A model generated the notes under the pieces. The model was not told the DNA's origin, made no database searches, and was given only the letters and a program-made list of their open reading frames with translations. 64,000 nucleotides of DNA from Gemmatimonadetes bacterium 2013_60CM_65_52 (lineage in GTDB: Bacteria; Gemmatimonadota; Gemmatimonadetes; Gemmatimonadales; Gemmatimonadaceae). Positions 1 to 64,000 of this stretch are shown piece by piece (the first letter of the stretch is position 1; every line of letters starts with the position of its first letter). Both the position numbers and the translations under genes were made by a program. The stretch lies in NCBI GenBank assembly GCA_002215645.1, contig NGFI01000012.1, positions 62,001 to 126,000 of the forward strand, read 5' to 3'.

Positions 1-1
1 T

Positions 2-1387
2 GCATACCGCACCTGGGGCGGGCACGAGCTCGCTCCGCTGACCGCCGCGCTCAAGATCGATCCTGCCTCAGCGCGCAGCCACCCGGGCATGTCGCCAATC
101 ACGGGATTTGCCCTGTTCTATCTCCTGCTGCGCGGATTCGCTGAAGGGTGCGCCGCCATGACGGGGACGGAAGCCATCTCGAACGGCGTCATGGCCTTCA
201 AGGCGCCAGCGCAGAAGAACGCCGCCATCACGCTCGGCTGGATGGTGGCCATTCTCGCAGCGTTCTTCCTGGGCGTCTCGTTTCTGGCGCAACACTATCA
301 AGTAATGCCCACTACGAGCGAGACCGTGCTCTCGATCCTGGGCCGCCACGTGTTTGGCGGCGGCCCGCTCTACTACGCACTGCAATACAGCACGTTCGCC
401 GTGTTGGTGCTCGCCGCCAATACCGCATTCGCCGACTTTCCGCGACTGGCGGGAATCCTTGCGCACGATCGCTACATGCCCCGCCAGCTCGCTGCTCGCG
501 GGGATCGCCTCGCGTTCTCGAACGGCATCGTCTCACTGGCGTTGGTCGCGCTCCTGCTCGTCTGGATGTTCCACGGCGACACGAACGCGCTGGTGCCGCT
601 CTATGCGATCGGCGTCTTCGTGTGCTTTACGCTCTCACAGGCCGGCATGGTGGCGCATTGGCGGAAGACGCGTGAGCCGGGGTGGATATGGAAGGCGTTT
701 CTCAACGGTATCGGTGCCGTCGCCACCGGGGTCGTCTCGATCATCCAGTTGGTGACCAAATTCACCTCGGGCGGATGGGTCATCGCGGTCATCATTCCGC
801 TGATCATCCTGTTGCTGCGAAAGATTCACCGCCACTACGAGGAGTTCGCGGCGGAGATCAGGTTCACCGGACAGAGTCCAATTCATCCGCTGCACCACAC
901 CGTCATCGTTCCGGTCAACAGCATCACGAAGGCGACGTCGGGCGCACTCGTCTATGCGACGACCATCTCGGACGAGGTGGTTGCGGTCTACGTCGAGGTG
1001 GACCCGCGCGATACAGCGCGCATCGAGTCGGAGTGGGAAGCCTGGGACATCGGCGTCCCACTCGAGGTGGTGAAGTCTCCGTATCGTTCAATTCTGAAAC
1101 CCCTCGTGGAGTACGTCGAAAACCTGCGGATGGTGACGCCCGGAGAGCTGGTGACGATCGTGGTTCCCGAGATCGTGCCGAAGCGCTGGTGGGAGCATCT
1201 GCTCCACAACAAGACGGCGTTGTACATCCGCACGGCGTTTCTCTTCAAGCCCAATGTGGTGGTGACGGCCATTCCATATCTCGTCGGCCACGCATACCGA
1301 TTGCGTGAGTGGATGGATCACGACGAGGACCTCGATAGCGCGGAGCCGGACGACGACGCCACCATTCGCCATGACAGCGCGTCGTGA
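2..1387 (+). CDS. KimA-like APC-superfamily permease (5' truncated)
   Basis: The reading frame is open to the left edge, so the N-terminal half (probably 150-200 residues) lies outside the window. The visible part begins with several transmembrane helices, including the segment TGTEAISNGVMAFKAP that is typical of APC carriers. A soluble tail of about 170 residues follows, starting near HHTVIVPVNSITKATSG. That tail resembles the cytosolic universal-stress-like domain of the Bacillus KimA (YdaO) potassium importer, and the membrane part also fits that subfamily. An amino-acid substrate cannot be excluded. The gene ends 22 bases before a convergent lipoprotein gene. Family assignment is firm; potassium as substrate is inference. 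Confidence 0.75.
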   Translation, partial: AYRTWGGHELAPLTAALKIDPASARSHPGMSPITGFALFYLLLRGFAEGCAAMTGTEAISNGVMAFKAPAQKNAAITLGWMVAILAAFFLGVSFLAQHYQVMPTTSETVLSILGRHVFGGGPLYYALQYSTFAVLVLAANTAFADFPRLAGILAHDRYMPRQLAARGDRLAFSNGIVSLALVALLLVWMFHGDTNALVPLYAIGVFVCFTLSQAGMVAHWRKTREPGWIWKAFLNGIGAVATGVVSIIQLVTKFTSGGWVIAVIIPLIILLLRKIHRHYEEFAAEIRFTGQSPIHPLHHTVIVPVNSITKATSGALVYATTISDEVVAVYVEVDPRDTARIESEWEAWDIGVPLEVVKSPYRSILKPLVEYVENLRMVTPGELVTIVVPEIVPKRWWEHLLHNKTALYIRTAFLFKPNVVVTAIPYLVGHAYRLREWMDHDEDLDSAEPDDDATIRHDSAS

Positions 1388-1409
1388 GGGGCAGCTTGCC
1401 GACGCACGC

Positions 1410-2015
1410 TCAGGGTTTCAATGCACGCACGCTCGCGGAGTCGGACGAGACGTAATACACCCTTGCGGTGTCGTTCGAGACACAATGTCCGTTCTCGCAA
1501 CCCGACACACAGGCGGCGACGGCCATCGTGCTGTACACCACCTGTGGCGCGTTGGCATTCGGGACATAGCGTGCAATCGTCGTGTCGCGGCGCAGGAAGT
1601 ACATGGAACGCGTGCTGTCCTGCGGAATGATGATCAGCCGCACTCCGGTGCCTGGGGATGTCCCACTATCGCGCCAGACGTAGTTGTTGCCGGCGCCGAT
1701 ACCCATCTTGGGATATGCCAGCGTGCTGTGAATGCGCGCCACGATGTAGGTGGATCGCACTCGGCCCGTGGTATCTGTCCGTGTCGCGGAGGCGACCGTG
1801 AGTGTTGGCAGCGTGCCGCCAGGGCCCGGCAGTATCGTGTCGGACACCGCCACGGCAGCCTGCTCCATCCCGTACGTGTAGTTCCCGCCGGCTTCGGTCA
1901 TCATCTCTCCACGTACGTCGCGATTCGTCGCATTGGTGCACGCGATCGCAGCTACTGCCGTCACGAACGCGGCCATTCTGACCACCGGTCCTGGCATACC
2001 CTCGAGGCGCATCAT
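1410..2015 (-). CDS. Putative lipoprotein of unknown function
   Basis: This 201-residue protein has a hydrophobic N-terminus ending in a lipobox-like AIAC with the acceptor cysteine at residue 26, so it is probably exported and lipidated. The mature part is rich in Thr, Ser and Val and looks beta-stranded. A cysteine group near the C-terminus (ACVSGCENGHC) could form disulfides or bind a metal. I recognise no family. It lies 36 bases downstream of the large kinase gene on the same strand and may be co-transcribed with it. Confidence 0.7.
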   Translation of the reverse strand: MMRLEGMPGPVVRMAAFVTAVAAIACTNATNRDVRGEMMTEAGGNYTYGMEQAAVAVSDTILPGPGGTLPTLTVASATRTDTTGRVRSTYIVARIHSTLAYPKMGIGAGNNYVWRDSGTSPGTGVRLIIIPQDSTRSMYFLRRDTTIARYVPNANAPQVVYSTMAVAACVSGCENGHCVSNDTARVYYVSSDSASVRALKP

Positions 2016-2051
2016 CGCTGTCTCCTGGTAACGGGTGAGCTGCGTAAGGAG

Positions 2052-5000
2052 CTACCGACCCTGCAGATGCTGACGCAATCGATCGATGGGCGGACGGAGC
2101 TCGACGTCGGCGTCACTCCACAGCGTGACGGCTGGCCGCGCCCATCGCTCGAACGTGGCGTGGTCCTGCGCCTGCCAGGCCAGCTCGGAGCGAAGCGTCA
2201 TCGCCCGAACGATTGCGCCGGCCTGCGGCAGAATCTTGATGAGAATGCTGCGCGTGCGGGGGAGCGCGTCGAGCGCAGCATCGAGCTGCGCGATTGCCTC
2301 TGCCGTATCGCCGATGGCCACGAGCGTTCGCGCTTGATGAAAGATGCGATCCAGCGTCATGTTGCCCGGCGTCAAGCTCGCCGTGGTCTGCGAGAGCTCG
2401 CGACTGGCCTTACGAACTGCGGCGGTGTCATGGCGGGCGAGCGCCATGCGCATCGTAAGAACACGATCGTTTCCGGACGCGATGGCCGTCTTCGACAGCG
2501 GCGCGAGCTCATCGTACGCCATGCCGAGTGACATGCGAAGCACCGCGAAGCGAACATCGTTTCGCTGGTCCGACGGAACCCACGTGTCCACCAGACGTGT
2601 CACGCGCGCGAATGATGTGCGCAGACTGTCGGCTGGCCCTCCCATCGACGCATATGCGTGCAGCGCAAGCGCCGCCGCCATCAACTCGACTGGTACTTTC
2701 GGACGGCGGCCATTGGCGAGGACAAACGGAACGTGCTCGCTGTCGGAGGAGGCGTGTGCGGCCAGTGTGGCCGCCATTGAAGCGTGCCCCGTCAGCATGG
2801 CCAGTCCGGCCAGATACCCCGCCTGATATGGTGCCGGCGCAGGCGACGCACGCAACGTCGAATCAGCGAGGGAGCGTGCCGCGCTGACGCTGTCTGTCTT
2901 GAGAAGCAGCCGTACCACCATCGCAGACCGGCGTGCTCGCCAATCGGCGTTCTCGGACGCCGCTAACGCCTGGCGAGCCGTCGTAAGGGCAGACAAGAGA
3001 CTCGCACGCGTTCCGGCGATACTGCTCGCGGCCTCCTGGGCAAGCGCGTAACTCTCGAGTGCGTCACCGCTCGAGGGGAATGCCTTTACCCAGTCCGCCA
3101 TCAGACTGCGGTACGTCTCGGCAGACCAGAGGACCGCGTCCCGTTCGGTGGCAGGCTTGTTGATGCCAAGGATGGCCGCCGCGAACGGCCGCGGAGCGAA
3201 GGCGAGCGTCCCTGCGGCGAATGACGGAAAGGCGGCGAATCTCTGAGAGTCTGCTCCGACGAGCATACCCGGTCGCAGCCTTCCTTCTTCCGCGATGAGC
3301 ACTCTGCGCGAGAGACGAGAGAATGCCAACCCGCGCTCCGCTGCGTGAAACGACGGCACGAGCACGAGTGCGCGCCGGTACGCGGCGATCGCCGTGTGGA
3401 AGCTGCCGCGAAAGCTGTAACCCGTCGAACTTCGGGCATCGCGCACGACGACCGGATCGCGTGCGTTGCAGTCGCCAAGTCCGAACCACGACGCGAAGTC
3501 GAGCGAGTCCGTCGCGATCAGCGCACGATAGCGGCGGCATGCGTCTGCCATCCTGCCCTGGGCGAGATCGAGCAGCGCGGCAGCGTGCATCCGGTCCCGC
3601 GCCGGCAGCGCGCTCGCGAGCGCCACGGCTCTGAAAGCATGGTCGGCCCACATCGCGGGTTCGTCGCGGCCGCTCCACTCGCGTGCGCGTGCCAGCCACA
3701 GATGCGCGTGCGCGTAGGATTCGTCCGCAGCGAGCGCTTCCTCGAACTTTTTTCCCGCGAGGTCGAGATCGAAGTGGTCGACGGCTTCTCGTCCATCGAG
3801 GAACGCCTGAAGAGCGACCAGGTTCTTCGTCCCGGTTGCAGCGCCCTCTCGACCTCGCGCTCCACCTACCAGGATGGAATCCGCGAGTGACGTGAATGCA
3901 TGCTCGAGCTCACCCGCGTCCTTTCCGGCGCGCACCACGAACTGACGACTCGCATTGGGGCCGCGGACGACATCGTACGTCACCGCCCGGATCTCGAGGG
4001 AGTCGCCGAGCATTACCACTTCACCCCACGCCAACAGTCCGGCGTGCAGCGTCCGCGCGGCGTCGAGCACTTCCGGAACGGTCCGTGGCCGCTTCCGCGT
4101 CCAGACGTCGCTCACGCGCATGTCGTCCACGAGTCGCACGCCGTCCCATCGCGCCATCGCGTCGTGGAGCAGCCGCGCGCAACCGTCGCCATCGAGCCAC
4201 ACGTTGCTCGCGCTGGCCACGTGCCGAAACGGAAACACCGCGTAGGTGGACCGGTCCACCATATCGTCCGACGCGGAGCCACGTACCAGACGCCATGTTG
4301 CGCCGCCCGCGAACAACACGACGGCGGCCGCGGCCACCCGGGATCGTCTCGAGAGGAGAGTTGCCGTGCGTGGCGGGTGATGCGCGGCTTCGAGCGCGCG
4401 CACGAACGCACCCGCCGAGCCGTAGCGCTTGTCGGGGTCGGGTGCCAGCGCCTTCTCGATGACACGCGCGACGGACCTCGGCGCCGTCTGCCGCAGGGAC
4501 CGTGTCGCGACAGACGGATTCGAGATACGAGCGGCTCTGGCCGGCGGACTAGCGCCGCGAGGCGGCGGAGATCCCGTCAGCATCTCGTGAAACACGCAGC
4601 CAAGTGAGTACAGGTCGCTTCGGCCGTCGAGCTCGCGTTCGCCGGCAGCCTGCTCGGGGCTCATGTACGCCGGTGTGCCGACCGCGAAGCCGACGGCAGT
4701 CACCCGCTCCGAGGCGGCCATGCGGATCACGTGCGCGATGCCGAAGTCGGCGACGTACGCGTGGTCGTTCGCCAGCAGAATGTTGGCGGGCTTGATGTCC
4801 CGATGGATGATGCCTTGCCGGTGCGCGTAATCGAGCGCGTCGCCCACCTCACATGCGATGCGCACGGCAAGCGGGAGTGGCAACGGCCCTTCGCGCGCGA
4901 GGCGGTCCGCGAGCGACTCGCCCTCGACGTATGGCATCACGAAGTACGGCGATTCGTCCCACACGCCGGAATCGTGCAGCGGGATGATGTGTGGGTGCTG

Positions 5001-5189
5001 CAGGCCGGCGATGGTGCGGATCTCGACGAGAAAGCGCGTCGGCGTGAGCATCAGGTTCGGCTGGAGCACCTTGAGCGCTACCAACCGATCGTGCTTGTCG
5101 TCGTGAGCGAGGTACACCACGGCGGCTCCGCCGCGACCGATCTCGCGGAGGATCTCGTACCCAGCCGGAGACGAACCAATGACATCCAC
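2052..5189 (-). CDS. Receptor-type Ser/Thr protein kinase with TPR-like C-terminal region
   Basis: This 1045-residue protein has a complete N-terminal Hanks-type kinase domain. The glycine-rich loop is GRGGAAVVY (18-26), the ATP-anchoring lysine is K40, the catalytic loop is HRDIKPANIL (129-138), DFG is at 148-150 and SPE at 177-179. One transmembrane segment lies near residues 285-297. The remaining 700 residues are helical, with repeated Ala/Leu patterns typical of degenerate TPR arrays. The region just after the membrane (SNVWLDGDGCARLLHDAM) resembles the TolB-like module of such kinases. The kinase should sit in the cytoplasm with the repeats outside. Unlike the kinase-like genes at 32-39 kb, all its catalytic elements are present. 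It diverges from glnS. Confidence 0.92.
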   Translation of the reverse strand: MDVIGSSPAGYEILREIGRGGAAVVYLAHDDKHDRLVALKVLQPNLMLTPTRFLVEIRTIAGLQHPHIIPLHDSGVWDESPYFVMPYVEGESLADRLAREGPLPLPLAVRIACEVGDALDYAHRQGIIHRDIKPANILLANDHAYVADFGIAHVIRMAASERVTAVGFAVGTPAYMSPEQAAGERELDGRSDLYSLGCVFHEMLTGSPPPRGASPPARAARISNPSVATRSLRQTAPRSVARVIEKALAPDPDKRYGSAGAFVRALEAAHHPPRTATLLSRRSRVAAAAVVLFAGGATWRLVRGSASDDMVDRSTYAVFPFRHVASASNVWLDGDGCARLLHDAMARWDGVRLVDDMRVSDVWTRKRPRTVPEVLDAARTLHAGLLAWGEVVMLGDSLEIRAVTYDVVRGPNASRQFVVRAGKDAGELEHAFTSLADSILVGGARGREGAATGTKNLVALQAFLDGREAVDHFDLDLAGKKFEEALAADESYAHAHLWLARAREWSGRDEPAMWADHAFRAVALASALPARDRMHAAALLDLAQGRMADACRRYRALIATDSLDFASWFGLGDCNARDPVVVRDARSSTGYSFRGSFHTAIAAYRRALVLVPSFHAAERGLAFSRLSRRVLIAEEGRLRPGMLVGADSQRFAAFPSFAAGTLAFAPRPFAAAILGINKPATERDAVLWSAETYRSLMADWVKAFPSSGDALESYALAQEAASSIAGTRASLLSALTTARQALAASENADWRARRSAMVVRLLLKTDSVSAARSLADSTLRASPAPAPYQAGYLAGLAMLTGHASMAATLAAHASSDSEHVPFVLANGRRPKVPVELMAAALALHAYASMGGPADSLRTSFARVTRLVDTWVPSDQRNDVRFAVLRMSLGMAYDELAPLSKTAIASGNDRVLTMRMALARHDTAAVRKASRELSQTTASLTPGNMTLDRIFHQARTLVAIGDTAEAIAQLDAALDALPRTRSILIKILPQAGAIVRAMTLRSELAWQAQDHATFERWARPAVTLWSDADVELRPPIDRLRQHLQGR

Positions 5190-5309
5190 GGGCAGCGCCT
5201 CGAGGGATCGCGCCGCGAACGAGGAGGGAGAGGCGGCGGCGTTCAGACTGCTGCGGGCATGATGATAGTCTTTTGTGAGGGCGGCGGTAATAGGAGGACG
5301 GTAGGTCGG

Positions 5310-5365
5310 TGGGACGGCGAGCTATTGCACTCTCTACTTACTCTATCCATCAATATCTATTTATA
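5310..5365. promoter_or_regulatory. AT-rich island in the divergent kinase/glnS intergenic region
   Basis: The 264-base gap between the kinase and glnS contains a sharply AT-rich stretch (around TATCTATTTATATGG) in a GC-rich setting, as expected for divergent promoters. I could not settle on a convincing -35/-10 pair for either direction. The placement of promoters here is inference. Confidence 0.3.
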
Positions 5366-5453
5366 TGGGCGACCTTGGCTATGATGCATCATCCTCGCCT
5401 CGAGCACCAATGGGCGCCTTCTATATTCAGTCGATCCGTCTCACATCCGATCC

Positions 5454-7139
5454 GTGTCCGAAGCCCAACCCCGCAACAATTTCATCCGAGAGCTGGTCGC
5501 CGCCGACGTCGCGACCGGCCGCTTCGGTCGCCCGGTGGCCACGCGCTTTCCGCCCGAGCCGAACGGCTACCTGCACATCGGACATGCAAAGTCCATCTGC
5601 CTGAACTTCGGCCTGGCACAGGAGTTCGGCGGCCGCTGCAACCTCCGGTTCGACGACACCAATCCATTCACAGAGGACATGAAGTACGTCGAGGCCATCC
5701 GCCACGACATCCGCTGGCTCGGCTTCGAATGGAGCGAGGAGCGCTACGCAAGCGACTACTTCGACACGTTGTACGAGGTTGCGGAACGGCTCGTGCGCAA
5801 CGGCGGGGCGTACGTCGATTCACAGGACGAGGAGGCCATTCGGGAGAACCGCGGCACGGTGACCGAGCCGGGGACACCGAGCCCGCACCGCGGCCGTTCC
5901 GTTGAAGAAAATCTGGATCTGTTGCGGCGCATGAAGGCGGGCGAGTTCCCCGATGGCGCCCACGTGCTGCGGGCGAAGATCGACATGGCGCACCCGAACA
6001 TGATCATGCGCGACCCGCTCCTGCTGCGCATTCGGCACGCGTCGCATTACCGGCTGGGGGACGCGTGGTGCATCTATCCGCTATATGACTTCGCGCATGG
6101 CCTGAGCGACGCGATCGAAGGGATTACGCGCTCGCTCTGTACGCTCGAGTTCAAGGACAATCGCGACATCTACGACTGGCTCGTGCGCGCCGCGGGATAC
6201 GAGCATCCGCCGCTCCAGGTGGAGTTCGCGCGGCTCGAACTCGATTACACCATCGTGAGCAAGCGGAAGCTTCTGCGCCTCGTGAACGAGGGGCACGTGA
6301 CGGGATGGGACGACCCGCGCATGCCGACGATTGCAGGCTTGCGCCGACGCGGAGTGACCCCGGAAGCGATCCGCACCTTTGCGGATACCATCGGGGTGGC
6401 GCGGAAACCGGCGCGCGTCGAAATGGCCACCTTCGAGCACGCCGTGCGCAACGACCTCAACATGCGCGTGCCGCGGGTGATGTGCGTCGTGAGCCCGCTG
6501 AAGGTGGTGCTGACCAATTATCCCGAAGGACAGGTCGAGGAGCTCGAGGCCTCCTACTATCCGCACGACGTCCCGCTCACGGGGTCGCGGATGATTCCAT
6601 TCTCGCGTGAGCTGTGGATAGAGCGGGAGGACTTTCTGGAAAACCCCCCGAAGAAATTCTTCCGTCTGACGCCGGGCCGAGAGGTGCGGCTGCGATATGG
6701 ATATCTCATCACCTGTCGCGAGGTCGTGAAGGACGACCGCGGTCAGATCATCGAGTTGCACTGTACGTACGATCCGACGACCCGTGGCGGAGACGCTCCG
6801 GACGGCCGCAAGGTGCAGGGTACGATCCATTGGGTGTCGGCGGCGCGGGGCATCGACTGCGAGGTGCGCCTCTACGACAAACTGTTCACGGTGCCCGATC
6901 CGGAGGCAGGTGGCAACGACGACGACTTCACCGCATACGTGAATCCGGAATCGCTCGTCGTGGTGCAGGGCGCGAAGGTGGAGCCGAGCGTGTTGAGCGA
7001 TCCGGTCGAATCGCGCTATCAATTCGAGCGGGTGGGATACTTCGTGCAGGACGCCACCGACTCGACACCAGCGCGGCCGGTATTCAATCGCACGGTGACG
7101 CTCCGCGACAGTTGGGCGAAGGTAAAGCCCCAGGCCTGA
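5454..7139 (+). CDS. glnS: Glutaminyl-tRNA synthetase
   Basis: This cytoplasmic class I aminoacyl-tRNA synthetase charges tRNA-Gln with glutamine. The 561-residue protein has the family's normal length. PEPNGYLHIGHAKS (HIGH at 41-44) and VSKRK (268-272, the KMSKS equivalent) form the active site. RFDDTNP and the C-terminal anticodon-binding beta-barrels are also present. The start is GTG, chosen because homology begins directly after it (NNFIRELVAADVATGRFG). No good Shine-Dalgarno is visible. Many bacteria outside gamma-proteobacteria make Gln-tRNA by transamidation, so a dedicated synthetase is a notable lineage trait. Confidence 0.96.
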   Translation: MSEAQPRNNFIRELVAADVATGRFGRPVATRFPPEPNGYLHIGHAKSICLNFGLAQEFGGRCNLRFDDTNPFTEDMKYVEAIRHDIRWLGFEWSEERYASDYFDTLYEVAERLVRNGGAYVDSQDEEAIRENRGTVTEPGTPSPHRGRSVEENLDLLRRMKAGEFPDGAHVLRAKIDMAHPNMIMRDPLLLRIRHASHYRLGDAWCIYPLYDFAHGLSDAIEGITRSLCTLEFKDNRDIYDWLVRAAGYEHPPLQVEFARLELDYTIVSKRKLLRLVNEGHVTGWDDPRMPTIAGLRRRGVTPEAIRTFADTIGVARKPARVEMATFEHAVRNDLNMRVPRVMCVVSPLKVVLTNYPEGQVEELEASYYPHDVPLTGSRMIPFSRELWIEREDFLENPPKKFFRLTPGREVRLRYGYLITCREVVKDDRGQIIELHCTYDPTTRGGDAPDGRKVQGTIHWVSAARGIDCEVRLYDKLFTVPDPEAGGNDDDFTAYVNPESLVVVQGAKVEPSVLSDPVESRYQFERVGYFVQDATDSTPARPVFNRTVTLRDSWAKVKPQA

Positions 7140-7311
7140 AGGTTCCGCTAAGACGTCCGCCAACCGTACGGCCGGGTCCGCTTGTGCCTTCTTGCGACTT
7201 TGAGAAGCAACCTGTAGCGTGTGGGTCCCAGGACATTTGACCGCTCTGCGACGAGGTGGGGCGGCGCACGGTTTCGTGCTTCTGACCCCACCCCGCGTCA
7301 CGGAGTACCGC

Positions 7312-8994
<1,683 letters not shown>

Positions 8995-9014
8995 CGGGAA
9001 CCCGGGAAGTGACT

Positions 9015-9049
9015 GATGGGGCCGACGCAAACCATGCGGCGGCCCCATC
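9015..9049. terminator. Hairpin between convergent protease and nitroreductase genes
   Basis: A perfect 10-bp stem (GATGGGGCCG paired with CGGCCCCATC) with a 15-base loop lies between the two convergent genes. No U-tract follows on either strand, so a bidirectional terminator is inferred from position and stem strength only. Confidence 0.55.
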
Positions 9050-9054
9050 GGCCT

Positions 9055-9621
9055 TCAGGGGACCCACGTGGTGAGCGAGGCCGCGCTGCGGCGCTCCTTC
9101 GGCGGCGGAACGACCGCCGGCTCACCCACGTTGAGCACGGCCACGATCCGCTCCCCTTCCGGAACGCCAACCGCTGCGCGCGCGGCCGCGTCGTTCATGA
9201 TCGCGCCGGTCTTGATGTGCGTGCCGAGTCCGAGAGCCATCGCAGCGAGGGCGATGTTCTGCACGGCCATCATCGTGGCAGCGAGGTCCTCCTCGCGGAT
9301 TTCGGGATTCGCGTCCTCGACAACCGAGACCGCAATCATCAACGGAAGCGCCGCATGCTCCTCGGCAATCTTGGTGCGCAGCGCCTCAGCAGCAGCGGCA
9401 TCCTCGAGCTTCTTGGCTTTGCGAGCGCCGAGCGCGGCACCATATGCGTGACGAGCCTGTGGGCCGAGCACGTAGAAGCGCCATGGTTGCGTGAGGCGGT
9501 GGTTCGGGGCGGTTACAGCCACGTCGATCATCGCCTCGACGTCGGCGCGGGTGACTTCGTGTGCAGTGAACTGGCGGATGGAGCGGCGGCCCTTCAGGGC
9601 CTCGAGCAACGCGATTGGCAT
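9055..9621 (-). CDS. Nitroreductase-family flavoprotein
   Basis: This 188-residue protein matches the small FMN-dependent nitroreductase family. It opens with the characteristic RRSIRQF motif (12-18), followed by TAPNHRLTQPWRFYVL and the C-terminal AVGVPEGERIVAVLNVGEP. Such enzymes reduce nitroaromatics or quinones using NAD(P)H, usually as cytoplasmic dimers. The sequence is closest in style to the short YdjA type. It is a single gene, convergent with the protease gene and divergent from the barrel-cupredoxin operon. The physiological substrate cannot be read from sequence. Confidence 0.9.
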   Translation of the reverse strand: MPIALLEALKGRRSIRQFTAHEVTRADVEAMIDVAVTAPNHRLTQPWRFYVLGPQARHAYGAALGARKAKKLEDAAAAEALRTKIAEEHAALPLMIAVSVVEDANPEIREEDLAATMMAVQNIALAAMALGLGTHIKTGAIMNDAAARAAVGVPEGERIVAVLNVGEPAVVPPPKERRSAASLTTWVP

Positions 9622-9637
9622 GGGAGATATCTAACGA

Positions 9638-9658
9638 CGGTGAACGGTGAACCGTGTC
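9638..9658 (+). repeat. Three tandem heptanucleotides (CGGTGAA type)
   Basis: Three consecutive 7-base units (CGGTGAA twice, then CCGTGTC) lie upstream of the outer-membrane protein gene at 9723. The same two-unit combination recurs on the other strand at 36276-36310. Confidence 0.6.
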
Positions 9659-9722
9659 AGCCGCTGTGACGAAACGTTCCGAGCGTCGGTTAGGCAGCCT
9701 GTCAGCATCGGACGAGGCTCTC

Positions 9723-11192
9723 ATGTACTCTCCCGCACGACGCGCGAGCGTGGCGCTCTTGATCGTCGTTGCCGGCGCGGGGCGCAGCGACGCGCAGCTC
9801 ATTTCGCCTCGCACGGTTCCCGTCTTTCAGGACGAACAGTTTCAGCTCTATCCCTCGAGCCGCCCGGGGTTGGGTAGCGTGCGCATCGCGCTCGACGACA
9901 CCCTCGGGGACGTGTTCGTGAATCCTGCCAAGGCCGTTCGGCTCAGGGGCACGATGGCCGTGGCCGCGCCCTATGGGCATGCCATTTCCGGCGACCGCGG
10001 AGGCGGGCGCACGCTGCCCGTCACCGTGCTGTTCGGTACGGAGGACTGGGGAGGCGCCGTGTTGGGCGCCATTCAGCAAACCGACCGCGCCGGTCCCGTG
10101 TGGAACCGATCCACGAGCGAGCGCACGGCGACCAACCAATATCTCACGGCATCCATCTCCCGCCGCTTCTCCGACGGAATGTCTCTCGGCGCGAGTGCAT
10201 TTCACGCCGACCTCTCGGCCGTGGACGGCGTGGATCTGCTCTATGCCGGCAGTGACCGGATCGATCAGTCGGGAAACCTGAACGACTTCAGGGTGGGCGC
10301 GCTCAAGGAATGGCAGTCCGGGCACGCCGCGGAGCTGCTCGTCGTCCGCAGCAGCACGCGCATGCGGCATGACGTCCACTTCACCACGTGGGTCTGGGAC
10401 AGCACGGCCAGACAGTCGCGGCAACGCACTCGGCAGGACATCAATCTCGACGAGACCGACGTCACGGGCCTCCACGCGCAATACATGCTGCCGGTGGGTA
10501 GCGAGGGGTGGCGGCTCGGCTTTCTCGGCACCTTGAACTACTTCGACCATCCGAAGATTCCCAACTACGTTCTGCAGAACCTTCCGCGCGACCCCGGATC
10601 CACGAGAGCCTACAACGTCGGCCTGGGTGCATCGCGCAATGCGGGCCCGCTCACCCTCGCCGCTGACGTGGTCATGGAGCCCATCACGTCCAACACGTTT
10701 GCGGACATGACCGCCGACGTGAAGCGCGCCGACGGCACCGTGATTCCAGCCGGTGAGAAGACCGTGGAGAACCACTTCACCTTCCACAACAGCAGGGCGG
10801 CACTCGGTGTGGGGTGGCGCGCCGTCGTGGACAGCGCGGCGGGGACGTCCGTCTCCTTGAACTTCGGCCTGTCGATGTACGCCATCTCGTACGATCTGCT
10901 CCAAACCAACAACATCACCAGAACGCTGCGGGCGCAGCACGAGAACTGGGTGGAGAGCGGGCCGACGCTTGGCATCCGCTTCCACATGCGGGATGCCGAT
11001 GTGTCGTACGCCTTTCGCGCCACGTGCGGCACCGGCAACTGCGACATCGTCCAGGGGGACCGCGTATTCGTCACACCGACCGTGTCTGCGCCGGCGCCGG
11101 GCGGAATCATCGCGGCGCCGGCGTCGCCGCTCTTCCTGCAAAGCGGACGCGAGACGAGCCATCACCTGACCGTATCGGTTCCATTTCGGTAG
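9723..11192 (+). CDS. Putative outer-membrane beta-barrel protein
   Basis: The ATG at 9723 is chosen because it follows GAGG and opens a clean signal peptide (MYSPARRASVALLIVVAGAG, cleaved near SDAQ). The mature protein of about 465 residues consists of alternating amphipathic strands with many aromatic and glycine residues, and it ends in a strand-like TVSVPFR, as outer-membrane barrels often do. I do not recognise a named family. It is the first gene of an operon with a cupredoxin, a hybrid sensor kinase and a second barrel-like protein, which suggests a shared envelope process. Barrel topology is inferred by eye. Confidence 0.75.
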   Translation: MYSPARRASVALLIVVAGAGRSDAQLISPRTVPVFQDEQFQLYPSSRPGLGSVRIALDDTLGDVFVNPAKAVRLRGTMAVAAPYGHAISGDRGGGRTLPVTVLFGTEDWGGAVLGAIQQTDRAGPVWNRSTSERTATNQYLTASISRRFSDGMSLGASAFHADLSAVDGVDLLYAGSDRIDQSGNLNDFRVGALKEWQSGHAAELLVVRSSTRMRHDVHFTTWVWDSTARQSRQRTRQDINLDETDVTGLHAQYMLPVGSEGWRLGFLGTLNYFDHPKIPNYVLQNLPRDPGSTRAYNVGLGASRNAGPLTLAADVVMEPITSNTFADMTADVKRADGTVIPAGEKTVENHFTFHNSRAALGVGWRAVVDSAAGTSVSLNFGLSMYAISYDLLQTNNITRTLRAQHENWVESGPTLGIRFHMRDADVSYAFRATCGTGNCDIVQGDRVFVTPTVSAPAPGGIIAAPASPLFLQSGRETSHHLTVSVPFR

Positions 11193-11232
11193 TACGCCTT
11201 GCGGGAGAGCTCGAGCGTGGCGTACATGAATC

Positions 11233-11988
11233 ATGCGTCCGCTTCGCCTCAGGTCGGCCCCCCGCATCCGGAACCCAGGCACGCGCGTCGCCTTGCCGTT
11301 GGTTCTCGCGCTGTCTGCCGGTGCGCCGCTACTCGTCGCGGGGCACCGCTCACATCCGCCCGCCGTCGGACGAATCGAAGGGCAGGTGCTGCTCTCCACC
11401 GCACTGACCACGCGACGGCCCCGGTTCCGCATTTACACAGATCCGGGGCCAGGCGCTCGCCCGCCGGCGCACGAAGCGGACGAGATGCGAAACGTGGTGT
11501 TGTATCTCCAGCGCGCGGCCGTGCCAGACGACGCGCGGGGAGAGCGGGCCAACATCACGCAGCGTGACGAGCAGTTTGTTCCACACGTCGTGACGGTCCT
11601 GCGCGGAACCACGGTGGACTTTCCAAACGACGACGAAGTGTTCCACAACGTCTTCTCGCTCTCGAGCGCAAAGACGTTCGATCTGGGGCGATACCCCAAG
11701 GGTTCATCCCGGAGCGTGGTGTTCGACAGGAGCGGTGTGATCCAGGTGTTCTGTCACATCCACTCGGACATGAGCGCCGTGGTTCTGGTGCTCGACAATC
11801 CGTTCTTCGCGGTGCCGGCCGAGAACGGCCGATACGCTATCGAAGGCATTCCGCCGGGCGAGTACACCGTGGTTGGCTGGCACGAGCGGATCAAGCCCGT
11901 GACGCGGACCATCCGCATCGTTGCTGGCGAAACCGCGCGCCTCGACTTCAACATCCCGATTCCGCCGGCGAGCGAGGATGGACGCTGA
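11233..11988 (+). CDS. Periplasmic cupredoxin-like copper protein with carboxypeptidase-regulatory-like domain
   Basis: The 251-residue protein has an N-terminal export segment (about 19-37). A cupredoxin domain carries a complete type 1 copper ligand set: H138 (EVFHNVFS), then C174, H177 and M180 in a CxxHxxM arrangement like amicyanin. A C-terminal Ig-like segment (YAIEGIPPGEYTVVGWHE) matches carboxypeptidase-regulatory-like domains. Proteins of this layout are often labelled methylamine utilization protein, but nothing nearby supports methylamine metabolism. It probably carries electrons or senses copper in the periplasm. It overlaps the sensor kinase gene by 11 bases, implying translational coupling. 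Confidence 0.85.
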   Translation: MRPLRLRSAPRIRNPGTRVALPLVLALSAGAPLLVAGHRSHPPAVGRIEGQVLLSTALTTRRPRFRIYTDPGPGARPPAHEADEMRNVVLYLQRAAVPDDARGERANITQRDEQFVPHVVTVLRGTTVDFPNDDEVFHNVFSLSSAKTFDLGRYPKGSSRSVVFDRSGVIQVFCHIHSDMSAVVLVLDNPFFAVPAENGRYAIEGIPPGEYTVVGWHERIKPVTRTIRIVAGETARLDFNIPIPPASEDGR

Positions 11989-14371
11989 CGAGCCAGTGAC
12001 TCCCGTCGACGCCGGCGGCATTCGCCGGATGGTTGCACGATCGAGCCTGCAAGTGCGCCTGGCTGCGCTCAGCGCTCTGCTCGCGGCGATGGTCATGATC
12101 GTCACGTTTTCGGTGCTCAGCGTTCAGGTGCGTCAGAACACCCAGCAGCTGTTCGCGCGGGAGCTGATACACAACGGTCGGACGCTGGTGGCGCTCCAGC
12201 ATGAGAGTCGCCGCCAACTCGTGCTCACCGCATCGCTCATTGCGGAAAGCCCCACGCTGCACTCCGCGATCTCGACCTATCGCTCCGAGCAGCTTTCGGG
12301 CAGCGCCACCGGCGACATTCTGACGAATACCGTGCAGAACGAGGTGCGGCGGCTGGGCGCCAACCTTCCCGGCGGAACCCTGCTGGTCACCGACGAGCGA
12401 GGGCGGATTCTCGCGGGGCGCGTGCGGGGCCTTTCAACAACCATGCGCGGGACCGAGCTCGCGAGCCTCCCTGCCGTGCGTAACGCGCTGGACGCGAGCC
12501 TCGTCACCAACGCCGACGAGCCATACCTCGATGGTCTCGAGGTGGACGGCCACTACTTTGGCGTGGGAGTGGCACCTCTCATCGTGGACGGGTTCACGAT
12601 CGGCACGATCGTCGTCGGCGAGCCGGTGGATTCGTCCCTTGTCACCACACTGAAGCGGGACTTCGACGGAGAGATCGTCGTCTCGGCGGGCGAGCGAATC
12701 ATCAGTGCAACGCTGCCAGACAGCATCGCGAGCATTGCCGCGCGTGAGCCTGGCAACGCAGAACGTGCGCTTGCGCTTGGGCCGGAGGAGTATCTCGCGG
12801 CCATCGTCCCGATCGGGAAGACACAGCGTGGCACTCCGCTGCGCATCACGCTGCTGCAACCGTTGACTCCTACGGTGAAGTTGCTGCGCGATGCGCTGTT
12901 GCGCGATTTTCTCATCTACGGCCTGGCCGCCGTCATCCTCGCCGGACTCGGCGCCGCGGCGCTGACGCGCTCCGTTCTGCGTCCGTTGCGAGCGTTCATT
13001 CAGTTCATGGGGCGCGGCGCGGAACGCGAGCGTCTGGACGAATCGTTCGACGCGACCGGTGCCGCGCGCGAGATCCGCGCGCTCAACGAGTCCTTCAACC
13101 AGCTCATGGCTGCGCTCAGCGGAAAACGCGTCGAGCTGGAGCGCCGCGGTTCAGAGCTTGCCGCGGCCACGGAAGTGCTGACCGACGAGGTGCGGGAGCG
13201 CGAGCGCGTCGAGCGCGCGCTCCGTGATAGCGAGGCGCAACTGCGTCAGTCGCAGAAGTTGGAGGCGATTGGAACGCTGGCGGGCGGTATCGCGCACGAC
13301 TTCAACAACATGCTGACGGTCATCTCCGGCTTCACGCAGCTTGCGATGAGCAGCCTGGGTCAAGAGCATCCCGTGACGGCCGACCTGAAGCAGGTGAGCG
13401 ATGCCGCGCGAAGTGCGGCGACACTCACGCATCAACTGCTTGCGTTCAGCCGGAAGCAAGTGATGCAACCGAGGGTGCTCGATCTCGAGATGATCGTGAG
13501 CAACATGGAAGGGATGCTGCGGCGTCTCATCGGCTCGCGAATCACCCTGGAGGTATCTCACGACGGGGCGCCGGCCCGGGTCAAGGCCGACCCCGGCCAG
13601 CTCGAACAGGTTCTTCTCAACCTGACGGTGAATGCGCGCGATGCCATGCCCGATGGGGGCGAGTTGCATATCGTCACGGGGCATCGATCAGCTGCCAGCG
13701 GCGCAAATCAAGTCATGCTCCAGGTGCGCGACACGGGAATCGGGATGTCGGAGGAAGTGCGGGACCGGATCTTCGAGCCCTTCTTCACCACGAAAGAAGT
13801 TGGGAAGGGTACGGGCCTTGGTCTGGCGACGGTCTACGGAATCGTGGCGCAGTCCGGTGGGTCCATCGAGGTGGACAGCGCGCCAGGACGCGGCACGACG
13901 TTCACCGTGGCGCTGCCTCCGATCGCGGAAAGCGTAACACACACTCCGGTCGACTCCATGGCGGCGGTGCTTCCGCGCGGCGCGGAGTCGATCCTGATTG
14001 TGGACGACGAGGAGGCAGTACTCGACCTCGCGCGCCGAACGCTCGAGAGCTGCGGGTATTCCGTTCGCGTCGCCCGCAATGGGGTCGAAGCCCTTACCAT
14101 GGCCCGTGGTCCGGAGCGGATCGACGCCATCGTGACGGATGTCATCATGCCGAATCTCAGCGGCCCGCAAATCGTGGAGCGGTGCCTGGTGAGACATCCT
14201 GAGGCGCGCGTCGTCTACATCACCGGATACTTCGATGATGAGATCGTCCGCCTCGAGGTCGACGAAGAGGTGCGCCTCGTACGGAAGCCGTTCACGCCGG
14301 CAGAGCTGGCCCGCACTGTACGCTCTGCGCTCGATTCACCAAGGACGTCCGCCACGTTCCATGGCTCATAG
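11978..14371 (+). CDS. Hybrid sensor histidine kinase with extracytoplasmic sensor and C-terminal receiver
   Basis: Domains of this 797-residue protein are: transmembrane helix (about 26-49); periplasmic single-Cache-like sensor (about 55-305); second helix (about 311-333) running into HAMP; coiled coil; HisKA with phospho-acceptor H440 ([10 protein letters not shown]); HATPase with DTGIGM and GTGLGL boxes; and a receiver domain with acceptor D721 (TDVIMP). There is no output domain, and no response regulator gene in the operon, so the phosphate probably goes to a distant partner. The gene overlaps its upstream and downstream neighbours by 11 bases each. The start is placed by the overlap and is less sure than the domains. 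Confidence 0.93.
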
Positions 14372-15473
14372 CGTCATCGCGCGGCGCCGCGCGCTGGTGT
14401 TTGTCTTCCTGGCCCTTTCCGGCACACCACGAACGGTGTGCGCGCAGGGTGGCTTTCTGTGGCAAGGCATCGTTGACGTCGAGGCGTGGAAGACCGATTC
14501 GGCATCCAACCTCCTGGCCCGCGGCAGCGGGCACCCGAGTCTCCTGGGACGCATCGATACCTGGGCCGCGGCAGAACCGCTCCGCAACATCGTGTTCTTT
14601 GCCGAGGTCCTCGGCGAAACCGGTCCGGCGCGCATCGAGGCGGGGAGCGAGATCTACTTCAAGCGAGGTGGCGTACGATTCTCGCCATCAGACGCATTCA
14701 CGCTGGAAGGAGGCAAGATTCCTCAAGTCGTGGGGACATTTTCGTCGCGGCAATTATCGACACGCAATCCACTCATCGGAACGCCGGATGGATATGCCGC
14801 CACGTACTCGTACGGTGCACGCGTGGATGGCAGTGTCGGCGTGCTGGATTATCGCGGCGGCGTGGAGTCGCTGTCCCTCTGGCGAGAAGGGTACACTCCG
14901 CAGCCCGGGAAATCCCTGCATCCGGCAGTCGGACTTGGCGTTACGCCCATTGCCAGCGTGCGCCTCGGGGCATCCGCCATGCGCGGCCCGTATCTCAGCG
15001 ACGCCTTCTCGGATCAGCAATTGAAAGGTCAGTCGTGGCGAACCTATCGGCAAACGATCATCGCCGGCGACGCCAGAGTGAGCATCGACTACCTCGAAGT
15101 GCACGCCGAGGTCGCGCGAAGCACCTACGACGTCCCGGGGCAGTCCGCCACGAGCAATGGCTTGCAATACTACGTGGAGTCGAAGTACACCGTCATGCCG
15201 CGTCTCTACGTCGCCGCCCGCTACGAGCGCAATGACTACCCGTTCATCGGCGCCTTCGGGCCGAACTGGGTGGCGAACAACAGCATCGTGAGCGACGGAG
15301 AGGTCGGCGGCGGATTCCGGCCGGCTGCCAGCACGCTGGTGAAGTTGACCGTACGCAAGGACCACCGCGCACCGAACGCAAGGCCGTCAGCTCCGCATGA
15401 TGCGGGGTATGCCGTTGCCCTGCAGCTCTCGCAGGCGTTCGATGCGCTCGAGCTGATCACGCGCGGACCCTAG
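14361..15473 (+). CDS. Putative outer-membrane porin-like protein
   Basis: This 370-residue protein starts with a signal peptide ([20 protein letters not shown], cleavage after VCAQ). The mature part shows regular amphipathic strands and aromatic girdles (for example YYVESKYTVMPRLYVAARYERNDY), as in 14-16-strand porins. The ATG lies inside the end of the kinase gene, giving the same 11-base overlap as the preceding gene pair. That makes it a translationally coupled member of the operon and a plausible target or partner of the sensor. No specific substrate family is recognised. Confidence 0.8.
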   Translation: MAHSVIARRRALVFVFLALSGTPRTVCAQGGFLWQGIVDVEAWKTDSASNLLARGSGHPSLLGRIDTWAAAEPLRNIVFFAEVLGETGPARIEAGSEIYFKRGGVRFSPSDAFTLEGGKIPQVVGTFSSRQLSTRNPLIGTPDGYAATYSYGARVDGSVGVLDYRGGVESLSLWREGYTPQPGKSLHPAVGLGVTPIASVRLGASAMRGPYLSDAFSDQQLKGQSWRTYRQTIIAGDARVSIDYLEVHAEVARSTYDVPGQSATSNGLQYYVESKYTVMPRLYVAARYERNDYPFIGAFGPNWVANNSIVSDGEVGGGFRPAASTLVKLTVRKDHRAPNARPSAPHDAGYAVALQLSQAFDALELITRGP

Positions 15474-15516
15474 CGCGATTATCGTTCGGCATGGCACTTC
15501 GCGTCGCCGGATTCCC

Positions 15517-16593
15517 ATGCAGCTGAAACAGGCGATTTTCCGCGCCGCACGCTCGGCGGGCATGTTTTCCATCCTGCGGGACAGCCCCTGGCGTCGCCGC
15601 CGGCTGCTGATCGTGTGCTACCACGGCGTGTCGATGGACGACGAGCACGAATGGTCGCCGTCGCTCTACGTAACGCAGGACCGGTTGCGCGCGCGACTCC
15701 AGGCGCTTCGCGACGGAGGATACACGATTCTTCCCCTCGCCGATGCCACCGAGCGTCTTTACGCCGGCACGCTGCCGCCGCGAAGTGTCGCCCTCACGTT
15801 CGATGACGGCGCGGTCGACTTCGAGCGACGCGCGCTGCCCGTGCTCCGCGAATTCAACGCACCGGCGACGCTGTACCTGACCACGTATTACTGCCTGCAC
15901 CGACTGCCGGTGTTCGATACCGTGCTGTCCTACGTGCTGTGGAAGGGGCGCGACAGCGGCGCCGATCTCGCGTCCATCGTCGGATCTGCGCAACCCATGC
16001 CGGTCTCGCCGGACAGTGAACGCAACGCCACGCGGCAGCGGCTGCGCGAACATGCAGCGGCTCTCGGACTGAGTGCCGGCGAAAAGGATGTCCTCGTCGC
16101 GCGCGTTGCCGGCCGTCTCGGCGTGAACTACGACGCCATCAAGGCACGGGGAACGCTGCAGATCATGGCGCCCGACACCGTTCGTGGGCTGCCGGGCGAC
16201 CTGGTAGACGTACAGCTCCACACACACCGCCACCGGACACCCATCGATCACGACCAATTCGTGCGAGAGATCCGGGACAACGACGCGGTCATCCGCGAGC
16301 TCCGCATCGGAGCGCCCGCTCCGACGCACTTTTGCTATCCCAGCGGGGACTACCACGGTGAGTTCTTCGATTGGCTGCATGAGTGCCAGGTGCAGTACGC
16401 AACGACGTGCGTGCCCGATCTCGTATCGAGGGACGCGTACCCGCTGTTGCTGCCGCGCCTCGTGGATACGATGGAGCAGTCGGCACTGACGTTCGAGGCG
16501 TGGGCGAGCGGCTTCGCGGCGTTGCTCCCAAAACGGCGAGCGTTCCGCCTGGATCCGGAACGTCTTACGGTTGGCGAGGCAGTGCGGGGATAG
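15517..16593 (+). CDS. Polysaccharide deacetylase family (NodB-like) protein
   Basis: The 358-residue protein carries the NodB hallmark TFDDG at 94-98, with the catalytic and metal-binding aspartates D96 and D97. The metal-binding histidine motif is HTHRHRT near residue 231. CYHGVSMDDE near the N-terminus and FCYPSGDYH complete the fold. Such enzymes remove N- or O-acetyl groups from chitooligosaccharides, peptidoglycan or exopolysaccharide. No clear signal peptide is present. The gene follows the porin by 43 bases on the same strand and may belong to that operon. Confidence 0.9.
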   Translation: MQLKQAIFRAARSAGMFSILRDSPWRRRRLLIVCYHGVSMDDEHEWSPSLYVTQDRLRARLQALRDGGYTILPLADATERLYAGTLPPRSVALTFDDGAVDFERRALPVLREFNAPATLYLTTYYCLHRLPVFDTVLSYVLWKGRDSGADLASIVGSAQPMPVSPDSERNATRQRLREHAAALGLSAGEKDVLVARVAGRLGVNYDAIKARGTLQIMAPDTVRGLPGDLVDVQLHTHRHRTPIDHDQFVREIRDNDAVIRELRIGAPAPTHFCYPSGDYHGEFFDWLHECQVQYATTCVPDLVSRDAYPLLLPRLVDTMEQSALTFEAWASGFAALLPKRRAFRLDPERLTVGEAVRG

Positions 16594-16717
16594 CGTCGTA
16601 CCAGCGACTCGCTCTGTGTCTTAGCGACGACCACACGTGAGTTTTGTACAAATCGTCCTCGGCAGCATAGCGAAGTCACGCGAGCGTAATCAATGCAGTG
16701 CTCGACACGGCAGAGTG

Positions 16718-16745
16718 TTGACATACATAGTGGCAGTCATGTAAT
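16718..16745 (+). promoter_or_regulatory. Sigma70-type promoter for the small coiled-coil gene
   Basis: A consensus TTGACA (16718-16723) and a TGTAAT (16740-16745) are separated by 16 bases, in a locally AT-richer intergenic region. They lie about 40 bases before the next start codon. The predicted 5' leader contains a small hairpin, GGTGT/ACACC (16756-16769). Confidence 0.5.
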
Positions 16746-16784
16746 CTGCTTCAGTGGTGTTCTCACACCGAACTCAAGGCAACC

Positions 16785-17102
16785 ATGAAAGCCGAGGACC
16801 TCGAGTCTCTCCGATCTGAAATGAGAGAGGGATTTCAGACTGTCAATGCGCAGCTCGGGAGGCTCGACGACGGACTGCAGGCGGCCAATGCGAGGCTCCA
16901 AGGTTTGGAGACGACCGTCGCGGGGCTCGACGGAGGATTGCAGACGCTTACTGCAAAGGTTGACGATGGCTTTGCAGATATGCATCAGGCGCTGCATGGC
17001 CTCATGTTCAAGCTGCTCACGCCATCGGAGATCAATGAAATACGGTCGCAGATGAAAAGCCCTCCAGAGATGAAGACCTTTCCCTTCTGGGCCATTCGGT
17101 AG
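16785..17102 (+). CDS. Small coiled-coil protein of unknown function
   Basis: This 105-residue protein is almost wholly a predicted coiled coil up to about residue 75. It contains a 21-residue (three-heptad) internal repeat, LGRLDDGLQAANARLQGLET followed by VAGLDGGLQTLTAKVDDGF. A short conserved-looking tail (LLTPSEINEIRSQM...FPFWAIR) follows. There is no signal peptide or membrane segment. An AAGG ribosome site and a good sigma70-like promoter precede it, so it is probably a real monocistronic gene. Function is unknown; oligomerisation is likely. Confidence 0.7.
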   Translation: MKAEDLESLRSEMREGFQTVNAQLGRLDDGLQAANARLQGLETTVAGLDGGLQTLTAKVDDGFADMHQALHGLMFKLLTPSEINEIRSQMKSPPEMKTFPFWAIR

Positions 17103-17123
17103 CTGCCGGGTATGGTCGGCAGC
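17102..17123. terminator. Hairpin between the convergent coiled-coil and MFS genes
   Basis: A perfect 7-bp stem (GCTGCCG/CGGCAGC) with an 8-base loop begins at the last base of the stop codon of the coiled-coil gene and sits before the convergent MFS gene end. No U-tract follows. Confidence 0.5.
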
Positions 17124-17131
17124 GGGCACGG

Positions 17132-18418
17132 TCAGGTGAGCTCGCGTCCCTTCGTTTCAGGGATCGCCACCCAGGACAATGCGCCCAGCAGGTAGGCGGC
17201 GCCCGCGACGAGAAAAGCCACGCTGAATCCTCGCGTGGTTGCCACGCTGCCCACGGTAAATGGTGCAGCCGCGCTTGCCACTCGGCCAATGTTGTACGTG
17301 AAGCCCTGCGCTGTCGCGCGAATGGACGTCGGATAGATCTCAGCGGTGACTGCGCCAAAGCCGCTGAAGAATCCCGTTCCAAAGAATGCGACGAGAGGAC
17401 CGAGCAGAAGAAGGACCAGGGGCTGCCGCGTCGCTCCATAGAGGGGGAGCAGAATGCTCGCCATCACGAGATACGCGATGTAAACGCGTTTGCGCCCCAC
17501 CCGGTCGGTAATGTAGCCGAAGGTGATGTAGCCGAACCACATGCCGACCTGCATTGCCACGATGAGCCAGGACATGACCGTGGTGTCGAGGCCGATGCCG
17601 CCCTGCGCGCGCGGCAGCGACAGATAGGCCGGCACCCAACCGTTCAGGCCCCACCAGCCGAACAGCGCGCATGCATTCATGAAGGTCACGGCCGCCGTGA
17701 GGGGAAGCATGCGGCCGCGAAACATGTCTGCAAAGCGCGCGGGCCGCGCATGGCCTGTCGCCGCCGTGTCGCCGGACGCCGCGCGCCTCGAGAGCCATAC
17801 CTCCGGCTCCTTCACGTTGCGCTGCACCCACACCGTGAACAGTGCGGGAAGCACACCGACGAAGAAGACGGCACGCCACCCAAAGCGTGGCAGCACGATG
17901 CTCACGACAATGGCCGCAGCCGCGAAGCCGATTGCCCATGAGCCCTGCATGAAGCCAAGCGCGCGACCACGAACGCGCGACGGCCACGTCTCGGAGACAA
18001 GCGCTGCCCCACTCGCCCACTCGCCTCCCATGCCGAGTCCGAGCAACGCACGGAAGACGGCAAACTGCCAGAGCGTCTGCGAGAATCCGCAGGCGGCAGT
18101 AAAGGCGGAGTAAATGAGCACGCTCGCCATGAGTGCGCGCGTGCGACCATAGCGGTCGGCGACGTGCCCGAAGAGCAGCCCCCCCGCCGCGCCTCCAAGC
18201 AGCGTGATCGATCCCAGCGCGCCGGCCTGCGCCTTCGTGAGCCCGAGATCCGCGATGACGGATGCGAGCGTCAGCGAGAAGAGCATGACGTCGAACGCGT
18301 CGAGCGCCCAACCGAGCGACGCGGCGATGAGCGCGCGCCGTCCTTCGAGCGTGCCCTCCTTCCACCAGCCGAACAGCCCCACGGCAGGCGCGGATTCGTC
18401 GACGACCGTGGTCGTCAT
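17132..18418 (-). CDS. MFS transporter, aromatic-acid/sialate:H+ symporter-like
   Basis: This 428-residue major facilitator protein has twelve predicted helices. The family signature between helices 2 and 3 is GHVADRYGRTRAL, and it is repeated in degenerate form as GYITDRVGRKRVY. The N-terminal helix DAFDVMLFSLTL and the RALLGLGMGGEWASGAALVSETWP stretch are typical of metabolite:H+ symporters that import organic or sugar acids. It ends a reverse-strand operon 13 bases after an acetylxylan-esterase-like gene. Import of a product released by the neighbouring hydrolases is plausible but unproven. Confidence 0.9.
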   Translation of the reverse strand: MTTTVVDESAPAVGLFGWWKEGTLEGRRALIAASLGWALDAFDVMLFSLTLASVIADLGLTKAQAGALGSITLLGGAAGGLLFGHVADRYGRTRALMASVLIYSAFTAACGFSQTLWQFAVFRALLGLGMGGEWASGAALVSETWPSRVRGRALGFMQGSWAIGFAAAAIVVSIVLPRFGWRAVFFVGVLPALFTVWVQRNVKEPEVWLSRRAASGDTAATGHARPARFADMFRGRMLPLTAAVTFMNACALFGWWGLNGWVPAYLSLPRAQGGIGLDTTVMSWLIVAMQVGMWFGYITFGYITDRVGRKRVYIAYLVMASILLPLYGATRQPLVLLLLGPLVAFFGTGFFSGFGAVTAEIYPTSIRATAQGFTYNIGRVASAAAPFTVGSVATTRGFSVAFLVAGAAYLLGALSWVAIPETKGRELT

Positions 18419-18431
18419 TGACCGCGGGCGC

Positions 18432-19742
18432 TCAGGGGACGTTCACCGGCGCCGGTTCTCCGGCCGCGAGCGCCTTGAGCCACGCCGTTGAACGCACCGT
18501 GAAGGGCATCATCTGCGCGGGAGACGCGAGATGATTGTGCGGCGTGTCGAGCATCGGCGCAGCCTCTTTCGGGCCGGCAAGCTGATTGAAGGTCGTCCAC
18601 TGCCCTATGGCGGGGGTGACGTCGTCGATGAATCCAATGGCCATGAGCGTCGGCGCCTTGATGTGGGACGCGAAGTTCGTGACGTCGAAGTACGGTGCCG
18701 TCGCAACGACGCCGGGATTGTTGGTGTCCCAGAAGGGATAGCCTGGCATGCGCCCGTGCATCGCGCCGAGCGCATCCGAGCCTGCCGGCACATTGACGAC
18801 CACCGCGGTGACCTTTGCATTGAGTCCCGCCACGGCAATGCTCTGCTGTCCGCCCATGCTGGTGCCATTGGCGACGAGAATGCGACCGTCCCAGTCCGGA
18901 CGACTCGCGAGATATTCCACCGCACGATAGTCGCCAAGATACATCTGGAGGAAATAGTTGTGGTGGCGGTCAGTGTTGTTGAGTGACGCATACTGACGGA
19001 TCATCGCCGGAAGCGCATCGTAAAATGCCTGGGGCATGTCCGAGGGCACGTCATGGGGCTCGACGTTCATGGCCAGCCATCCCTCGGCGGCGCGATCGGT
19101 CACCCATGCTCGCTGAAGCGGGTACGGCGGACTCGCCCACTGCATGATCAGCAGCGCGGGAAACTTGCCGGCGCGTTTGGGTTTCGCGATCTGTCCGTAC
19201 ACGTGCGCGCCGCCGATGTTGTCCAAACGCACAGTGGCATACTCGATATCCGGCGACCCGCTCTCCTTGGGCGTGAGTACGGCATGCATCGGAACGCGCT
19301 CGAGCTGCGCGATTTCCGATGCCCAGAAGCTGTCGAAATCGGCCGGTGGTGGAATGACGGGCTGGATCTTCGTCGGCTCGACCGCGGCTGCGACGCGCCA
19401 GCGGCCCGGGCCGCCGGTATTTGGAGTGCCAAAGGGCTGCACAGAGCCCCGTGGGGGAGTAATTTCCGCGATCACCACTCCGGGCGACGAGAGCGACGTC
19501 TCGATGCGCGCCGGCCCGCGGGCCAGATCGAGCGCGCCGGAGCTAATCATGCGCGCACCATTCTCCTTCACCACGAACGGGTAAGCACCGGGCGACGCCC
19601 GCTGCCCCTCGGCGAGCGTGATCGTCCAGCCGATGACGGCGCCGACGGAATAGATGTCCGAGCGCACGTCGGGCGTGATGACAAGCTGCTGGGCACGGAG
19701 GATCGGCGCCACACAGAGCAACGACAGCGCGAGACGGAACAT
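18432..19742 (-). CDS. Secreted AXE1-family (acetylxylan esterase-like) alpha/beta hydrolase
   Basis: The start at 19742 is chosen because GAGGGA lies six bases upstream and a signal peptide follows (MFRLALSLLCVAPILRAQ). The 436-residue protein has an N-terminal beta-sandwich and a catalytic domain from about 130. FDSFWASEIAQL is a hallmark of AXE1 and cephalosporin-C deacetylases. The nucleophile is S295 in GTSMGG, the acid is probably D373 (GFIDDVTP), and the histidine is H402 or H404. These enzymes remove acetyl groups from xylan side chains or similar esters. It is the fourth gene of a five-gene reverse-strand operon. Confidence 0.88.
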   Translation of the reverse strand: MFRLALSLLCVAPILRAQQLVITPDVRSDIYSVGAVIGWTITLAEGQRASPGAYPFVVKENGARMISSGALDLARGPARIETSLSSPGVVIAEITPPRGSVQPFGTPNTGGPGRWRVAAAVEPTKIQPVIPPPADFDSFWASEIAQLERVPMHAVLTPKESGSPDIEYATVRLDNIGGAHVYGQIAKPKRAGKFPALLIMQWASPPYPLQRAWVTDRAAEGWLAMNVEPHDVPSDMPQAFYDALPAMIRQYASLNNTDRHHNYFLQMYLGDYRAVEYLASRPDWDGRILVANGTSMGGQQSIAVAGLNAKVTAVVVNVPAGSDALGAMHGRMPGYPFWDTNNPGVVATAPYFDVTNFASHIKAPTLMAIGFIDDVTPAIGQWTTFNQLAGPKEAAPMLDTPHNHLASPAQMMPFTVRSTAWLKALAAGEPAPVNVP

Positions 19743-19785
19743 GCGCGATCCCTCGCGCGCGCTCCCTTCACTCAACCGCATGCGC

Positions 19786-20604
19786 TCACAGCCCCTTGGA
19801 CCCGAGCCACTGGGCCGAGTAATCCGCCAACTCCTGCCAGCCGTGATCGAGCGCCAGTGAGTGTCCGCGGCCGGCGAACTGCTTGAAATCCGTTACGGCC
19901 GCCGACTTTCGGTAGACGCGCAGCGTGCTGCGCACGAGCACCGGTGGTACAATGTGATCGTTCTCGCCGGACACGAGCAACAGCGGACCACGAGTCGCGT
20001 TGGCGGCATTCACCGTCGTGGCCGACGACGGATTGAAGGTCGCCGTGGCTGCCTGGAACAACGGCCGCCCAGGTGCAGGCATGGCGTACCGGGCGTACAG
20101 CTCTTTCGCCTCACGCTCCGGGACAGCGTTCGCGAACCCGTACCGGAACTGTGACTCGGTCAACGATACCGCGCGCGAGAAGTTCAACGGGTTTCCAAGC
20201 ACGGGAAAGGACGCGCGCAGTGCGGAGAACGGAAGCTCCCAAACACCGCGAACCGGTGCGGGATCGATTGCGATGGCGGCGGAGCCGAGATCGCGGCCGA
20301 GCAGCTTTTGAACGAGAAGTCCGCCGAAGGAATGGCCGATGAGAACCGGCTTCACCGGAAATCGCTTCAGCTGTTCCGCAATGTGATTCGTGATTTCCCC
20401 GACGCCGAAGCCCGCGACCGCCTGTGGATTGCGTCGAGTTGCCTCGGCGGACTCTCCGTCGCCGGGCCAGCTGACGGCGTGGGTCTCGTACCCGTGCTGC
20501 CGAAAGTACTCCTGCCAGTTGTGCCACGACTCGGCGTGCAGCCACAGGCCATGGACGAAGACGACAGGCGGCCTGCCACTCGCGGTGGTTGTGCTCGTAC
20601 CCAT
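19786..20604 (-). CDS. Alpha/beta hydrolase, lipase/esterase-like
   Basis: This 272-residue protein has the alpha/beta hydrolase elements VVFVHGLW (oxyanion strand), the nucleophile elbow GHSFGG, GENDHIVP (acid) and GRGHSLALDHGW (catalytic His region). There is no signal peptide, so it is probably cytoplasmic. It starts 14 bases after the dehydratase gene. The substrate is unknown; small esters or lactones are typical. Confidence 0.88.
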   Translation of the reverse strand: MGTSTTTASGRPPVVFVHGLWLHAESWHNWQEYFRQHGYETHAVSWPGDGESAEATRRNPQAVAGFGVGEITNHIAEQLKRFPVKPVLIGHSFGGLLVQKLLGRDLGSAAIAIDPAPVRGVWELPFSALRASFPVLGNPLNFSRAVSLTESQFRYGFANAVPEREAKELYARYAMPAPGRPLFQAATATFNPSSATTVNAANATRGPLLLVSGENDHIVPPVLVRSTLRVYRKSAAVTDFKQFAGRGHSLALDHGWQELADYSAQWLGSKGL

Positions 20605-20618
20605 GAGTTCCCCCGGGG

Positions 20619-21584
20619 TTACTCGTTCGCCTCGCTGCGCAGTATCCGCGCGAACACGCCGATGTCAATGTTGCCGCCGCTCACGAGGCACACGACTCGG
20701 CCGCCGGGCTGGCTGGCGTCGAGCGCGGCCGCGAGGGGCGCGGCACCCGCGCCTTCGGCCACGACTCGCACGCGCTCGGCGAGCGTGCATACGGCGGACT
20801 CCACCTGTGCGACGCTCACCACGCGTGTACCCGCCACGAGATTCTTGATGAGGGGCCACATCTCGGCCGAGACTGCGGCGGATCCCATGCCGTCGATGAA
20901 CGTGCGCGTGACCTCTACCGTCGTGGGCTGACCCTTCGCGAACGATGCCGTGAGGGGCGCTGCCGTCTCCGCTTCCACCGCGTACACTTGCGTCGCAGGG
21001 CTCAATTCCCGCGCGACCGCCGCAATGCCCGCGATGAGGCCGCCGCCACCATATGGAACAAAGATGGAATCGACACTGTCGAGCACCTCGAGAATCTCGA
21101 GCGCGATGGTGCCGTTGCCCGCCATGACCGCCGGGTCCGCGAACGGGTGGATGAACAGTCCATCCACGCCCGGATGGCGATGTTCCACGAGCGCCTGCCA
21201 CCAGACGTCAAACGGAACCTTTGTGACTATGCCGCCAAGGCGCTCGATGGCGTCGGTCTTCGCCCGCGGGGCATGTTCCGGCACGATGACGCGGCAGGGG
21301 ATGCCAAGCTCACGCGCACACCATGCGACGCCCTGCGCCATGTTGCCGGCACTGGCGGTATAGACGCCGCGCCGCAGTGCATCGCGTCCGGCAAGTGCCA
21401 TGGCGTTCGCCGCGCCGCGAATCTTGAACGAGCCGATGGGCTGAAGGTTCTCGAGCTTGAGGTGCGTGTCGTGCGCGAGATCTGCCGGCACGCGCAGCAG
21501 TGGAGTTCTGACAGCGATGCCGGCAATCCGGTCTCGCGCGCGGCGCACGTCATCGAGCGATGGTGGCGCGAGAGTCCCTGTCAC
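20619..21584 (-). CDS. PLP-dependent threonine/serine dehydratase-like enzyme
   Basis: This fold-type II PLP enzyme of 321 residues has K54 in GSFKIRGA as the Schiff-base lysine and GGGGLIAG as the phosphate-binding loop. ASAGNMAQGVAW is the substrate-recognition motif. The GTG start at 21584 is chosen because it lies one base after the stop of the upstream gene and just before the conserved N-terminus; an in-frame extension would overlap that gene by 100 bases. It may deaminate Thr or Ser to 2-oxo acids or act as a serine racemase. It has no C-terminal ACT domain, so it is the catabolic, not the feedback-regulated, type. Confidence 0.9.
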   Translation of the reverse strand: MTGTLAPPSLDDVRRARDRIAGIAVRTPLLRVPADLAHDTHLKLENLQPIGSFKIRGAANAMALAGRDALRRGVYTASAGNMAQGVAWCARELGIPCRVIVPEHAPRAKTDAIERLGGIVTKVPFDVWWQALVEHRHPGVDGLFIHPFADPAVMAGNGTIALEILEVLDSVDSIFVPYGGGGLIAGIAAVARELSPATQVYAVEAETAAPLTASFAKGQPTTVEVTRTFIDGMGSAAVSAEMWPLIKNLVAGTRVVSVAQVESAVCTLAERVRVVAEGAGAAPLAAALDASQPGGRVVCLVSGGNIDIGVFARILRSEANE

Positions 21585-21585
21585 G

Positions 21586-22503
21586 TCAGTACCGATAGAT
21601 GAATGCAAGGTACGGTATCGCGACCGCGGCGGAGGTGACACCGAATAGTGCAGCGTCCACCGACAGTCGTTCACCGATGAAGCGCACACCGCCCGACCAC
21701 AGGGCGCCTCCGTTCGACAGATCGGCGTAGTTCTCCGTCACCAGCGAGATGCCCTTCGACACACGCGTCGTGCCACCCACCATGAGCAGAGAGGCTCCAG
21801 CCTTCTTGTTTCCGTATCCGACCCCGCCACCAACCGTAAGGCTGTTGTCCTCACTGCCGAGTGTCGCGACACCGTATCCTATGCCGACTGGCGATTGAGC
21901 CACCAGCCATTTTGCACCCGCGATCAGCGCCCCGACAGCGACGTTCACGTTCGGGCTCTGATAGACGCCCACCTTCGGCGTGACATAGAATATCTGGTCC
22001 GCGATTCCGACGCCGGGAAAGACTGATGCTCCCACGCCCATGCTAATCTGATCGGTGATGCCAAACTGAAAGCTCGGGAAAAAGAGCTCCGCCTCGGTGA
22101 AATAGGTCTCGTCGGACCGCATCATCCGCCCCGTAGGCGCGAAGAGCAGCCGTGTGCGGCTGGGATCCTCGGGCCACAGGCCTTCCTCGTGCAAGCCGCT
22201 CCGATGCACCAGGCGCACCGAGATGATAGTCGATCGAGGAATGGTGGATTCGCCCACGGCTGACGCGAATCGCACGGAGCTGGATGTCACCTCCAGCACC
22301 CGGCCAAGCAGCGTCGATCCATCGCGCAAGGTGATTTGCGCCACCATGCTATCGGGCGTCGGGCGTAGCTCGACGCGATCCTGCGCTTGCGCGCGCATGA
22401 TCGGCAGGAGGAGAACCAGCCACAACGTCCAGATGTGGCGTCGCACGCGGTCGTTCGAAACGGTGACCACGGCGGCTGTCATTCGCAGAGCAGGACGGAA
22501 CAT
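21586..22503 (-). CDS. Exported protein with predicted barrel-like C-terminal domain
   Basis: The 305-residue protein has a signal peptide near residues 24-41 (HIWTLWLVLLLPIMRAQA). A small SH3-like segment follows (ITLRDGSTLLGRVLEVTSSSVRF), then about 180 residues of glycine-rich amphipathic strands. The final residues (IPYLAFIYRY) look like a terminal barrel strand. It is the first gene of the reverse-strand operon that also carries the dehydratase, two hydrolases and the MFS carrier. Function is unknown. Confidence 0.7.
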   Translation of the reverse strand: MFRPALRMTAAVVTVSNDRVRRHIWTLWLVLLLPIMRAQAQDRVELRPTPDSMVAQITLRDGSTLLGRVLEVTSSSVRFASAVGESTIPRSTIISVRLVHRSGLHEEGLWPEDPSRTRLLFAPTGRMMRSDETYFTEAELFFPSFQFGITDQISMGVGASVFPGVGIADQIFYVTPKVGVYQSPNVNVAVGALIAGAKWLVAQSPVGIGYGVATLGSEDNSLTVGGGVGYGNKKAGASLLMVGGTTRVSKGISLVTENYADLSNGGALWSGGVRFIGERLSVDAALFGVTSAAVAIPYLAFIYRY

Positions 22504-22525
22504 GGGTCGTCTCCAGTTCGGATCC

Positions 22526-22605
22526 TTCGTTGGCGCGCCCGATTGTCGGTCGATGCCACGTCGCCGAACGTCCCCGTTCGTTGACGCGACATCATTGTCG
22601 GGTCG
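22526..22605. repeat. Imperfect direct repeat upstream of the reverse-strand operon
   Basis: Two imperfect copies of about 27-29 bases (TTCGTTGRCGCG, 4-5 variable bases, then ATTGTCG and GTCG) lie 51 bases apart, 20-100 bases upstream of the exported-protein gene. They could be operator half-sites or chance. The rest of the 208-base gap shows nothing I recognise. Confidence 0.3.
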
Positions 22606-22712
22606 CGCAACCCCCTCCGCCGTCGTGCGAATGACGTAGTCACCGCCCCGGTTCGACGTAGCTCCGAGCTGCGCCCGGGTCTACGTACCGGTCTTGACCG
22701 TCCGTCGCGAAA

Positions 22713-23237
22713 TCAGGTCGGCATGTATCGCGCAACGGCCATGGCGAGCGTGGCCAGGATCAGCAGCGCAGCTACCACACGCAACGCAGTCATCATTCTT
22801 CCCTGCAAGCGCTCCATTTCCGCCTGCTGCTCCGGGGTGGGTGACCCACCTTGTGCCTTGATCTGCGCGCCGATAGCACCCAGCCGTCTCGCTGTGGGTG
22901 CGTTGACGGCCATGCCGCTGATCACGGCGAGAATGGCCAATCCTCCGCCCAAACCGAACGTGCGACCGGGACCGGAGTGCATCCACACGCTGCTGAATCC
23001 CGCAGAGTCGTTCCAGTAGAGCGCGAGCCCCGAAAGGATGGCAAGAATCGGCACCACCATCATGAAGATGGGAAGCTTCCGGACGTTCGTGAGATACGCC
23101 ATGGCCGGACCGCTTGCCGGACCCAACGTCTTCAGGGTCGGCATGAGAAACAGCACGAGAAACAGAACGGCGCCCAGCCACACTGCGCCGAAGACGATGT
23201 GGATTGCGCGGAACAGCTGGAGAGTCGTCGGTGACAT
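22713..23237 (-). CDS. Four-helix integral membrane protein (CopD/DUF2269-like)
   Basis: This 174-residue protein has four predicted transmembrane helices. The first contains a conserved-looking histidine (FRAIHIVFGAVWLGAVLF), similar to CopD-type and DUF2269 proteins, where such histidines may bind haem or copper. A charged loop (IKAQGGSPTPEQQAEMERLQG) separates helices 3 and 4. It follows the ABC transporter gene on the same strand by 38 bases. Function is unknown. Confidence 0.75.
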   Translation of the reverse strand: MSPTTLQLFRAIHIVFGAVWLGAVLFLVLFLMPTLKTLGPASGPAMAYLTNVRKLPIFMMVVPILAILSGLALYWNDSAGFSSVWMHSGPGRTFGLGGGLAILAVISGMAVNAPTARRLGAIGAQIKAQGGSPTPEQQAEMERLQGRMMTALRVVAALLILATLAMAVARYMPT

Positions 23238-23275
23238 CGGGTGGTTGTCGGAGTTTGGGATGAACCGCGGGGATA

Positions 23276-25201
23276 CTATCGCAACACGGCCTCGTCGTCG
23301 TGCCGGCTTGCTTCCATCTGTCGCATGACCATGTCGTAGTAGCTGCCGCGCGCCCGCATCAGCTCCTCGTGCGTGCCACGCTCGACCACTTCACCTTCTT
23401 CCATGAGAAGGATCATGTCGGCGCGGCGCACGGTCGAGAGCCGGTGCGCAATGACGAACGTGGTCCGGCCGGCGAGCAGCTCCGCCATCGATGCCTGGAT
23501 GAGTTGCTCGCTCTCGGTGTCGAGGTTGCTCGTGGCTTCGTCAAGGATGAGGATCTGCGGACGCGCGAGCACCGCCCGCGCGATGGCGAGCCGCTGGCAC
23601 TGGCCGCCCGAAAGCTTTACGCCGCGCTCTCCCACGAACGTATCGTAACCTTCCGGCAGCCTGACGATGAATTCGTGGGCATTCGCACGGCGCGCGGCGT
23701 CCTCGACCTGTTCGTCGGTCGCGTCGTGGCGCCCGTACGCGATGTTATCGCGCACCGAGCCGTCGAAGAGAAAGACTTCCTGCTGCACGATCGCGAGAAG
23801 GTCCCGATACGACGCGAGACGGAACTCCCGGATATCGGTTCCATTGAGCAGAATGCGCCCGCGCGTGGGATCGTGGAAGCGCGCGACGAGGTCCGTGACG
23901 GTCGTCTTGCCCGCGCCGCTCCGGCCCACCAGCGCGACCACATGCCCGCTCGGCACACTCACATTCAGGTTGCGCACCACAGGGCGTCCGGCACGGTACT
24001 CGAACTCGACATTCTCGAATGCGAGATGCTCGAGCACGCGCGGTGCGTCCGTCGCATCGGGAAGGTCGGGCTTGTCGTTCTCCATGGCGAGCACCTCGAA
24101 CACGCGCTCCATGGCGGCGAGCGAGCGCTGGAGCTCGGAGAACGAATTCACGATGTTCCAGACGGGATTGAGCAGCAGGAACGTGTACCACTGAAAGGCC
24201 ATGATGTCGCCGATGGAGGCGCGGCCCTCGAGATTCAGACGCCCGCCATACCACACGATCACGACGTTCACGGCGCCGAGCAGCAGTCCCCAGGCCGTCC
24301 AGATCACCATCTCGCGCCGCTGCGCGAACAGCTCCTTTCTTAGAACCGTGTGGCGCCCGCGCATGTAGTCCAGCAATTCGTGCAGCTCGCGCCGGAATGC
24401 ACGCACGATGCGAATGCCGGAGAACGTTTCGCCAACCCGACCGTCGATCAGCTCCGCATCCTTGCGCAATGACCGATAGATGGGCCGGATACGCCGCGCC
24501 GAGATGAAGCTGATGACCATGATGCCGGGGATGATGGCCATGGCGGTGAGCGCGAGCCGCCAGTTGAGCGCCATCAGGATGAAAATCGCGATCACCAGCC
24601 GGATGATGGACACGGCCGGCGACACGATCGCCATCTGCAACAGCCCGGTCGTGGTATCGACGTCGCCGGTGAGGCGAGACAGGATTCCGCCGGTCTTCAT
24701 GTCCCACAGCCGCGGCAGCGGCAGATGCAGCAGGCGCTCGAACAGCGCCCGTCGCAGCGAGAGCATCACTTTCGTGTTCAGCAGTCGCTGACGGTTGTCC
24801 TTGTATGCGTTGAGGAGGTTCGTCGCGATGATGACGACGAGAAACAGCATCCCCGCCCCGTTCAGACGTTTGACGCGGTCCGCCGCGGCGAGCCCGGACT
24901 TGAGGAGCACGCGGTCGACGATGAACCGCATGAAGAGCGGCTCGAGCATCTGGAGGCCTGCGACTGCGAGCGCGAGCAGCACGAACCAGAGGACGCCCTT
25001 GCGATGCGGCCTGAGCCAACCGAGATACTCGCGGAGGTACTGCCGCCGCTTGAGCCGCCGCTCGCCAGGCGGCGCACTATCGGTCGCTACGGCCGCTCGG
25101 TTGCCATTGTCCGCGTCCACGATGTCGTCCAACCGCCTGCGCCGATAATCCTCGACGAATGCGAGGTAGCGGTGGCGTGACGAACGAGGGCGTGATGGCA
25201 T
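23276..25201 (-). CDS. ABC half-transporter (MsbA/MDR-type, membrane-ATPase fusion)
   Basis: The 641-residue protein fuses a six-helix exporter membrane domain (about 60-350) to an ATPase. The ATPase has Walker A GRSGAGKTT, Q-loop VQQEVFLF, signature LSGGQ, Walker B ILILDEATSNLD and H-loop IAHRLST. Homodimers of such proteins export lipids or drugs using ATP. An N-terminal cytoplasmic extension of about 55 residues, rich in Arg, is unusual but unremarkable. No partner half-transporter is adjacent, so a homodimer is likely. Confidence 0.95.
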   Translation of the reverse strand: MPSRPRSSRHRYLAFVEDYRRRRLDDIVDADNGNRAAVATDSAPPGERRLKRRQYLREYLGWLRPHRKGVLWFVLLALAVAGLQMLEPLFMRFIVDRVLLKSGLAAADRVKRLNGAGMLFLVVIIATNLLNAYKDNRQRLLNTKVMLSLRRALFERLLHLPLPRLWDMKTGGILSRLTGDVDTTTGLLQMAIVSPAVSIIRLVIAIFILMALNWRLALTAMAIIPGIMVISFISARRIRPIYRSLRKDAELIDGRVGETFSGIRIVRAFRRELHELLDYMRGRHTVLRKELFAQRREMVIWTAWGLLLGAVNVVIVWYGGRLNLEGRASIGDIMAFQWYTFLLLNPVWNIVNSFSELQRSLAAMERVFEVLAMENDKPDLPDATDAPRVLEHLAFENVEFEYRAGRPVVRNLNVSVPSGHVVALVGRSGAGKTTVTDLVARFHDPTRGRILLNGTDIREFRLASYRDLLAIVQQEVFLFDGSVRDNIAYGRHDATDEQVEDAARRANAHEFIVRLPEGYDTFVGERGVKLSGGQCQRLAIARAVLARPQILILDEATSNLDTESEQLIQASMAELLAGRTTFVIAHRLSTVRRADMILLMEEGEVVERGTHEELMRARGSYYDMVMRQMEASRHDDEAVLR

Positions 25202-25267
25202 GCGGCGCGGGATGCCAGCAGGTTGCCCACGTGCGGGCGGAGGCGCAAGTCTGTCGGGCTTCCGGTG

Positions 25268-27439
25268 CTACTGCCCGGGGTGGTACTGACGCTCCGTGTG
25301 CCCCGCGAGCTGCGAGCGGTAGAAGTAGACATCGCGGAGATTTCCCGCGGCGTAACGGTCTGCCTGGTCGTTGAAGTGCTTCGATGTGGGGTGGCCACTC
25401 TCCCCACCGGCGGACACGGCACGCGCACGGACACTGTCGCCGAACTCCACAACGGCGAGAAAGCTGTTGCCACTCGTCCCATAGTACTTCTTCGTGCCAT
25501 TTGCGGGACGAGCACCGAACGCGGCGAGCGAGCCCCAGCGAGACGACGTGAAACCGACCGGAATACTCGGTGCCGCATCGTTGAACGGTTGCACGATGTC
25601 GCCGGTGAGACGTTGGAAACGGTTGATGTCGCCCCACGGTGTCTTCCAGGTTCCGTAGTCCGCTACAAGTCGATCGGACGCCGTCGCCAACGCACGCAGC
25701 TTCGCTTCGGCCGTGGTGCCGTTGGCGAGGAGTGTGTCGCTGGACGTCCACGAGGTACGCGCGGCCGGAAGCGAGTGCAGAAGCTCATCGCCCCAGAACA
25801 GGGCAAGCGTCGTGGGCACGGACGTAGCAGACCAGCGATGGTCCCACGCGCGAAGCAGCGCGATCTGCTCCTTTACCAGCGACTTGAGCGAGTCCGCCGT
25901 CGTGGGCGCATCGTACGCCGCGATCAGGGAGGGCACGAGGACATCGAACGACGGAAGCCACGTGTCGAACGCTGCGTCGATGACACCCTGGGGTGTGAAT
26001 GGCTTCCGTACCGAGAGCACTCGCAGTGCATGGACGCCGCGGGGACTCTCGCTGCCGTTGTCCATGTACTTCGGAAAGGTGCGCGGCTGCGGACTGTTGG
26101 AACCTGCAGCGGAGTAGGGCCAATTGTTCGTGTTGTAGACCCAGCCATTGGGCGGATTCACCACGAGAGGGCTCTCGTCCACCGAATGAAGCCCCTTCCA
26201 CTCCGTCGCGGGATTGCTGCCGTCAACGGGCTTCCGCCAGTCGAACGACGTATCGCGCTTCGGAATGAAGTTCGCGTGGAAGTACGCGACGTTGCCCTCC
26301 GCATCGGCGAAGATCGTATTGTTGGACGAGTTGGTGTGCAGGTCCATGATCTTCTTGAACTCGCGATAGTTCCGTGCCTTGATGCGCGAGTACGACTGCG
26401 TCAGTGCCTTCACCGGTTCCTGCATGAGCTTGACGGCGATCCACTTGCCGTCCGCCGCACGCACGATGGGGCCGTGGTGCGTACGAAAAACCGTGAACTC
26501 CCGCTTTGACATGCCGCCCGCGGCCCTGTACGGCACCACGATGCGCTGCATCGTGACGGGACGCTCCTCACTTCCATAGCGGTACACGTAACCGTCGCCG
26601 CGCTTCACGATCCTTTCGGCGTATTCGTCCATGTCGTCGCCATTGGACGACGTGTGCATCCAGCCTGCGCGATCATTGAACCCCTGGTAGACAAAGAATT
26701 GTCCCCAGGTAAGTGCGCCATATGCGTTCAAGCCTTCTTCGCTCACGAGCTGTGCTTCGGCGCGGAAGAAGAACGACGTGTGCGGGTTGATCCACAGGAT
26801 CGCGTGATGGCTCGCGGTGATCGACGGGGCGAGCGCGAAGCCGTTCGACCCGGTGGGTTCGCGCAGCGGTGCCGGTTGCGGACGACCCGATGCGCTGTCA
26901 CCGGCGTGAGTGCCGTAAAAGCGCTCGAGCTCGCGAAGGGACACGTTCTCGATGTCGCCGCCGATGCTCCCTTCGCTGAACGTGAGCGCCATCCACGGCT
27001 CGAACCTCGTGATGACGCGCGGCTTCACGTCCGGATGCGTGGACAGATAGTAGTTGAGTCCGTCGGCCCACCCATCCATGAGCGACTTGAGCCAGGCGGG
27101 ACTCGACCTGTACTTCACCTTCATGCTGTCCGGGTCGATGAACAGCTTCATGCGGAGATCGCGCCAGATCTCCGCCTCACCCTCGGCTTCCGCAAGCCGG
27201 CCTTGCGAGTTGATGAAGTTGGTCTCGATGCGGTTGAAGTCGTCTTCGGCCTGCGCGTACATCAACCCGAAGACGACGTCGGCGTCTTTCTTTCCGTACA
27301 CGTGCGGGATGCCCCAATCGTCCCGAACGATGGTCACTCGCTTCGCGGCGGCCTGCAAACGAGCGGCGTCCGTATCGGCGGCATCGGCTTGCGCGCAGGC
27401 AGCAATAGCCGCCAGCAACAACGGAAGAAAACGGTGCAT
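25268..27439 (-). CDS. Penicillin-acylase-family (Ntn) amidohydrolase lipoprotein
   Basis: The start at 27439 gives a short lipoprotein signal with cysteine at 15 (IAAC). An upstream extension would overlap the PEBP gene by about 175 bases. The 723-residue precursor has VTIVRDDWGIPHVYG at the alpha-subunit N-terminus. The autocatalytic site is TGSNGFAL, where S198 would become the N-terminal nucleophile of the beta subunit. Family members hydrolyse penicillin G, acyl-homoserine lactones or other acylated amines in the periplasm. The substrate here is open; quorum-signal cleavage is one possibility. Confidence 0.9.
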   Translation of the reverse strand: MHRFLPLLLAAIAACAQADAADTDAARLQAAAKRVTIVRDDWGIPHVYGKKDADVVFGLMYAQAEDDFNRIETNFINSQGRLAEAEGEAEIWRDLRMKLFIDPDSMKVKYRSSPAWLKSLMDGWADGLNYYLSTHPDVKPRVITRFEPWMALTFSEGSIGGDIENVSLRELERFYGTHAGDSASGRPQPAPLREPTGSNGFALAPSITASHHAILWINPHTSFFFRAEAQLVSEEGLNAYGALTWGQFFVYQGFNDRAGWMHTSSNGDDMDEYAERIVKRGDGYVYRYGSEERPVTMQRIVVPYRAAGGMSKREFTVFRTHHGPIVRAADGKWIAVKLMQEPVKALTQSYSRIKARNYREFKKIMDLHTNSSNNTIFADAEGNVAYFHANFIPKRDTSFDWRKPVDGSNPATEWKGLHSVDESPLVVNPPNGWVYNTNNWPYSAAGSNSPQPRTFPKYMDNGSESPRGVHALRVLSVRKPFTPQGVIDAAFDTWLPSFDVLVPSLIAAYDAPTTADSLKSLVKEQIALLRAWDHRWSATSVPTTLALFWGDELLHSLPAARTSWTSSDTLLANGTTAEAKLRALATASDRLVADYGTWKTPWGDINRFQRLTGDIVQPFNDAAPSIPVGFTSSRWGSLAAFGARPANGTKKYYGTSGNSFLAVVEFGDSVRARAVSAGGESGHPTSKHFNDQADRYAAGNLRDVYFYRSQLAGHTERQYHPGQ

Positions 27440-27462
27440 GATGTCAGGTGAGCGTGTGAGCG

Positions 27463-28062
27463 TTACTTCGTCTTCTGATAGGTGCCCATGAGCTGCGCCT
27501 GTGCCACGATGTGTCCCTCCATGGCCGCCATGAGCGCGGACTTCGACGGTTTGCGGAGGTCGCCGAGTACGGTGTCGAGCGCGTAGAGCTTGAAGAAGTA
27601 GCGGTGCCGGCCGATGGGCGGGCACGGTCCGCCCCACCCCGTGCGCTTCCAGTCATTCGTTCCTTCGCGCGTGCCAGGCGGGACGCTGCTCGACTTTCCT
27701 TCCTCGATGGCCGAGACGGACGCCGGAATGTCGTACAGCACCCAGTGCACGTACGTCATCTTCGGCGCCTTGGGATCCGGTGCATCCGGGTCGTCCACGA
27801 TGAGCGCATAACTCTTCGTGGTGGCGGGCGCGCCCTTCCACGCCAGCGGCGGCGACGTATCACCGCCCTCGCACGTGTACTTCGCCGGTATCGCGGCGCT
27901 GTCGCCGAAGGCGGACGACAAGATGGTGAAGCTCATTGCAGGTGCTCCGGTGGTGGATGACGTGGTGCGTGTCTTTGGCGGCGCAGCGCGCTCGTTCGAC
28001 TCCCCACACGCCGTAATGACGAAGAGGACGGTGCACGCGCACGCGAGTCGGGAGATCATCAT
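27463..28062 (-). CDS. YbhB/YbcL-type PEBP (Raf-kinase-inhibitor-like) lipoprotein
   Basis: This 199-residue protein has a lipobox-like VITAC (C19) and the two PEBP ligand-site motifs: DDPDAPDP (residues 88-95) and GPCPPIGRHRYFFKLYALD. Bacterial members are small beta-proteins with unclear function. They bind phosphate-like or phospholipid headgroup ligands. A Met-Met start is present; either methionine may be used. It lies 23 bases upstream of the penicillin-acylase-like gene and probably shares its transcript. Confidence 0.92.
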   Translation of the reverse strand: MMISRLACACTVLFVITACGESNERAAPPKTRTTSSTTGAPAMSFTILSSAFGDSAAIPAKYTCEGGDTSPPLAWKGAPATTKSYALIVDDPDAPDPKAPKMTYVHWVLYDIPASVSAIEEGKSSSVPPGTREGTNDWKRTGWGGPCPPIGRHRYFFKLYALDTVLGDLRKPSKSALMAAMEGHIVAQAQLMGTYQKTK

Positions 28063-28128
28063 CCCATCAGAGTATGCGATCCCGGCTGCATTTGCGACGG
28101 CGAAGGAACGCCGATGCCGTTGTGGCCG

Positions 28129-29994
28129 CTACAGTGACGGATGTTTCCCAACGGTCTCGTCGTGCATCTGAAAGAGGTGTGCGACGGACAGCACCTTGTC
28201 ATCATTGTAGAGATTGCCTGTGATCACTGCGCCGATCGGTTGTGGATTGAGTGGCGCGGACGGAGCTGACGGCGAAGGCGCGGGTGCGGCGGGCGCCGCC
28301 GATGGAGCTGCACCAGGAGCCGCCGCCGGACGTGCCGCGGCAGCAGGCTGCTGCGGGACATCGAACTTGTAAGGGACGACAACGCACGGATGGCCGGTCT
28401 GCGCGTTCGGCGCGATGTCCGCGCCCGGCCCCGCAATGAACATGTCCAGATCCTTCATGAACTCCGCCCACTTCTGCACGAGCACATAGCGACGTCGCTG
28501 CTGATTGACGTACTCGTATGCGCGTGTGAGCCGCCCGCCGACAAACCGTGGGTTCCAGTTCGCCGGAGCCATGGCATCAGCGGGAACGCCGGTCGCGCCG
28601 TCCACACCCGGGAATGGTGTGCCCCGCTGCGCGGGCGCCACCAGCGTCGTGAGATCGAGTCCGATTTCCTTTGCCTTCCGTTGGACGTACGAGTCGAACG
28701 CCGACGCGTACTCGACGTTCAACGAACCAAGGCCGTCGGAGATACCCGGGACGGTCGGCCGGTCACCGATGGTGACCGGCTTCATGCCAAGATCGCGCAA
28801 CTTGTCCACCAGCTCCTTCGGCGCGTTCTGGTGAATGCCGATCCGCAGCGACGCGAGCTTGATGTGCGGGTCGAAGTGAAAGGGCGTCGTCACCGTGGAC
28901 GGATCTTTCTCGTCCACGCCGTGGATGACGCTGAACACCATCGCGCAATCCTCGATGGTGCGGCAGATGGGGCCCACACGGTCCTGGGACCATGCGAGCG
29001 TCATTGCGCCAGAGCGACTCACGCGCCCGAACGTGGGACGCAACGCACTCGCTCCGCAGCGTAGTGCCGGGGAGACGATGGACCCCTGCGTTTCGGTGCC
29101 GATGGCGAACGCCACGCAGCCGCCCACGGACGCCGACGCGGGGCCGGCTGACGATCCGCTCGATCCCTGCGACAGATTCCACGGGTTGTTGGTGCGGCCG
29201 CCGAACCACTGATCGTTCTGCGCGAAGATTCCCGTCGAGAGCTTCGCAATGAGCACGGCACCCGCGTCCCGAAGCCGGACGACAACTTCCGCGTCCTCGT
29301 CAATGACGCGATCGCGAAAATCCGGCGACCCCCACGTGGTGGTCACGCCTTTAGTAGCAAATAGGTCCTTAATCCCGTACGGCAGGCCATGCAGCGGCCC
29401 GCGATACTTCCCGGCCGTCAGCTCCCTGTCCGCTGCCGCGGCCTCCGCCAACGCCGACGTCTCCATGATGGTGACGGCGCAGTTGAGCGTCGGATTGAGG
29501 CGAGCCAGACGCGCGAGGTAGATCTTCGTGAGCCGAGTCGAGGTGATCTTTCTTGCCCGCAACATGGCTGACAGGCGGTGCGCGGGGAGATATGCGATGT
29601 CGTCGTCGGACGCCGGCACGGTTCCCGTCCACTTCGCGGGCACGTAGGGCCGGCGGTTGAACACCGCAACGCCGTGCTCCTTTACCAGCTTCTCCATCAA
29701 CGCGCCCGTACCACCCGGATACGGCATGAACTGCTCGGCCGGTGGCTCGCCGTTGCCAAGTGGATATGGGGGCGCCGGCGGCTGTTGCTGTACAGGCGTT
29801 ACGCTGCGCCGCGCGGAATCGGTTGCCTGTCCACGGAGAAAAGCGGGACCGAGCGTCGTCGCGGCGGCGCTCGCGAGTGACATGAAGAGGAATTCGCGGC
29901 GGCCGACGCCTCCGGAGCTTGCATCCTCCATCTGTTCGGCGATCAGGGCAAGCTCGGATTCGTGTGCGTCGAGGAGGTCGTCGGGACCGTTCAC
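28129..29994 (-). CDS. Tat-exported amidase-signature hydrolase
   Basis: The 621-residue protein carries a Tat-like motif well inside the N-terminus (GRREFLFMSLASAAATTLG, about 31-49). The Ser-cisSer-Lys catalytic set is visible as GLPYGIKDLF (Lys), GSSGSSAGPA (cis-Ser) and GTETQGSIVSPA (nucleophile Ser). Near the C-terminus an insertion of about 50 residues made of Ala and Pro (around AAARPAAAPGAAPSAAPAAP) is a low-complexity linker not usual for the family. The enzyme should hydrolyse amide bonds in the periplasm; the substrate is unknown. Confidence 0.92.
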   Translation of the reverse strand: MNGPDDLLDAHESELALIAEQMEDASSGGVGRREFLFMSLASAAATTLGPAFLRGQATDSARRSVTPVQQQPPAPPYPLGNGEPPAEQFMPYPGGTGALMEKLVKEHGVAVFNRRPYVPAKWTGTVPASDDDIAYLPAHRLSAMLRARKITSTRLTKIYLARLARLNPTLNCAVTIMETSALAEAAAADRELTAGKYRGPLHGLPYGIKDLFATKGVTTTWGSPDFRDRVIDEDAEVVVRLRDAGAVLIAKLSTGIFAQNDQWFGGRTNNPWNLSQGSSGSSAGPASASVGGCVAFAIGTETQGSIVSPALRCGASALRPTFGRVSRSGAMTLAWSQDRVGPICRTIEDCAMVFSVIHGVDEKDPSTVTTPFHFDPHIKLASLRIGIHQNAPKELVDKLRDLGMKPVTIGDRPTVPGISDGLGSLNVEYASAFDSYVQRKAKEIGLDLTTLVAPAQRGTPFPGVDGATGVPADAMAPANWNPRFVGGRLTRAYEYVNQQRRRYVLVQKWAEFMKDLDMFIAGPGADIAPNAQTGHPCVVVPYKFDVPQQPAAAARPAAAPGAAPSAAPAAPAPSPSAPSAPLNPQPIGAVITGNLYNDDKVLSVAHLFQMHDETVGKHPSL

Positions 29995-30119
29995 AGATGG
30001 CTCCAGAGATGGCTGTTCGGTTCAGGGCGGATGAAAGTGCTCCGTCACATGACAGTGTGCCAGAGTCCGGCAGCTACCGGCTTCGCCGCCCGTCTGGCCG
30101 CGATCTAGATTCGAGGCCG

Positions 30120-30146
30120 TGTCGATCCGGCGTCAGTCTATTCGTC
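30120..30146 (+). promoter_or_regulatory. Candidate ECF42-type promoter upstream of the DGPF-sigma operon
   Basis: TGTCGA (30120-30125) and CGTC (30143-30146) are separated by exactly 17 bases. They lie about 75 bases before the DGPF start codon. As I recall it, the ECF42 consensus is TGTCGA at -35 and CGA/TC at -10. This would make the operon autoregulated. The rest of the 226-base gap has no other recognisable element. Confidence 0.5.
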
Positions 30147-30221
30147 GTGTCTGTGGAAGCGCCGAACAACTGGGCGACCGATGAATCCCGGTGGCCCCCA
30201 TACCCTGACGGAGGTCGAACC

Positions 30222-30659
30222 ATGCGTTTCATGATGATCGTGAAGGCCCACGCGGCCAGCGAAGCCGGGCAACTGCCGAGCGAAGAGAGGCTCGCACAGA
30301 TGGGCAAGTACAACGAGGAGCTGTTGAAGGCTGGTGTCATGCTGGACGGCGCCGGGCTCCAGTCGAGCGCGAAGGGCGCGCGCATCAAGTTCCCCGCGCG
30401 CGGCAAGAAATCCGTGGTGGATGGGCCGTTCAGCGAGACGAAGGAGCTCATCGCTGGCTACTGGATCATCCAGGTGAAGTCCCGCGAAGAGGCGCTCGAA
30501 TGGGCGCTGCGCGCTCCGAACCCGGCCGGCGATGGCAACGAAGGCGAGATCGAGCTCCGGCAGTTCTTCGAGCTCGAGGACTTCGGCGAGAGCGAAGCTG
30601 TGGAACACCACAAGGCGCTACAGAAGGAGCTCGGTGCAAACCGCCCCGCAGGCGCGTGA
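30222..30659 (+). CDS. DGPF-domain (YCII-related) protein
   Basis: This 145-residue protein carries the family's namesake motif DGPFSETKELIAGYWIIQV near its middle and the typical start MRFMMIVKA. A strong GGAGG ribosome site sits seven bases before the ATG at 30222; the longer open frame upstream has no support. DGPF proteins fold like YciI ferredoxin-like dimers; their biochemical role is not established. Genes of this family commonly stand next to ECF42 sigma factor genes and are their targets. Here the stop overlaps the sigma GTG start by 4 bases. Confidence 0.93.
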   Translation: MRFMMIVKAHAASEAGQLPSEERLAQMGKYNEELLKAGVMLDGAGLQSSAKGARIKFPARGKKSVVDGPFSETKELIAGYWIIQVKSREEALEWALRAPNPAGDGNEGEIELRQFFELEDFGESEAVEHHKALQKELGANRPAGA

Positions 30660-31939
30660 CGACAGAAGATGCCCAACGTGCGATCGAAACAGTCTGGCGA
30701 ATGGAGTCAGCGAAGCTGATCGCCGGACTCACGCGCATGGTGGGCGACGTCGGACTTGCCGAGGATCTGGCGCAGGACGCACTCGTCGCCGCGCTGGAGA
30801 AGTGGCCGGAGTCAGGCGTCCCGGACAATCCGGGCGCCTGGCTGATGCAGACCGCAAAACACCGCGCGATCGATCATCTGCGTCGGGAAAAGCGCATCGC
30901 GCCCAAGCACGAGGCCATGGGTCGCGATCTCGACACCGAAGGTGGTGCGGCAGTCGATGCGCTCGATACGGCGATCGACGATCACGTCGGCGACGATCTG
31001 TTGCGCCTCGTCTTCTTCACGTGCCATCCGGTGCTGTCCACGGAGGCACGCGTCGCGCTGACGCTTCGTCTGCTCGGAGGGCTCACCACCGCGGAAATCG
31101 CACGAGCCTTTCTCGCGCCCGAGCCGACGATCGCACAGCGAATCGTGCGCGCAAAGCGGACGCTCCTGGAAGAGAGGGTGCCATTCGAGGTCCCACGAGG
31201 CGACGAGCTGAACGCGCGGTTCGAATCGGTGCTCGAGGTCATCTACCTGATCTTCAACGAGGGATATTCCGCCACGGCGGGAGACGATTGGATGCGCCCG
31301 GCTCTTTGCGAGGACGCCCTGCGCTTAGGGCGCATTCTGGCTGGCCTGGCTCCCGACGAACCGGAGGTACACGGCCTCGTTGCGTTGATGGAGATTCAGG
31401 CCTCGCGCCTTCCGGCGCGCGTCGGTGCCCGAGGAGACCCGATTCTGCTGCTGGAGCAGGACCGGACGCGGTGGGATCACCTGCTCATCCGGCGAGGGCT
31501 CGCGGCACTGGACCGCGCCATCGAGTTGGGCGGCGAGTTGGGAGAGTATGCGCTGCAGGCGGCGATCACGGCGTGTCACGCTCGGGCGCGAGCGCCGGAC
31601 GAGACGGACTGGAAGCGGATCGCGTGGTTGTACAGCGCGCTGATGCGAATTGCTCCGTCGCCGGTGGTGGAGCTCAACCGCGCCGTCGCCGTGACGATGG
31701 CGGAGGGTCCTGCCGCCGGGCTGGCGATCATCGAGACGCTGACGTCAGCGCGAACGCTCGAGAACTACCACCTGCTGTTCAGCGCCCGTGGAGATTTCCT
31801 GATGAGGCTCGGTCGATATGACGAAGCGCGGATGGAGCTTGCGCGTGCGGCCTCGCTGACGCGAAACGTGCGCGAGCGCGATCTTCTGCTGGCGCGGGCC
31901 GCCGAATGTGCCAGGCGGTCTGCGGCGACGTCCAGCTAA
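30656..31939 (+). CDS. ECF42-group RNA polymerase sigma factor with C-terminal TPR-like extension
   Basis: The 427-residue protein has sigma region 2 (EDLAQDALVAALEKWP, HRAIDHLRREKR) and region 4 (LTLRLLGGLTTAEIARAFL...RIVRAKRTL). An extension of about 220 helical residues with TPR-like repeats follows (LNRAVAVTMAEGPAAGLAIIETL). No anti-sigma gene is nearby, consistent with ECF42 factors, whose activity depends on this C-terminal domain. The GTG start at 30656 is set by the GTGA overlap with the DGPF gene. It should direct transcription of its own operon and possibly other DGPF genes. The gene ends immediately against the convergent pseudokinase gene. Confidence 0.92.
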   Translation: MTTEDAQRAIETVWRMESAKLIAGLTRMVGDVGLAEDLAQDALVAALEKWPESGVPDNPGAWLMQTAKHRAIDHLRREKRIAPKHEAMGRDLDTEGGAAVDALDTAIDDHVGDDLLRLVFFTCHPVLSTEARVALTLRLLGGLTTAEIARAFLAPEPTIAQRIVRAKRTLLEERVPFEVPRGDELNARFESVLEVIYLIFNEGYSATAGDDWMRPALCEDALRLGRILAGLAPDEPEVHGLVALMEIQASRLPARVGARGDPILLLEQDRTRWDHLLIRRGLAALDRAIELGGELGEYALQAAITACHARARAPDETDWKRIAWLYSALMRIAPSPVVELNRAVAVTMAEGPAAGLAIIETLTSARTLENYHLLFSARGDFLMRLGRYDEARMELARAASLTRNVRERDLLLARAAECARRSAATSS

Positions 31940-33775
31940 TCAGAGCGGCTTCGTCGTATCCGGCGCGACGCTATCACGCTTCGGTGCGATCGAGTCCCGC
32001 TTGAGTGACGAATCACGACGCGGAGTTGCCTCGATCCGCGGACTCGGCAATGCACGGAAGTCGAAGATCGTATCCGCGAGCGCGCGGCGGCGACGGGTCG
32101 AATCCCGCGCAGCTCTGCTCTTCCTTGCGAGGTCTGCGGCCTTCTTCGCGGCCATCGCGGCCGAGTCGGGAAGGTTTGCAACCACGCCGCCAGCGGATTC
32201 GACGACAAAGGAATTGACGGGCAAGGGCACGGTGGACGTAGGGCGAGCAGCCGACGAAATGACGGGCGCCTGCGCGACGACCGGGCGCGCCACCGGGACG
32301 GACTGCCGAGCTGGCTGTCGTGATGCGACGGCGAAGCCGGCGATGGCGACGAGCGCGATCGCAGCCGCGAGTGTGCCGGCTTGAATGAGGCGGCGCCGCG
32401 AGGTGACCGTGAGTCCGCCAATCGGCTTGAGCGGCTCTTCGACTGCAATGTCCTCCGGCTCGGGCGACGCGAACCGAATCGGCTCGGATTCGAACACGGG
32501 ATTCGTATCGTCGAACGTCAGGGGCTCGAGCGGAGCGAGCGTCGGCAGCGCGAAGCGGGGCGCCTCGAGGGTTTCGTCATCGACTACGGATGCACTGTCG
32601 TCCACTTCCTCCAGTGCTGTCTGGCGCTTTTTCTCGATCTCGGCCTCGCCACGCGCCTTCAACTGCGAGCGCAATGCCTCAATCTGGCTGCGATCGGCCG
32701 CTGCTGCGCGCTCGAGCTCTGTCTGTTGCACAGTCACGATCTTCTCGAGCTCCGTACGGCGCGCGAGGAGATCGGCACGCTCTTTCTCCACGGCGCGCTG
32801 CAGCTTGGTCCGCTCCTCGGCGACTTCGCGCTCGAGCGTGGCGCGATCGGCGTCGAGCTTTGCGCGCTCCTTGATCCGGAGCGCCTCCAGGGTGGCCCGC
32901 TCCATGGCCATGAACGCGGCGAATTCATCGCGTGCCGCCGCCAACTTCTCGCGCTCCACACGCTGTTCCTCGAGAATTTCGGCGCGAATGCGCTTCTCTT
33001 CCTCCTCGCCGCGGTACAGCGGATCCGACATGCCGATGAGCGCGATGTACGCGGCAATGTCAGCGGCCGTGCTGCCGTTCTTCGTCTCGAGCAGCTTGTC
33101 CGTCTCTTCGGTGAGGCGGGCGGGAAGCTCGGGCCGTGCTTCGTGCAATGTGCTCGCATCGCAGGCATCGGGGAGCTCGACGCCGGCGAGCATCGCCATC
33201 GCGAGGCGCGCGACCGTGCGGGCGTCACGCGTCTCGTCGTCGGGGCGTACGCGGTGCAGGGGCGTGACGTCGAACACCACGCGCACCTGGTCCGTCTTCG
33301 GCCCGAGAAACACTCCTTCGGCCGTAATGCCGCGATGCACGATGGAGTTCTGGCGTGCCCAGTCGAGCAAGCCGCTGAGCTCGCGCAGAATCGCCGCGAT
33401 GCGTGGAGTCGAGAACGCCTCGCCCGTCGCCAGCTTCTGTGCGAGCGTCGGATCGGTGATTCGCCGAGTGACTATCGCAAAGGCGTCGTCACCGAGCCAG
33501 CGTCCTTCGACCACCGGAACGAGGCGACGGTGCGGGATACTCGCGAGGGTTTTCGTGTCGGCTGCGAGGTGCGAGAGCGCGTTGCCCTCGTCCCCTTCCG
33601 GAGTGGTATAGGTCGAGATGACGACGCCCGGCTGGTCGTCGCGGCGCTTGGCTTCCGCCGACTTTGCATTGGCGATGTAGACTCGCGTGCTGTCGTTCGG
33701 CCCTTCGAGCTCGCCGACGATCTCGTAGTCGGTTTCGAGCAGGGAAAGGTCGACGTGTGGCTCGGTCTCGCGCAT
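31940..33775 (-). CDS. Membrane-anchored pseudokinase with long coiled coil
   Basis: The start at 33775 follows GGAG by five bases. This 611-residue protein has an N-terminal domain with a kinase-like pattern but none of the catalytic residues. The P-loop is not glycine-rich (GELEGPNDSTRVY), the VAIK strand lacks lysine (PGVVISTYT), HRD is HRGI (147-150) and DFG is replaced by FDVTP (168-172). A coiled coil spans about 256-390, one transmembrane helix lies at 464-484, and the outer tail ends in repeated basic RDS triplets. It probably acts as a scaffold or allosteric partner of the kinases upstream. Assignment as a pseudokinase rests on pattern, not a search. Confidence 0.75.
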   Translation of the reverse strand: MRETEPHVDLSLLETDYEIVGELEGPNDSTRVYIANAKSAEAKRRDDQPGVVISTYTTPEGDEGNALSHLAADTKTLASIPHRRLVPVVEGRWLGDDAFAIVTRRITDPTLAQKLATGEAFSTPRIAAILRELSGLLDWARQNSIVHRGITAEGVFLGPKTDQVRVVFDVTPLHRVRPDDETRDARTVARLAMAMLAGVELPDACDASTLHEARPELPARLTEETDKLLETKNGSTAADIAAYIALIGMSDPLYRGEEEEKRIRAEILEEQRVEREKLAAARDEFAAFMAMERATLEALRIKERAKLDADRATLEREVAEERTKLQRAVEKERADLLARRTELEKIVTVQQTELERAAAADRSQIEALRSQLKARGEAEIEKKRQTALEEVDDSASVVDDETLEAPRFALPTLAPLEPLTFDDTNPVFESEPIRFASPEPEDIAVEEPLKPIGGLTVTSRRRLIQAGTLAAAIALVAIAGFAVASRQPARQSVPVARPVVAQAPVISSAARPTSTVPLPVNSFVVESAGGVVANLPDSAAMAAKKAADLARKSRAARDSTRRRRALADTIFDFRALPSPRIEATPRRDSSLKRDSIAPKRDSVAPDTTKPL

Positions 33776-33902
33776 GAAGGCTCCGGAACGATCGCGTGGA
33801 AGCGAGTCCCCCCGACGTATATGCGTGAATGATGCCGCGGCCGCGGAACTTGAAGCGGACTGAGCGACAGCGGCCACACAACAACGCGATTCTGTATTTT
33901 CG

Positions 33903-36287
33903 CTAGGGTGACGGCGGCGTTGTCGCGCGCACCGTACGCCGCGGGAAAACCGGCCAAGCAGTCGTTACGGGACACTCGCGCATTCCATGCGCGGCAACGA
34001 AGGCAAGGAATCTCGAGTCGGTCTTGATCGGATCGAACATGGGATCGCACGAAATGCTCGAGGATGCGGCATACATGTCGGTCGCATGCGTCGAGGCTCG
34101 ATCCAGCACGCGCATCGCGGCGGCAAACTCACGGTACACCACGCCGATCATGAACTGATCGTATACGGATCCGGGCGGCCGCTCCGCACGAATCGCATCG
34201 CGCACGCGTGCCGCGTCTCCCCATCGGTTGGCCGCGGCGTACGCGAGCAACTGCGCCCCGCGCAGGCCGGGCGAGCGTGGCGATCGCCGTGCGAGCGCTT
34301 CCTGCACCTTGATCGCGCTATCCACCCGGCCGCCAAGCGCAAGCGCGTTCGAGAGAATGACTCGCGGCAGCTCGAGCGTGGAGTCGAGAGCGATGAGCCG
34401 CTGTGCCTCCTGTGACGCGTCGTCGAATTGCCGCCGGAGAAACAGAGCGCCCAGAACAGGAAGGTGAGCCGAGAACGACAGCGGATCGAGCTCCACCGCT
34501 GCGCGCGCCTCGGCCAGGCCCTCATCCACTCTTCCCAGATGGATGAGGTTGTCCGCGTGCCATTGGCGTGCCATTGCGTCGCCCGGCAGTAGCGTCAATG
34601 CTTGCACGAGATGCTGCTCGGCGTCGCGGTAGCGAAGCGTGGGCCGCATCGCGAGCGCGATGGCCAGGTGTGCGTCGGCGGAGCCGCTATCGAGCACCAA
34701 CGCACGTTCTGCGGCGGCGGTGGCCAGCGCACCAATCGAGTCGCTCCGCACACTCGCCGACGCGGGCATGTATGCCATAGACAGGCCCGCGTACGCCCGG
34801 GAGAACCGCGGATCCCTGGCAATCGCCTGCCGGAAGTAGTCAGCGGCGATCTTCAGGTTGTCGCCGCCGCGCTTCAACAGGTAGTACCGGCCGTGCAGGA
34901 AGAGATCGTATGCCTCGCTGCTTGCCGTGCCGCCCTTCGACTGCGTGACAGATCGTGAAACACTGCCGCGCAGCGCCGATGATAGTGCGGCGGTTATCCT
35001 GCTTGCGACATGATCCTGCATTGCATAGACATCGCCGCCATTGCGCTCGAACTGCTCCGACCACAGCACGAGTCCGTCGTTCGCGCTCGTCAGCCTGGCG
35101 GTGACGCGAAGCCGGGTGCCCAGACGCTGGACAGAACCCGTTATGACGCCGCCCACGCCCAGCGTGCGGCCCACCTCGAGGGCATTGATTGGCTTTCCCT
35201 TGAATGCGTACGACGACGTACGTCCGGCAACGCGAACGCCGGGCACACGGGCGAGTGTGTGCGCGACCTCGTCGGTCATGCCGTCGCTCAGGTACTCGTT
35301 CTTCATCTCACCGCCGATGTTGGCAAACGGTAGTACGGCAGTGGTCCCGAGTGACGCATCCACAGGCCCGATCGCCTCGTCGCGCGTCATCCCCATGGAA
35401 ACGCCGCGCAGGCGGGCCAGGGCGTACGGTGCTCCGAACACGAACGCAGCGACGACTGCCGCGGCCGCGAGGCCCGCGCCGTAGCGCCTGCGATTCGGCG
35501 CGGGAATGACGCCGATGCTCCTCGGAGTCAGGCGCGCGAGCAATCCCGGGTCGCCGAGCGTCCGCACCAGCTCGGTTGCCGCCGCGGGACGCAATGCGGG
35601 ATCCTTCTCGAGGCACCGCATGATCAACTCCGAGAGCGCCACCGGAGTGGACGGCAGCTTCAGCACGAGATGCACCGGAAGCTCCGACACATGCGCCGCG
35701 ATGTGCTGCTGTGCGTTCACCTTCCCCGGAAATGGATGCGAGCCGCTGACCATCTCATACGCCATCACGCCCCAGGCATAGAGATCGGTCCGTGCGTCGG
35801 CCTCCCTGCCCGCGGCTTGCTCCGGCGACATGTATGCCGGCGTGCCGAGCGACGTGCCGCTGCGTGTGTGCGCTCCTCCGAATGACGGCCGCCTGGCCGC
35901 CGACAGTGCCTTGGCGATGCCGAAATCCGTGACCATCGCCGTGCCAAACGACAACAGGACGTTCTCGGGTTTGATGTCGCAGTGAATGACGCTCTGCCGA
36001 TGCGCATACGCCAGCGCGCGTGCGACATCGCGAAGGATGCCCACGCACTCGGGTATGGGGATGCGCCCGCGCTGCATCCGTTCTCGGAGGGATTCGCCGC
36101 GTACGACCGGCATCGTGTAGTACGGCAGTCCCTCGGGCGTCACTCCCGTGGAGAGCACAGGAACGATGTGGGGCTCGTGCAGGGAGGCCACCACCTTGAT
36201 CTCTCTCGAGAAGCGCTCCACCGACAGACCCCGCGAGAGGTCGGGATCGAGAACCTTGATCACGACGTCGCGTTTTTCACCGGACAC
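33903..36287 (-). CDS. Ser/Thr kinase-like protein lacking the glycine-rich loop, with TolB-like and TPR domains
   Basis: The 794-residue product starts directly at the VAIK strand (VVIKVL, K11) and so lacks the first 50-60 residues of a kinase domain, including the P-loop. A TGA lies in frame two codons before the GTG start, which rules out a longer N-terminus. The rest looks active: HCDIKPENVLL (102-112), DFG (121-123) and SPE. A transmembrane helix (about 275-295), a TolB/FlgO-like module (TTAVLPFANIGGEMKNEYLSDG) and TPR repeats follow. It begins 17 bases after the previous kinase-like gene, inside a heptanucleotide repeat. Pseudogene, pseudokinase and active minimal kinase are all possible. 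Confidence 0.85.
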   Translation of the reverse strand: MSGEKRDVVIKVLDPDLSRGLSVERFSREIKVVASLHEPHIVPVLSTGVTPEGLPYYTMPVVRGESLRERMQRGRIPIPECVGILRDVARALAYAHRQSVIHCDIKPENVLLSFGTAMVTDFGIAKALSAARRPSFGGAHTRSGTSLGTPAYMSPEQAAGREADARTDLYAWGVMAYEMVSGSHPFPGKVNAQQHIAAHVSELPVHLVLKLPSTPVALSELIMRCLEKDPALRPAAATELVRTLGDPGLLARLTPRSIGVIPAPNRRRYGAGLAAAAVVAAFVFGAPYALARLRGVSMGMTRDEAIGPVDASLGTTAVLPFANIGGEMKNEYLSDGMTDEVAHTLARVPGVRVAGRTSSYAFKGKPINALEVGRTLGVGGVITGSVQRLGTRLRVTARLTSANDGLVLWSEQFERNGGDVYAMQDHVASRITAALSSALRGSVSRSVTQSKGGTASSEAYDLFLHGRYYLLKRGGDNLKIAADYFRQAIARDPRFSRAYAGLSMAYMPASASVRSDSIGALATAAAERALVLDSGSADAHLAIALAMRPTLRYRDAEQHLVQALTLLPGDAMARQWHADNLIHLGRVDEGLAEARAAVELDPLSFSAHLPVLGALFLRRQFDDASQEAQRLIALDSTLELPRVILSNALALGGRVDSAIKVQEALARRSPRSPGLRGAQLLAYAAANRWGDAARVRDAIRAERPPGSVYDQFMIGVVYREFAAAMRVLDRASTHATDMYAASSSISCDPMFDPIKTDSRFLAFVAAHGMRECPVTTAWPVFPRRTVRATTPPSP

Positions 36288-36310
36288 GGTTCACCGCTCT
36301 CCGTTCACCG
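36276..36310 (-). repeat. Five tandem heptanucleotides spanning a kinase gene junction
   Basis: Read on the minus strand there are five contiguous 7-base units: CGGTGAA three times, alternating with CGGAGAG and CCGTGTC. The repeat contains the stop codon of the upstream kinase-like gene and the GTG start of the downstream one. Two adjacent units match those at 9638-9658. Confidence 0.65.
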
Positions 36311-38953
36311 CTCGACCGTATCCAGACCGGCTCTTCCCAGCATCGCCCGAACGCGCGGATCGCGCGCATGTCGCGCAAGCGCCGGCTCGGCTGCGATCGC
36401 GCTCGTCGAGAAGCCGCCGGGGAGCGTCAGGCACCGCTCGAGCGGCGGTAGCATCTTTTCCACTTCACCGAGCAGCGCGTAGATCTGCGCGTCGTTGCAG
36501 GCCACGTATGCGGACCATGAGCCACGAGGCCACCGCTGCAAGGATTGCGGGACATCGTTCACACCCGCGAGCGCCATTCCTCGCTCACCGCGTGCCGCCT
36601 CCGTCCAGGCCATCAACTCGCTGAAGACGCGCCGCTCGCTGCCGCTCGTCGCCAGGTCGCCAAGCAGCTCCTTCAAGACGTTCGCGGCAGAGTCGAGCAG
36701 CGCACGAGCAGTCGGCGCATCGCGTCGTGCCATGTTCAGCTGCGCCTTCTCAAGATAATAATGAAGGCTGTCCGCTGCGGACGCCGCGTGAAACGTCTCC
36801 GGAGCACCGGCGGCGAGCGCCTGCTGCATCTCACGGTCACCGGAGCGGAGGAGGACGAGATCTTCGGCGGACGGAGAGCCTCCGAGCGCCACGAACTCGT
36901 GCATCAGCCGGATCATTGCGGCCAGGTCGCCCTGGTTACGCGCAATGTGCGCTGCACGCAGCACTAAATCCGGTCGTTTCGGCATGATTGCGCGTGCGCG
37001 ATGCAGAAATTCGTTCGCGTCCGAAAAGCGGCGAAGGGCTGCCGCGCTGACGGCGGCCCCGATCAAAGCGTTGGGGGAGCGCGGCGCGAGACGTATGATG
37101 CGTTCGATGTCGCGCCACACGGCGGACGAGTCGCCGACGAGCAGCAAAAGCTCGCACCGAAGCTGGAGTGCTTCGACATCCGAGCCGTTGTTCTCGAGCG
37201 CGCGTCCGACGAGGGTGAGCGCGTCGTCGGGGCGATTGCGCAGCAGGGCGATCGTGCCGGCCGCCGTCAGCGCACGGGAGTTGTTGGGCGAGACGGCCAG
37301 CGCCCGCCGTGCGGAACGTGTTGCCGAGTCGAAGACGGTTGGTGTGGCGTGCGTCCGTCCTTCCCGGGCCAGCATTGCGGCGGCGCCGGCGTGCGCGTCT
37401 CCGTAACGCGGATCGGCGCGATAGGCGCGCTCGAATTCGTCGAGCGCCGCGTGCGGAATGTCAGGCAGAAAGGTCGCGCCGCGCCAGTAGATTTCCTCCC
37501 CGCGCGTATACGCGCGCAGCGCGAGCGTGTCGTTCGTGCCCCGTTCGGCGAAGATCGCCTTTTCGCCGGCGCGGATATCGACGCCGAGCTCGCGCGCGGC
37601 CATTGTTGCGAGGCTCGTCTGCGTCGTGAACGGATCGGCGGGAAACGCCGGTGCGGGCTCGCCTGCCCACTTCACGGTTCCATCCGACACCTGGAGCAAC
37701 GCCGGCGACACCTGGGCGCGCGACGCGCCGTCGAAGTCCCGGAACCAGCGCAGACCGGTGCGCAGCACGTACTGCGCGCCGAGTGCCTTGCCTGTTTCCC
37801 ATGCATCACGGCCGTCGGCCACCGCGTGCACGCTGCCGACGTCAACCAGCCGAATGGATGGTAAGCGCGCGAGCTTTGCGATGACGCCGTACTCGATCGC
37901 TTCGCTGAAGACCGTGTCGGCCGTGCTGCCGCTGTTTTCCATCGGCAGCACAGCGACCAACGTCGGCTCGTCGACACTCACCGCTTGCACCCGCCAGATC
38001 ATCGCGGCCAGCGCGAGGAACAGCGCGAAGGCGACCATCGTGAAGCCGATCAGCCGGTACGTGCTCCAGCTCTCGATCGCCAGCGCGGCAGCTCCGCTCG
38101 GAATCCGCTCCACTACGGCGAGCAACTCGGCCGCGTCGTTCGGACGTTCATCCGGATTCTTCGCAATGCAGCGCATCACGAGCCCGGCGAGCTGTTCGGG
38201 AATGCCGAATTGCTTGTGTGGTGGCACCGGCGGCGGCGCACTCGTGTGTGCCTCGAGCAGATCCGCCTCCGTCGCGACGTTCGGGAATGGGTGCTGGTCG
38301 TAGAGCAGCTCGTACGCCATCACACCCCACGCATAGATGTCCGCGCGGTGATCCGACTCGGGGCTCGCAGCGGCATGCTCCGGAGCCGTGTATGCGGGCG
38401 TCGCTACCGACGTGCGAACGAGCCGCAGGCTTCTGCGCTCCTCGACCCGACGCGACGCTTCCAGCGCGCTCGCCACGCCGAAGTCCGTGACGACTGCCAC
38501 ACCCTTCAGCAGGAAGACTTTTTCCGGCTGAATATCGCCGTGAACGATGTTCTGCCGGTGCGCATGCGCCATCGCCCGCGCCACGTCGCGCAGCGCGATG
38601 ATGCTGTCGTCGAAGCTGATCGGACCCGCTTCCAGGCGCCGCCCGAGCGAGGGCTCGGCGATGTACGGCATCGTATAGAAGAGGTGCCCGCTCACCGTTG
38701 CTCCGGTGGACAGCACGGGGACGGTGTGTGGCTCCTGGAGCGCACCGATGAAGTGTATTTCGCGCTCGAATCGTTCCATGACGACGCCCTCGGAGACTTC
38801 GGGCGGCAACACCTTCACGACGACGTCGCGGTCGTGGTAGACCTCGCGGGCGAGAAACAGGCGCGAGCGCCCCGCCGTCTCCAGCTCGCGTTCGAGGACG
38901 TAGGCCCCCCCCAGCGCGAGCGAGAGTTGTGCGCGAAGATCCGAATCGTTCAC
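36305..38953 (-). CDS. Ser/Thr kinase-like receptor with altered catalytic loop and TPR repeats
   Basis: The GTG start at 38953 is preferred because LRAQLSLALGGAYVLEREL, the usual N-terminus of this kinase type, begins right after it. The 882-residue protein keeps the VAIK lysine (K47) and DFG (157-159). The glycine loop is eroded (ELETAGRSRLF), and the catalytic loop reads HGDIQPEKV (138-146): the catalytic Asp is kept but the conserved Lys and Asn are Gln142 and Lys145. A membrane helix near 340, a TolB-like module (LVAVLPMENSGSTADT) and TPR repeats (FLHRARAIMPKRPDLVLRA) follow. Kinase activity is doubtful. Confidence 0.88.
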   Translation of the reverse strand: MNDSDLRAQLSLALGGAYVLERELETAGRSRLFLAREVYHDRDVVVKVLPPEVSEGVVMERFEREIHFIGALQEPHTVPVLSTGATVSGHLFYTMPYIAEPSLGRRLEAGPISFDDSIIALRDVARAMAHAHRQNIVHGDIQPEKVFLLKGVAVVTDFGVASALEASRRVEERRSLRLVRTSVATPAYTAPEHAAASPESDHRADIYAWGVMAYELLYDQHPFPNVATEADLLEAHTSAPPPVPPHKQFGIPEQLAGLVMRCIAKNPDERPNDAAELLAVVERIPSGAAALAIESWSTYRLIGFTMVAFALFLALAAMIWRVQAVSVDEPTLVAVLPMENSGSTADTVFSEAIEYGVIAKLARLPSIRLVDVGSVHAVADGRDAWETGKALGAQYVLRTGLRWFRDFDGASRAQVSPALLQVSDGTVKWAGEPAPAFPADPFTTQTSLATMAARELGVDIRAGEKAIFAERGTNDTLALRAYTRGEEIYWRGATFLPDIPHAALDEFERAYRADPRYGDAHAGAAAMLAREGRTHATPTVFDSATRSARRALAVSPNNSRALTAAGTIALLRNRPDDALTLVGRALENNGSDVEALQLRCELLLLVGDSSAVWRDIERIIRLAPRSPNALIGAAVSAAALRRFSDANEFLHRARAIMPKRPDLVLRAAHIARNQGDLAAMIRLMHEFVALGGSPSAEDLVLLRSGDREMQQALAAGAPETFHAASAADSLHYYLEKAQLNMARRDAPTARALLDSAANVLKELLGDLATSGSERRVFSELMAWTEAARGERGMALAGVNDVPQSLQRWPRGSWSAYVACNDAQIYALLGEVEKMLPPLERCLTLPGGFSTSAIAAEPALARHARDPRVRAMLGRAGLDTVER

Positions 38954-39019
38954 TGCCGTCTCAGCATCGCGACGCGCGAGCGGCAATCGTCGGGTTCGAG
39001 TGCGAAGCCACGGAGCGCG

Positions 39020-40072
39020 CTATCGGCGTTGATCCAACGCGTCGGCGCGGCGAAGGAAGTCGCGTAGCTCTCGCACCACTTCCTCGGGCGCCTCCCAGGT
39101 GGGAAAGTGCGCCGCCCCCTTGAAGACGACGACCCGCGCGTTCGGCGTCAGCGCCGCGAACTGCCGTGCCATGACGGAGTCCACTTCGTCGAATTCACCG
39201 ACGGTGAACAGCACGGGTACACGGACCGTGCGCAGCTGCGGCGTGGCATCATAGGTCCGAAGCGTTCCGGTGATCGTCGCCTCGTCCGGACCATGCATGA
39301 AGTTGTAGATACTGTCGTTCGCGAAGCCAGCCATGCTGTCCAGGTCGGCCCGAATGTACCGCCTCAGCACATACGTCTGATAGAAAGTACTGATGGCACG
39401 CTGATAGTCGTCGGACGTGCGGAAACGTTCACGCTGTCCGCGCTGAATGGCGAGCGCCATCGAGTCGGGCAGCGACGCAATGAGCTGGCCCACTCGTTTC
39501 GCGAGCGCCGGATAGCTCAGCGTCGGGCTGGCCAGCGTGAGGCTGGCGACGTGATCCGGATGGCTGTGATAGTACTCGAGCGCGACGAGCGCACCCCAGC
39601 CCTGACCGATCAGGTGCACCTTCTGGTGACGCCGGTGCAGACGGAGCAGTTCGAGATCGCTGACGAAGTTCGGCAGCGCATAGAGCGAGACGTCCAGGAC
39701 CCGCTGCGATTTGCCGCTGCCGAGCTGGTCGTAGCGTATCACGGGCCGTTCGTCGCTCAACGCCTCGAGCGGCTTCTGGGGAAAGCTCGATCCGCCGGGT
39801 CCATCGTGTATGAGAATCACCGGTGTGCCGCGCTGGCCTTCCCCGGACACCTTGTACCAGATCAGGCCATCCGTGACCGAGAGGACACTCTCGCCGGGAG
39901 GCTGCGCACGCTCGGTCTTGTCGGAATCGTCGGAGGGTCGCTCTCCGAGGTAGCCGGATGTCTGCGCCGCGGGAGTGGCGTCTTGATCGGCGTCACTGCC
40001 GTCAGCTCCGTTGCGCTTGGAGCTACACGCGACGAGCGCACAGGCGACGAGCAGAAATGCGGTCTGCCTCAT
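39020..40072 (-). CDS. Lipoprotein of the prolyl-aminopeptidase alpha/beta-hydrolase family with replaced nucleophile
   Basis: The 350-residue protein has a lipobox (LVAC, C16 or C11) and then a proline-iminopeptidase-like domain with HDGPGGSSFP (oxyanion loop), IRYDQLGSGKS, GEFDEVD (acid) and GAAHFPTWE (His). The nucleophile elbow that should read GxSxG is G156-Q-G158-W-G160, so the catalytic serine is glycine (codon GGC, one base from AGC). It may be a binding protein or an inactive copy. The coding frame is otherwise intact. It diverges from the S9 peptidase gene. Confidence 0.85.
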   Translation of the reverse strand: MRQTAFLLVACALVACSSKRNGADGSDADQDATPAAQTSGYLGERPSDDSDKTERAQPPGESVLSVTDGLIWYKVSGEGQRGTPVILIHDGPGGSSFPQKPLEALSDERPVIRYDQLGSGKSQRVLDVSLYALPNFVSDLELLRLHRRHQKVHLIGQGWGALVALEYYHSHPDHVASLTLASPTLSYPALAKRVGQLIASLPDSMALAIQRGQRERFRTSDDYQRAISTFYQTYVLRRYIRADLDSMAGFANDSIYNFMHGPDEATITGTLRTYDATPQLRTVRVPVLFTVGEFDEVDSVMARQFAALTPNARVVVFKGAAHFPTWEAPEEVVRELRDFLRRADALDQRR

Positions 40073-40101
40073 GGGCACACGAGCGAATGCGCGGTGGGGG
40101 G

Positions 40102-40113
40102 TTGGCGCGCCAA
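40102..40113. promoter_or_regulatory. Perfect 12-bp palindrome in a divergent promoter region
   Basis: TTGGCGCGCCAA lies between the divergent hydrolase-like and S9 peptidase genes, 30 bases from the former. It could be an operator for a dimeric regulator. This is inferred from symmetry and position only. Confidence 0.3.
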
Positions 40114-40229
40114 TGGTTCCATCACGGACAATAAGAAGATACGCGTTGCGCGGCCGGTTCGTTACGTCTGGCGAAGGGGATGCCCGTGCCGCAGTCTTGA
40201 GAATTCGACTCTTTCCCTACGGTCTTTCC

Positions 40230-42296
40230 ATGCGCCCCTCGTCTCGTTGCCTCGTCCTGCTTTCCGCGATGGTGCTCTTCGCTCCGTTTGTGCTTCCGGC
40301 GCAGCAATCCTCCGCTGAACGGCGCACGGATCGTCTCGCGCTCGCCGACTACCTCGACTGGGAGGACGTTCAGGACCCGCAAGTGTCTCCGGACGGGCGC
40401 CAGATCGTCTTCACGCGGCGGTGGATCGACAAGATGAACGACCGCTGGGAGTCGTCGCTGTGGATCATGAATGCGGACGGCACGCGCGCGCGTTTTCTCG
40501 TCAAGGGCGCGACTCCGAAATGGTCGCCGGACGGAACGCGTATCGCGTTCACGAATGCGCCGGACGCGACCGGACCAACGGCGGAAAAGGCGCAGATCTT
40601 CGTGCGATGGATGGACGCCGAAGGCGCGGTGACACAGTTGACACGCCTATCGGAGACACCGAGCAATCTCGAGTGGTCGCCCGATGGCAAATGGATCGCG
40701 TTCACCATGCTGGTGCCGGCGCGGGACGACTGGCGCATCGACATGCCGACACCACCAAAAGGGGCCAAGTGGACGGAGGCACCGCGCATCGTCCGGAAGC
40801 TCAACTATCGGGCTGACCGCCAGGGCTTTCTCGAGGACGGCAACACGCACATTTTCGTCCTCTCGGCCGATAACGGCGGTACCCCGCGGCAGATCACCAC
40901 CGGTGCGTTCAATCACGGTGCTCCGCGCTGGATGCCCGACGGGAAGTCGATCGTGTTCAGCGGCCTTCGTGTGAGCGACGCGGAGTACCAGTGGCGCGAA
41001 TCCGACATCTACCGCATCGATCTCGCCTCCGGAGCGATCAAGCAGCTCACCACGCGCCGCGGCCCCGACAACAATCCAACGCCATCGCCCGACGGGAAGT
41101 GGATCGCCTACACGGGCTACGACTCGACGAGCGACACCTGGGTGGACGCGAAGCTCTACCTGATGAGCGCGGACGGCACGGGACACCGCCTGCTCGCGTC
41201 CAAGTGGGATCGCACGCCGAGCAACCTGACGTGGGCGCACGACGGCAGCGGCATCTACTTCGACGCAGAGAGCGCGGGCAACCGCAATCTCTATTTCGTG
41301 CCGCTGAATGGCGACGTGCAGCCCGTCACGCAGGGAAAGCAGGTGCTGACCGTCACGTCCATCAACCCGTCGGGGCTCGCGGCCGGGGTCATGAGCACGG
41401 CAACACATCCCAACGACGTGGTCGCCTTCTCGCTCAAGTCGCCCGGCACCATCCGCTGGCTGACGGAGGTGAACGACGACGTCCTCACCGGCAAGCACCT
41501 CGGCCAGGGCGAAGAGATCTGGGTGACATCCACCGACGGCCTCAGGGTTCAGGGGTGGATCGTGAAGCCCGTGGACTTCGATCCTTCGAAGAAGTACCCG
41601 CTCATCCTCGACATCCACGGCGGGCCGCACTCGATGTACAACGTCGGCTTCAGCTTCGTGCGGCAGGACCAGGCCGCGAACGGGTATGTGTCGCTCTACC
41701 TCAACCCACGTGGCAGCACCGGTTATGGCAGCGCGTTCGGCAATGCAATCAAGAATGCCTATCCCGGCAAGGATTTCGACGACCTGATGGCGGGCGTGGA
41801 CACGGTGCTCGCTCGCGGATACGTGGACTCGCGGAACATGTTCGTCTATGGATGCAGCGGCGGCGGAGTCCTCACCGCGTGGATCGTCGGTCACACGAAC
41901 CGTTTTGCCGCTGCATCGTCCAACTGCCCGGTGATCAACTGGGTGAGCTTTGTCGGCACCACGGACGGCGCGAGCTGGTATCGCAACTTCGAGAAGCTGC
42001 CGTGGGAGGATCCGAGCGAGCATCTGCGCCGGTCGCCGCTGATGTACGTCGGCAACGTCACCACGCCCACCATGTTGATGACGGGCGTGAACGACCTGCG
42101 TACACCGATGGAACAGACGGAACAGTTCTATCGCGCGCTCAAGCTGCGGAAGGTGCCGACGGCGATGATTCGCTTCAATGACGAGTGGCACGGCACGTCG
42201 TCGAAGCCCTCGAACTTTTTGCGGACGCAGCTCTACATGCGGAGCTGGTTCCAGCGGTACGGCAGCAAGACGGAGAAGGTCGCAGTCGTGCCGTGA
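40230..42296 (+). CDS. Secreted S9 family (prolyl oligopeptidase/acylaminoacyl-peptidase-like) peptidase
   Basis: This 688-residue protein starts with a signal peptide (MRPSSRCLVLLSAMVLFAPF, cleaved near LPAQ). A beta-propeller built of TolB/WD40-like repeats follows (repeated WSPDGKWIAFT patterns). The C-terminal alpha/beta hydrolase domain has nucleophile S543 (YGCSGGG), an acid in GVNDLRTP and a histidine in DEWHGTSS. Such enzymes cleave short peptides after proline or release N-acylated residues. The periplasm is the likely location. Cysteine before the nucleophile is uncommon but seen in S9C members. Confidence 0.94.
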   Translation: MRPSSRCLVLLSAMVLFAPFVLPAQQSSAERRTDRLALADYLDWEDVQDPQVSPDGRQIVFTRRWIDKMNDRWESSLWIMNADGTRARFLVKGATPKWSPDGTRIAFTNAPDATGPTAEKAQIFVRWMDAEGAVTQLTRLSETPSNLEWSPDGKWIAFTMLVPARDDWRIDMPTPPKGAKWTEAPRIVRKLNYRADRQGFLEDGNTHIFVLSADNGGTPRQITTGAFNHGAPRWMPDGKSIVFSGLRVSDAEYQWRESDIYRIDLASGAIKQLTTRRGPDNNPTPSPDGKWIAYTGYDSTSDTWVDAKLYLMSADGTGHRLLASKWDRTPSNLTWAHDGSGIYFDAESAGNRNLYFVPLNGDVQPVTQGKQVLTVTSINPSGLAAGVMSTATHPNDVVAFSLKSPGTIRWLTEVNDDVLTGKHLGQGEEIWVTSTDGLRVQGWIVKPVDFDPSKKYPLILDIHGGPHSMYNVGFSFVRQDQAANGYVSLYLNPRGSTGYGSAFGNAIKNAYPGKDFDDLMAGVDTVLARGYVDSRNMFVYGCSGGGVLTAWIVGHTNRFAAASSNCPVINWVSFVGTTDGASWYRNFEKLPWEDPSEHLRRSPLMYVGNVTTPTMLMTGVNDLRTPMEQTEQFYRALKLRKVPTAMIRFNDEWHGTSSKPSNFLRTQLYMRSWFQRYGSKTEKVAVVP

Positions 42297-42323
42297 TAGG
42301 GCTGCCGGCGAGCGACCGCGCGA

Positions 42324-42821
42324 TTACGGATGGGAGTGCAAATCGTGTCCGGGCGCGCGGTGCTCGCCCCGCTGGAATGCGAGAAACTCGTGTACCGCAT
42401 GAACCGCAGCCGAGTCAGTGGTCGTGATCCGGAGCGCGCCGCCACGTGGCAGCTCGCTGACGTCGTATCGGATGACCGCTCGCTTCGCCGCCATCAGGGC
42501 CGTGCCCGGCACTGCCGTCAGGTGCACGAACGCGGGCGTTCGGAAGTCGGCGTTCTCGAATGCGCGAGCGATGTCGCGCAGATGCCCGCGAATCGTGAGC
42601 GTGCCTGCGGAATCATCGTGGTCGCGCCGGAGCTCGATCCGACCTCCGTCCGCCAAGTCGTCGAAGCGGTGGACGGACGTATACTGGTCCACACCCATCG
42701 CAATCGCACCGCGCTTCTGCATTCCTGCGAAGCTCGTGTCCTGCGCGTGAACCAACTGTGAGGTTGCGACCACGCCGCCGGCCGCGACATAGAGAAGGTG
42801 CTTCAGAGAGGGGCAGTACAT
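42324..42821 (-). CDS. Small secreted protein of unknown function
   Basis: The ATG at 42821 (GAGG eight bases upstream) opens a signal peptide (MYCPSLKHLLYVAAGGVVAT, cleavage near VHAQ). The 140-residue mature part contains MGVDQYTSVHRFDDL, a long mixed region (RIELRRDHDDSAGTLTIRGHLRDIARAF) and a His-rich tail (AVHEFLAFQRGEH...HDLHSHP) that could bind metal. I do not recognise a named family. It diverges from a Crp/Fnr gene across a gap of under 50 bases, so that regulator may control it. Confidence 0.75.
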   Translation of the reverse strand: MYCPSLKHLLYVAAGGVVATSQLVHAQDTSFAGMQKRGAIAMGVDQYTSVHRFDDLADGGRIELRRDHDDSAGTLTIRGHLRDIARAFENADFRTPAFVHLTAVPGTALMAAKRAVIRYDVSELPRGGALRITTTDSAAVHAVHEFLAFQRGEHRAPGHDLHSHP

Positions 42822-42869
42822 GACGTGTGCCTCGCAATGGGTGAGCGGTGACTGCTGTCTCGAGCATAC

Positions 42870-43577
42870 GTGACGCGCACCGGCCACACAGGGACAAAAG
42901 TCTCTCGACCGGTGTCGAAAGGCGACCACCATCCATGGCCGCTGGCGGAGCTTCCCGCCCAAACGCGCCGTGCGCTCCTCGCCTCCGCTACACAGCGGTC
43001 CTTCCACACAGACGAGGTGCTCTACCTTGCCGGGCAGGAAGCGCTGTCGCTGTACCTCGTGCTCGAGGGGCGCGTGCGTCTGCTGCGCGGACACACCGGA
43101 CGTCCACTGCACATCCACGATGAGATCGCCGGCGGCGCACTCGGCGAAGTCCCGCTGTTCGAGGGCACGACCTATCCCGCGACGGCCGTCGCCGCGGAAC
43201 CGACACGCTGTCTGGTGCTGCAACGCGATGCCATTCTCGAGGCGGTACAGCGGCATCCCGAGCTCGCCCTCGCGATTCTCGCGCGACTCTCGGGCCGCAT
43301 TCGCCTGCTCGTGGACAGGCTGGACCGTAGTGCCACGCGCTCCGTTCGCTCACGACTCGCCGATCTCGTCGCGTCCCGCAGCAAAGCCGCAAACGGGCGA
43401 TCGTTCACGCTGGGCGCAACCCAGCAACAGGCCGCCGAGGAGATCGGCACCGTGCGGGAGCTTGTCGTGCGAGGACTGAAAGCCCTGCGTGACGATGGTG
43501 TCATCGAAGCACGGGGCGGCGGACGCTACGTCGTTCGAGATTCAGCCCGCCTGCGGCGAATCGCTGAAGAAAGCTGA
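42870..43577 (+). CDS. Crp/Fnr family transcriptional regulator
   Basis: The protein has an N-terminal cyclic-nucleotide-binding-type beta-roll (about 25-140, DEVLYLAGQEALSLYLVLEGRVRLL) and a C-terminal winged helix (FTLGATQQQAAEEIGTVRELVVRGLKALRDDGVI). The four cysteines of oxygen-sensing FNR are absent, and so is a clear cAMP-binding arginine motif. The ligand is therefore unknown. The start is uncertain: GTG at 42870 or a GTG 45 bases later. The divergent secreted-protein gene is a likely target. Confidence 0.9.
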   Translation: MTRTGHTGTKVSRPVSKGDHHPWPLAELPAQTRRALLASATQRSFHTDEVLYLAGQEALSLYLVLEGRVRLLRGHTGRPLHIHDEIAGGALGEVPLFEGTTYPATAVAAEPTRCLVLQRDAILEAVQRHPELALAILARLSGRIRLLVDRLDRSATRSVRSRLADLVASRSKAANGRSFTLGATQQQAAEEIGTVRELVVRGLKALRDDGVIEARGGGRYVVRDSARLRRIAEES

Positions 43578-43642
43578 CGCTTCCTCGCACTGTAGAAGAG
43601 CCTTCCCCGCTGGCTCGGGCTTGGAACGCACGATACGTTCGA

Positions 43643-46504
43643 ATGAATTCCACACGGACCAGGATGACTTCTCGCCGCGATTTTCTCGTCCGCGCCGGTC
43701 AGGCTGCCGCCGCCATCTCGCTCTCGTCACCCGCGCTGAGCCGCATCCTCGACTCGGCTGCCTACGCGGACTCGAACGGGCTCGTGCGATCCGCCGCGCC
43801 GCTCGACGTCACGCCAATCACGAGCGGAATGCGGTGGCGTACGCTGGGACCCTTCCGGGGAGGACGCACCGCATCGGCCACCGGCGTTCCCGGCCGGCCG
43901 AATGAGTTCTACTTCGGTGCCGTCAACGGCGGTGTATGGAAGTCCATCGACGGCGGCAGAACGTGGCTGCCGATCTTCGACTCGCAGCCTGTCGCGTCCA
44001 TCGGCGCGATTGCCGTTGCGCCGTCCGCGCCGGATACGATCTACGTCGGCAGCGGGGAGAGCACGCTGCGCGACTCGAACGGCTATGGCAACGGCGTCTA
44101 CAAGAGCACGGATGCAGGCCGCACGTGGACGCACATCGGACTCTCCGACACACAGCACATCGGCAAGATCGCCGTAGATCCGCGCGATCCCAACGTGCTG
44201 TACGTCGCCGCCATCGGTCATCTCTATGCACCGAGCTCGGAGCGGGGCGTGTACAAATCCACCGATGGTGGGCGTACGTGGCGTCATGTGCTCAACAAGG
44301 GCATGGACGTCGGCGCCGTCGAAGTCGTCATCGATCCGACCAATTCGCAGACGGTGTACGCGGGGCTGTGGAACACCCGCCGTCCGCCGTGGTTCACGTA
44401 TGCGCCCACGAACGGGCCGGGCGGAGGCATCTACAAATCCACCGATGGCGGCGCCAATTGGGTCCAGCTCAAGAACGGTCTGCCGCCCGAGGGAATCGGG
44501 CGTACGGGCATTGCCGTAGCACCGAGCAACCCGCAGCGCATCTACGCGGTGGTGGACTGCCTCGTGCCCGATCCGTCCGCACCAGCAGCTACACCGGCGG
44601 CGCCGTTGCGACCGGGCGTCGCTGCGCCTGGGCAGGGAGGCGTGTTTCGCTCGGACGATGGCGGCTCGTCGTGGACGAAGCTGTCCGGCGACACCGCTCT
44701 CTGGGGGCGCGGTTGGTATTTCGAGAAGGTCACCGTCGATCCGCGCAACGCGGACATCGTCTATGTGCCGAACGTCGCCGTGAACCGCTCGAAGGACGGC
44801 GGACGCACGTGGGTCGCGCTGCGTGGCTCGCCCGGAGGAGACGATTACCATCAGGCGTGGATCTCGCCCGACGATCCGAACACGATGATCGTCGCGAGCG
44901 ATCAGGGGGCGGTCGTCACGCGAAATGCTACGGCGGACGATCCGCGAACCGTGACCTGGAGCTCATGGCTCAATCAGGCCACGGCACAGCTCTATCACAT
45001 TTCGGTGGACTATCGCCGTCCCTATTGGGTGACCGGCGCCCAGCAGGACAGTGGCGCCGTGGCCGTTCGCTCGCGCGGAAAGTTCGGCGAGATCTCCACG
45101 CGCGACTGGGAGCCGATCGCTCCGGGTGGTGAGAGCGGCTACACCGCGGGAGATCGTCTCAACCCAGGTATCGTATTTGGTGGAACGGGACAGCGCTTCG
45201 ATCTGGAGACGAATACGGCGGTGCGCGGCACGAGCAGCCCGACGAAACAAGCCGAGGACCGCGCCGACTGGACGCAGCCGCTCGTGATTTCCGGTGCCGA
45301 TCCGAGAGCGATGTACTACGCGAGCCAGTTCGTGTACAAGACCACGGACGCCGCGAAAACATGGAGGAAGATCAGCCCGGACCTCACGCGTCGGGAGGTC
45401 GTCATCCCCGCGACGCTCGACGCTGCTGCGGCGAACCAGGTGGATCGCAACGGAAAGAACGGCGTCGTCTACGCGATTGCGCCATCTCCACTGCGCGCGC
45501 CACTGCTCTGGATCGGAACGGATGACGGCCTGATCCAGCTTTCGCCCGACGATGGGGCGAGCTGGGAGAACGTGACGCCGGCTGCGATCACGTCGTGGAG
45601 CCGCATCACCAGCGTCGAGGCCTCACACTTCGACGCGGCCACGGCGTACGCCAGCGTGGATCGCCATCAGCTGCAGGACTATGAGCCGTACGTGTACAGG
45701 ACGCGCGACATGGGAAAGAGCTGGCAGAAAATCACGGCCGGCCTTCCGCAGAGCGTCTACGTCCACGTCATCAAGGAAGATCCGATGCGCCGCGGCCTGC
45801 TCGTGGCCGGCACGGAGCGCGGCGCTTTTGTCTCGATGGACGACGGCGACAATTGGCAGCCTCTCCAGCTCAATCTGCCGGTGACGTCGGTGCGCGACTT
45901 TCAGTTCCACGAAGCGGATCTCGTGGTGGGTACGCATGGGCGCGGCATCTGGGTGATCGACGACATCAGTCCGCTGCGGCAGCTGACGGAGGACGTCCTG
46001 CTCTCCGCGGCGCATCTCTTCAAGCCGGCAACCGCCGTCAACTGGGAGCAGAGCAGCGACAATGGGACGCCGCTGCAAAAGGATGAACCGCAGGCGGAAA
46101 ATCCGCCGGTTGGCGCGGTCGTCGATTTCTACCTGCGATCACCCTCGTCGGTGCCGGTCACGCTCGAGATTCTTGGCGAAGGTGGTCGAGTGCTGCACAC
46201 GTTCTCCACGGATCCGGCGCGGCAAGAGCCACAGACGGGGCGTCGAGGCGCCGGCGCACGGAGCGGCGGCATTCCGAGCGTTTCCCCGCTCTGGATTACA
46301 CAGCAGGAAGTGCTCACCGCGGGCCACGGACTGCACCGCGTCCACTGGAATCCGGTTACACCAACGACGGGCGCCCAGGGAATCGACGGTGGTCCTCGCA
46401 GTGGCGGCGAGCCGCTGGCCGGAACGTTCACAGTACGGCTCTCAGCGAACGGGCAGTACTATGCGCAGACGTTCACGGTGCTGCCGGATCCGCGAGTGCG
46501 TTAA
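43643..46504 (+). CDS. Tat-exported VPS10/sortilin-like BNR-repeat protein
   Basis: This 953-residue protein has a twin-arginine signal (SRRDFLVRAGQAAAAISLS). Two beta-propeller halves follow, built of BNR/Asp-box repeats of the SxDGGxxW type (SIDGGRTW, STDAGRTW, STDGGRTW, STDGGANW, SDDGGSSW, SKDGGRTW). The C-terminal region has an Ig-like fold. Such proteins are often annotated as sialidase-like or as glycosyl hydrolases, but no catalytic residues can be claimed here. In related phyla they are abundant secreted proteins of unclear function. Either Met1 or Met8 may be the start. Confidence 0.9.
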   Translation: MNSTRTRMTSRRDFLVRAGQAAAAISLSSPALSRILDSAAYADSNGLVRSAAPLDVTPITSGMRWRTLGPFRGGRTASATGVPGRPNEFYFGAVNGGVWKSIDGGRTWLPIFDSQPVASIGAIAVAPSAPDTIYVGSGESTLRDSNGYGNGVYKSTDAGRTWTHIGLSDTQHIGKIAVDPRDPNVLYVAAIGHLYAPSSERGVYKSTDGGRTWRHVLNKGMDVGAVEVVIDPTNSQTVYAGLWNTRRPPWFTYAPTNGPGGGIYKSTDGGANWVQLKNGLPPEGIGRTGIAVAPSNPQRIYAVVDCLVPDPSAPAATPAAPLRPGVAAPGQGGVFRSDDGGSSWTKLSGDTALWGRGWYFEKVTVDPRNADIVYVPNVAVNRSKDGGRTWVALRGSPGGDDYHQAWISPDDPNTMIVASDQGAVVTRNATADDPRTVTWSSWLNQATAQLYHISVDYRRPYWVTGAQQDSGAVAVRSRGKFGEISTRDWEPIAPGGESGYTAGDRLNPGIVFGGTGQRFDLETNTAVRGTSSPTKQAEDRADWTQPLVISGADPRAMYYASQFVYKTTDAAKTWRKISPDLTRREVVIPATLDAAAANQVDRNGKNGVVYAIAPSPLRAPLLWIGTDDGLIQLSPDDGASWENVTPAAITSWSRITSVEASHFDAATAYASVDRHQLQDYEPYVYRTRDMGKSWQKITAGLPQSVYVHVIKEDPMRRGLLVAGTERGAFVSMDDGDNWQPLQLNLPVTSVRDFQFHEADLVVGTHGRGIWVIDDISPLRQLTEDVLLSAAHLFKPATAVNWEQSSDNGTPLQKDEPQAENPPVGAVVDFYLRSPSSVPVTLEILGEGGRVLHTFSTDPARQEPQTGRRGAGARSGGIPSVSPLWITQQEVLTAGHGLHRVHWNPVTPTTGAQGIDGGPRSGGEPLAGTFTVRLSANGQYYAQTFTVLPDPRVR

Positions 46505-46549
46505 ACGGCGAGCACAGCTATCGAGATACCGCAACTACAGAGAACAGCA

Positions 46550-46633
46550 ACAGCTCATTAGCCACAGAGACACAGAGCCCACAGAGACACTACAAAAATA
46601 GATATCTGTAGTTCTCTGTGGCTCATGAGCTGT
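46550..46633. repeat. Long inverted repeat (REP-like hairpin) between convergent genes
   Basis: The arms 46550-46570 and 46613-46633 pair at 20 of 21 positions. The 42-base loop contains further ACAGAG-type short repeats. It is AT-richer than its surroundings and sits between the ends of the BNR-protein gene and the transglutaminase-like gene. It may act as a bidirectional terminator or belong to a dispersed palindromic repeat family. The rest of the 46505-46705 gap shows nothing recognisable. Confidence 0.65.
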
Positions 46634-46705
46634 GCGGCATAGTTAAGACTGTAATGCGATTCTCGAATGGTGAAGTGGCTGAACACCTTGCCTAACGCAC
46701 AAACT

Positions 46706-47119
46706 CTACAAATGAATGGACGCAGGAGCCAGCACCTCATACGGCTCATCGCCCCGCGTCGACGCGCATGGAACGCCGACACACTCGACCCACGCGTGTG
46801 CGTCGAGCACACCATTTTCCACCGCTCGCGCGCCGATCACCACGCGAGCCGGAAATCCAAGCTCACGCAACACCGTACACTCCGTGACGCTGCGGTAGAG
46901 ACACGTCACCCGCCACCGATCATTCGACAGCCGGCGCAGGCGGTCGAGCCGCCCAAGCACACGATGCGCCAGGCGCACGGTCCGCTCGGCGTCGGCAGGG
47001 CTTGCCCGATGTGCACCGACGTCGGGCTCGACCAGCAATTGCGGCAGCTCCCTGCGAATGCGGCGGGGGGCTGTGAGAACGGCGCGGACCGCGAGACGCA
47101 GACGAGCGAGTCGTGTCAA
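46706..47119 (-). CDS. Lasso-peptide B2-like transglutaminase-fold protein
   Basis: This product of about 137 residues ends with the signature of PF13471-type (Transglut_core3) B2 proteins: CLYRSVTECTVLRELGFPARVVIG with candidate nucleophile C73, and DAHAWVE with H108. In lasso peptide pathways this cysteine-protease domain cleaves the leader peptide. No precursor peptide, RRE (B1) protein or asparagine-synthase-like cyclase is visible nearby, so it is an orphan. The TTG start at 47119 is my best choice because the frame cannot extend without overlapping the aminotransferase gene, 7 bases upstream. An alternative start inside is possible. Confidence 0.75.
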   Translation of the reverse strand: MTRLARLRLAVRAVLTAPRRIRRELPQLLVEPDVGAHRASPADAERTVRLAHRVLGRLDRLRRLSNDRWRVTCLYRSVTECTVLRELGFPARVVIGARAVENGVLDAHAWVECVGVPCASTRGDEPYEVLAPASIHL

Positions 47120-47126
47120 CTGCGAC

Positions 47127-48425
47127 TCAGGCCACGCAGGCCTCGAGAGCCTGGCGCAACCGGGGGAGCATGCGCGCGATTTGCTCGGGCGATACCGCGC
47201 CGACCGACAGTCGGAACCAGCCGGTGTCCTCCGTAACGCCAAACGCCTGAAACGGCACGATGGCGACGCCCGCCGCATTGAGGAGATAGGTGCGCACGTC
47301 CTCGTCCGTCTCGAGTCGTCGGCCGTCCGGCGTATAGCGCCCGCGCAGGGCGAAGCGCGCACTGAGATAGATCGCGCCCTGCGGCTCGAGCGCGTCCACG
47401 GAACACCCATGACTCCGCATGTCGCAGAGGCCGGAGTGAAGGAGGTCGAGCCGCTCGCGCAGCCCCGACGTAATCTTCGTCCGGTACGCGTGCATGGCGG
47501 CCTCGTCCGCGAGGAGCGACGCCGTCGCACTCTGCTCCGCTTTCGGCGCCCATGCGCCAACGTGACCGAGCACGCTGCTCATCGGTCCGGCGACATCCGG
47601 CGGAGCCACGATCCAGCCGACGCGAACGCCAGTGGCCGCGAACGCTTTCGAGATGCCGTCGATGTATACGGTGTAGGGCGCGACCTCGGGACACACCGCG
47701 ATGGGATGTGCGTGCCTGGTGCTCCCAAATGTCAGCGTCCAGTACACCTGGTCGTACATCAGGAACAAGGGCCGCTCGTCGCCCCCGCGACACGCGTTTT
47801 CCTCGACGACCAGCTCGCAGATGGCGCGCAGCGCCTCGGTGCCGAAGGAAGTGCCGGATGGATTGAGCGGCGAACAGAGCGCGAGCAGCCGCGCTCCGCG
47901 CACGGCCTCCGTCAGCGATGCGCGCGTCGGCAGAAAATTCGACGCCGCGTCACATGGTACCTGCACGCCTTCGGCGCCCGAAAGGTGAACGTAATGATTG
48001 TTGTTCCATGACGGCGCGGGGTAGACGACGCGATCGCCAGGGTCCACGAGCGTGGCGTAGGTGGCAAAGATTCCTGGCCGCGACCCCGCCGTGATGATGA
48101 CCGACGCCACATCGGGCGTGAAGCCGAGCTCGCGACGATACAGGGAGCGAACGGCCTCGCGGAGCGGAAGGATGCCGTCGGATGGCGGGTAGTTCGTCTC
48201 GCCGCGCTTCAGGGCCTCGACGATACCGCGCTCCAGCACGTCCGGAATCCGGAACTCCGAAGAGCTGAAGTCACCCACGGTGAGATTGCAGATGTCGCGT
48301 CCGCTGGCGACCAGGGCGCGGACGTCGGCGGCGATCTTGAGGATCTCCGAGCCGACGAGCGTACCGGCGATGGCGGACGCGCGGCCCGAGCTCATCACTG
48401 CCGGGGCGTGCGTGGTGGTAGCCAT
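47127..48425 (-). CDS. Class I/II aminotransferase (aspartate aminotransferase-like)
   Basis: The 432-residue PLP enzyme has the fold-type I motif DGISKAFAATGVRVGW with the Schiff-base lysine, SPLNPSGT for substrate and PLP binding, and the C-terminal RLSVGAVSPE arginine region. Class I aminotransferases move an amino group between amino and 2-oxo acids in the cytoplasm. The exact substrate pair cannot be told. It forms a two-gene unit with the downstream B2-like gene, and a coupled role is possible. Confidence 0.93.
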   Translation of the reverse strand: MATTTHAPAVMSSGRASAIAGTLVGSEILKIAADVRALVASGRDICNLTVGDFSSSEFRIPDVLERGIVEALKRGETNYPPSDGILPLREAVRSLYRRELGFTPDVASVIITAGSRPGIFATYATLVDPGDRVVYPAPSWNNNHYVHLSGAEGVQVPCDAASNFLPTRASLTEAVRGARLLALCSPLNPSGTSFGTEALRAICELVVEENACRGGDERPLFLMYDQVYWTLTFGSTRHAHPIAVCPEVAPYTVYIDGISKAFAATGVRVGWIVAPPDVAGPMSSVLGHVGAWAPKAEQSATASLLADEAAMHAYRTKITSGLRERLDLLHSGLCDMRSHGCSVDALEPQGAIYLSARFALRGRYTPDGRRLETDEDVRTYLLNAAGVAIVPFQAFGVTEDTGWFRLSVGAVSPEQIARMLPRLRQALEACVA

Positions 48426-48503
48426 GACCTGAAGTTAGGAGAGTTGCGGCGAGTTTGCTGCGCGGTCTTCCGGGCCGCAACGTGACAGATCAAATTCGAC
48501 GCC

Positions 48504-49358
48504 ATGACGACACGCCGCGAATTCGTTGCCACCATGGGTGCCGCGCTCGGCGTCACCTCGATCGGTTGTCACACAGCCTTCGGCGGGCTTTCAGGCGAGG
48601 AGTCGCTGCACAGCATCGGCATCCAGCTCTATACCCTTCGTTCGCTGACGTCGAAGGATCTGGAAGGCACGCTCCAGAAGGTGGCCGAGATCGGCTATCG
48701 CGAAGTGGAGTTCGCCGGATACTTCGGCCGAACACCCGTACAGATCAGGGCGATGCTCGCCGCGAACCGCCTGACCTCTCCGTCGACGCACATCGGTCTG
48801 CCTGCCAACGACGACGCGTGGAAAAAGTCCGTCGACGATGCAAAAGCCATCGGGCACGAATGGATCGTCATCCCATTTCTCGACCCGAGCCAGCGCGGGA
48901 AGACTGCCGACGACTGGAAGCGATTTGCCGCGCACCTCAACGAGTTGGCGCGCATGGCGAAGGCCAGCGGGCTCCGATTCGCCTACCACAACCACGACTT
49001 CGAGTTCGCCCCGCTGGGTGGCACAAACGGATACGAGGTCCTGCAAGCGAACACGGATCCGGCTCTCGTCGAGTACGAAATGGACATCTACTGGGTGGTC
49101 AAAGCCGGCGCCGACCCGCTGGATCTCATTGCACGATATCCACACCGCTTTCCGCTCATGCACATCAAGGACGCCAGTCCGCTGCCCGAACGGAACATCA
49201 TGAATGTCGGAGAAGGAACGATCGACTTCGCCAAGATCTTCGCGCGGCAGAAGACGTCCGGCATGCAGCACGCCTTCGTCGAAAACGATTCGCCGGGCCC
49301 GGATCCGCTGGCCGCGGCCGCGATCAGCTATCGCTATCTCGCGAAGCTGACGTTCTGA
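48504..49358 (+). CDS. Tat-exported sugar isomerase/epimerase or lyase (xylose-isomerase-like TIM barrel)
   Basis: This 284-residue protein has a twin-arginine start (MTTRREFVATMGAALGVTS) and a TIM barrel of the AP-endonuclease 2 type (SIGIQLYTLRSL, HNHDFEFAPLGG, DIYWVVKAGAD, MHIKDAS, ENDSPGPDP). Metal ligands are expected among the His, Asp and Glu residues in those motifs. Family members isomerise sugars or inosose compounds, and some act as 3-keto-glycoside lyases. It leads the GMC-dehydrogenase operon, which favours a role on oxidised sugars in the periplasm. Confidence 0.9.
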   Translation: MTTRREFVATMGAALGVTSIGCHTAFGGLSGEESLHSIGIQLYTLRSLTSKDLEGTLQKVAEIGYREVEFAGYFGRTPVQIRAMLAANRLTSPSTHIGLPANDDAWKKSVDDAKAIGHEWIVIPFLDPSQRGKTADDWKRFAAHLNELARMAKASGLRFAYHNHDFEFAPLGGTNGYEVLQANTDPALVEYEMDIYWVVKAGADPLDLIARYPHRFPLMHIKDASPLPERNIMNVGEGTIDFAKIFARQKTSGMQHAFVENDSPGPDPLAAAAISYRYLAKLTF

Positions 49359-49417
49359 TCATTTCCGACCGCGACGCGCCGCGCACCGCGCCGTCGCGTG
49401 CATCAACGAGGAGATAG

Positions 49418-51100
49418 ATGACCGAAAATACGTACGACGTCTGTATCGTTGGATCAGGGGCGGGTGGCGGCATGGCCGCGTACGCGCTCACCCAGGCCGG
49501 CGCGAAGGTGGTGATGCTCGAGGCGGGCGGCGAATGGTATGCGTCCCGTGATTCCAAGATGCTGACGCCGGCCTTCGCGTCACCGAGGCGCGGCGCCTCG
49601 AACCGGAATCGCCCGTTTGGCGAATTCGATGCCTGCGACGGCGGCTGGGACATCGAGGGGGAGCCGTATACGTCGGCGCCCGGCTCGAACTTTCGCTGGT
49701 GGCGTGGCCGCATGCTCGGTGGACGCACGAATCACTGGGGGCGCATCTCGCTCCGCTTCGGGCCCGATGACTTCAAGGGCAAGACGAAGGATGGACTCGG
49801 CGAAGACTGGCCGATTTCCTATGCCGACGTGGCGCCGTGGTACGATCGCATCGACGACCTCATCGGCGTATTCGGATCCCATGAAGGGCTGCGCAATCAT
49901 CCCGATGGGAACTTCCACACACCGCCGCGCCCACGCTGTTACGAGTTGCTGGTGAAGAAGGCGAGCGATCGCCTCAACGTCACGTGCATTCCCTCGCGCC
50001 TCTCGGTCATCACGAAGCCGATCAACGGCCGCCAGGCCTGCCACTACTGCGGCCAGTGCAACCGTGGATGTCAGGTGAAGGCAAACTTCTCAAGCCCGGA
50101 CGTCCTCATCGCGCCGGCGCTGAAGACCGGCAAGCTCACGCTGCTCACGAATGCCATGGCGCGCGAGGTCACCGTCGGCAAGGACGGCCTCGCCACGGGT
50201 GTTGCGTACATCGACAAGAAGACCGGCGCGGACCGACATGTATCGGCGCGTGTCGTCGTGTTGGCCGCGAGCGCCTGCGAAAGTGCGCGCCTGCTGCTCA
50301 ACTCGAAGTCCGCGCGCTTTCCGCAGGGGCTGGGCAACTCCTCGGGCTGGGTGGGCAAGGGGCTCACCGATACCACTGGCACTGACGTCTCCGGATTCAT
50401 TCCCGGCATGGTCAATCATGTGCCGCACAACGAAGACGGCGTCGGCGGCATGCACGTCTACATGCCGTGGTGGCTCGACAACGCCAAGCTCGACTTCCCG
50501 CGCGGCTACCACATCGAAGTATGGGGTGGAATCGGCGCGCCAGGACTGGGCTTCATGGGCAACATCCAGAACTATCCCGGCGGCGGCGGATATGGAAAAT
50601 CGCTGAAGGATGACTACCGCAAGTACTACGGGGCGACCATCGGCTTTTCCGGGCGCGGCGAGATGATTCCGAACGCCGACTCGTACTGCGAGATCGATCC
50701 GAACCTGGTCGATCAGTGGGGCATTCCTGTGCTGCGCTTCCACTGGAAGTTCACGGACCACGAATACAATCAGGTGAAACACATGCAGGAGACTTTCCGC
50801 GCGCTCATCGCGGAAATGGGCGGCCAGGTGTTCTCGCCAATGCCCACCAAGGAACAGAACTACGGCATCGCGGCGGGCGGCCAGATCATCCATGAGCTCG
50901 GATGCGTGCAGATGGGCAGCGATCCGAAGAACTCGGCGCTCAACGCCAATTGTCAGGCGCACGACTGCAAGAACCTGTTCGTCGCCGACGGCGGGCCATT
51001 CGTCACGCAGGCCGACAAGAATCCCACGTGGACCATTCTCGCGCTGGCGTGGCGCACCTCGGATTACATCGCGCAGCAGCGCAAGGCAGGTACCCTGTGA
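49418..51100 (+). CDS. GMC-family FAD sugar dehydrogenase, large subunit (glucoside 3-dehydrogenase-like)
   Basis: The 560-residue protein has the FAD-binding GSGAGGGMAAYAL (12-24) and ends with the GMC C-terminal active-site region (IIHELGCVQMGSD...GGPFVTQADKNPTW). A cysteine-rich stretch in the middle (CHYCGQCNRGCQVKAN) is typical of gluconate 2-dehydrogenase-type large subunits. No signal peptide is present; export would be as a hitchhiker with the Tat-tagged small subunit encoded 4 bases overlapping downstream. Family members oxidise gluconate, fructose, sorbitol or the C3 hydroxyl of glucosides. No cytochrome c subunit is nearby. Confidence 0.92.
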   Translation: MTENTYDVCIVGSGAGGGMAAYALTQAGAKVVMLEAGGEWYASRDSKMLTPAFASPRRGASNRNRPFGEFDACDGGWDIEGEPYTSAPGSNFRWWRGRMLGGRTNHWGRISLRFGPDDFKGKTKDGLGEDWPISYADVAPWYDRIDDLIGVFGSHEGLRNHPDGNFHTPPRPRCYELLVKKASDRLNVTCIPSRLSVITKPINGRQACHYCGQCNRGCQVKANFSSPDVLIAPALKTGKLTLLTNAMAREVTVGKDGLATGVAYIDKKTGADRHVSARVVVLAASACESARLLLNSKSARFPQGLGNSSGWVGKGLTDTTGTDVSGFIPGMVNHVPHNEDGVGGMHVYMPWWLDNAKLDFPRGYHIEVWGGIGAPGLGFMGNIQNYPGGGGYGKSLKDDYRKYYGATIGFSGRGEMIPNADSYCEIDPNLVDQWGIPVLRFHWKFTDHEYNQVKHMQETFRALIAEMGGQVFSPMPTKEQNYGIAAGGQIIHELGCVQMGSDPKNSALNANCQAHDCKNLFVADGGPFVTQADKNPTWTILALAWRTSDYIAQQRKAGTL

Positions 51101-51750
51101 CCGACATCAATCGCCGCGACGCGCTCAAGGTGCTGGGCGCGGCGCCGCTGGCCGGCCTGCTGGATTGGACACCTGCCAGTATGGAGCGCGCCACGCGACA
51201 CATCGCGACGCTCACCGAAGACTCCGGCGCGGCGGCCGCGACGAAGTTTTTCACGGCACACGAGTGGAAGACTGTCCGCGTGCTCGCCGACATGGTGATT
51301 CCCCGTGATGAGCGGTCGGGCAGCGCGACGGACGCAAAGGCGCCGGAGTTCATGGACTTCATGCTGGCGGAGAAGGACACGAGCGAGAGCTCGAAGGTGC
51401 AGATGCGCGGCGGGCTCGCATGGCTGGACGGCGAGATGCGCCGGCGATTCGGCAGGGACTTTCTCGCAAGCTCCGACGCGCAGCGCCGGCAGGTGCTCGA
51501 CGACATCGCCTACCCGAAGAAGGCGGCGGCGGAATTCCGCCGCGGCGCTACATGGTTCGATCGATTTCGCGCGTCGGTGGCCGGTGCGTTCTTCTCAAGC
51601 GCGGTGGGGTGGCAGGATCTGAAGTACGTGGGGAACGTGTTCAACCCCGGCTGGAACGGATGTCCCCCCGAGGCCACGAAGAAGCTGGGTGTGTCCTACG
51701 AGGAGTTCGACGCGAGTCTCGCGAAGTCCCGCGCGGGCCGAGCCGGCTGA
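51097..51750 (+). CDS. Gluconate 2-dehydrogenase subunit 3-like protein (Tat-exported small subunit)
   Basis: The GTG start overlaps the upstream stop as GTGA. The 217-residue protein has a twin-arginine motif at the N-terminus (INRRDALKVLGAAPLAGLL). The Gluconate_2-dh3 domain follows (TKFFTAHEWKTVRVLADMVIPRDERSGSA). Such subunits carry the large FAD subunit through the Tat system and stabilise it in the periplasm. Pairing with the preceding gene is therefore obligatory in function. Confidence 0.93.
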   Translation: MTDINRRDALKVLGAAPLAGLLDWTPASMERATRHIATLTEDSGAAAATKFFTAHEWKTVRVLADMVIPRDERSGSATDAKAPEFMDFMLAEKDTSESSKVQMRGGLAWLDGEMRRRFGRDFLASSDAQRRQVLDDIAYPKKAAAEFRRGATWFDRFRASVAGAFFSSAVGWQDLKYVGNVFNPGWNGCPPEATKKLGVSYEEFDASLAKSRAGRAG

Positions 51751-51789
51751 CCGCCGGCCGCAGATCGCGTTCTCAGAGGCCGGCAACGA

Positions 51790-53040
51790 ATGCTCCGTAA
51801 GCGATTGGGCGTTGGATTCATCGGCTCCGGATTCAACTCCCGCTTTCACATGCTCGGCTGGAAGGGTGTGCGCGACGGCGACGTCCGCGGCGTATGGAGT
51901 CCGAATGCCAAGAACGCCGCGTCGGCCGCGCAGTATGCGAACTCGCTCGACGTAGGACCGGCGAAGGCATACCGCTCCATTGGCGACATGGTCGCTGATC
52001 CGGAGATCGACGCCATCTGGCTGACGGGTCCAAATCAGGCACGCGTCGAGAACGTCGAGGAGGTCGTCCACGCGATCGAGAGCGGACGCGGCACGCTCCT
52101 AGGCATTGCTTGCGAAAAACCGCTCGCGCGCAACGTAGCCGAGGCGAAGGAAGTGCTGCGGCTCGTGAAGCGTACCGGCATCATGCATGGCTACCTCGAG
52201 GATCAGGTCTTCGCGCCGCAGGTTGATGCCGGTCGGTCGCTCATCTGGGCACGCGGCGCAGCAACCACCGGGCGTCCCTATCTGGCGCGTGCCGCAGAAG
52301 AGCACAGTGGTCCGCACACGCCATGGTTCTGGAAAGGTGAGCTGCAAGGCGGCGGCGTACTCAACGACATGATGTGTCACTCCGCGCTCGTCGTGCGGCA
52401 CCTGCTCACCAAGCCGGGCGAGTCGCTTGCCACCGTGAAGCCGAAGCGCATCACGGCACACATCGCGTCGCTCAAGTGGTCGCGGCCGGCGTACGCGAAG
52501 CAGCTGTCGAAGACCATGGGCGTCGACTACTCGAAGTCGCCGAGCGAGGACTTTGCGAGCATGACCATCGAGTTCGAAACCAGCGACGGCTATACCGTAC
52601 TCGGCGAGGCGAGCACGTCGTGGAGCTTCGTGGGTGCAGGACTTCGGTTGTCGTCGGAGCTGCTCGGCCCTGAGTATTCGATGTCGTGGAACACCCTGGA
52701 TGCGGGGTTGAAGCTGTTCTTCAGCCGGGAAGTGCGTGGGCGTGCCGGTGAGGACCTCGTCGAGAAGCAGAACGCCGAGACGGGCTTGATGCCGGTCGTC
52801 GCGAACGAAGCGGTGGCGTACGGGTATGAGGCAGAGGACCGCCATTTCGTCCGCTGTTTCCTCGGCAAGGAAGTGCCGATACTGACTCTGGACGATGGCC
52901 TCGAGGTGGTGCAGGTGTTGATGACAGCCTACAAGAGCGCGGAGGAGGGGAAAACGCTGGAATTCCCGCCGCGCGGTATCGATAAGTTCGTCCCCGCGGT
53001 GGCGAGCGGCACATGGAAGCCGCCGAGGCAGGGCCGATGA
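51790..53040 (+). CDS. Gfo/Idh/MocA-family oxidoreductase
   Basis: This 416-residue protein has an N-terminal Rossmann fold (GVGFIGSGF, 7-15) and the family's catalytic EKP motif (CEKPLA, near 109). The larger C-terminal alpha/beta domain contains GGGVLNDMMCHSALVVRHL, where H-x3-like residues contact substrate. No signal peptide is present, so it is cytoplasmic and uses NAD(P). In the 3-keto-glycoside pathway such enzymes reduce 3-keto sugars or oxidise the glycoside. Its stop overlaps the CutC start as ATGA. Confidence 0.92.
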   Translation: MLRKRLGVGFIGSGFNSRFHMLGWKGVRDGDVRGVWSPNAKNAASAAQYANSLDVGPAKAYRSIGDMVADPEIDAIWLTGPNQARVENVEEVVHAIESGRGTLLGIACEKPLARNVAEAKEVLRLVKRTGIMHGYLEDQVFAPQVDAGRSLIWARGAATTGRPYLARAAEEHSGPHTPWFWKGELQGGGVLNDMMCHSALVVRHLLTKPGESLATVKPKRITAHIASLKWSRPAYAKQLSKTMGVDYSKSPSEDFASMTIEFETSDGYTVLGEASTSWSFVGAGLRLSSELLGPEYSMSWNTLDAGLKLFFSREVRGRAGEDLVEKQNAETGLMPVVANEAVAYGYEAEDRHFVRCFLGKEVPILTLDDGLEVVQVLMTAYKSAEEGKTLEFPPRGIDKFVPAVASGTWKPPRQGR

Positions 53041-53801
53041 CCGTGCTCATCGAAGCGTGCGTCGACGCAATCGACGCGGCGCTCGACGCGGACCAGGGAG
53101 GCGCCAGCCGGTTGGAGCTTTGCGGCGAGCTGCTCCAGGGCGGCATCACGCCGAGCGCGGGGCTGATCGGTGCGGTATGGGAGCAGGTGAACATTCCCGT
53201 CTTCGTCCTGATCCGGCCGCGCATGGGCGACTTTCTCTACACCGACGACGAGTGCGACGTCATGCTCCGTGACATCGCGCTGGCGAGATCGCTCGACGTG
53301 GACGGTGTCGTGTTCGGCGCGCTGACCGCCGGTGGCGACATCGACGTCGGCACCGTGTCGCAGCTCGTTGACGCAGCCGGCCCGCTCGAGGTGACCTTTC
53401 ATCGCGCGTTCGATTTCGTGCGCGATCAGAACGTAGCCCTTCAGGCCCTCATCGAGCTCGGCGTGGATCGCGTGCTGACGTCGGGCGGTGCGGCCACGGC
53501 GCTCGAGGGTGCCGGGCAGCTTGCCCGGCTCGTCGAGCAGGCGAGCGGAGAGATTCGCATCGTTGCCGGAGGCTCGATCACCGCGGACAACGTGAGCGAG
53601 GTCGTGCAGAGGTCGGGCGTGCACGAGGTGCACGTCCGCGGCGCGGCGCGCGTGGAGAGCGAGATGTCGTATCGCGTCAACTGCGTGACACTCGCTCGTC
53701 CACACACTGCGGCCGATTACGATCGCATGGTGACGCGCGCCGACGAGATCAGCCGCATCGCACGCGCCGTGGGCGCCGTCGAGAGCGCCCTGCCAGCTTG
53801 A
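53037..53801 (+). CDS. cutC: CutC family TIM-barrel protein
   Basis: The 254-residue protein shows the CutC hallmarks: LIEACVDAIDAAL at the N-terminus, QGGASRLELCGEL, IRPRMGDFLYTDDE and TFHRAFDF. Despite its old name as a copper homeostasis protein, direct copper export or storage is not established for the family, whose fold is a TIM barrel with a putative sugar-like binding site. Its place as the last gene of a sugar oxidation operon, overlapping the Gfo/Idh gene by 4 bases, argues for a role in carbohydrate metabolism. Confidence 0.93.
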   Translation: MTVLIEACVDAIDAALDADQGGASRLELCGELLQGGITPSAGLIGAVWEQVNIPVFVLIRPRMGDFLYTDDECDVMLRDIALARSLDVDGVVFGALTAGGDIDVGTVSQLVDAAGPLEVTFHRAFDFVRDQNVALQALIELGVDRVLTSGGAATALEGAGQLARLVEQASGEIRIVAGGSITADNVSEVVQRSGVHEVHVRGAARVESEMSYRVNCVTLARPHTAADYDRMVTRADEISRIARAVGAVESALPA

Positions 53802-53805
53802 TCGC

Positions 53806-55029
53806 CTAGATCGGCGTCTCCGCGGCGGCGGCCTCCGTGCGCGGTCTGAAGATCAGCGCGAACACCACGAGAATTGCGGCGGCACCAACGGCCGGCACCA
53901 TCCAGATGGCCGGCCAATTGTGCACTGTCACGCCTCCGGCCCCCGGAGACGCGTAGCGGCTCACCACCATGCCGGACACCGACGCGCCGACGAGGTAACC
54001 GACTCCGTTGGTCACGAAGTTGATGAACCCCTGTGCGGCCGCGCGAATTTTCGGACCGGCCCGCTGATCCGTGTAGATCTGGCCAGCGACGAAGAAGAAG
54101 TCGTAGCACACGCCGTGCAGCAGAATGCCGATGTAGATCAACCACATTCCCGACCCGCTGTTGCCGTGCGCGAACGCGAAGTAGCGGAGCGACCACGCGA
54201 GCATGCCGGCGAGCATGATGTACTTGATGCCCGCGCGCCGTAAGGCGAACGGAAGCAGCAGCATGAAGCCGATCTCCGACATCTGTCCGAACGTTTGAAT
54301 GAACGCCGGCTCGGGCGCGCTGATCTCGTTGAGGAACGGGTTGGTGAAGGCGTAGTAGAACTGCAGCGGAATGCACAGCAGGAACGATCCGATCACGAAG
54401 ATCAGGAAGTCCGAGCTCTTGAGAAGCTGAAGCGCATCGAGACCGAGGGCGTCCTTCACGCTGAATGAGGCGCCGGCGCCCTTGGGCGGCGTGTGCGGCA
54501 GCAGTAGCGAGAAGGCACCCAGAACGATCGAGGCCAGCGCGGCAAGTCGCATCGGAGTCGCGAGCGCGTCCGCGTGCAGCACCTTCCCGACGATGATTCC
54601 CGCCACGATCCATCCGATGGTGCCGAGCACGCGGATGATGGGGAAGTCGCGCGCCGCGTCGGTGACGTTGTGAAACGAGATGGAGTTCGTGAGCGACAAC
54701 GTCGGCATGTAGCACAGCGCGTACAGCAGCAGTAGCGGGTAGAACGAGCTCCATTCCGTCTGCTGCGAGACGAAGTACATCACCACGCCCCCGGCAATGT
54801 GCAGGATCGCCAGCAGCTTCTCGCTCGCAAAGAACCGGTCGGCCACGATCCCCATGAAGAACGGAGAGATGATGGCCGCGATGGCCATGGCGCCGTACGC
54901 GCTGCCGATCTGCGTGTCGCTGAAGTGCAGCGTCCGGCTGAGATACGTGCCCATCGTCACGAACCACGATCCCCACACGAAGTACTGCAGGAACATCATC
55001 GTCGAGAGACGCGTGCGAGTGGAGTTCAT
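53806..55029 (-). CDS. MFS permease of the nucleoside:H+ symporter (NupG/XapB) type
   Basis: The 407-residue carrier has twelve helices. It shows the pattern of this branch: [20 protein letters not shown] at the start, [14 protein letters not shown] between helices 2 and 3, and [27 protein letters not shown]. The ATG at 55029 overlaps the DUF1080 stop as ATGA, so the two proteins are translationally coupled. Nucleosides are the substrates of named members, but the pairing with a keto-glycoside enzyme suggests sugar uptake. The convergent cutC gene ends 4 bases away. Confidence 0.88.
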
Positions 55030-55739
55030 GGGAGGTTCCGGACCTTGATGTTGCGAAGCATGAGCGTCCCGTCGTGGTCGCCCTGGATGCCGATGTACCC
55101 ACGCGTAGCGCGTCCATAGTGGGGCCACTCGCCGAACTTGCTGTTCTTCACCTTGGCCTCCCAGTCGGGGCTGCCGTAGTCGTATTCAACGACCTTCTGT
55201 CCGTTCAGCCAGTGCTCGACGTGCGTTCCGCGCACCACGATGCGCGTGGAATTCCACTCGCCCGCGGCGTGCACGACGCCAGCCGGCGGGGCGTACAGGC
55301 CGTATGCGGCGGCGGCCGAGGTGAGCCGGTTACGGCCATCGGGGTGCCGGGCGTCATCGAGTAGTTGATACTCGGTTCCGCTCCAGTAAATCTTCTCGTA
55401 TTCCTCGGTGGCGCGGTAAAAGATGCCGGCGTTGCCACCGGGGCTGAGCTTCCAGTCGAGCGACAGCTCGAAGTCGCCGTACTGGTCGCGCGACACGAGA
55501 TCCTCGACCGACGCGCTCTTGCTGATGACGCCGCCCGTCTCGCTCCAGCCCGCGGGGAGCTGCGGTTCCTTATAACCGCGCCAGGCGCTGAGCGATGAGA
55601 GATCGCGCCAACCATCGGGTCCGGCCGGTGTCACACTCGCCGACGGAGACGGGGACATCGTAGGACGCTGACTGTGGCTACAGGCGGCCGTGAGCGCGAG
55701 TGCGGCGACGGCGACGCCGAGCATTGCTGGTCGGAGCAT
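55026..55739 (-). CDS. DUF1080 lipoprotein (3-keto-disaccharide hydrolase family)
   Basis: The start at 55739 follows GAGG (GAGGTGGAAATG) and gives a lipoprotein signal with LTAAC (C20). The 237-residue protein contains the DUF1080 beta-jelly-roll (PF06439), with W-R-D-L near the N-terminus, [23 protein letters not shown] and [20 protein letters not shown] at the end. The Pfam family is now named for enzymes that hydrolyse or lyse 3-keto-disaccharides. It should act in the periplasm on products of the GMC dehydrogenase encoded on the other strand. Confidence 0.93.
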
Positions 55740-55833
55740 TTCCACCTCGAATGGGTTCGACAATTGTGCCGCAACGCGGCATCCAATAAGAGGGCGCGGC
55801 GGCGGGATTCTCACAAGAGGCGCGAGGCGTCGA

Positions 55834-57180
55834 TCACCCGCGCACCTCTCCGGCCCCCTGGTGGCCGTCACGCATGCCGCGATTTCGCAGAATCGTCATG
55901 AAGGAACGGCCCCGCAGCTCCTCCACGGCCAGCCCCGTCATGGCGACGGCATCCGCTTCCGTGATCGCCCCGGAATTCACGCCGCGCAGAAAGAAGTTCA
56001 GCAGCCCCTGCCCGGTGGCCGCATCGTCGAACACGTCGCCGACGAGCGTGGCCTGCGCCGCCTTGCCGACGAAGTTGGACAGCCGCGCCGCCGCCGCATC
56101 GATGCCGTCCAGGAAGAAGGCGTAGAGGGCGGCATACCGCGTCACGAGCTGCGCGGGATGGAGGTCCCATCCCTGATAGAAGCCACCGACGAGCGAGTGC
56201 GTCACGTCGTCGAAATGCCGCTTCCACGCACCATGAACGCTCGCTCGATTCGCGGCGATCTGGGCGGCCGTCAGCCCATCGCCGCGATGGATCGCCACGG
56301 GCATCACGGTGGTGGATCCGTCCGACAACCATACACCCGTTCCGGCGAATGCCACCTGCATCACATGCTTCGCATAGTCGCAGGCGGAGTGCCGCATGTG
56401 CTGATGCGCAGCGGTGATGTTGACGCCGGCCGTGTAGTCGTACGTTCCGAAGTGCGCGCCAACCAACCTGCCGCCTGAGACGTCCGGGATGCGCGGCAGC
56501 AGCGACCGGCCGTCGCTCCCAAGCACAATCTGCGGGGTCTCGACCATGATCTCGAACCGAAGCGTGCCGGCCGGCAGCAGGAGCACGGTCTCCAGGCGCT
56601 CGAGCTCCGCGACGATGTGCTCCACCTGCTCGATGATGACGATCTTGGGCACCGTGACGACGAACTGCTCCGGCAGCCGTCCGGCCTGGCGGACGACGTC
56701 CGTCACCAGGATCTCGAGCGTGCGCGTGGCGCGAGCACGGAGCTCTTCGTTGAGCGGTTTGATGCGCACGCCCACGAAGGGCGGTAGTGTGCCGTCCCGC
56801 ATGCCTGCGGCGAGCGACTCGGCCACAGCGCGTGCGTGCCGGTCCTCCTCCGCGTCGGGACGATTGCCGTATCCGTCCTCGAAATCCACACGGAAATCTT
56901 CCACCGGCTCGCGGAGCAGCTTGCTCCGCACGCGGTCGTAGATGGTCGCCAGCGCCGGATGATTCGCGATGCCGAGGGCATCGCCGAGTACGGTAGCGTC
57001 GGGTGCATACTCGTCGAGCGCACGAAGCGCGACGTCACCCAGCCTGCGCGCGGCGTCCGGGCGAAAGAGCTGCGCGCCGCCATACACCGTGTGCACCGGC
57101 TGCCGCGTGCCCGACTCACCAGGGTAGCGGACGGCAAAAGCGAGATTTGCCGCGCGAAGGGCGTCGTGAGTCGTCGTCAT
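55834..57180 (-). CDS. DUF6986 protein, CitE/HpcH-like TIM-barrel lyase
   Basis: The ATG at 57180 overlaps the guanine deaminase stop as ATGA. The 448-residue protein carries motifs of the citrate-lyase-beta/HpcH superfamily in order: RVDFEDGYGNRP (97-108), GVRIKPL (substrate Arg near 139), TVPKI, EIMVETPQIV (Glu214, metal) and GAHFGTYDYTAGVN (Asp248, metal). These enzymes form or split C-C bonds beside a carbonyl using Mg2+, and malate synthase is a distant relative. Its position in a purine breakdown locus suggests it handles glyoxylate, the end product of allantoin degradation. That role is inference. Confidence 0.8.
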   Translation of the reverse strand: MTTTHDALRAANLAFAVRYPGESGTRQPVHTVYGGAQLFRPDAARRLGDVALRALDEYAPDATVLGDALGIANHPALATIYDRVRSKLLREPVEDFRVDFEDGYGNRPDAEEDRHARAVAESLAAGMRDGTLPPFVGVRIKPLNEELRARATRTLEILVTDVVRQAGRLPEQFVVTVPKIVIIEQVEHIVAELERLETVLLLPAGTLRFEIMVETPQIVLGSDGRSLLPRIPDVSGGRLVGAHFGTYDYTAGVNITAAHQHMRHSACDYAKHVMQVAFAGTGVWLSDGSTTVMPVAIHRGDGLTAAQIAANRASVHGAWKRHFDDVTHSLVGGFYQGWDLHPAQLVTRYAALYAFFLDGIDAAAARLSNFVGKAAQATLVGDVFDDAATGQGLLNFFLRGVNSGAITEADAVAMTGLAVEELRGRSFMTILRNRGMRDGHQGAGEVRG

Positions 57181-57746
57181 CCGTTGTAGATCCGTCCGCC
57201 CTTCGCATGGTAGTGCTCGAGGACGGCCTGCGCATCTGCACGGAGTACGTTGCGCACGACGCCGATACCCCGCTCCTCGAGATACTGGTACGACTCGGGA
57301 AACACCGGGCCCTCCTCGAAGTGGAGCTTCGACGCATCGTCGCGGCTCGCACCGCACACGATGCGCTTGACCCCGCTCCACAGCGTGGCGCCCAGGCACA
57401 TCGCACACGGCTCACACGACGTGAAGAGCTCGTGCGCGGACAGGCCAGGCGCCGCCAGCGTGAACGAGCCGAGGCGCCGCTGGGCCATCATGAACGCCAC
57501 GATCTCGCCGTGCAGCACGCTGTTGTTGAGCCGAACGACGCTGTTCATGCCGACGGCGACGAGGCGCCCCGACACCGATTCGAAGATGGCCGCCCCGAAC
57601 GGGCCCCCGGTATCGCGCTCGACGTTCTCGTGCGCCACGGCGATGGCCAGGCGCATCCGCTCCTCATCGGAGCCAAAGCGCCGATCCCAATCGACCATCT
57701 CGTCCACCCAATCCGGGTAGCCGATGCGGACGTCGAATTGCGGCAT
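57177..57746 (-). CDS. Guanine/nucleoside deaminase (CDA fold)
   Basis: This 189-residue zinc enzyme has the cytidine-deaminase fold. The zinc and catalytic motifs are H79-G-E81 (NSVLHGEIVAF) and C114-A-M-C117 (SCEPCAMCLG). Gly in place of Ala in the first motif is a small departure from the HAE consensus. GGPFGAAIFE and the C-terminal AKGGRIYNG are typical of guanine deaminase-like members. It would convert guanine (or guanosine) to xanthine (or xanthosine), feeding the divergently encoded xanthine dehydrogenase. It precedes the DUF6986 gene with a 4-base overlap. Confidence 0.88.
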   Translation of the reverse strand: MPQFDVRIGYPDWVDEMVDWDRRFGSDEERMRLAIAVAHENVERDTGGPFGAAIFESVSGRLVAVGMNSVVRLNNSVLHGEIVAFMMAQRRLGSFTLAAPGLSAHELFTSCEPCAMCLGATLWSGVKRIVCGASRDDASKLHFEEGPVFPESYQYLEERGIGVVRNVLRADAQAVLEHYHAKGGRIYNG

Positions 57747-57840
57747 GCGCGGAAGCTATGCGCAGCGGCGCGGGGCGCCACGTGGTTGACTGGGCTCCGG
57801 CCGGCGAGCAACTTCGCGCATCGCCGCAGGAGATTCCTGC

Positions 57841-59949
57841 ATGTCGGTCGTCGGCACCAGCGTCGCGCGGAAGGACGGGATCGGCAAGGCCACCGGCGCC
57901 GCGAAGTATGCCGATGACCTGTCGATCCCCGGCATGCTCTTCGGACGCACCGTTCGTTCGACGATTCCGTGCGGACGCGTCAAGCGCATCCGATACGACT
58001 TCGACACGACCGGATTCACGATCGTCGACCGTCGGGACATCCCGCTGGATGGGCGCAACGTCGTTGCACTCATCGAGGACGACCAGCCCTTCCTCGTCGA
58101 GCGCGACGTGCGCCATGTCGCCGAGCCGATCGTGCTGCTCGCACACGCGGACCGCGAGAAGCTGCTCGCGGCGGACGTGATCATCGAGTACGAGGTCGAG
58201 CCGCCTGTCTTCGATCCGGAAGCATCGACCGAGTCCCTCAAGACGCTCACCATCGACAAGGGACACCTCGACGCCGGCTTTGCCCAGGCTGACGTCATCG
58301 TGGAAGGCACCTACCGCACGGGCCACCAGGAGCATGTTTACATCGAGCCGAACGGAGTCATCGCCGTGCCGGAAGACGGAGGCATTGCCATCTTCGGCTC
58401 GATTCAATGCCCATTTTACGTGGTCAAAGCGCTGAAATCGCTACTCGGGCCGAAAGCACATGTCCGCGTCGTGCAAACAGAGACGGGAGGCGGATTCGGC
58501 GGCAAGGAGGAATACCCCTCCATGATCGCGGGGCACGCCACGCTCCTGGCGCTCAAAGCGGGCCTTCCGGTGAAGATCGTGTACGATCGAACGGAAGACA
58601 TGATCGCGACGACCAAGCGTCATCCGTCGATCGTGCGGCATCGCACCGGCGTGAAGCGCGACGGAACGCTCGTCGCGATGGACGTCGAGGTCATTCTCGA
58701 CGGCGGAGCGTACATCACACTCAGTCCCGTTGTTCTCTCACGCGGCTGCATTCACGCCGCGGGACCATACCGTTGCGACAACGTCCGCATCCGCGGCCGT
58801 GCGATGCTCACGAATACACCGCCCAACGGCGCGTTTCGCGGCTTCGGTGCGCCGCAGACGATCTTCGCCATCGAAGCACACATGGATCGCATCGCCGAAG
58901 CACTCGGCGTCGACCCCGTGACCATTCGCGAGCGAAACGCACTCGTGCCGGGCGACACGACGGCCACGGGACAGCGACTCACGGCCGACTGCAGCGCGCT
59001 CCCGGTGTTGCGCGAGGCCGTCGAACGGACCGACTTTCGCCGCAAGCGTGAGGCGTTACGCGGCACCAACCGTGGCATCGGTCTGTCGCTCTTCTACCAT
59101 GGCTCAGGCTTCACCGGCAGTGGCGAGCTCCGTCTGGCGTCCAAGGCGGCGCTCGAGCTCACCGACCACGGCGTGCGCATTCTGGTGAGCAGCACGGAGA
59201 TCGGGCAGGGCACGCGCACGATGCACGCACAGATCGTCGCGGAGACGCTGGGCATCCCCTACGAGGACGTCGACGTCGCCCAGCCGGACACGACGCTCGT
59301 GCCCGACAGCGGCCCGACCGTGGCGTCGCGCACCTGCATGGTTGTGGGCCGCATCCTTCAGCGATGCGCGGAAGACCTGAAACGCCGGCTTGGCGACCTC
59401 ACACCGGCGGAGTATTACCGGGCGCATGGCCCCTTCACGATCGTGCGCGAGCACGAGCCTCCAGGCTGGATTCAGTGGGACGACGAGACCTACACCGGAG
59501 ACGCATACGCGACGTACGCCTGGGGATGCGACGTCGTCGAGGTGGAGCTGGACGCGGACACATGCGAAGTCCGTCCACTCCATCTCACCGCGGTGCAGGA
59601 GGTCGGCAAGGCAATTCACCCCGCGCTCGCCCGGGGACAAATCGAGGGCGGGAGTGCGCAGGGCATCGGATACGCAATCGTCGAGCACGTGGCGATGCGC
59701 GACGGCGTGATGGCCAACGCGTCATTGACGAACTACACCATTCCGACGACGCTCGACACACCCGCGATGGACATCGTGCTTCTCGAGAACCCCTATGAGG
59801 ACGGACCCTTTGGCGCAAAAGGGCTGGGTGAGCTGCCGATGGATGGTCCGGCACCGGCGGTCATCAACGCGCTGCGTCACCTTGGCGTCGACCTGTCTGA
59901 AATCCCCGCGACACCCGAACGTGTGATGAGCGCATGCGGCTCACGCTGA
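57841..59949 (+). CDS. xdhA: Xanthine dehydrogenase molybdopterin-binding subunit
   Basis: The 702-residue large subunit binds the molybdenum cofactor. QTETGGGFGGKEE is the conserved pterin contact, GAFRGFGAPQTIFAIE is a substrate-channel motif and GAKGLGELP carries the active-site glutamate. AGGAG lies eight bases before the ATG. It oxidises hypoxanthine and xanthine to urate together with the two following subunits. The gene starts 94 bases from the divergent deaminase gene, so both may share a regulator. Symbol follows E. coli naming. Confidence 0.93.
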   Translation: MSVVGTSVARKDGIGKATGAAKYADDLSIPGMLFGRTVRSTIPCGRVKRIRYDFDTTGFTIVDRRDIPLDGRNVVALIEDDQPFLVERDVRHVAEPIVLLAHADREKLLAADVIIEYEVEPPVFDPEASTESLKTLTIDKGHLDAGFAQADVIVEGTYRTGHQEHVYIEPNGVIAVPEDGGIAIFGSIQCPFYVVKALKSLLGPKAHVRVVQTETGGGFGGKEEYPSMIAGHATLLALKAGLPVKIVYDRTEDMIATTKRHPSIVRHRTGVKRDGTLVAMDVEVILDGGAYITLSPVVLSRGCIHAAGPYRCDNVRIRGRAMLTNTPPNGAFRGFGAPQTIFAIEAHMDRIAEALGVDPVTIRERNALVPGDTTATGQRLTADCSALPVLREAVERTDFRRKREALRGTNRGIGLSLFYHGSGFTGSGELRLASKAALELTDHGVRILVSSTEIGQGTRTMHAQIVAETLGIPYEDVDVAQPDTTLVPDSGPTVASRTCMVVGRILQRCAEDLKRRLGDLTPAEYYRAHGPFTIVREHEPPGWIQWDDETYTGDAYATYAWGCDVVEVELDADTCEVRPLHLTAVQEVGKAIHPALARGQIEGGSAQGIGYAIVEHVAMRDGVMANASLTNYTIPTTLDTPAMDIVLLENPYEDGPFGAKGLGELPMDGPAPAVINALRHLGVDLSEIPATPERVMSACGSR

Positions 59950-60371
59950 ACGGAGCGGTAACGGATGTGGAGGCTGCGCCGGGAAGGCGACTCCTCGACG
60001 TTCTCCGCGAGGAATGCGGCCTGACCGGTACCAAGGAAGGATGTGGCGAGGGCGAGTGCGGTGCCTGCACGGTGCTCATGAACGGCCAGCTCGTCGTCTC
60101 GTGTCTCGTACCGTTCGCGCAGGCGGAGGGCGCCGAGATCCGCACCATCGAGGGGGTCGGTGATCATGCGCTACAGCAACACTTCATGAGCGAGGCTGGC
60201 GCACAGTGCGGCATCTGCACACCAGGCATGGTGATGACCGCGTCCACACTGTCACGCGATGCAACGCTCGAAGACATTCGCATCGCGCTCGCGGGCAATC
60301 TGTGCCGCTGTACGGGGTATGAAGCGATCTATCGCGCCATCCAGCGCGCGCGTGCGGCTACATCCGCGTGA
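59934..60371 (+). CDS. xdhC: Xanthine dehydrogenase 2Fe-2S subunit
   Basis: This 145-residue protein has a ferredoxin-type cluster (CGLTGTKEGCGEGECGACTV) and a second cluster with CGICTPGMV and CRCTGYEAI. Both are needed to carry electrons from the molybdenum site to FAD. It overlaps the large-subunit gene by 16 bases and the FAD-subunit gene by 4. Confidence 0.95.
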   Translation: MRLTLNGAVTDVEAAPGRRLLDVLREECGLTGTKEGCGEGECGACTVLMNGQLVVSCLVPFAQAEGAEIRTIEGVGDHALQQHFMSEAGAQCGICTPGMVMTASTLSRDATLEDIRIALAGNLCRCTGYEAIYRAIQRARAATSA

Positions 60372-61180
60372 AGTCCGCCCTCTCACAACTTTCGTTCGCG
60401 CGTCCGCGCACGCTGGAAGAGGCGCTGACGCTGCTGCGCGATGAACCGCTCGTTCCCATTGCGGGCGCGACGGATCTTTACGTTGGGCTCAATTTCGGTA
60501 CGCTCAAGGCGCAGCGCTTCCTCGACATCACCAGGCTCGAGGAGCTGCGCGGCATCAGTGTCACCGGCGATCGACTCGTCATCGGCGCGGGCACCACATA
60601 CACCACGATCATGCATTCCGCGTCCGTTCGTGCGCACTGGCCGATACTGGCCGACGCCGCATCACAGGTCGGTGGCGTTCAGATTCAGAATCGCGGTACG
60701 CTGGGTGGCAACGTCGCGAACGCGTCGCCGGCGGGAGACACACTTCCCGTTCTCGCGGTTGCGGATGCGATTCTCCAGCTTCGCAGCGCGCAGAGCCAGC
60801 GCGCGGTGCCGTTCAATTCCTTCTACACCGGCTACCGGCAAACCGTATTGCGGCCCGACGAGCTCATCGTGTCGATCGAGCTGCCGATGGTGGAGGGAAA
60901 GCAGTGGTTCCGGAAGGTCGGCACGCGTGCAGCGCAGGCGATCTCGAAGCTCGTCATGGCCGCCGTGAGAACAGAAGCACCGCGAATCGCGCTCGGCAGC
61001 GTCGCTCCGACGCCACTCAGACTGCGCCGCACTGAGGCGGCGCTCGCCGGCGGAAGCTCCATCGAGGACGCGATCGGCGTCTTACAGACCGAGATCACGC
61101 CAATCGATGACTTGCGCTCGAGCGAAGCGTATCGGCGGGCCGTGGCGGGCAACCTCCTGCGTCGCTTCTGGGCCTCGTGA
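60368..61180 (+). CDS. xdhB: Xanthine dehydrogenase FAD-binding subunit
   Basis: The 270-residue protein has the CO-dehydrogenase medium-chain FAD fold, with VPIAGATDLYVGLNFG and NRGTLGGNVANASPAGDTLP as the two FAD-contact loops. The GTG start overlaps the upstream stop (GTGA). It transfers electrons to NAD+ in the complex. Confidence 0.94.
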   Translation: MKSALSQLSFARPRTLEEALTLLRDEPLVPIAGATDLYVGLNFGTLKAQRFLDITRLEELRGISVTGDRLVIGAGTTYTTIMHSASVRAHWPILADAASQVGGVQIQNRGTLGGNVANASPAGDTLPVLAVADAILQLRSAQSQRAVPFNSFYTGYRQTVLRPDELIVSIELPMVEGKQWFRKVGTRAAQAISKLVMAAVRTEAPRIALGSVAPTPLRLRRTEAALAGGSSIEDAIGVLQTEITPIDDLRSSEAYRRAVAGNLLRRFWAS

Positions 61181-62490
61181 TCATCCGCGGCACACGTGTG
61201 TTGGCAAATGGCCGGCTTGGCCCTTCAGCCATCCACGTACTCTACGGTGTGATTTCCGCCGTGACGGAATTCGGTGAGACGCGAGGCGACGACGACATCA
61301 TCGAAGCGGGTGACGACGTTGTAATGCCAGGGCTCGTCGACACCCACGTGCACGTGAACGAGCCGGGACGCACGGAGTGGGAAGGATTCACGAGCGCCAC
61401 GCATGCAGCAGCGGCCGGCGGCATCACGACCATTTACGACATGCCGCTGAACAGCATTCCTGCGACAACCAGCGTCCGGGCGCTGGCCGCCAAACGGGAT
61501 GCCGCGGCCGGAAATTGCATCATCGACGTCGGCTTCATTGGCGGTGTGGTGCCGGGAAATGCCAACGAGCTCGAGGGACTCCACGCGCAAGGCATCCGTC
61601 TCTTCAAATGTTTTCTCGTGCCGTCGGGCGTCGAAGAGTTTCCTGCCGTAACGGAGACGGACCTGCGAATCGCCATGCCTGTACTCAGGCGGCTGGACGC
61701 AACGCTGATGGTCCACGCCGAGCTGCCGGGGCACATCAACGCCGCTTTGCACGGCGACCCGCGCAGATACCGGACATATCTCGCGTCACGGCCCGCGTCG
61801 GCGGAAACGGAGGCAATCGCGCTGATCATTCGCCTCGCGGCGGAACTGGGCACACGCGTCCACATCGTGCACGTGTCTTCAGCCGCCTCGCTGCCGCAGA
61901 TTCGCGAGGCACGTCAGCGAGGCATTCGCATCACATGTGAAACATGCCCGCATTACCTGACGTTTGCGGCCGAGGAGATTCCGGACGGCGCGACGCAGTT
62001 CAAGTGTGCGCCGCCGATTCGATCGCGCGCCGACCGCGAGCTGCTCTGGGATGCGGTCCTGACCGGCGACATCGACATGATCGCCAGTGATCATTCACCC
62101 TGTCCGCCCGGCATGAAATTGCGTGAGACCGGTGATTTCCTTCACGCATGGGGCGGCATTGCATCCCTCCAGGTGAGCCTGCCGTCCGTATGGCACGAGG
62201 GTCGAAAGCGGGGCCTGACCGTCGACCGCCTCGCGCGGCTGATGTGCGAAGCACCGGCGCAACTCGCCGGTGTGAGCGAGCGTAAAGGGCGCCTTGCGCA
62301 GGGCTTCGACGCGGACCTCTTCATCTGGCAACCGGACGCCCCAGTCGCGGTTAACGCTGCAACGCTGTATCATCGGCATGCGGTTAGCCCGTATGATGGC
62401 CTGACGCTCACCGGGAGCGTAACGGCGACATTCGCACGAGGAAACGCGGTGTTCCACGACGGACGTATCACTGCTTCGATTCGCGCATGA
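61177..62490 (+). CDS. allB: Allantoinase
   Basis: This cyclic amidohydrolase opens the allantoin ring to allantoate. The 437-residue protein has the metal motif DTHVHVNEPG, the lysine expected to be carboxylated (LFKCFLVPSG), metal histidines in MVHAEL and HIVHVSS, and SDHSPCPPGMK, which distinguishes allantoinase from dihydroorotase. The GTG start overlaps xdhB by 4 bases. It ends with an ATGA overlap into allantoicase. Confidence 0.95.
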   Translation: MIIRGTRVLANGRLGPSAIHVLYGVISAVTEFGETRGDDDIIEAGDDVVMPGLVDTHVHVNEPGRTEWEGFTSATHAAAAGGITTIYDMPLNSIPATTSVRALAAKRDAAAGNCIIDVGFIGGVVPGNANELEGLHAQGIRLFKCFLVPSGVEEFPAVTETDLRIAMPVLRRLDATLMVHAELPGHINAALHGDPRRYRTYLASRPASAETEAIALIIRLAAELGTRVHIVHVSSAASLPQIREARQRGIRITCETCPHYLTFAAEEIPDGATQFKCAPPIRSRADRELLWDAVLTGDIDMIASDHSPCPPGMKLRETGDFLHAWGGIASLQVSLPSVWHEGRKRGLTVDRLARLMCEAPAQLAGVSERKGRLAQGFDADLFIWQPDAPVAVNAATLYHRHAVSPYDGLTLTGSVTATFARGNAVFHDGRITASIRA

Positions 62491-63476
62491 CTGATTTTAC
62501 GGAACTCATAGATCTTGCGTCCCAGGCACTTGGCGGAACCGTCATCTCCGCCAACGACGAGTTCTTCGCGCCCAAGGAAGGGCTGTTGAAGCCGACGCCA
62601 GCAGAATGGCGGGAAGGGGCGTACACGGAGCGCGGCAAATGGATGGACGGATGGGAAACCCGCCGCCGCCGAACGCCGGGCCACGACTGGGCAATCATCC
62701 ACCTTGGCGCACGCGGCGTCGTGCGCGGCGTCGTAATCGACACGAGCTTCTTTCGCGGCAACTACCCCGAGCGCGCCAGCATCGAAGGGTGTGATCTCGC
62801 CGGGACGCCGTCGGCCGCGCAACTCGAGCAGCCGGGCGTGGCCTGGCGCGTCCTGCTGGGCGAATCGTCGCTGTCGGGCGACGCGCTGAACAAATTCGTC
62901 GTCGAGGAAGCACCACCGGTCACGCATCTGAGACTGAACATCTTTCCCGATGGCGGCGTCGCACGGCTGCGCGTTCACGGCGACGTCAGCCTGTCGCTCG
63001 AAGGTCGAACGGGTCTCGTGGATCTCGCCGCCGTGGAGAACGGCGGCTACAGCGTGGTCTGCAGCGACATGTTCTACGGGCATCGGCAAAACCTCATCAT
63101 GCCCGGGCGATCCACGTTCATGGGCGACGGCTGGGAGACGAAGCGCCGCCGCGGACCCGGACATGACTGGACCATCATCAGATTGGGGCACCCTGGCGCG
63201 ATCGAGCAGATCGAAGTCGATACCGATCACTTCAAGGGCAATGCGCCGGATTCCTGCATGATCGAAAGCGCGCATGCACCGGGCGCATCGGCCGAGTCGC
63301 TCATCGACGCGAAACGGCCGTGGACGCAGATTCTCCCTTCGACGAAGCTGCAGCCACACGCCCGTCACGCATTCTCGGCCGCTGCGTCTCCGCTCTCGAC
63401 GCATGCCCGCTTGAACATCTATCCGGATGGCGGCATTGCACGACTGCGTCTCTTCGGCCGCCTGCCGGCGACATGA
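62487..63476 (+). CDS. alc: Allantoicase
   Basis: The enzyme hydrolyses allantoate to ureidoglycolate and urea. The 329-residue protein is made of two similar jelly-roll halves, shown by the repeated patterns WMDGWETRRRRTPGHDWAII and FMGDGWETKRRRGPGHDWTI, and LRLNIFPDGGVARLR with ARLNIYPDGGIARLR. This duplicated layout is diagnostic for allantoicase. It overlaps allB and the following gene by 4 bases each. Confidence 0.96.
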   Translation: MTDFTELIDLASQALGGTVISANDEFFAPKEGLLKPTPAEWREGAYTERGKWMDGWETRRRRTPGHDWAIIHLGARGVVRGVVIDTSFFRGNYPERASIEGCDLAGTPSAAQLEQPGVAWRVLLGESSLSGDALNKFVVEEAPPVTHLRLNIFPDGGVARLRVHGDVSLSLEGRTGLVDLAAVENGGYSVVCSDMFYGHRQNLIMPGRSTFMGDGWETKRRRGPGHDWTIIRLGHPGAIEQIEVDTDHFKGNAPDSCMIESAHAPGASAESLIDAKRPWTQILPSTKLQPHARHAFSAAASPLSTHARLNIYPDGGIARLRLFGRLPAT

Positions 63477-63997
63477 GCGTCACCGTGGCGCAGCTCGACG
63501 ACTTTCCGGAGACACAGGCGGCATTTCTGCTGGCGGCGTGCTGCGGATCCTCCCGCTGGGTGGCGAGCATGGTAGCGCGTCGCCCATTCCGTACGCGAGC
63601 CGCTGTGCTCGCGGCAGCGGATCAAATGGCGCGGGAGCTTCAGCCGGCCGACTGGATCGAGGCGTTCTCGCATCATCCGCGCATTGGCGAACGACAGTCC
63701 TCCGTGGCCGTCTCGACGATGGCAAGGGATTGGTCGGCGGATGAGCAGCGCGTCGCGTCCGACACGGACGACCGAACGCGCCTCGAGCTGGCCGACAGCA
63801 GTGCGAAGTACGAGCAGCGCTTCGGTTTTCCATTCATTGTGTGCGCGAGCGGGCGAAGTGCCGAGGAGCTGCTGGCCGTCCTCGAGGAGCGCCTCGGAAG
63901 CAGTTCCGATGCCGAGCTTGCCATTGCTGCAAAGGAGCAGCAACTCATCACGCGACAGCGGCTCGCTCGGTTGGTACGCGGAACGGAGGAACGGTGA
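63473..63997 (+). CDS. uraD: 2-oxo-4-hydroxy-4-carboxy-5-ureidoimidazoline (OHCU) decarboxylase
   Basis: This 174-residue protein decarboxylates OHCU to S-allantoin, the last step of urate oxidation. The signature HHPRIGE (67-73) includes the catalytic histidine, and an all-helical fold with FPFIVCASGRSAEELL supports it. The ATG at 63473 overlaps the allantoicase stop. Its own stop overlaps a possible GTG (63994-63996), so another gene, perhaps hydroxyisourate hydrolase or uricase, may follow at the edge. Confidence 0.94.
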   Translation: MSVTVAQLDDFPETQAAFLLAACCGSSRWVASMVARRPFRTRAAVLAAADQMARELQPADWIEAFSHHPRIGERQSSVAVSTMARDWSADEQRVASDTDDRTRLELADSSAKYEQRFGFPFIVCASGRSAEELLAVLEERLGSSSDAELAIAAKEQQLITRQRLARLVRGTEER

Positions 63998-64000
63998 ACG

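Follow-up and report, generated by a model that had tools for sequence, protein, structure and literature searches.

Genes and predicted proteins at the locus

The locus lies in a 64,000-nucleotide stretch of the Gemmatimonadetes bacterium 2013_60CM_65_52 genome (contig NGFI01000012.1, positions 62,001–126,000; hereafter the window). The four same-strand open reading frames that an initial annotation had described at 9723–15473 are present there and encode a putative barrel protein, a cupredoxin, a hybrid sensor kinase and a porin (Table 1). The kinase ATG (11978) precedes the cupredoxin TGA (11986–11988), and the porin ATG (14361) precedes the kinase TAG (14369–14371), giving two overlaps of 11 bases each. 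These overlaps had been taken to imply strict coupling. Both are real, and the genes of cupredoxin-sensor pairs in relatives also usually overlap by a few bases; the number 11 itself is not kept. In most relatives the cupredoxin and sensor genes either share ∼4 to 40 bases or stand up to ∼60 bases apart, with single lengths loosely defined since gene starts are approximate in these G+C-rich genomes, and the exact 11-base overlap was discarded as a signature. Upstream, at 7219–8994, the window encodes what appears by eye to be a secreted subtilisin-like (S8) protease-like protein with repeated PKD-like domains. The polysaccharide deacetylase gene that follows the porin gene (15517–16593) was rejected as a member of the unit, as its downstream place is kept only in the nearest relatives (L033 and L034).

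Table 1. Features of the locus, numbered from the first base of the window
Feature	Position	Strand	Length (aa)	Description
Putative first barrel gene	9723-11192	+	489	ORF; upstream neighbour, outside the conserved unit
Cupredoxin gene	11233-11988	+	251	ORF; N-terminal signal sequence (by eye); C-terminal carboxypeptidase-regulatory-like domain; proposed periplasmic reporter
His138 codon	11644-11646	+		First type 1 copper ligand; His in 70/70 aligned relatives
Cys174-Met180 codons (C-H-I-H-S-D-M)	11752-11772	+		Ligands Cys174, His177 and Met180
Hybrid sensor kinase gene	11978-14371	+	797	ORF; TM, periplasmic dCache_3-like domain, TM, HAMP, HisKA, HATPase_c, receiver
Periplasmic sensor domain	12125-12910 (limits approximate)	+		Between two hydrophobic segments (by eye); dCache_3 match
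Porin gene	14361-15473	+	370	ORF; outer-membrane porin; predicted 16 strands, OmpF/OmpC-type fold; signal sequence by eye

The cupredoxin matches Cupredoxin_1 (E 8e-4), Copper-bind (0.004) and CarboxypepD_reg (4e-7) in Pfam, all under the curated cut-offs; an NCBIfam search of the window proteins added nothing specific. Its AF2 model (pLDDT 83) consists of a cupredoxin fold followed by a small beta domain, and the Greek-key cupredoxin fold is predicted with pLDDT >90 across residues ∼81–240. The nearest solved structures found with Foldseek are purple cupredoxin (1e-7) and amicyanin (2e-7), and pseudoazurin and plastocyanin are also near. The initial annotation had called this a type 1 copper protein and had let its proposal hang on the conservation of the CxxHxxM residues in relatives. 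The predicted fold and the ligand set agree with that assignment: His138, Cys174, His177 and Met180 are invariant in all 70 aligned cupredoxins, from several phyla. Proteins annotated as amicyanin (MauC) or "methylamine utilization protein" share with the window protein the cupredoxin fold and the amicyanin-like Cys-x2-His-x2-Met loop spacing. The window cupredoxin differs in its additional carboxypeptidase-regulatory-like domain and its linkage to a sensor, and no methylamine dehydrogenase genes were seen near it.

The kinase is a hybrid histidine kinase, with HATPase (1e-25), Response_reg (8e-17) and HisKA (3e-6) matches over the curated Pfam cut-offs. The match to dCache_3 (PF14827) is weak (E 0.024 for the full protein and 8e-5 for the N-terminal part) and under the 25.7-bit curated cut-off; the ortholog in L033 matches at 7e-5. 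As described earlier, the protein has a receiver and no output domain: the Pfam search detected no DNA-binding effector, and neither an effector domain nor a response regulator is encoded beside the kinase. The sensor domain contains no cysteine, as is the case for most of the related sensor regions, and the periplasmic parts of the sensors have no conserved Cys, His or Met across the 70 relatives. The cupredoxin, with its invariant ligands, therefore holds the pair's sole conserved metal or redox site.

Neither of the two remaining proteins matched anything in Pfam, even with the threshold relaxed to E 10. The AF2 model of the porin has moderate confidence (pLDDT 75.5) and contains 16 predicted strands; with Foldseek it resembles the general porins OmpF/OmpC (E ∼1e-11, TM 0.57–0.62), in line with the earlier description of the fourth protein as barrel-like. 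The putative first barrel likewise gave no NCBIfam match and no profile similarity to the other barrels.

A three-gene unit in Gemmatimonadota

A scan of a genome collection found seven relatives of the locus (L033–L039), all of which have the cupredoxin, kinase and porin genes in this order and lack the first barrel. At thresholds of E 1e-62 or better for the cupredoxin, 1e-40 for the sensor N-terminus and 1e-52 for the porin, the three proteins share one distribution across 298 Gemmatimonadota genomes: all three occur in nine of them, and none in any other. The three genes are adjacent and in order in the fetched regions of all nine, which belong to two families and at least seven genera. 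Two independent nine-genome sets would coincide with a chance of ∼10^-16.7, although related genomes are not independent draws. Three further genomes from the genus of the window have none of the three genes at these thresholds. A tenth genome (G201, locus L070) combines a cupredoxin and a dCache-like sensor carrying a class III nucleotide cyclase with a related porin.

The conserved unit is thus of three genes, not four, and their distribution indicates that the cupredoxin, the dCache-HAMP sensor and the porin are inherited together in this lineage. The trio is also present in Acidobacteriota, where the porin again adjoins the cupredoxin-sensor pair. The initial annotation had joined two flanking barrels, the cupredoxin and the kinase into one coupled sensing unit whose genes should be linked in relatives. 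Conserved order strongly supports this for the cupredoxin, the kinase and the downstream porin; the upstream barrel is unlinked and does not belong. Relatives of the latter occur in 18 of 99 family genomes, and it lies beside a cupredoxin in this genome alone. It was rejected as an operon member, being absent from all relatives of the unit while its own relatives sit elsewhere.

One input pair with six outputs

In many phyla, a related cupredoxin gene abuts the gene of a dCache_3-HAMP sensor whose output differs. Six outputs were found: histidine kinase (31 of 70 loci), Ser/Thr kinase (STPK, 23), GGDEF-EAL (8), HD-GYP (4), class III cyclase (3), and chemoreceptor (MCP, 1), counts that reflect sampling rather than natural frequency. 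In Gemmatimonadaceae the cupredoxin directly precedes a dCache_3-HAMP-Ser/Thr kinase, a version common in the family. Acidobacteriota have sensors with a histidine kinase, HD-GYP, GGDEF-EAL, STPK or class III cyclase after the cupredoxin, and a deltaproteobacterium has the MCP. Among Pseudomonadota, sampled as plasmid records only, Burkholderiales and sphingomonad plasmids pair the cupredoxin with GGDEF-EAL, and genes for DUF3034 and a truncated haemoglobin lie nearby in three of the four examined. The sensor input between the cupredoxin and the output has a steady length, roughly 340–470 residues in most. dCache_3 (at E 0.01) was detected in 53 of 71 sensor regions, and HAMP likewise in 53 of 71. 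Conversely, 59 family genomes gave 17 dCache_3 matches that exceed the curated cut-off, and 15 of these are located within 1.5 kb of a cupredoxin; the two exceptions (L133 and L134) have no cupredoxin adjoining.

The barrels of these versions are not one family. By hhalign, the window porin matches the acidobacterial upstream barrel (96%, E 4e-9); profile comparison found it unlike the barrels of the STPK version, DUF3034 and the putative first barrel. Its family accompanies the HK-REC, HD-GYP and cyclase versions, lies upstream instead of downstream in one acidobacterial histidine kinase group, and is missing from the STPK, GGDEF-EAL and MCP versions.

Several individual loci deserve mention. 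The genome of the window contains a second set (L054:5059–9205, contig C8), with a cupredoxin, a dCache_3-HAMP-Ser/Thr protein kinase and a putative barrel on the opposite strand. The DUF3034 and haemoglobin neighbours belong to Caballeronia and Novosphingobium plasmids (L049, L050, L053), where the haemoglobin is of group 1 and hints at oxygen, NO or redox. About ten acidobacterial loci besides L093 and L100 (L092–L104) combine, like these two, a plain histidine kinase with an upstream porin-like barrel; the next gene in L093 and L100 encodes a response regulator resembling sigma-54 activators. Sigma-54-type response-regulator genes also accompany related cupredoxins in L107, L110, L112 and L114. 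At L109, L110, L112 and L121, related cupredoxins adjoin putative outer-membrane proteins with a single CxxCH haem motif (IPAFARKYxTSCxTCH) at the start and a barrel-like end, possibly an electron-transfer relative of the unit. A gene for a MauG/CCP-type dihaem protein lies directly upstream of the cupredoxin that goes with the chemoreceptor (L045:5761–6873). In L043 (3573–5464) and L091 the cupredoxin adjoins a porin-like gene, with no room for a sensor between them or none detected. An apparent cupredoxin/HD-GYP fusion in an acidobacterial assembly (L046:7450–7480) was left out because the cupredoxin frame is interrupted there, probably by a gap in the assembly or the sequencing.

Placing the six outputs on the cupredoxin tree takes no fewer than seven changes, against a theoretical minimum of five, and placing them on the sensor-input tree takes five; both trees were built by a "quick" method and many of their forks are weakly supported. 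With so few changes, each output is mostly a single lineage, and the trees indicate that output exchange happened a handful of times and not constantly. Pairwise distances of the cupredoxin and the sensor input are correlated (Mantel r 0.68; the highest of 2000 shuffles gave 0.11). The correlation is 0.70 within output classes and 0.15 between them, so the overall value may reflect shared ancestry. Judged from these distances, the cupredoxin and the sensor have clearly been inherited jointly within output classes, and it is plausible that all classes descend from one ancestral cupredoxin-sensor pair.

Possible function of the unit

We favor, at a probability of roughly 0.55, a three-protein transmembrane sensing system in which the cupredoxin would act as a periplasmic redox or copper reporter for the sensor, together with an outer-membrane partner. 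The strongest argument for the cupredoxin as part of the input is the exchange of outputs: the input pair is kept while the output varies across phyla, and this points to a redox or copper signal passing from the copper protein to the sensor. The cupredoxin is also better read as an input than as a regulated target, because MCP, HD-GYP and STPK outputs cannot directly switch on a neighboring gene. The copper site would be the redox- or copper-responsive element, changing state with periplasmic redox conditions, copper supply, or electrons received from a partner. One of these states may bind or release the dCache domain and thereby switch the output. In the window, the kinase would autophosphorylate and hand the phosphate on, first to the receiver it carries and from there to an unlinked partner protein, given that no effector domain or response regulator is encoded next to it. 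The porin might admit a small redox-active molecule or a copper species, or dock the cupredoxin at the outer membrane. Uptake of copper or a redox-active compound through the barrels, as first suggested, is possible; the porin model predicts passage of small solutes at most.

Adjacent genes for a periplasmic protein and a kinase are not always functionally connected (PMC11113362). The two loci with a cupredoxin and a porin and no detected sensor speak against the reporter reading, since these two proteins may serve a separate function. So do the sensors in which dCache_3 went undetected, the output classes that lack this porin family and the weak distance correlation between output classes. 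Cupredoxins usually carry electrons. The cupredoxin and the porin could form an effector pair for cell-surface electron transfer or copper handling, which the sensor monitors or adjusts without touching the cupredoxin. The CxxCH-bearing barrel-like proteins and separate two-component genes beside the cupredoxins of L109, L110 and L112, as well as the dihaem protein of L045, fit such a role. However, it leaves unexplained why the cupredoxin goes with dCache_3 sensors whose MCP, HD-GYP, cyclase and STPK outputs cannot directly regulate the operon, and several output classes have kept the cupredoxin without the porin family. We regard this explanation as rather unlikely, though the most serious of the alternatives.

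A copper protein adjoining a kinase is also what a classical copper two-component system would look like, with the dCache domain itself binding copper and the cupredoxin serving in storage or buffering under its control. CusS provides an example of direct periplasmic copper sensing (PMC10100754), and CusS/CusR-type systems combine a membrane kinase with copper, as does the window. In those systems, however, the sensor itself binds copper and controls efflux genes, and neither property was found here. The absence of conserved Cys, His or Met in the periplasmic part of the sensors weighs against direct binding, and a CusS-domain match, itself weak, was obtained for just one of 71 sensors. No copper pump, linked efflux or oxidase gene, or OmpR-type regulator was recognised among the neighbors identified, read or scanned, in a scan not aimed at copper genes. 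We regard a classical system as improbable. Several cupredoxin-fold domains have lost copper and Cache domains usually bind small organic molecules, but the invariance of the four copper ligands across phyla makes it very improbable that the cupredoxin is a ligand-binding domain in fold only, with copper structural or absent and an organic ligand as the signal.

The reporter reading has parallels in known systems. In HmsCDE of Yersinia and YfiBNR of Pseudomonas aeruginosa, a membrane enzyme is under the control of a periplasmic regulator, which an outer-membrane protein counteracts; HmsC controls its membrane partner HmsD, and periplasmic redox state governs their interaction (PMC5550408, PMC4887326). 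These systems share with the window a periplasmic regulator, an inner-membrane receptor with a periplasmic sensor, and an outer-membrane protein. Their regulator is a disulfide protein, their outer-membrane component a lipoprotein and their output a diguanylate cyclase, whereas the window has a copper protein, a predicted porin, and a histidine kinase with a receiver; none of the window proteins matched YfiR or OmpA in Pfam. They are the best working analogy, probably similar in operation but unrelated, and do not imply membership. In NspS-MbaA, LuxP-LuxQ and TorT-TorS, a periplasmic protein encoded next to a membrane receptor reports the signal, and the outputs of the receptors vary. The partners there are periplasmic binding proteins with an organic ligand rather than cupredoxins. 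PrrC/SenC, a periplasmic SCO copper protein, has been implicated in redox signaling to the PrrB/RegB kinase. SCO is a copper chaperone with a thioredoxin fold, and PrrB has no dCache domain; to our knowledge, no output exchange has been described for that pair.

A keyword search of the open-access literature found no published description of the cupredoxin-sensor arrangement, and the words "copper" and "plastocyanin" are both absent from the text of a 2022 census of c-di-GMP stimuli (PMC8846402). More tentatively than for the window itself, we suggest that Cache receptors in several phyla use a type 1 copper protein as an exchangeable reporter of redox state or copper, and that the conserved pair of cupredoxin and dCache_3, joined to six kinds of output, forms an undescribed sensory class. 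Most Cache receptors are orphans whose signals are unknown. If the cupredoxin were the obligatory partner of one Cache class, the signal of that class could be guessed (redox state or copper) and would be directly testable through a spectroscopically visible and mutable cofactor. A single periplasmic input would then steer two-component, Ser/Thr kinase, c-di-GMP, cyclic-nucleotide and chemotaxis responses in diverse soil bacteria.
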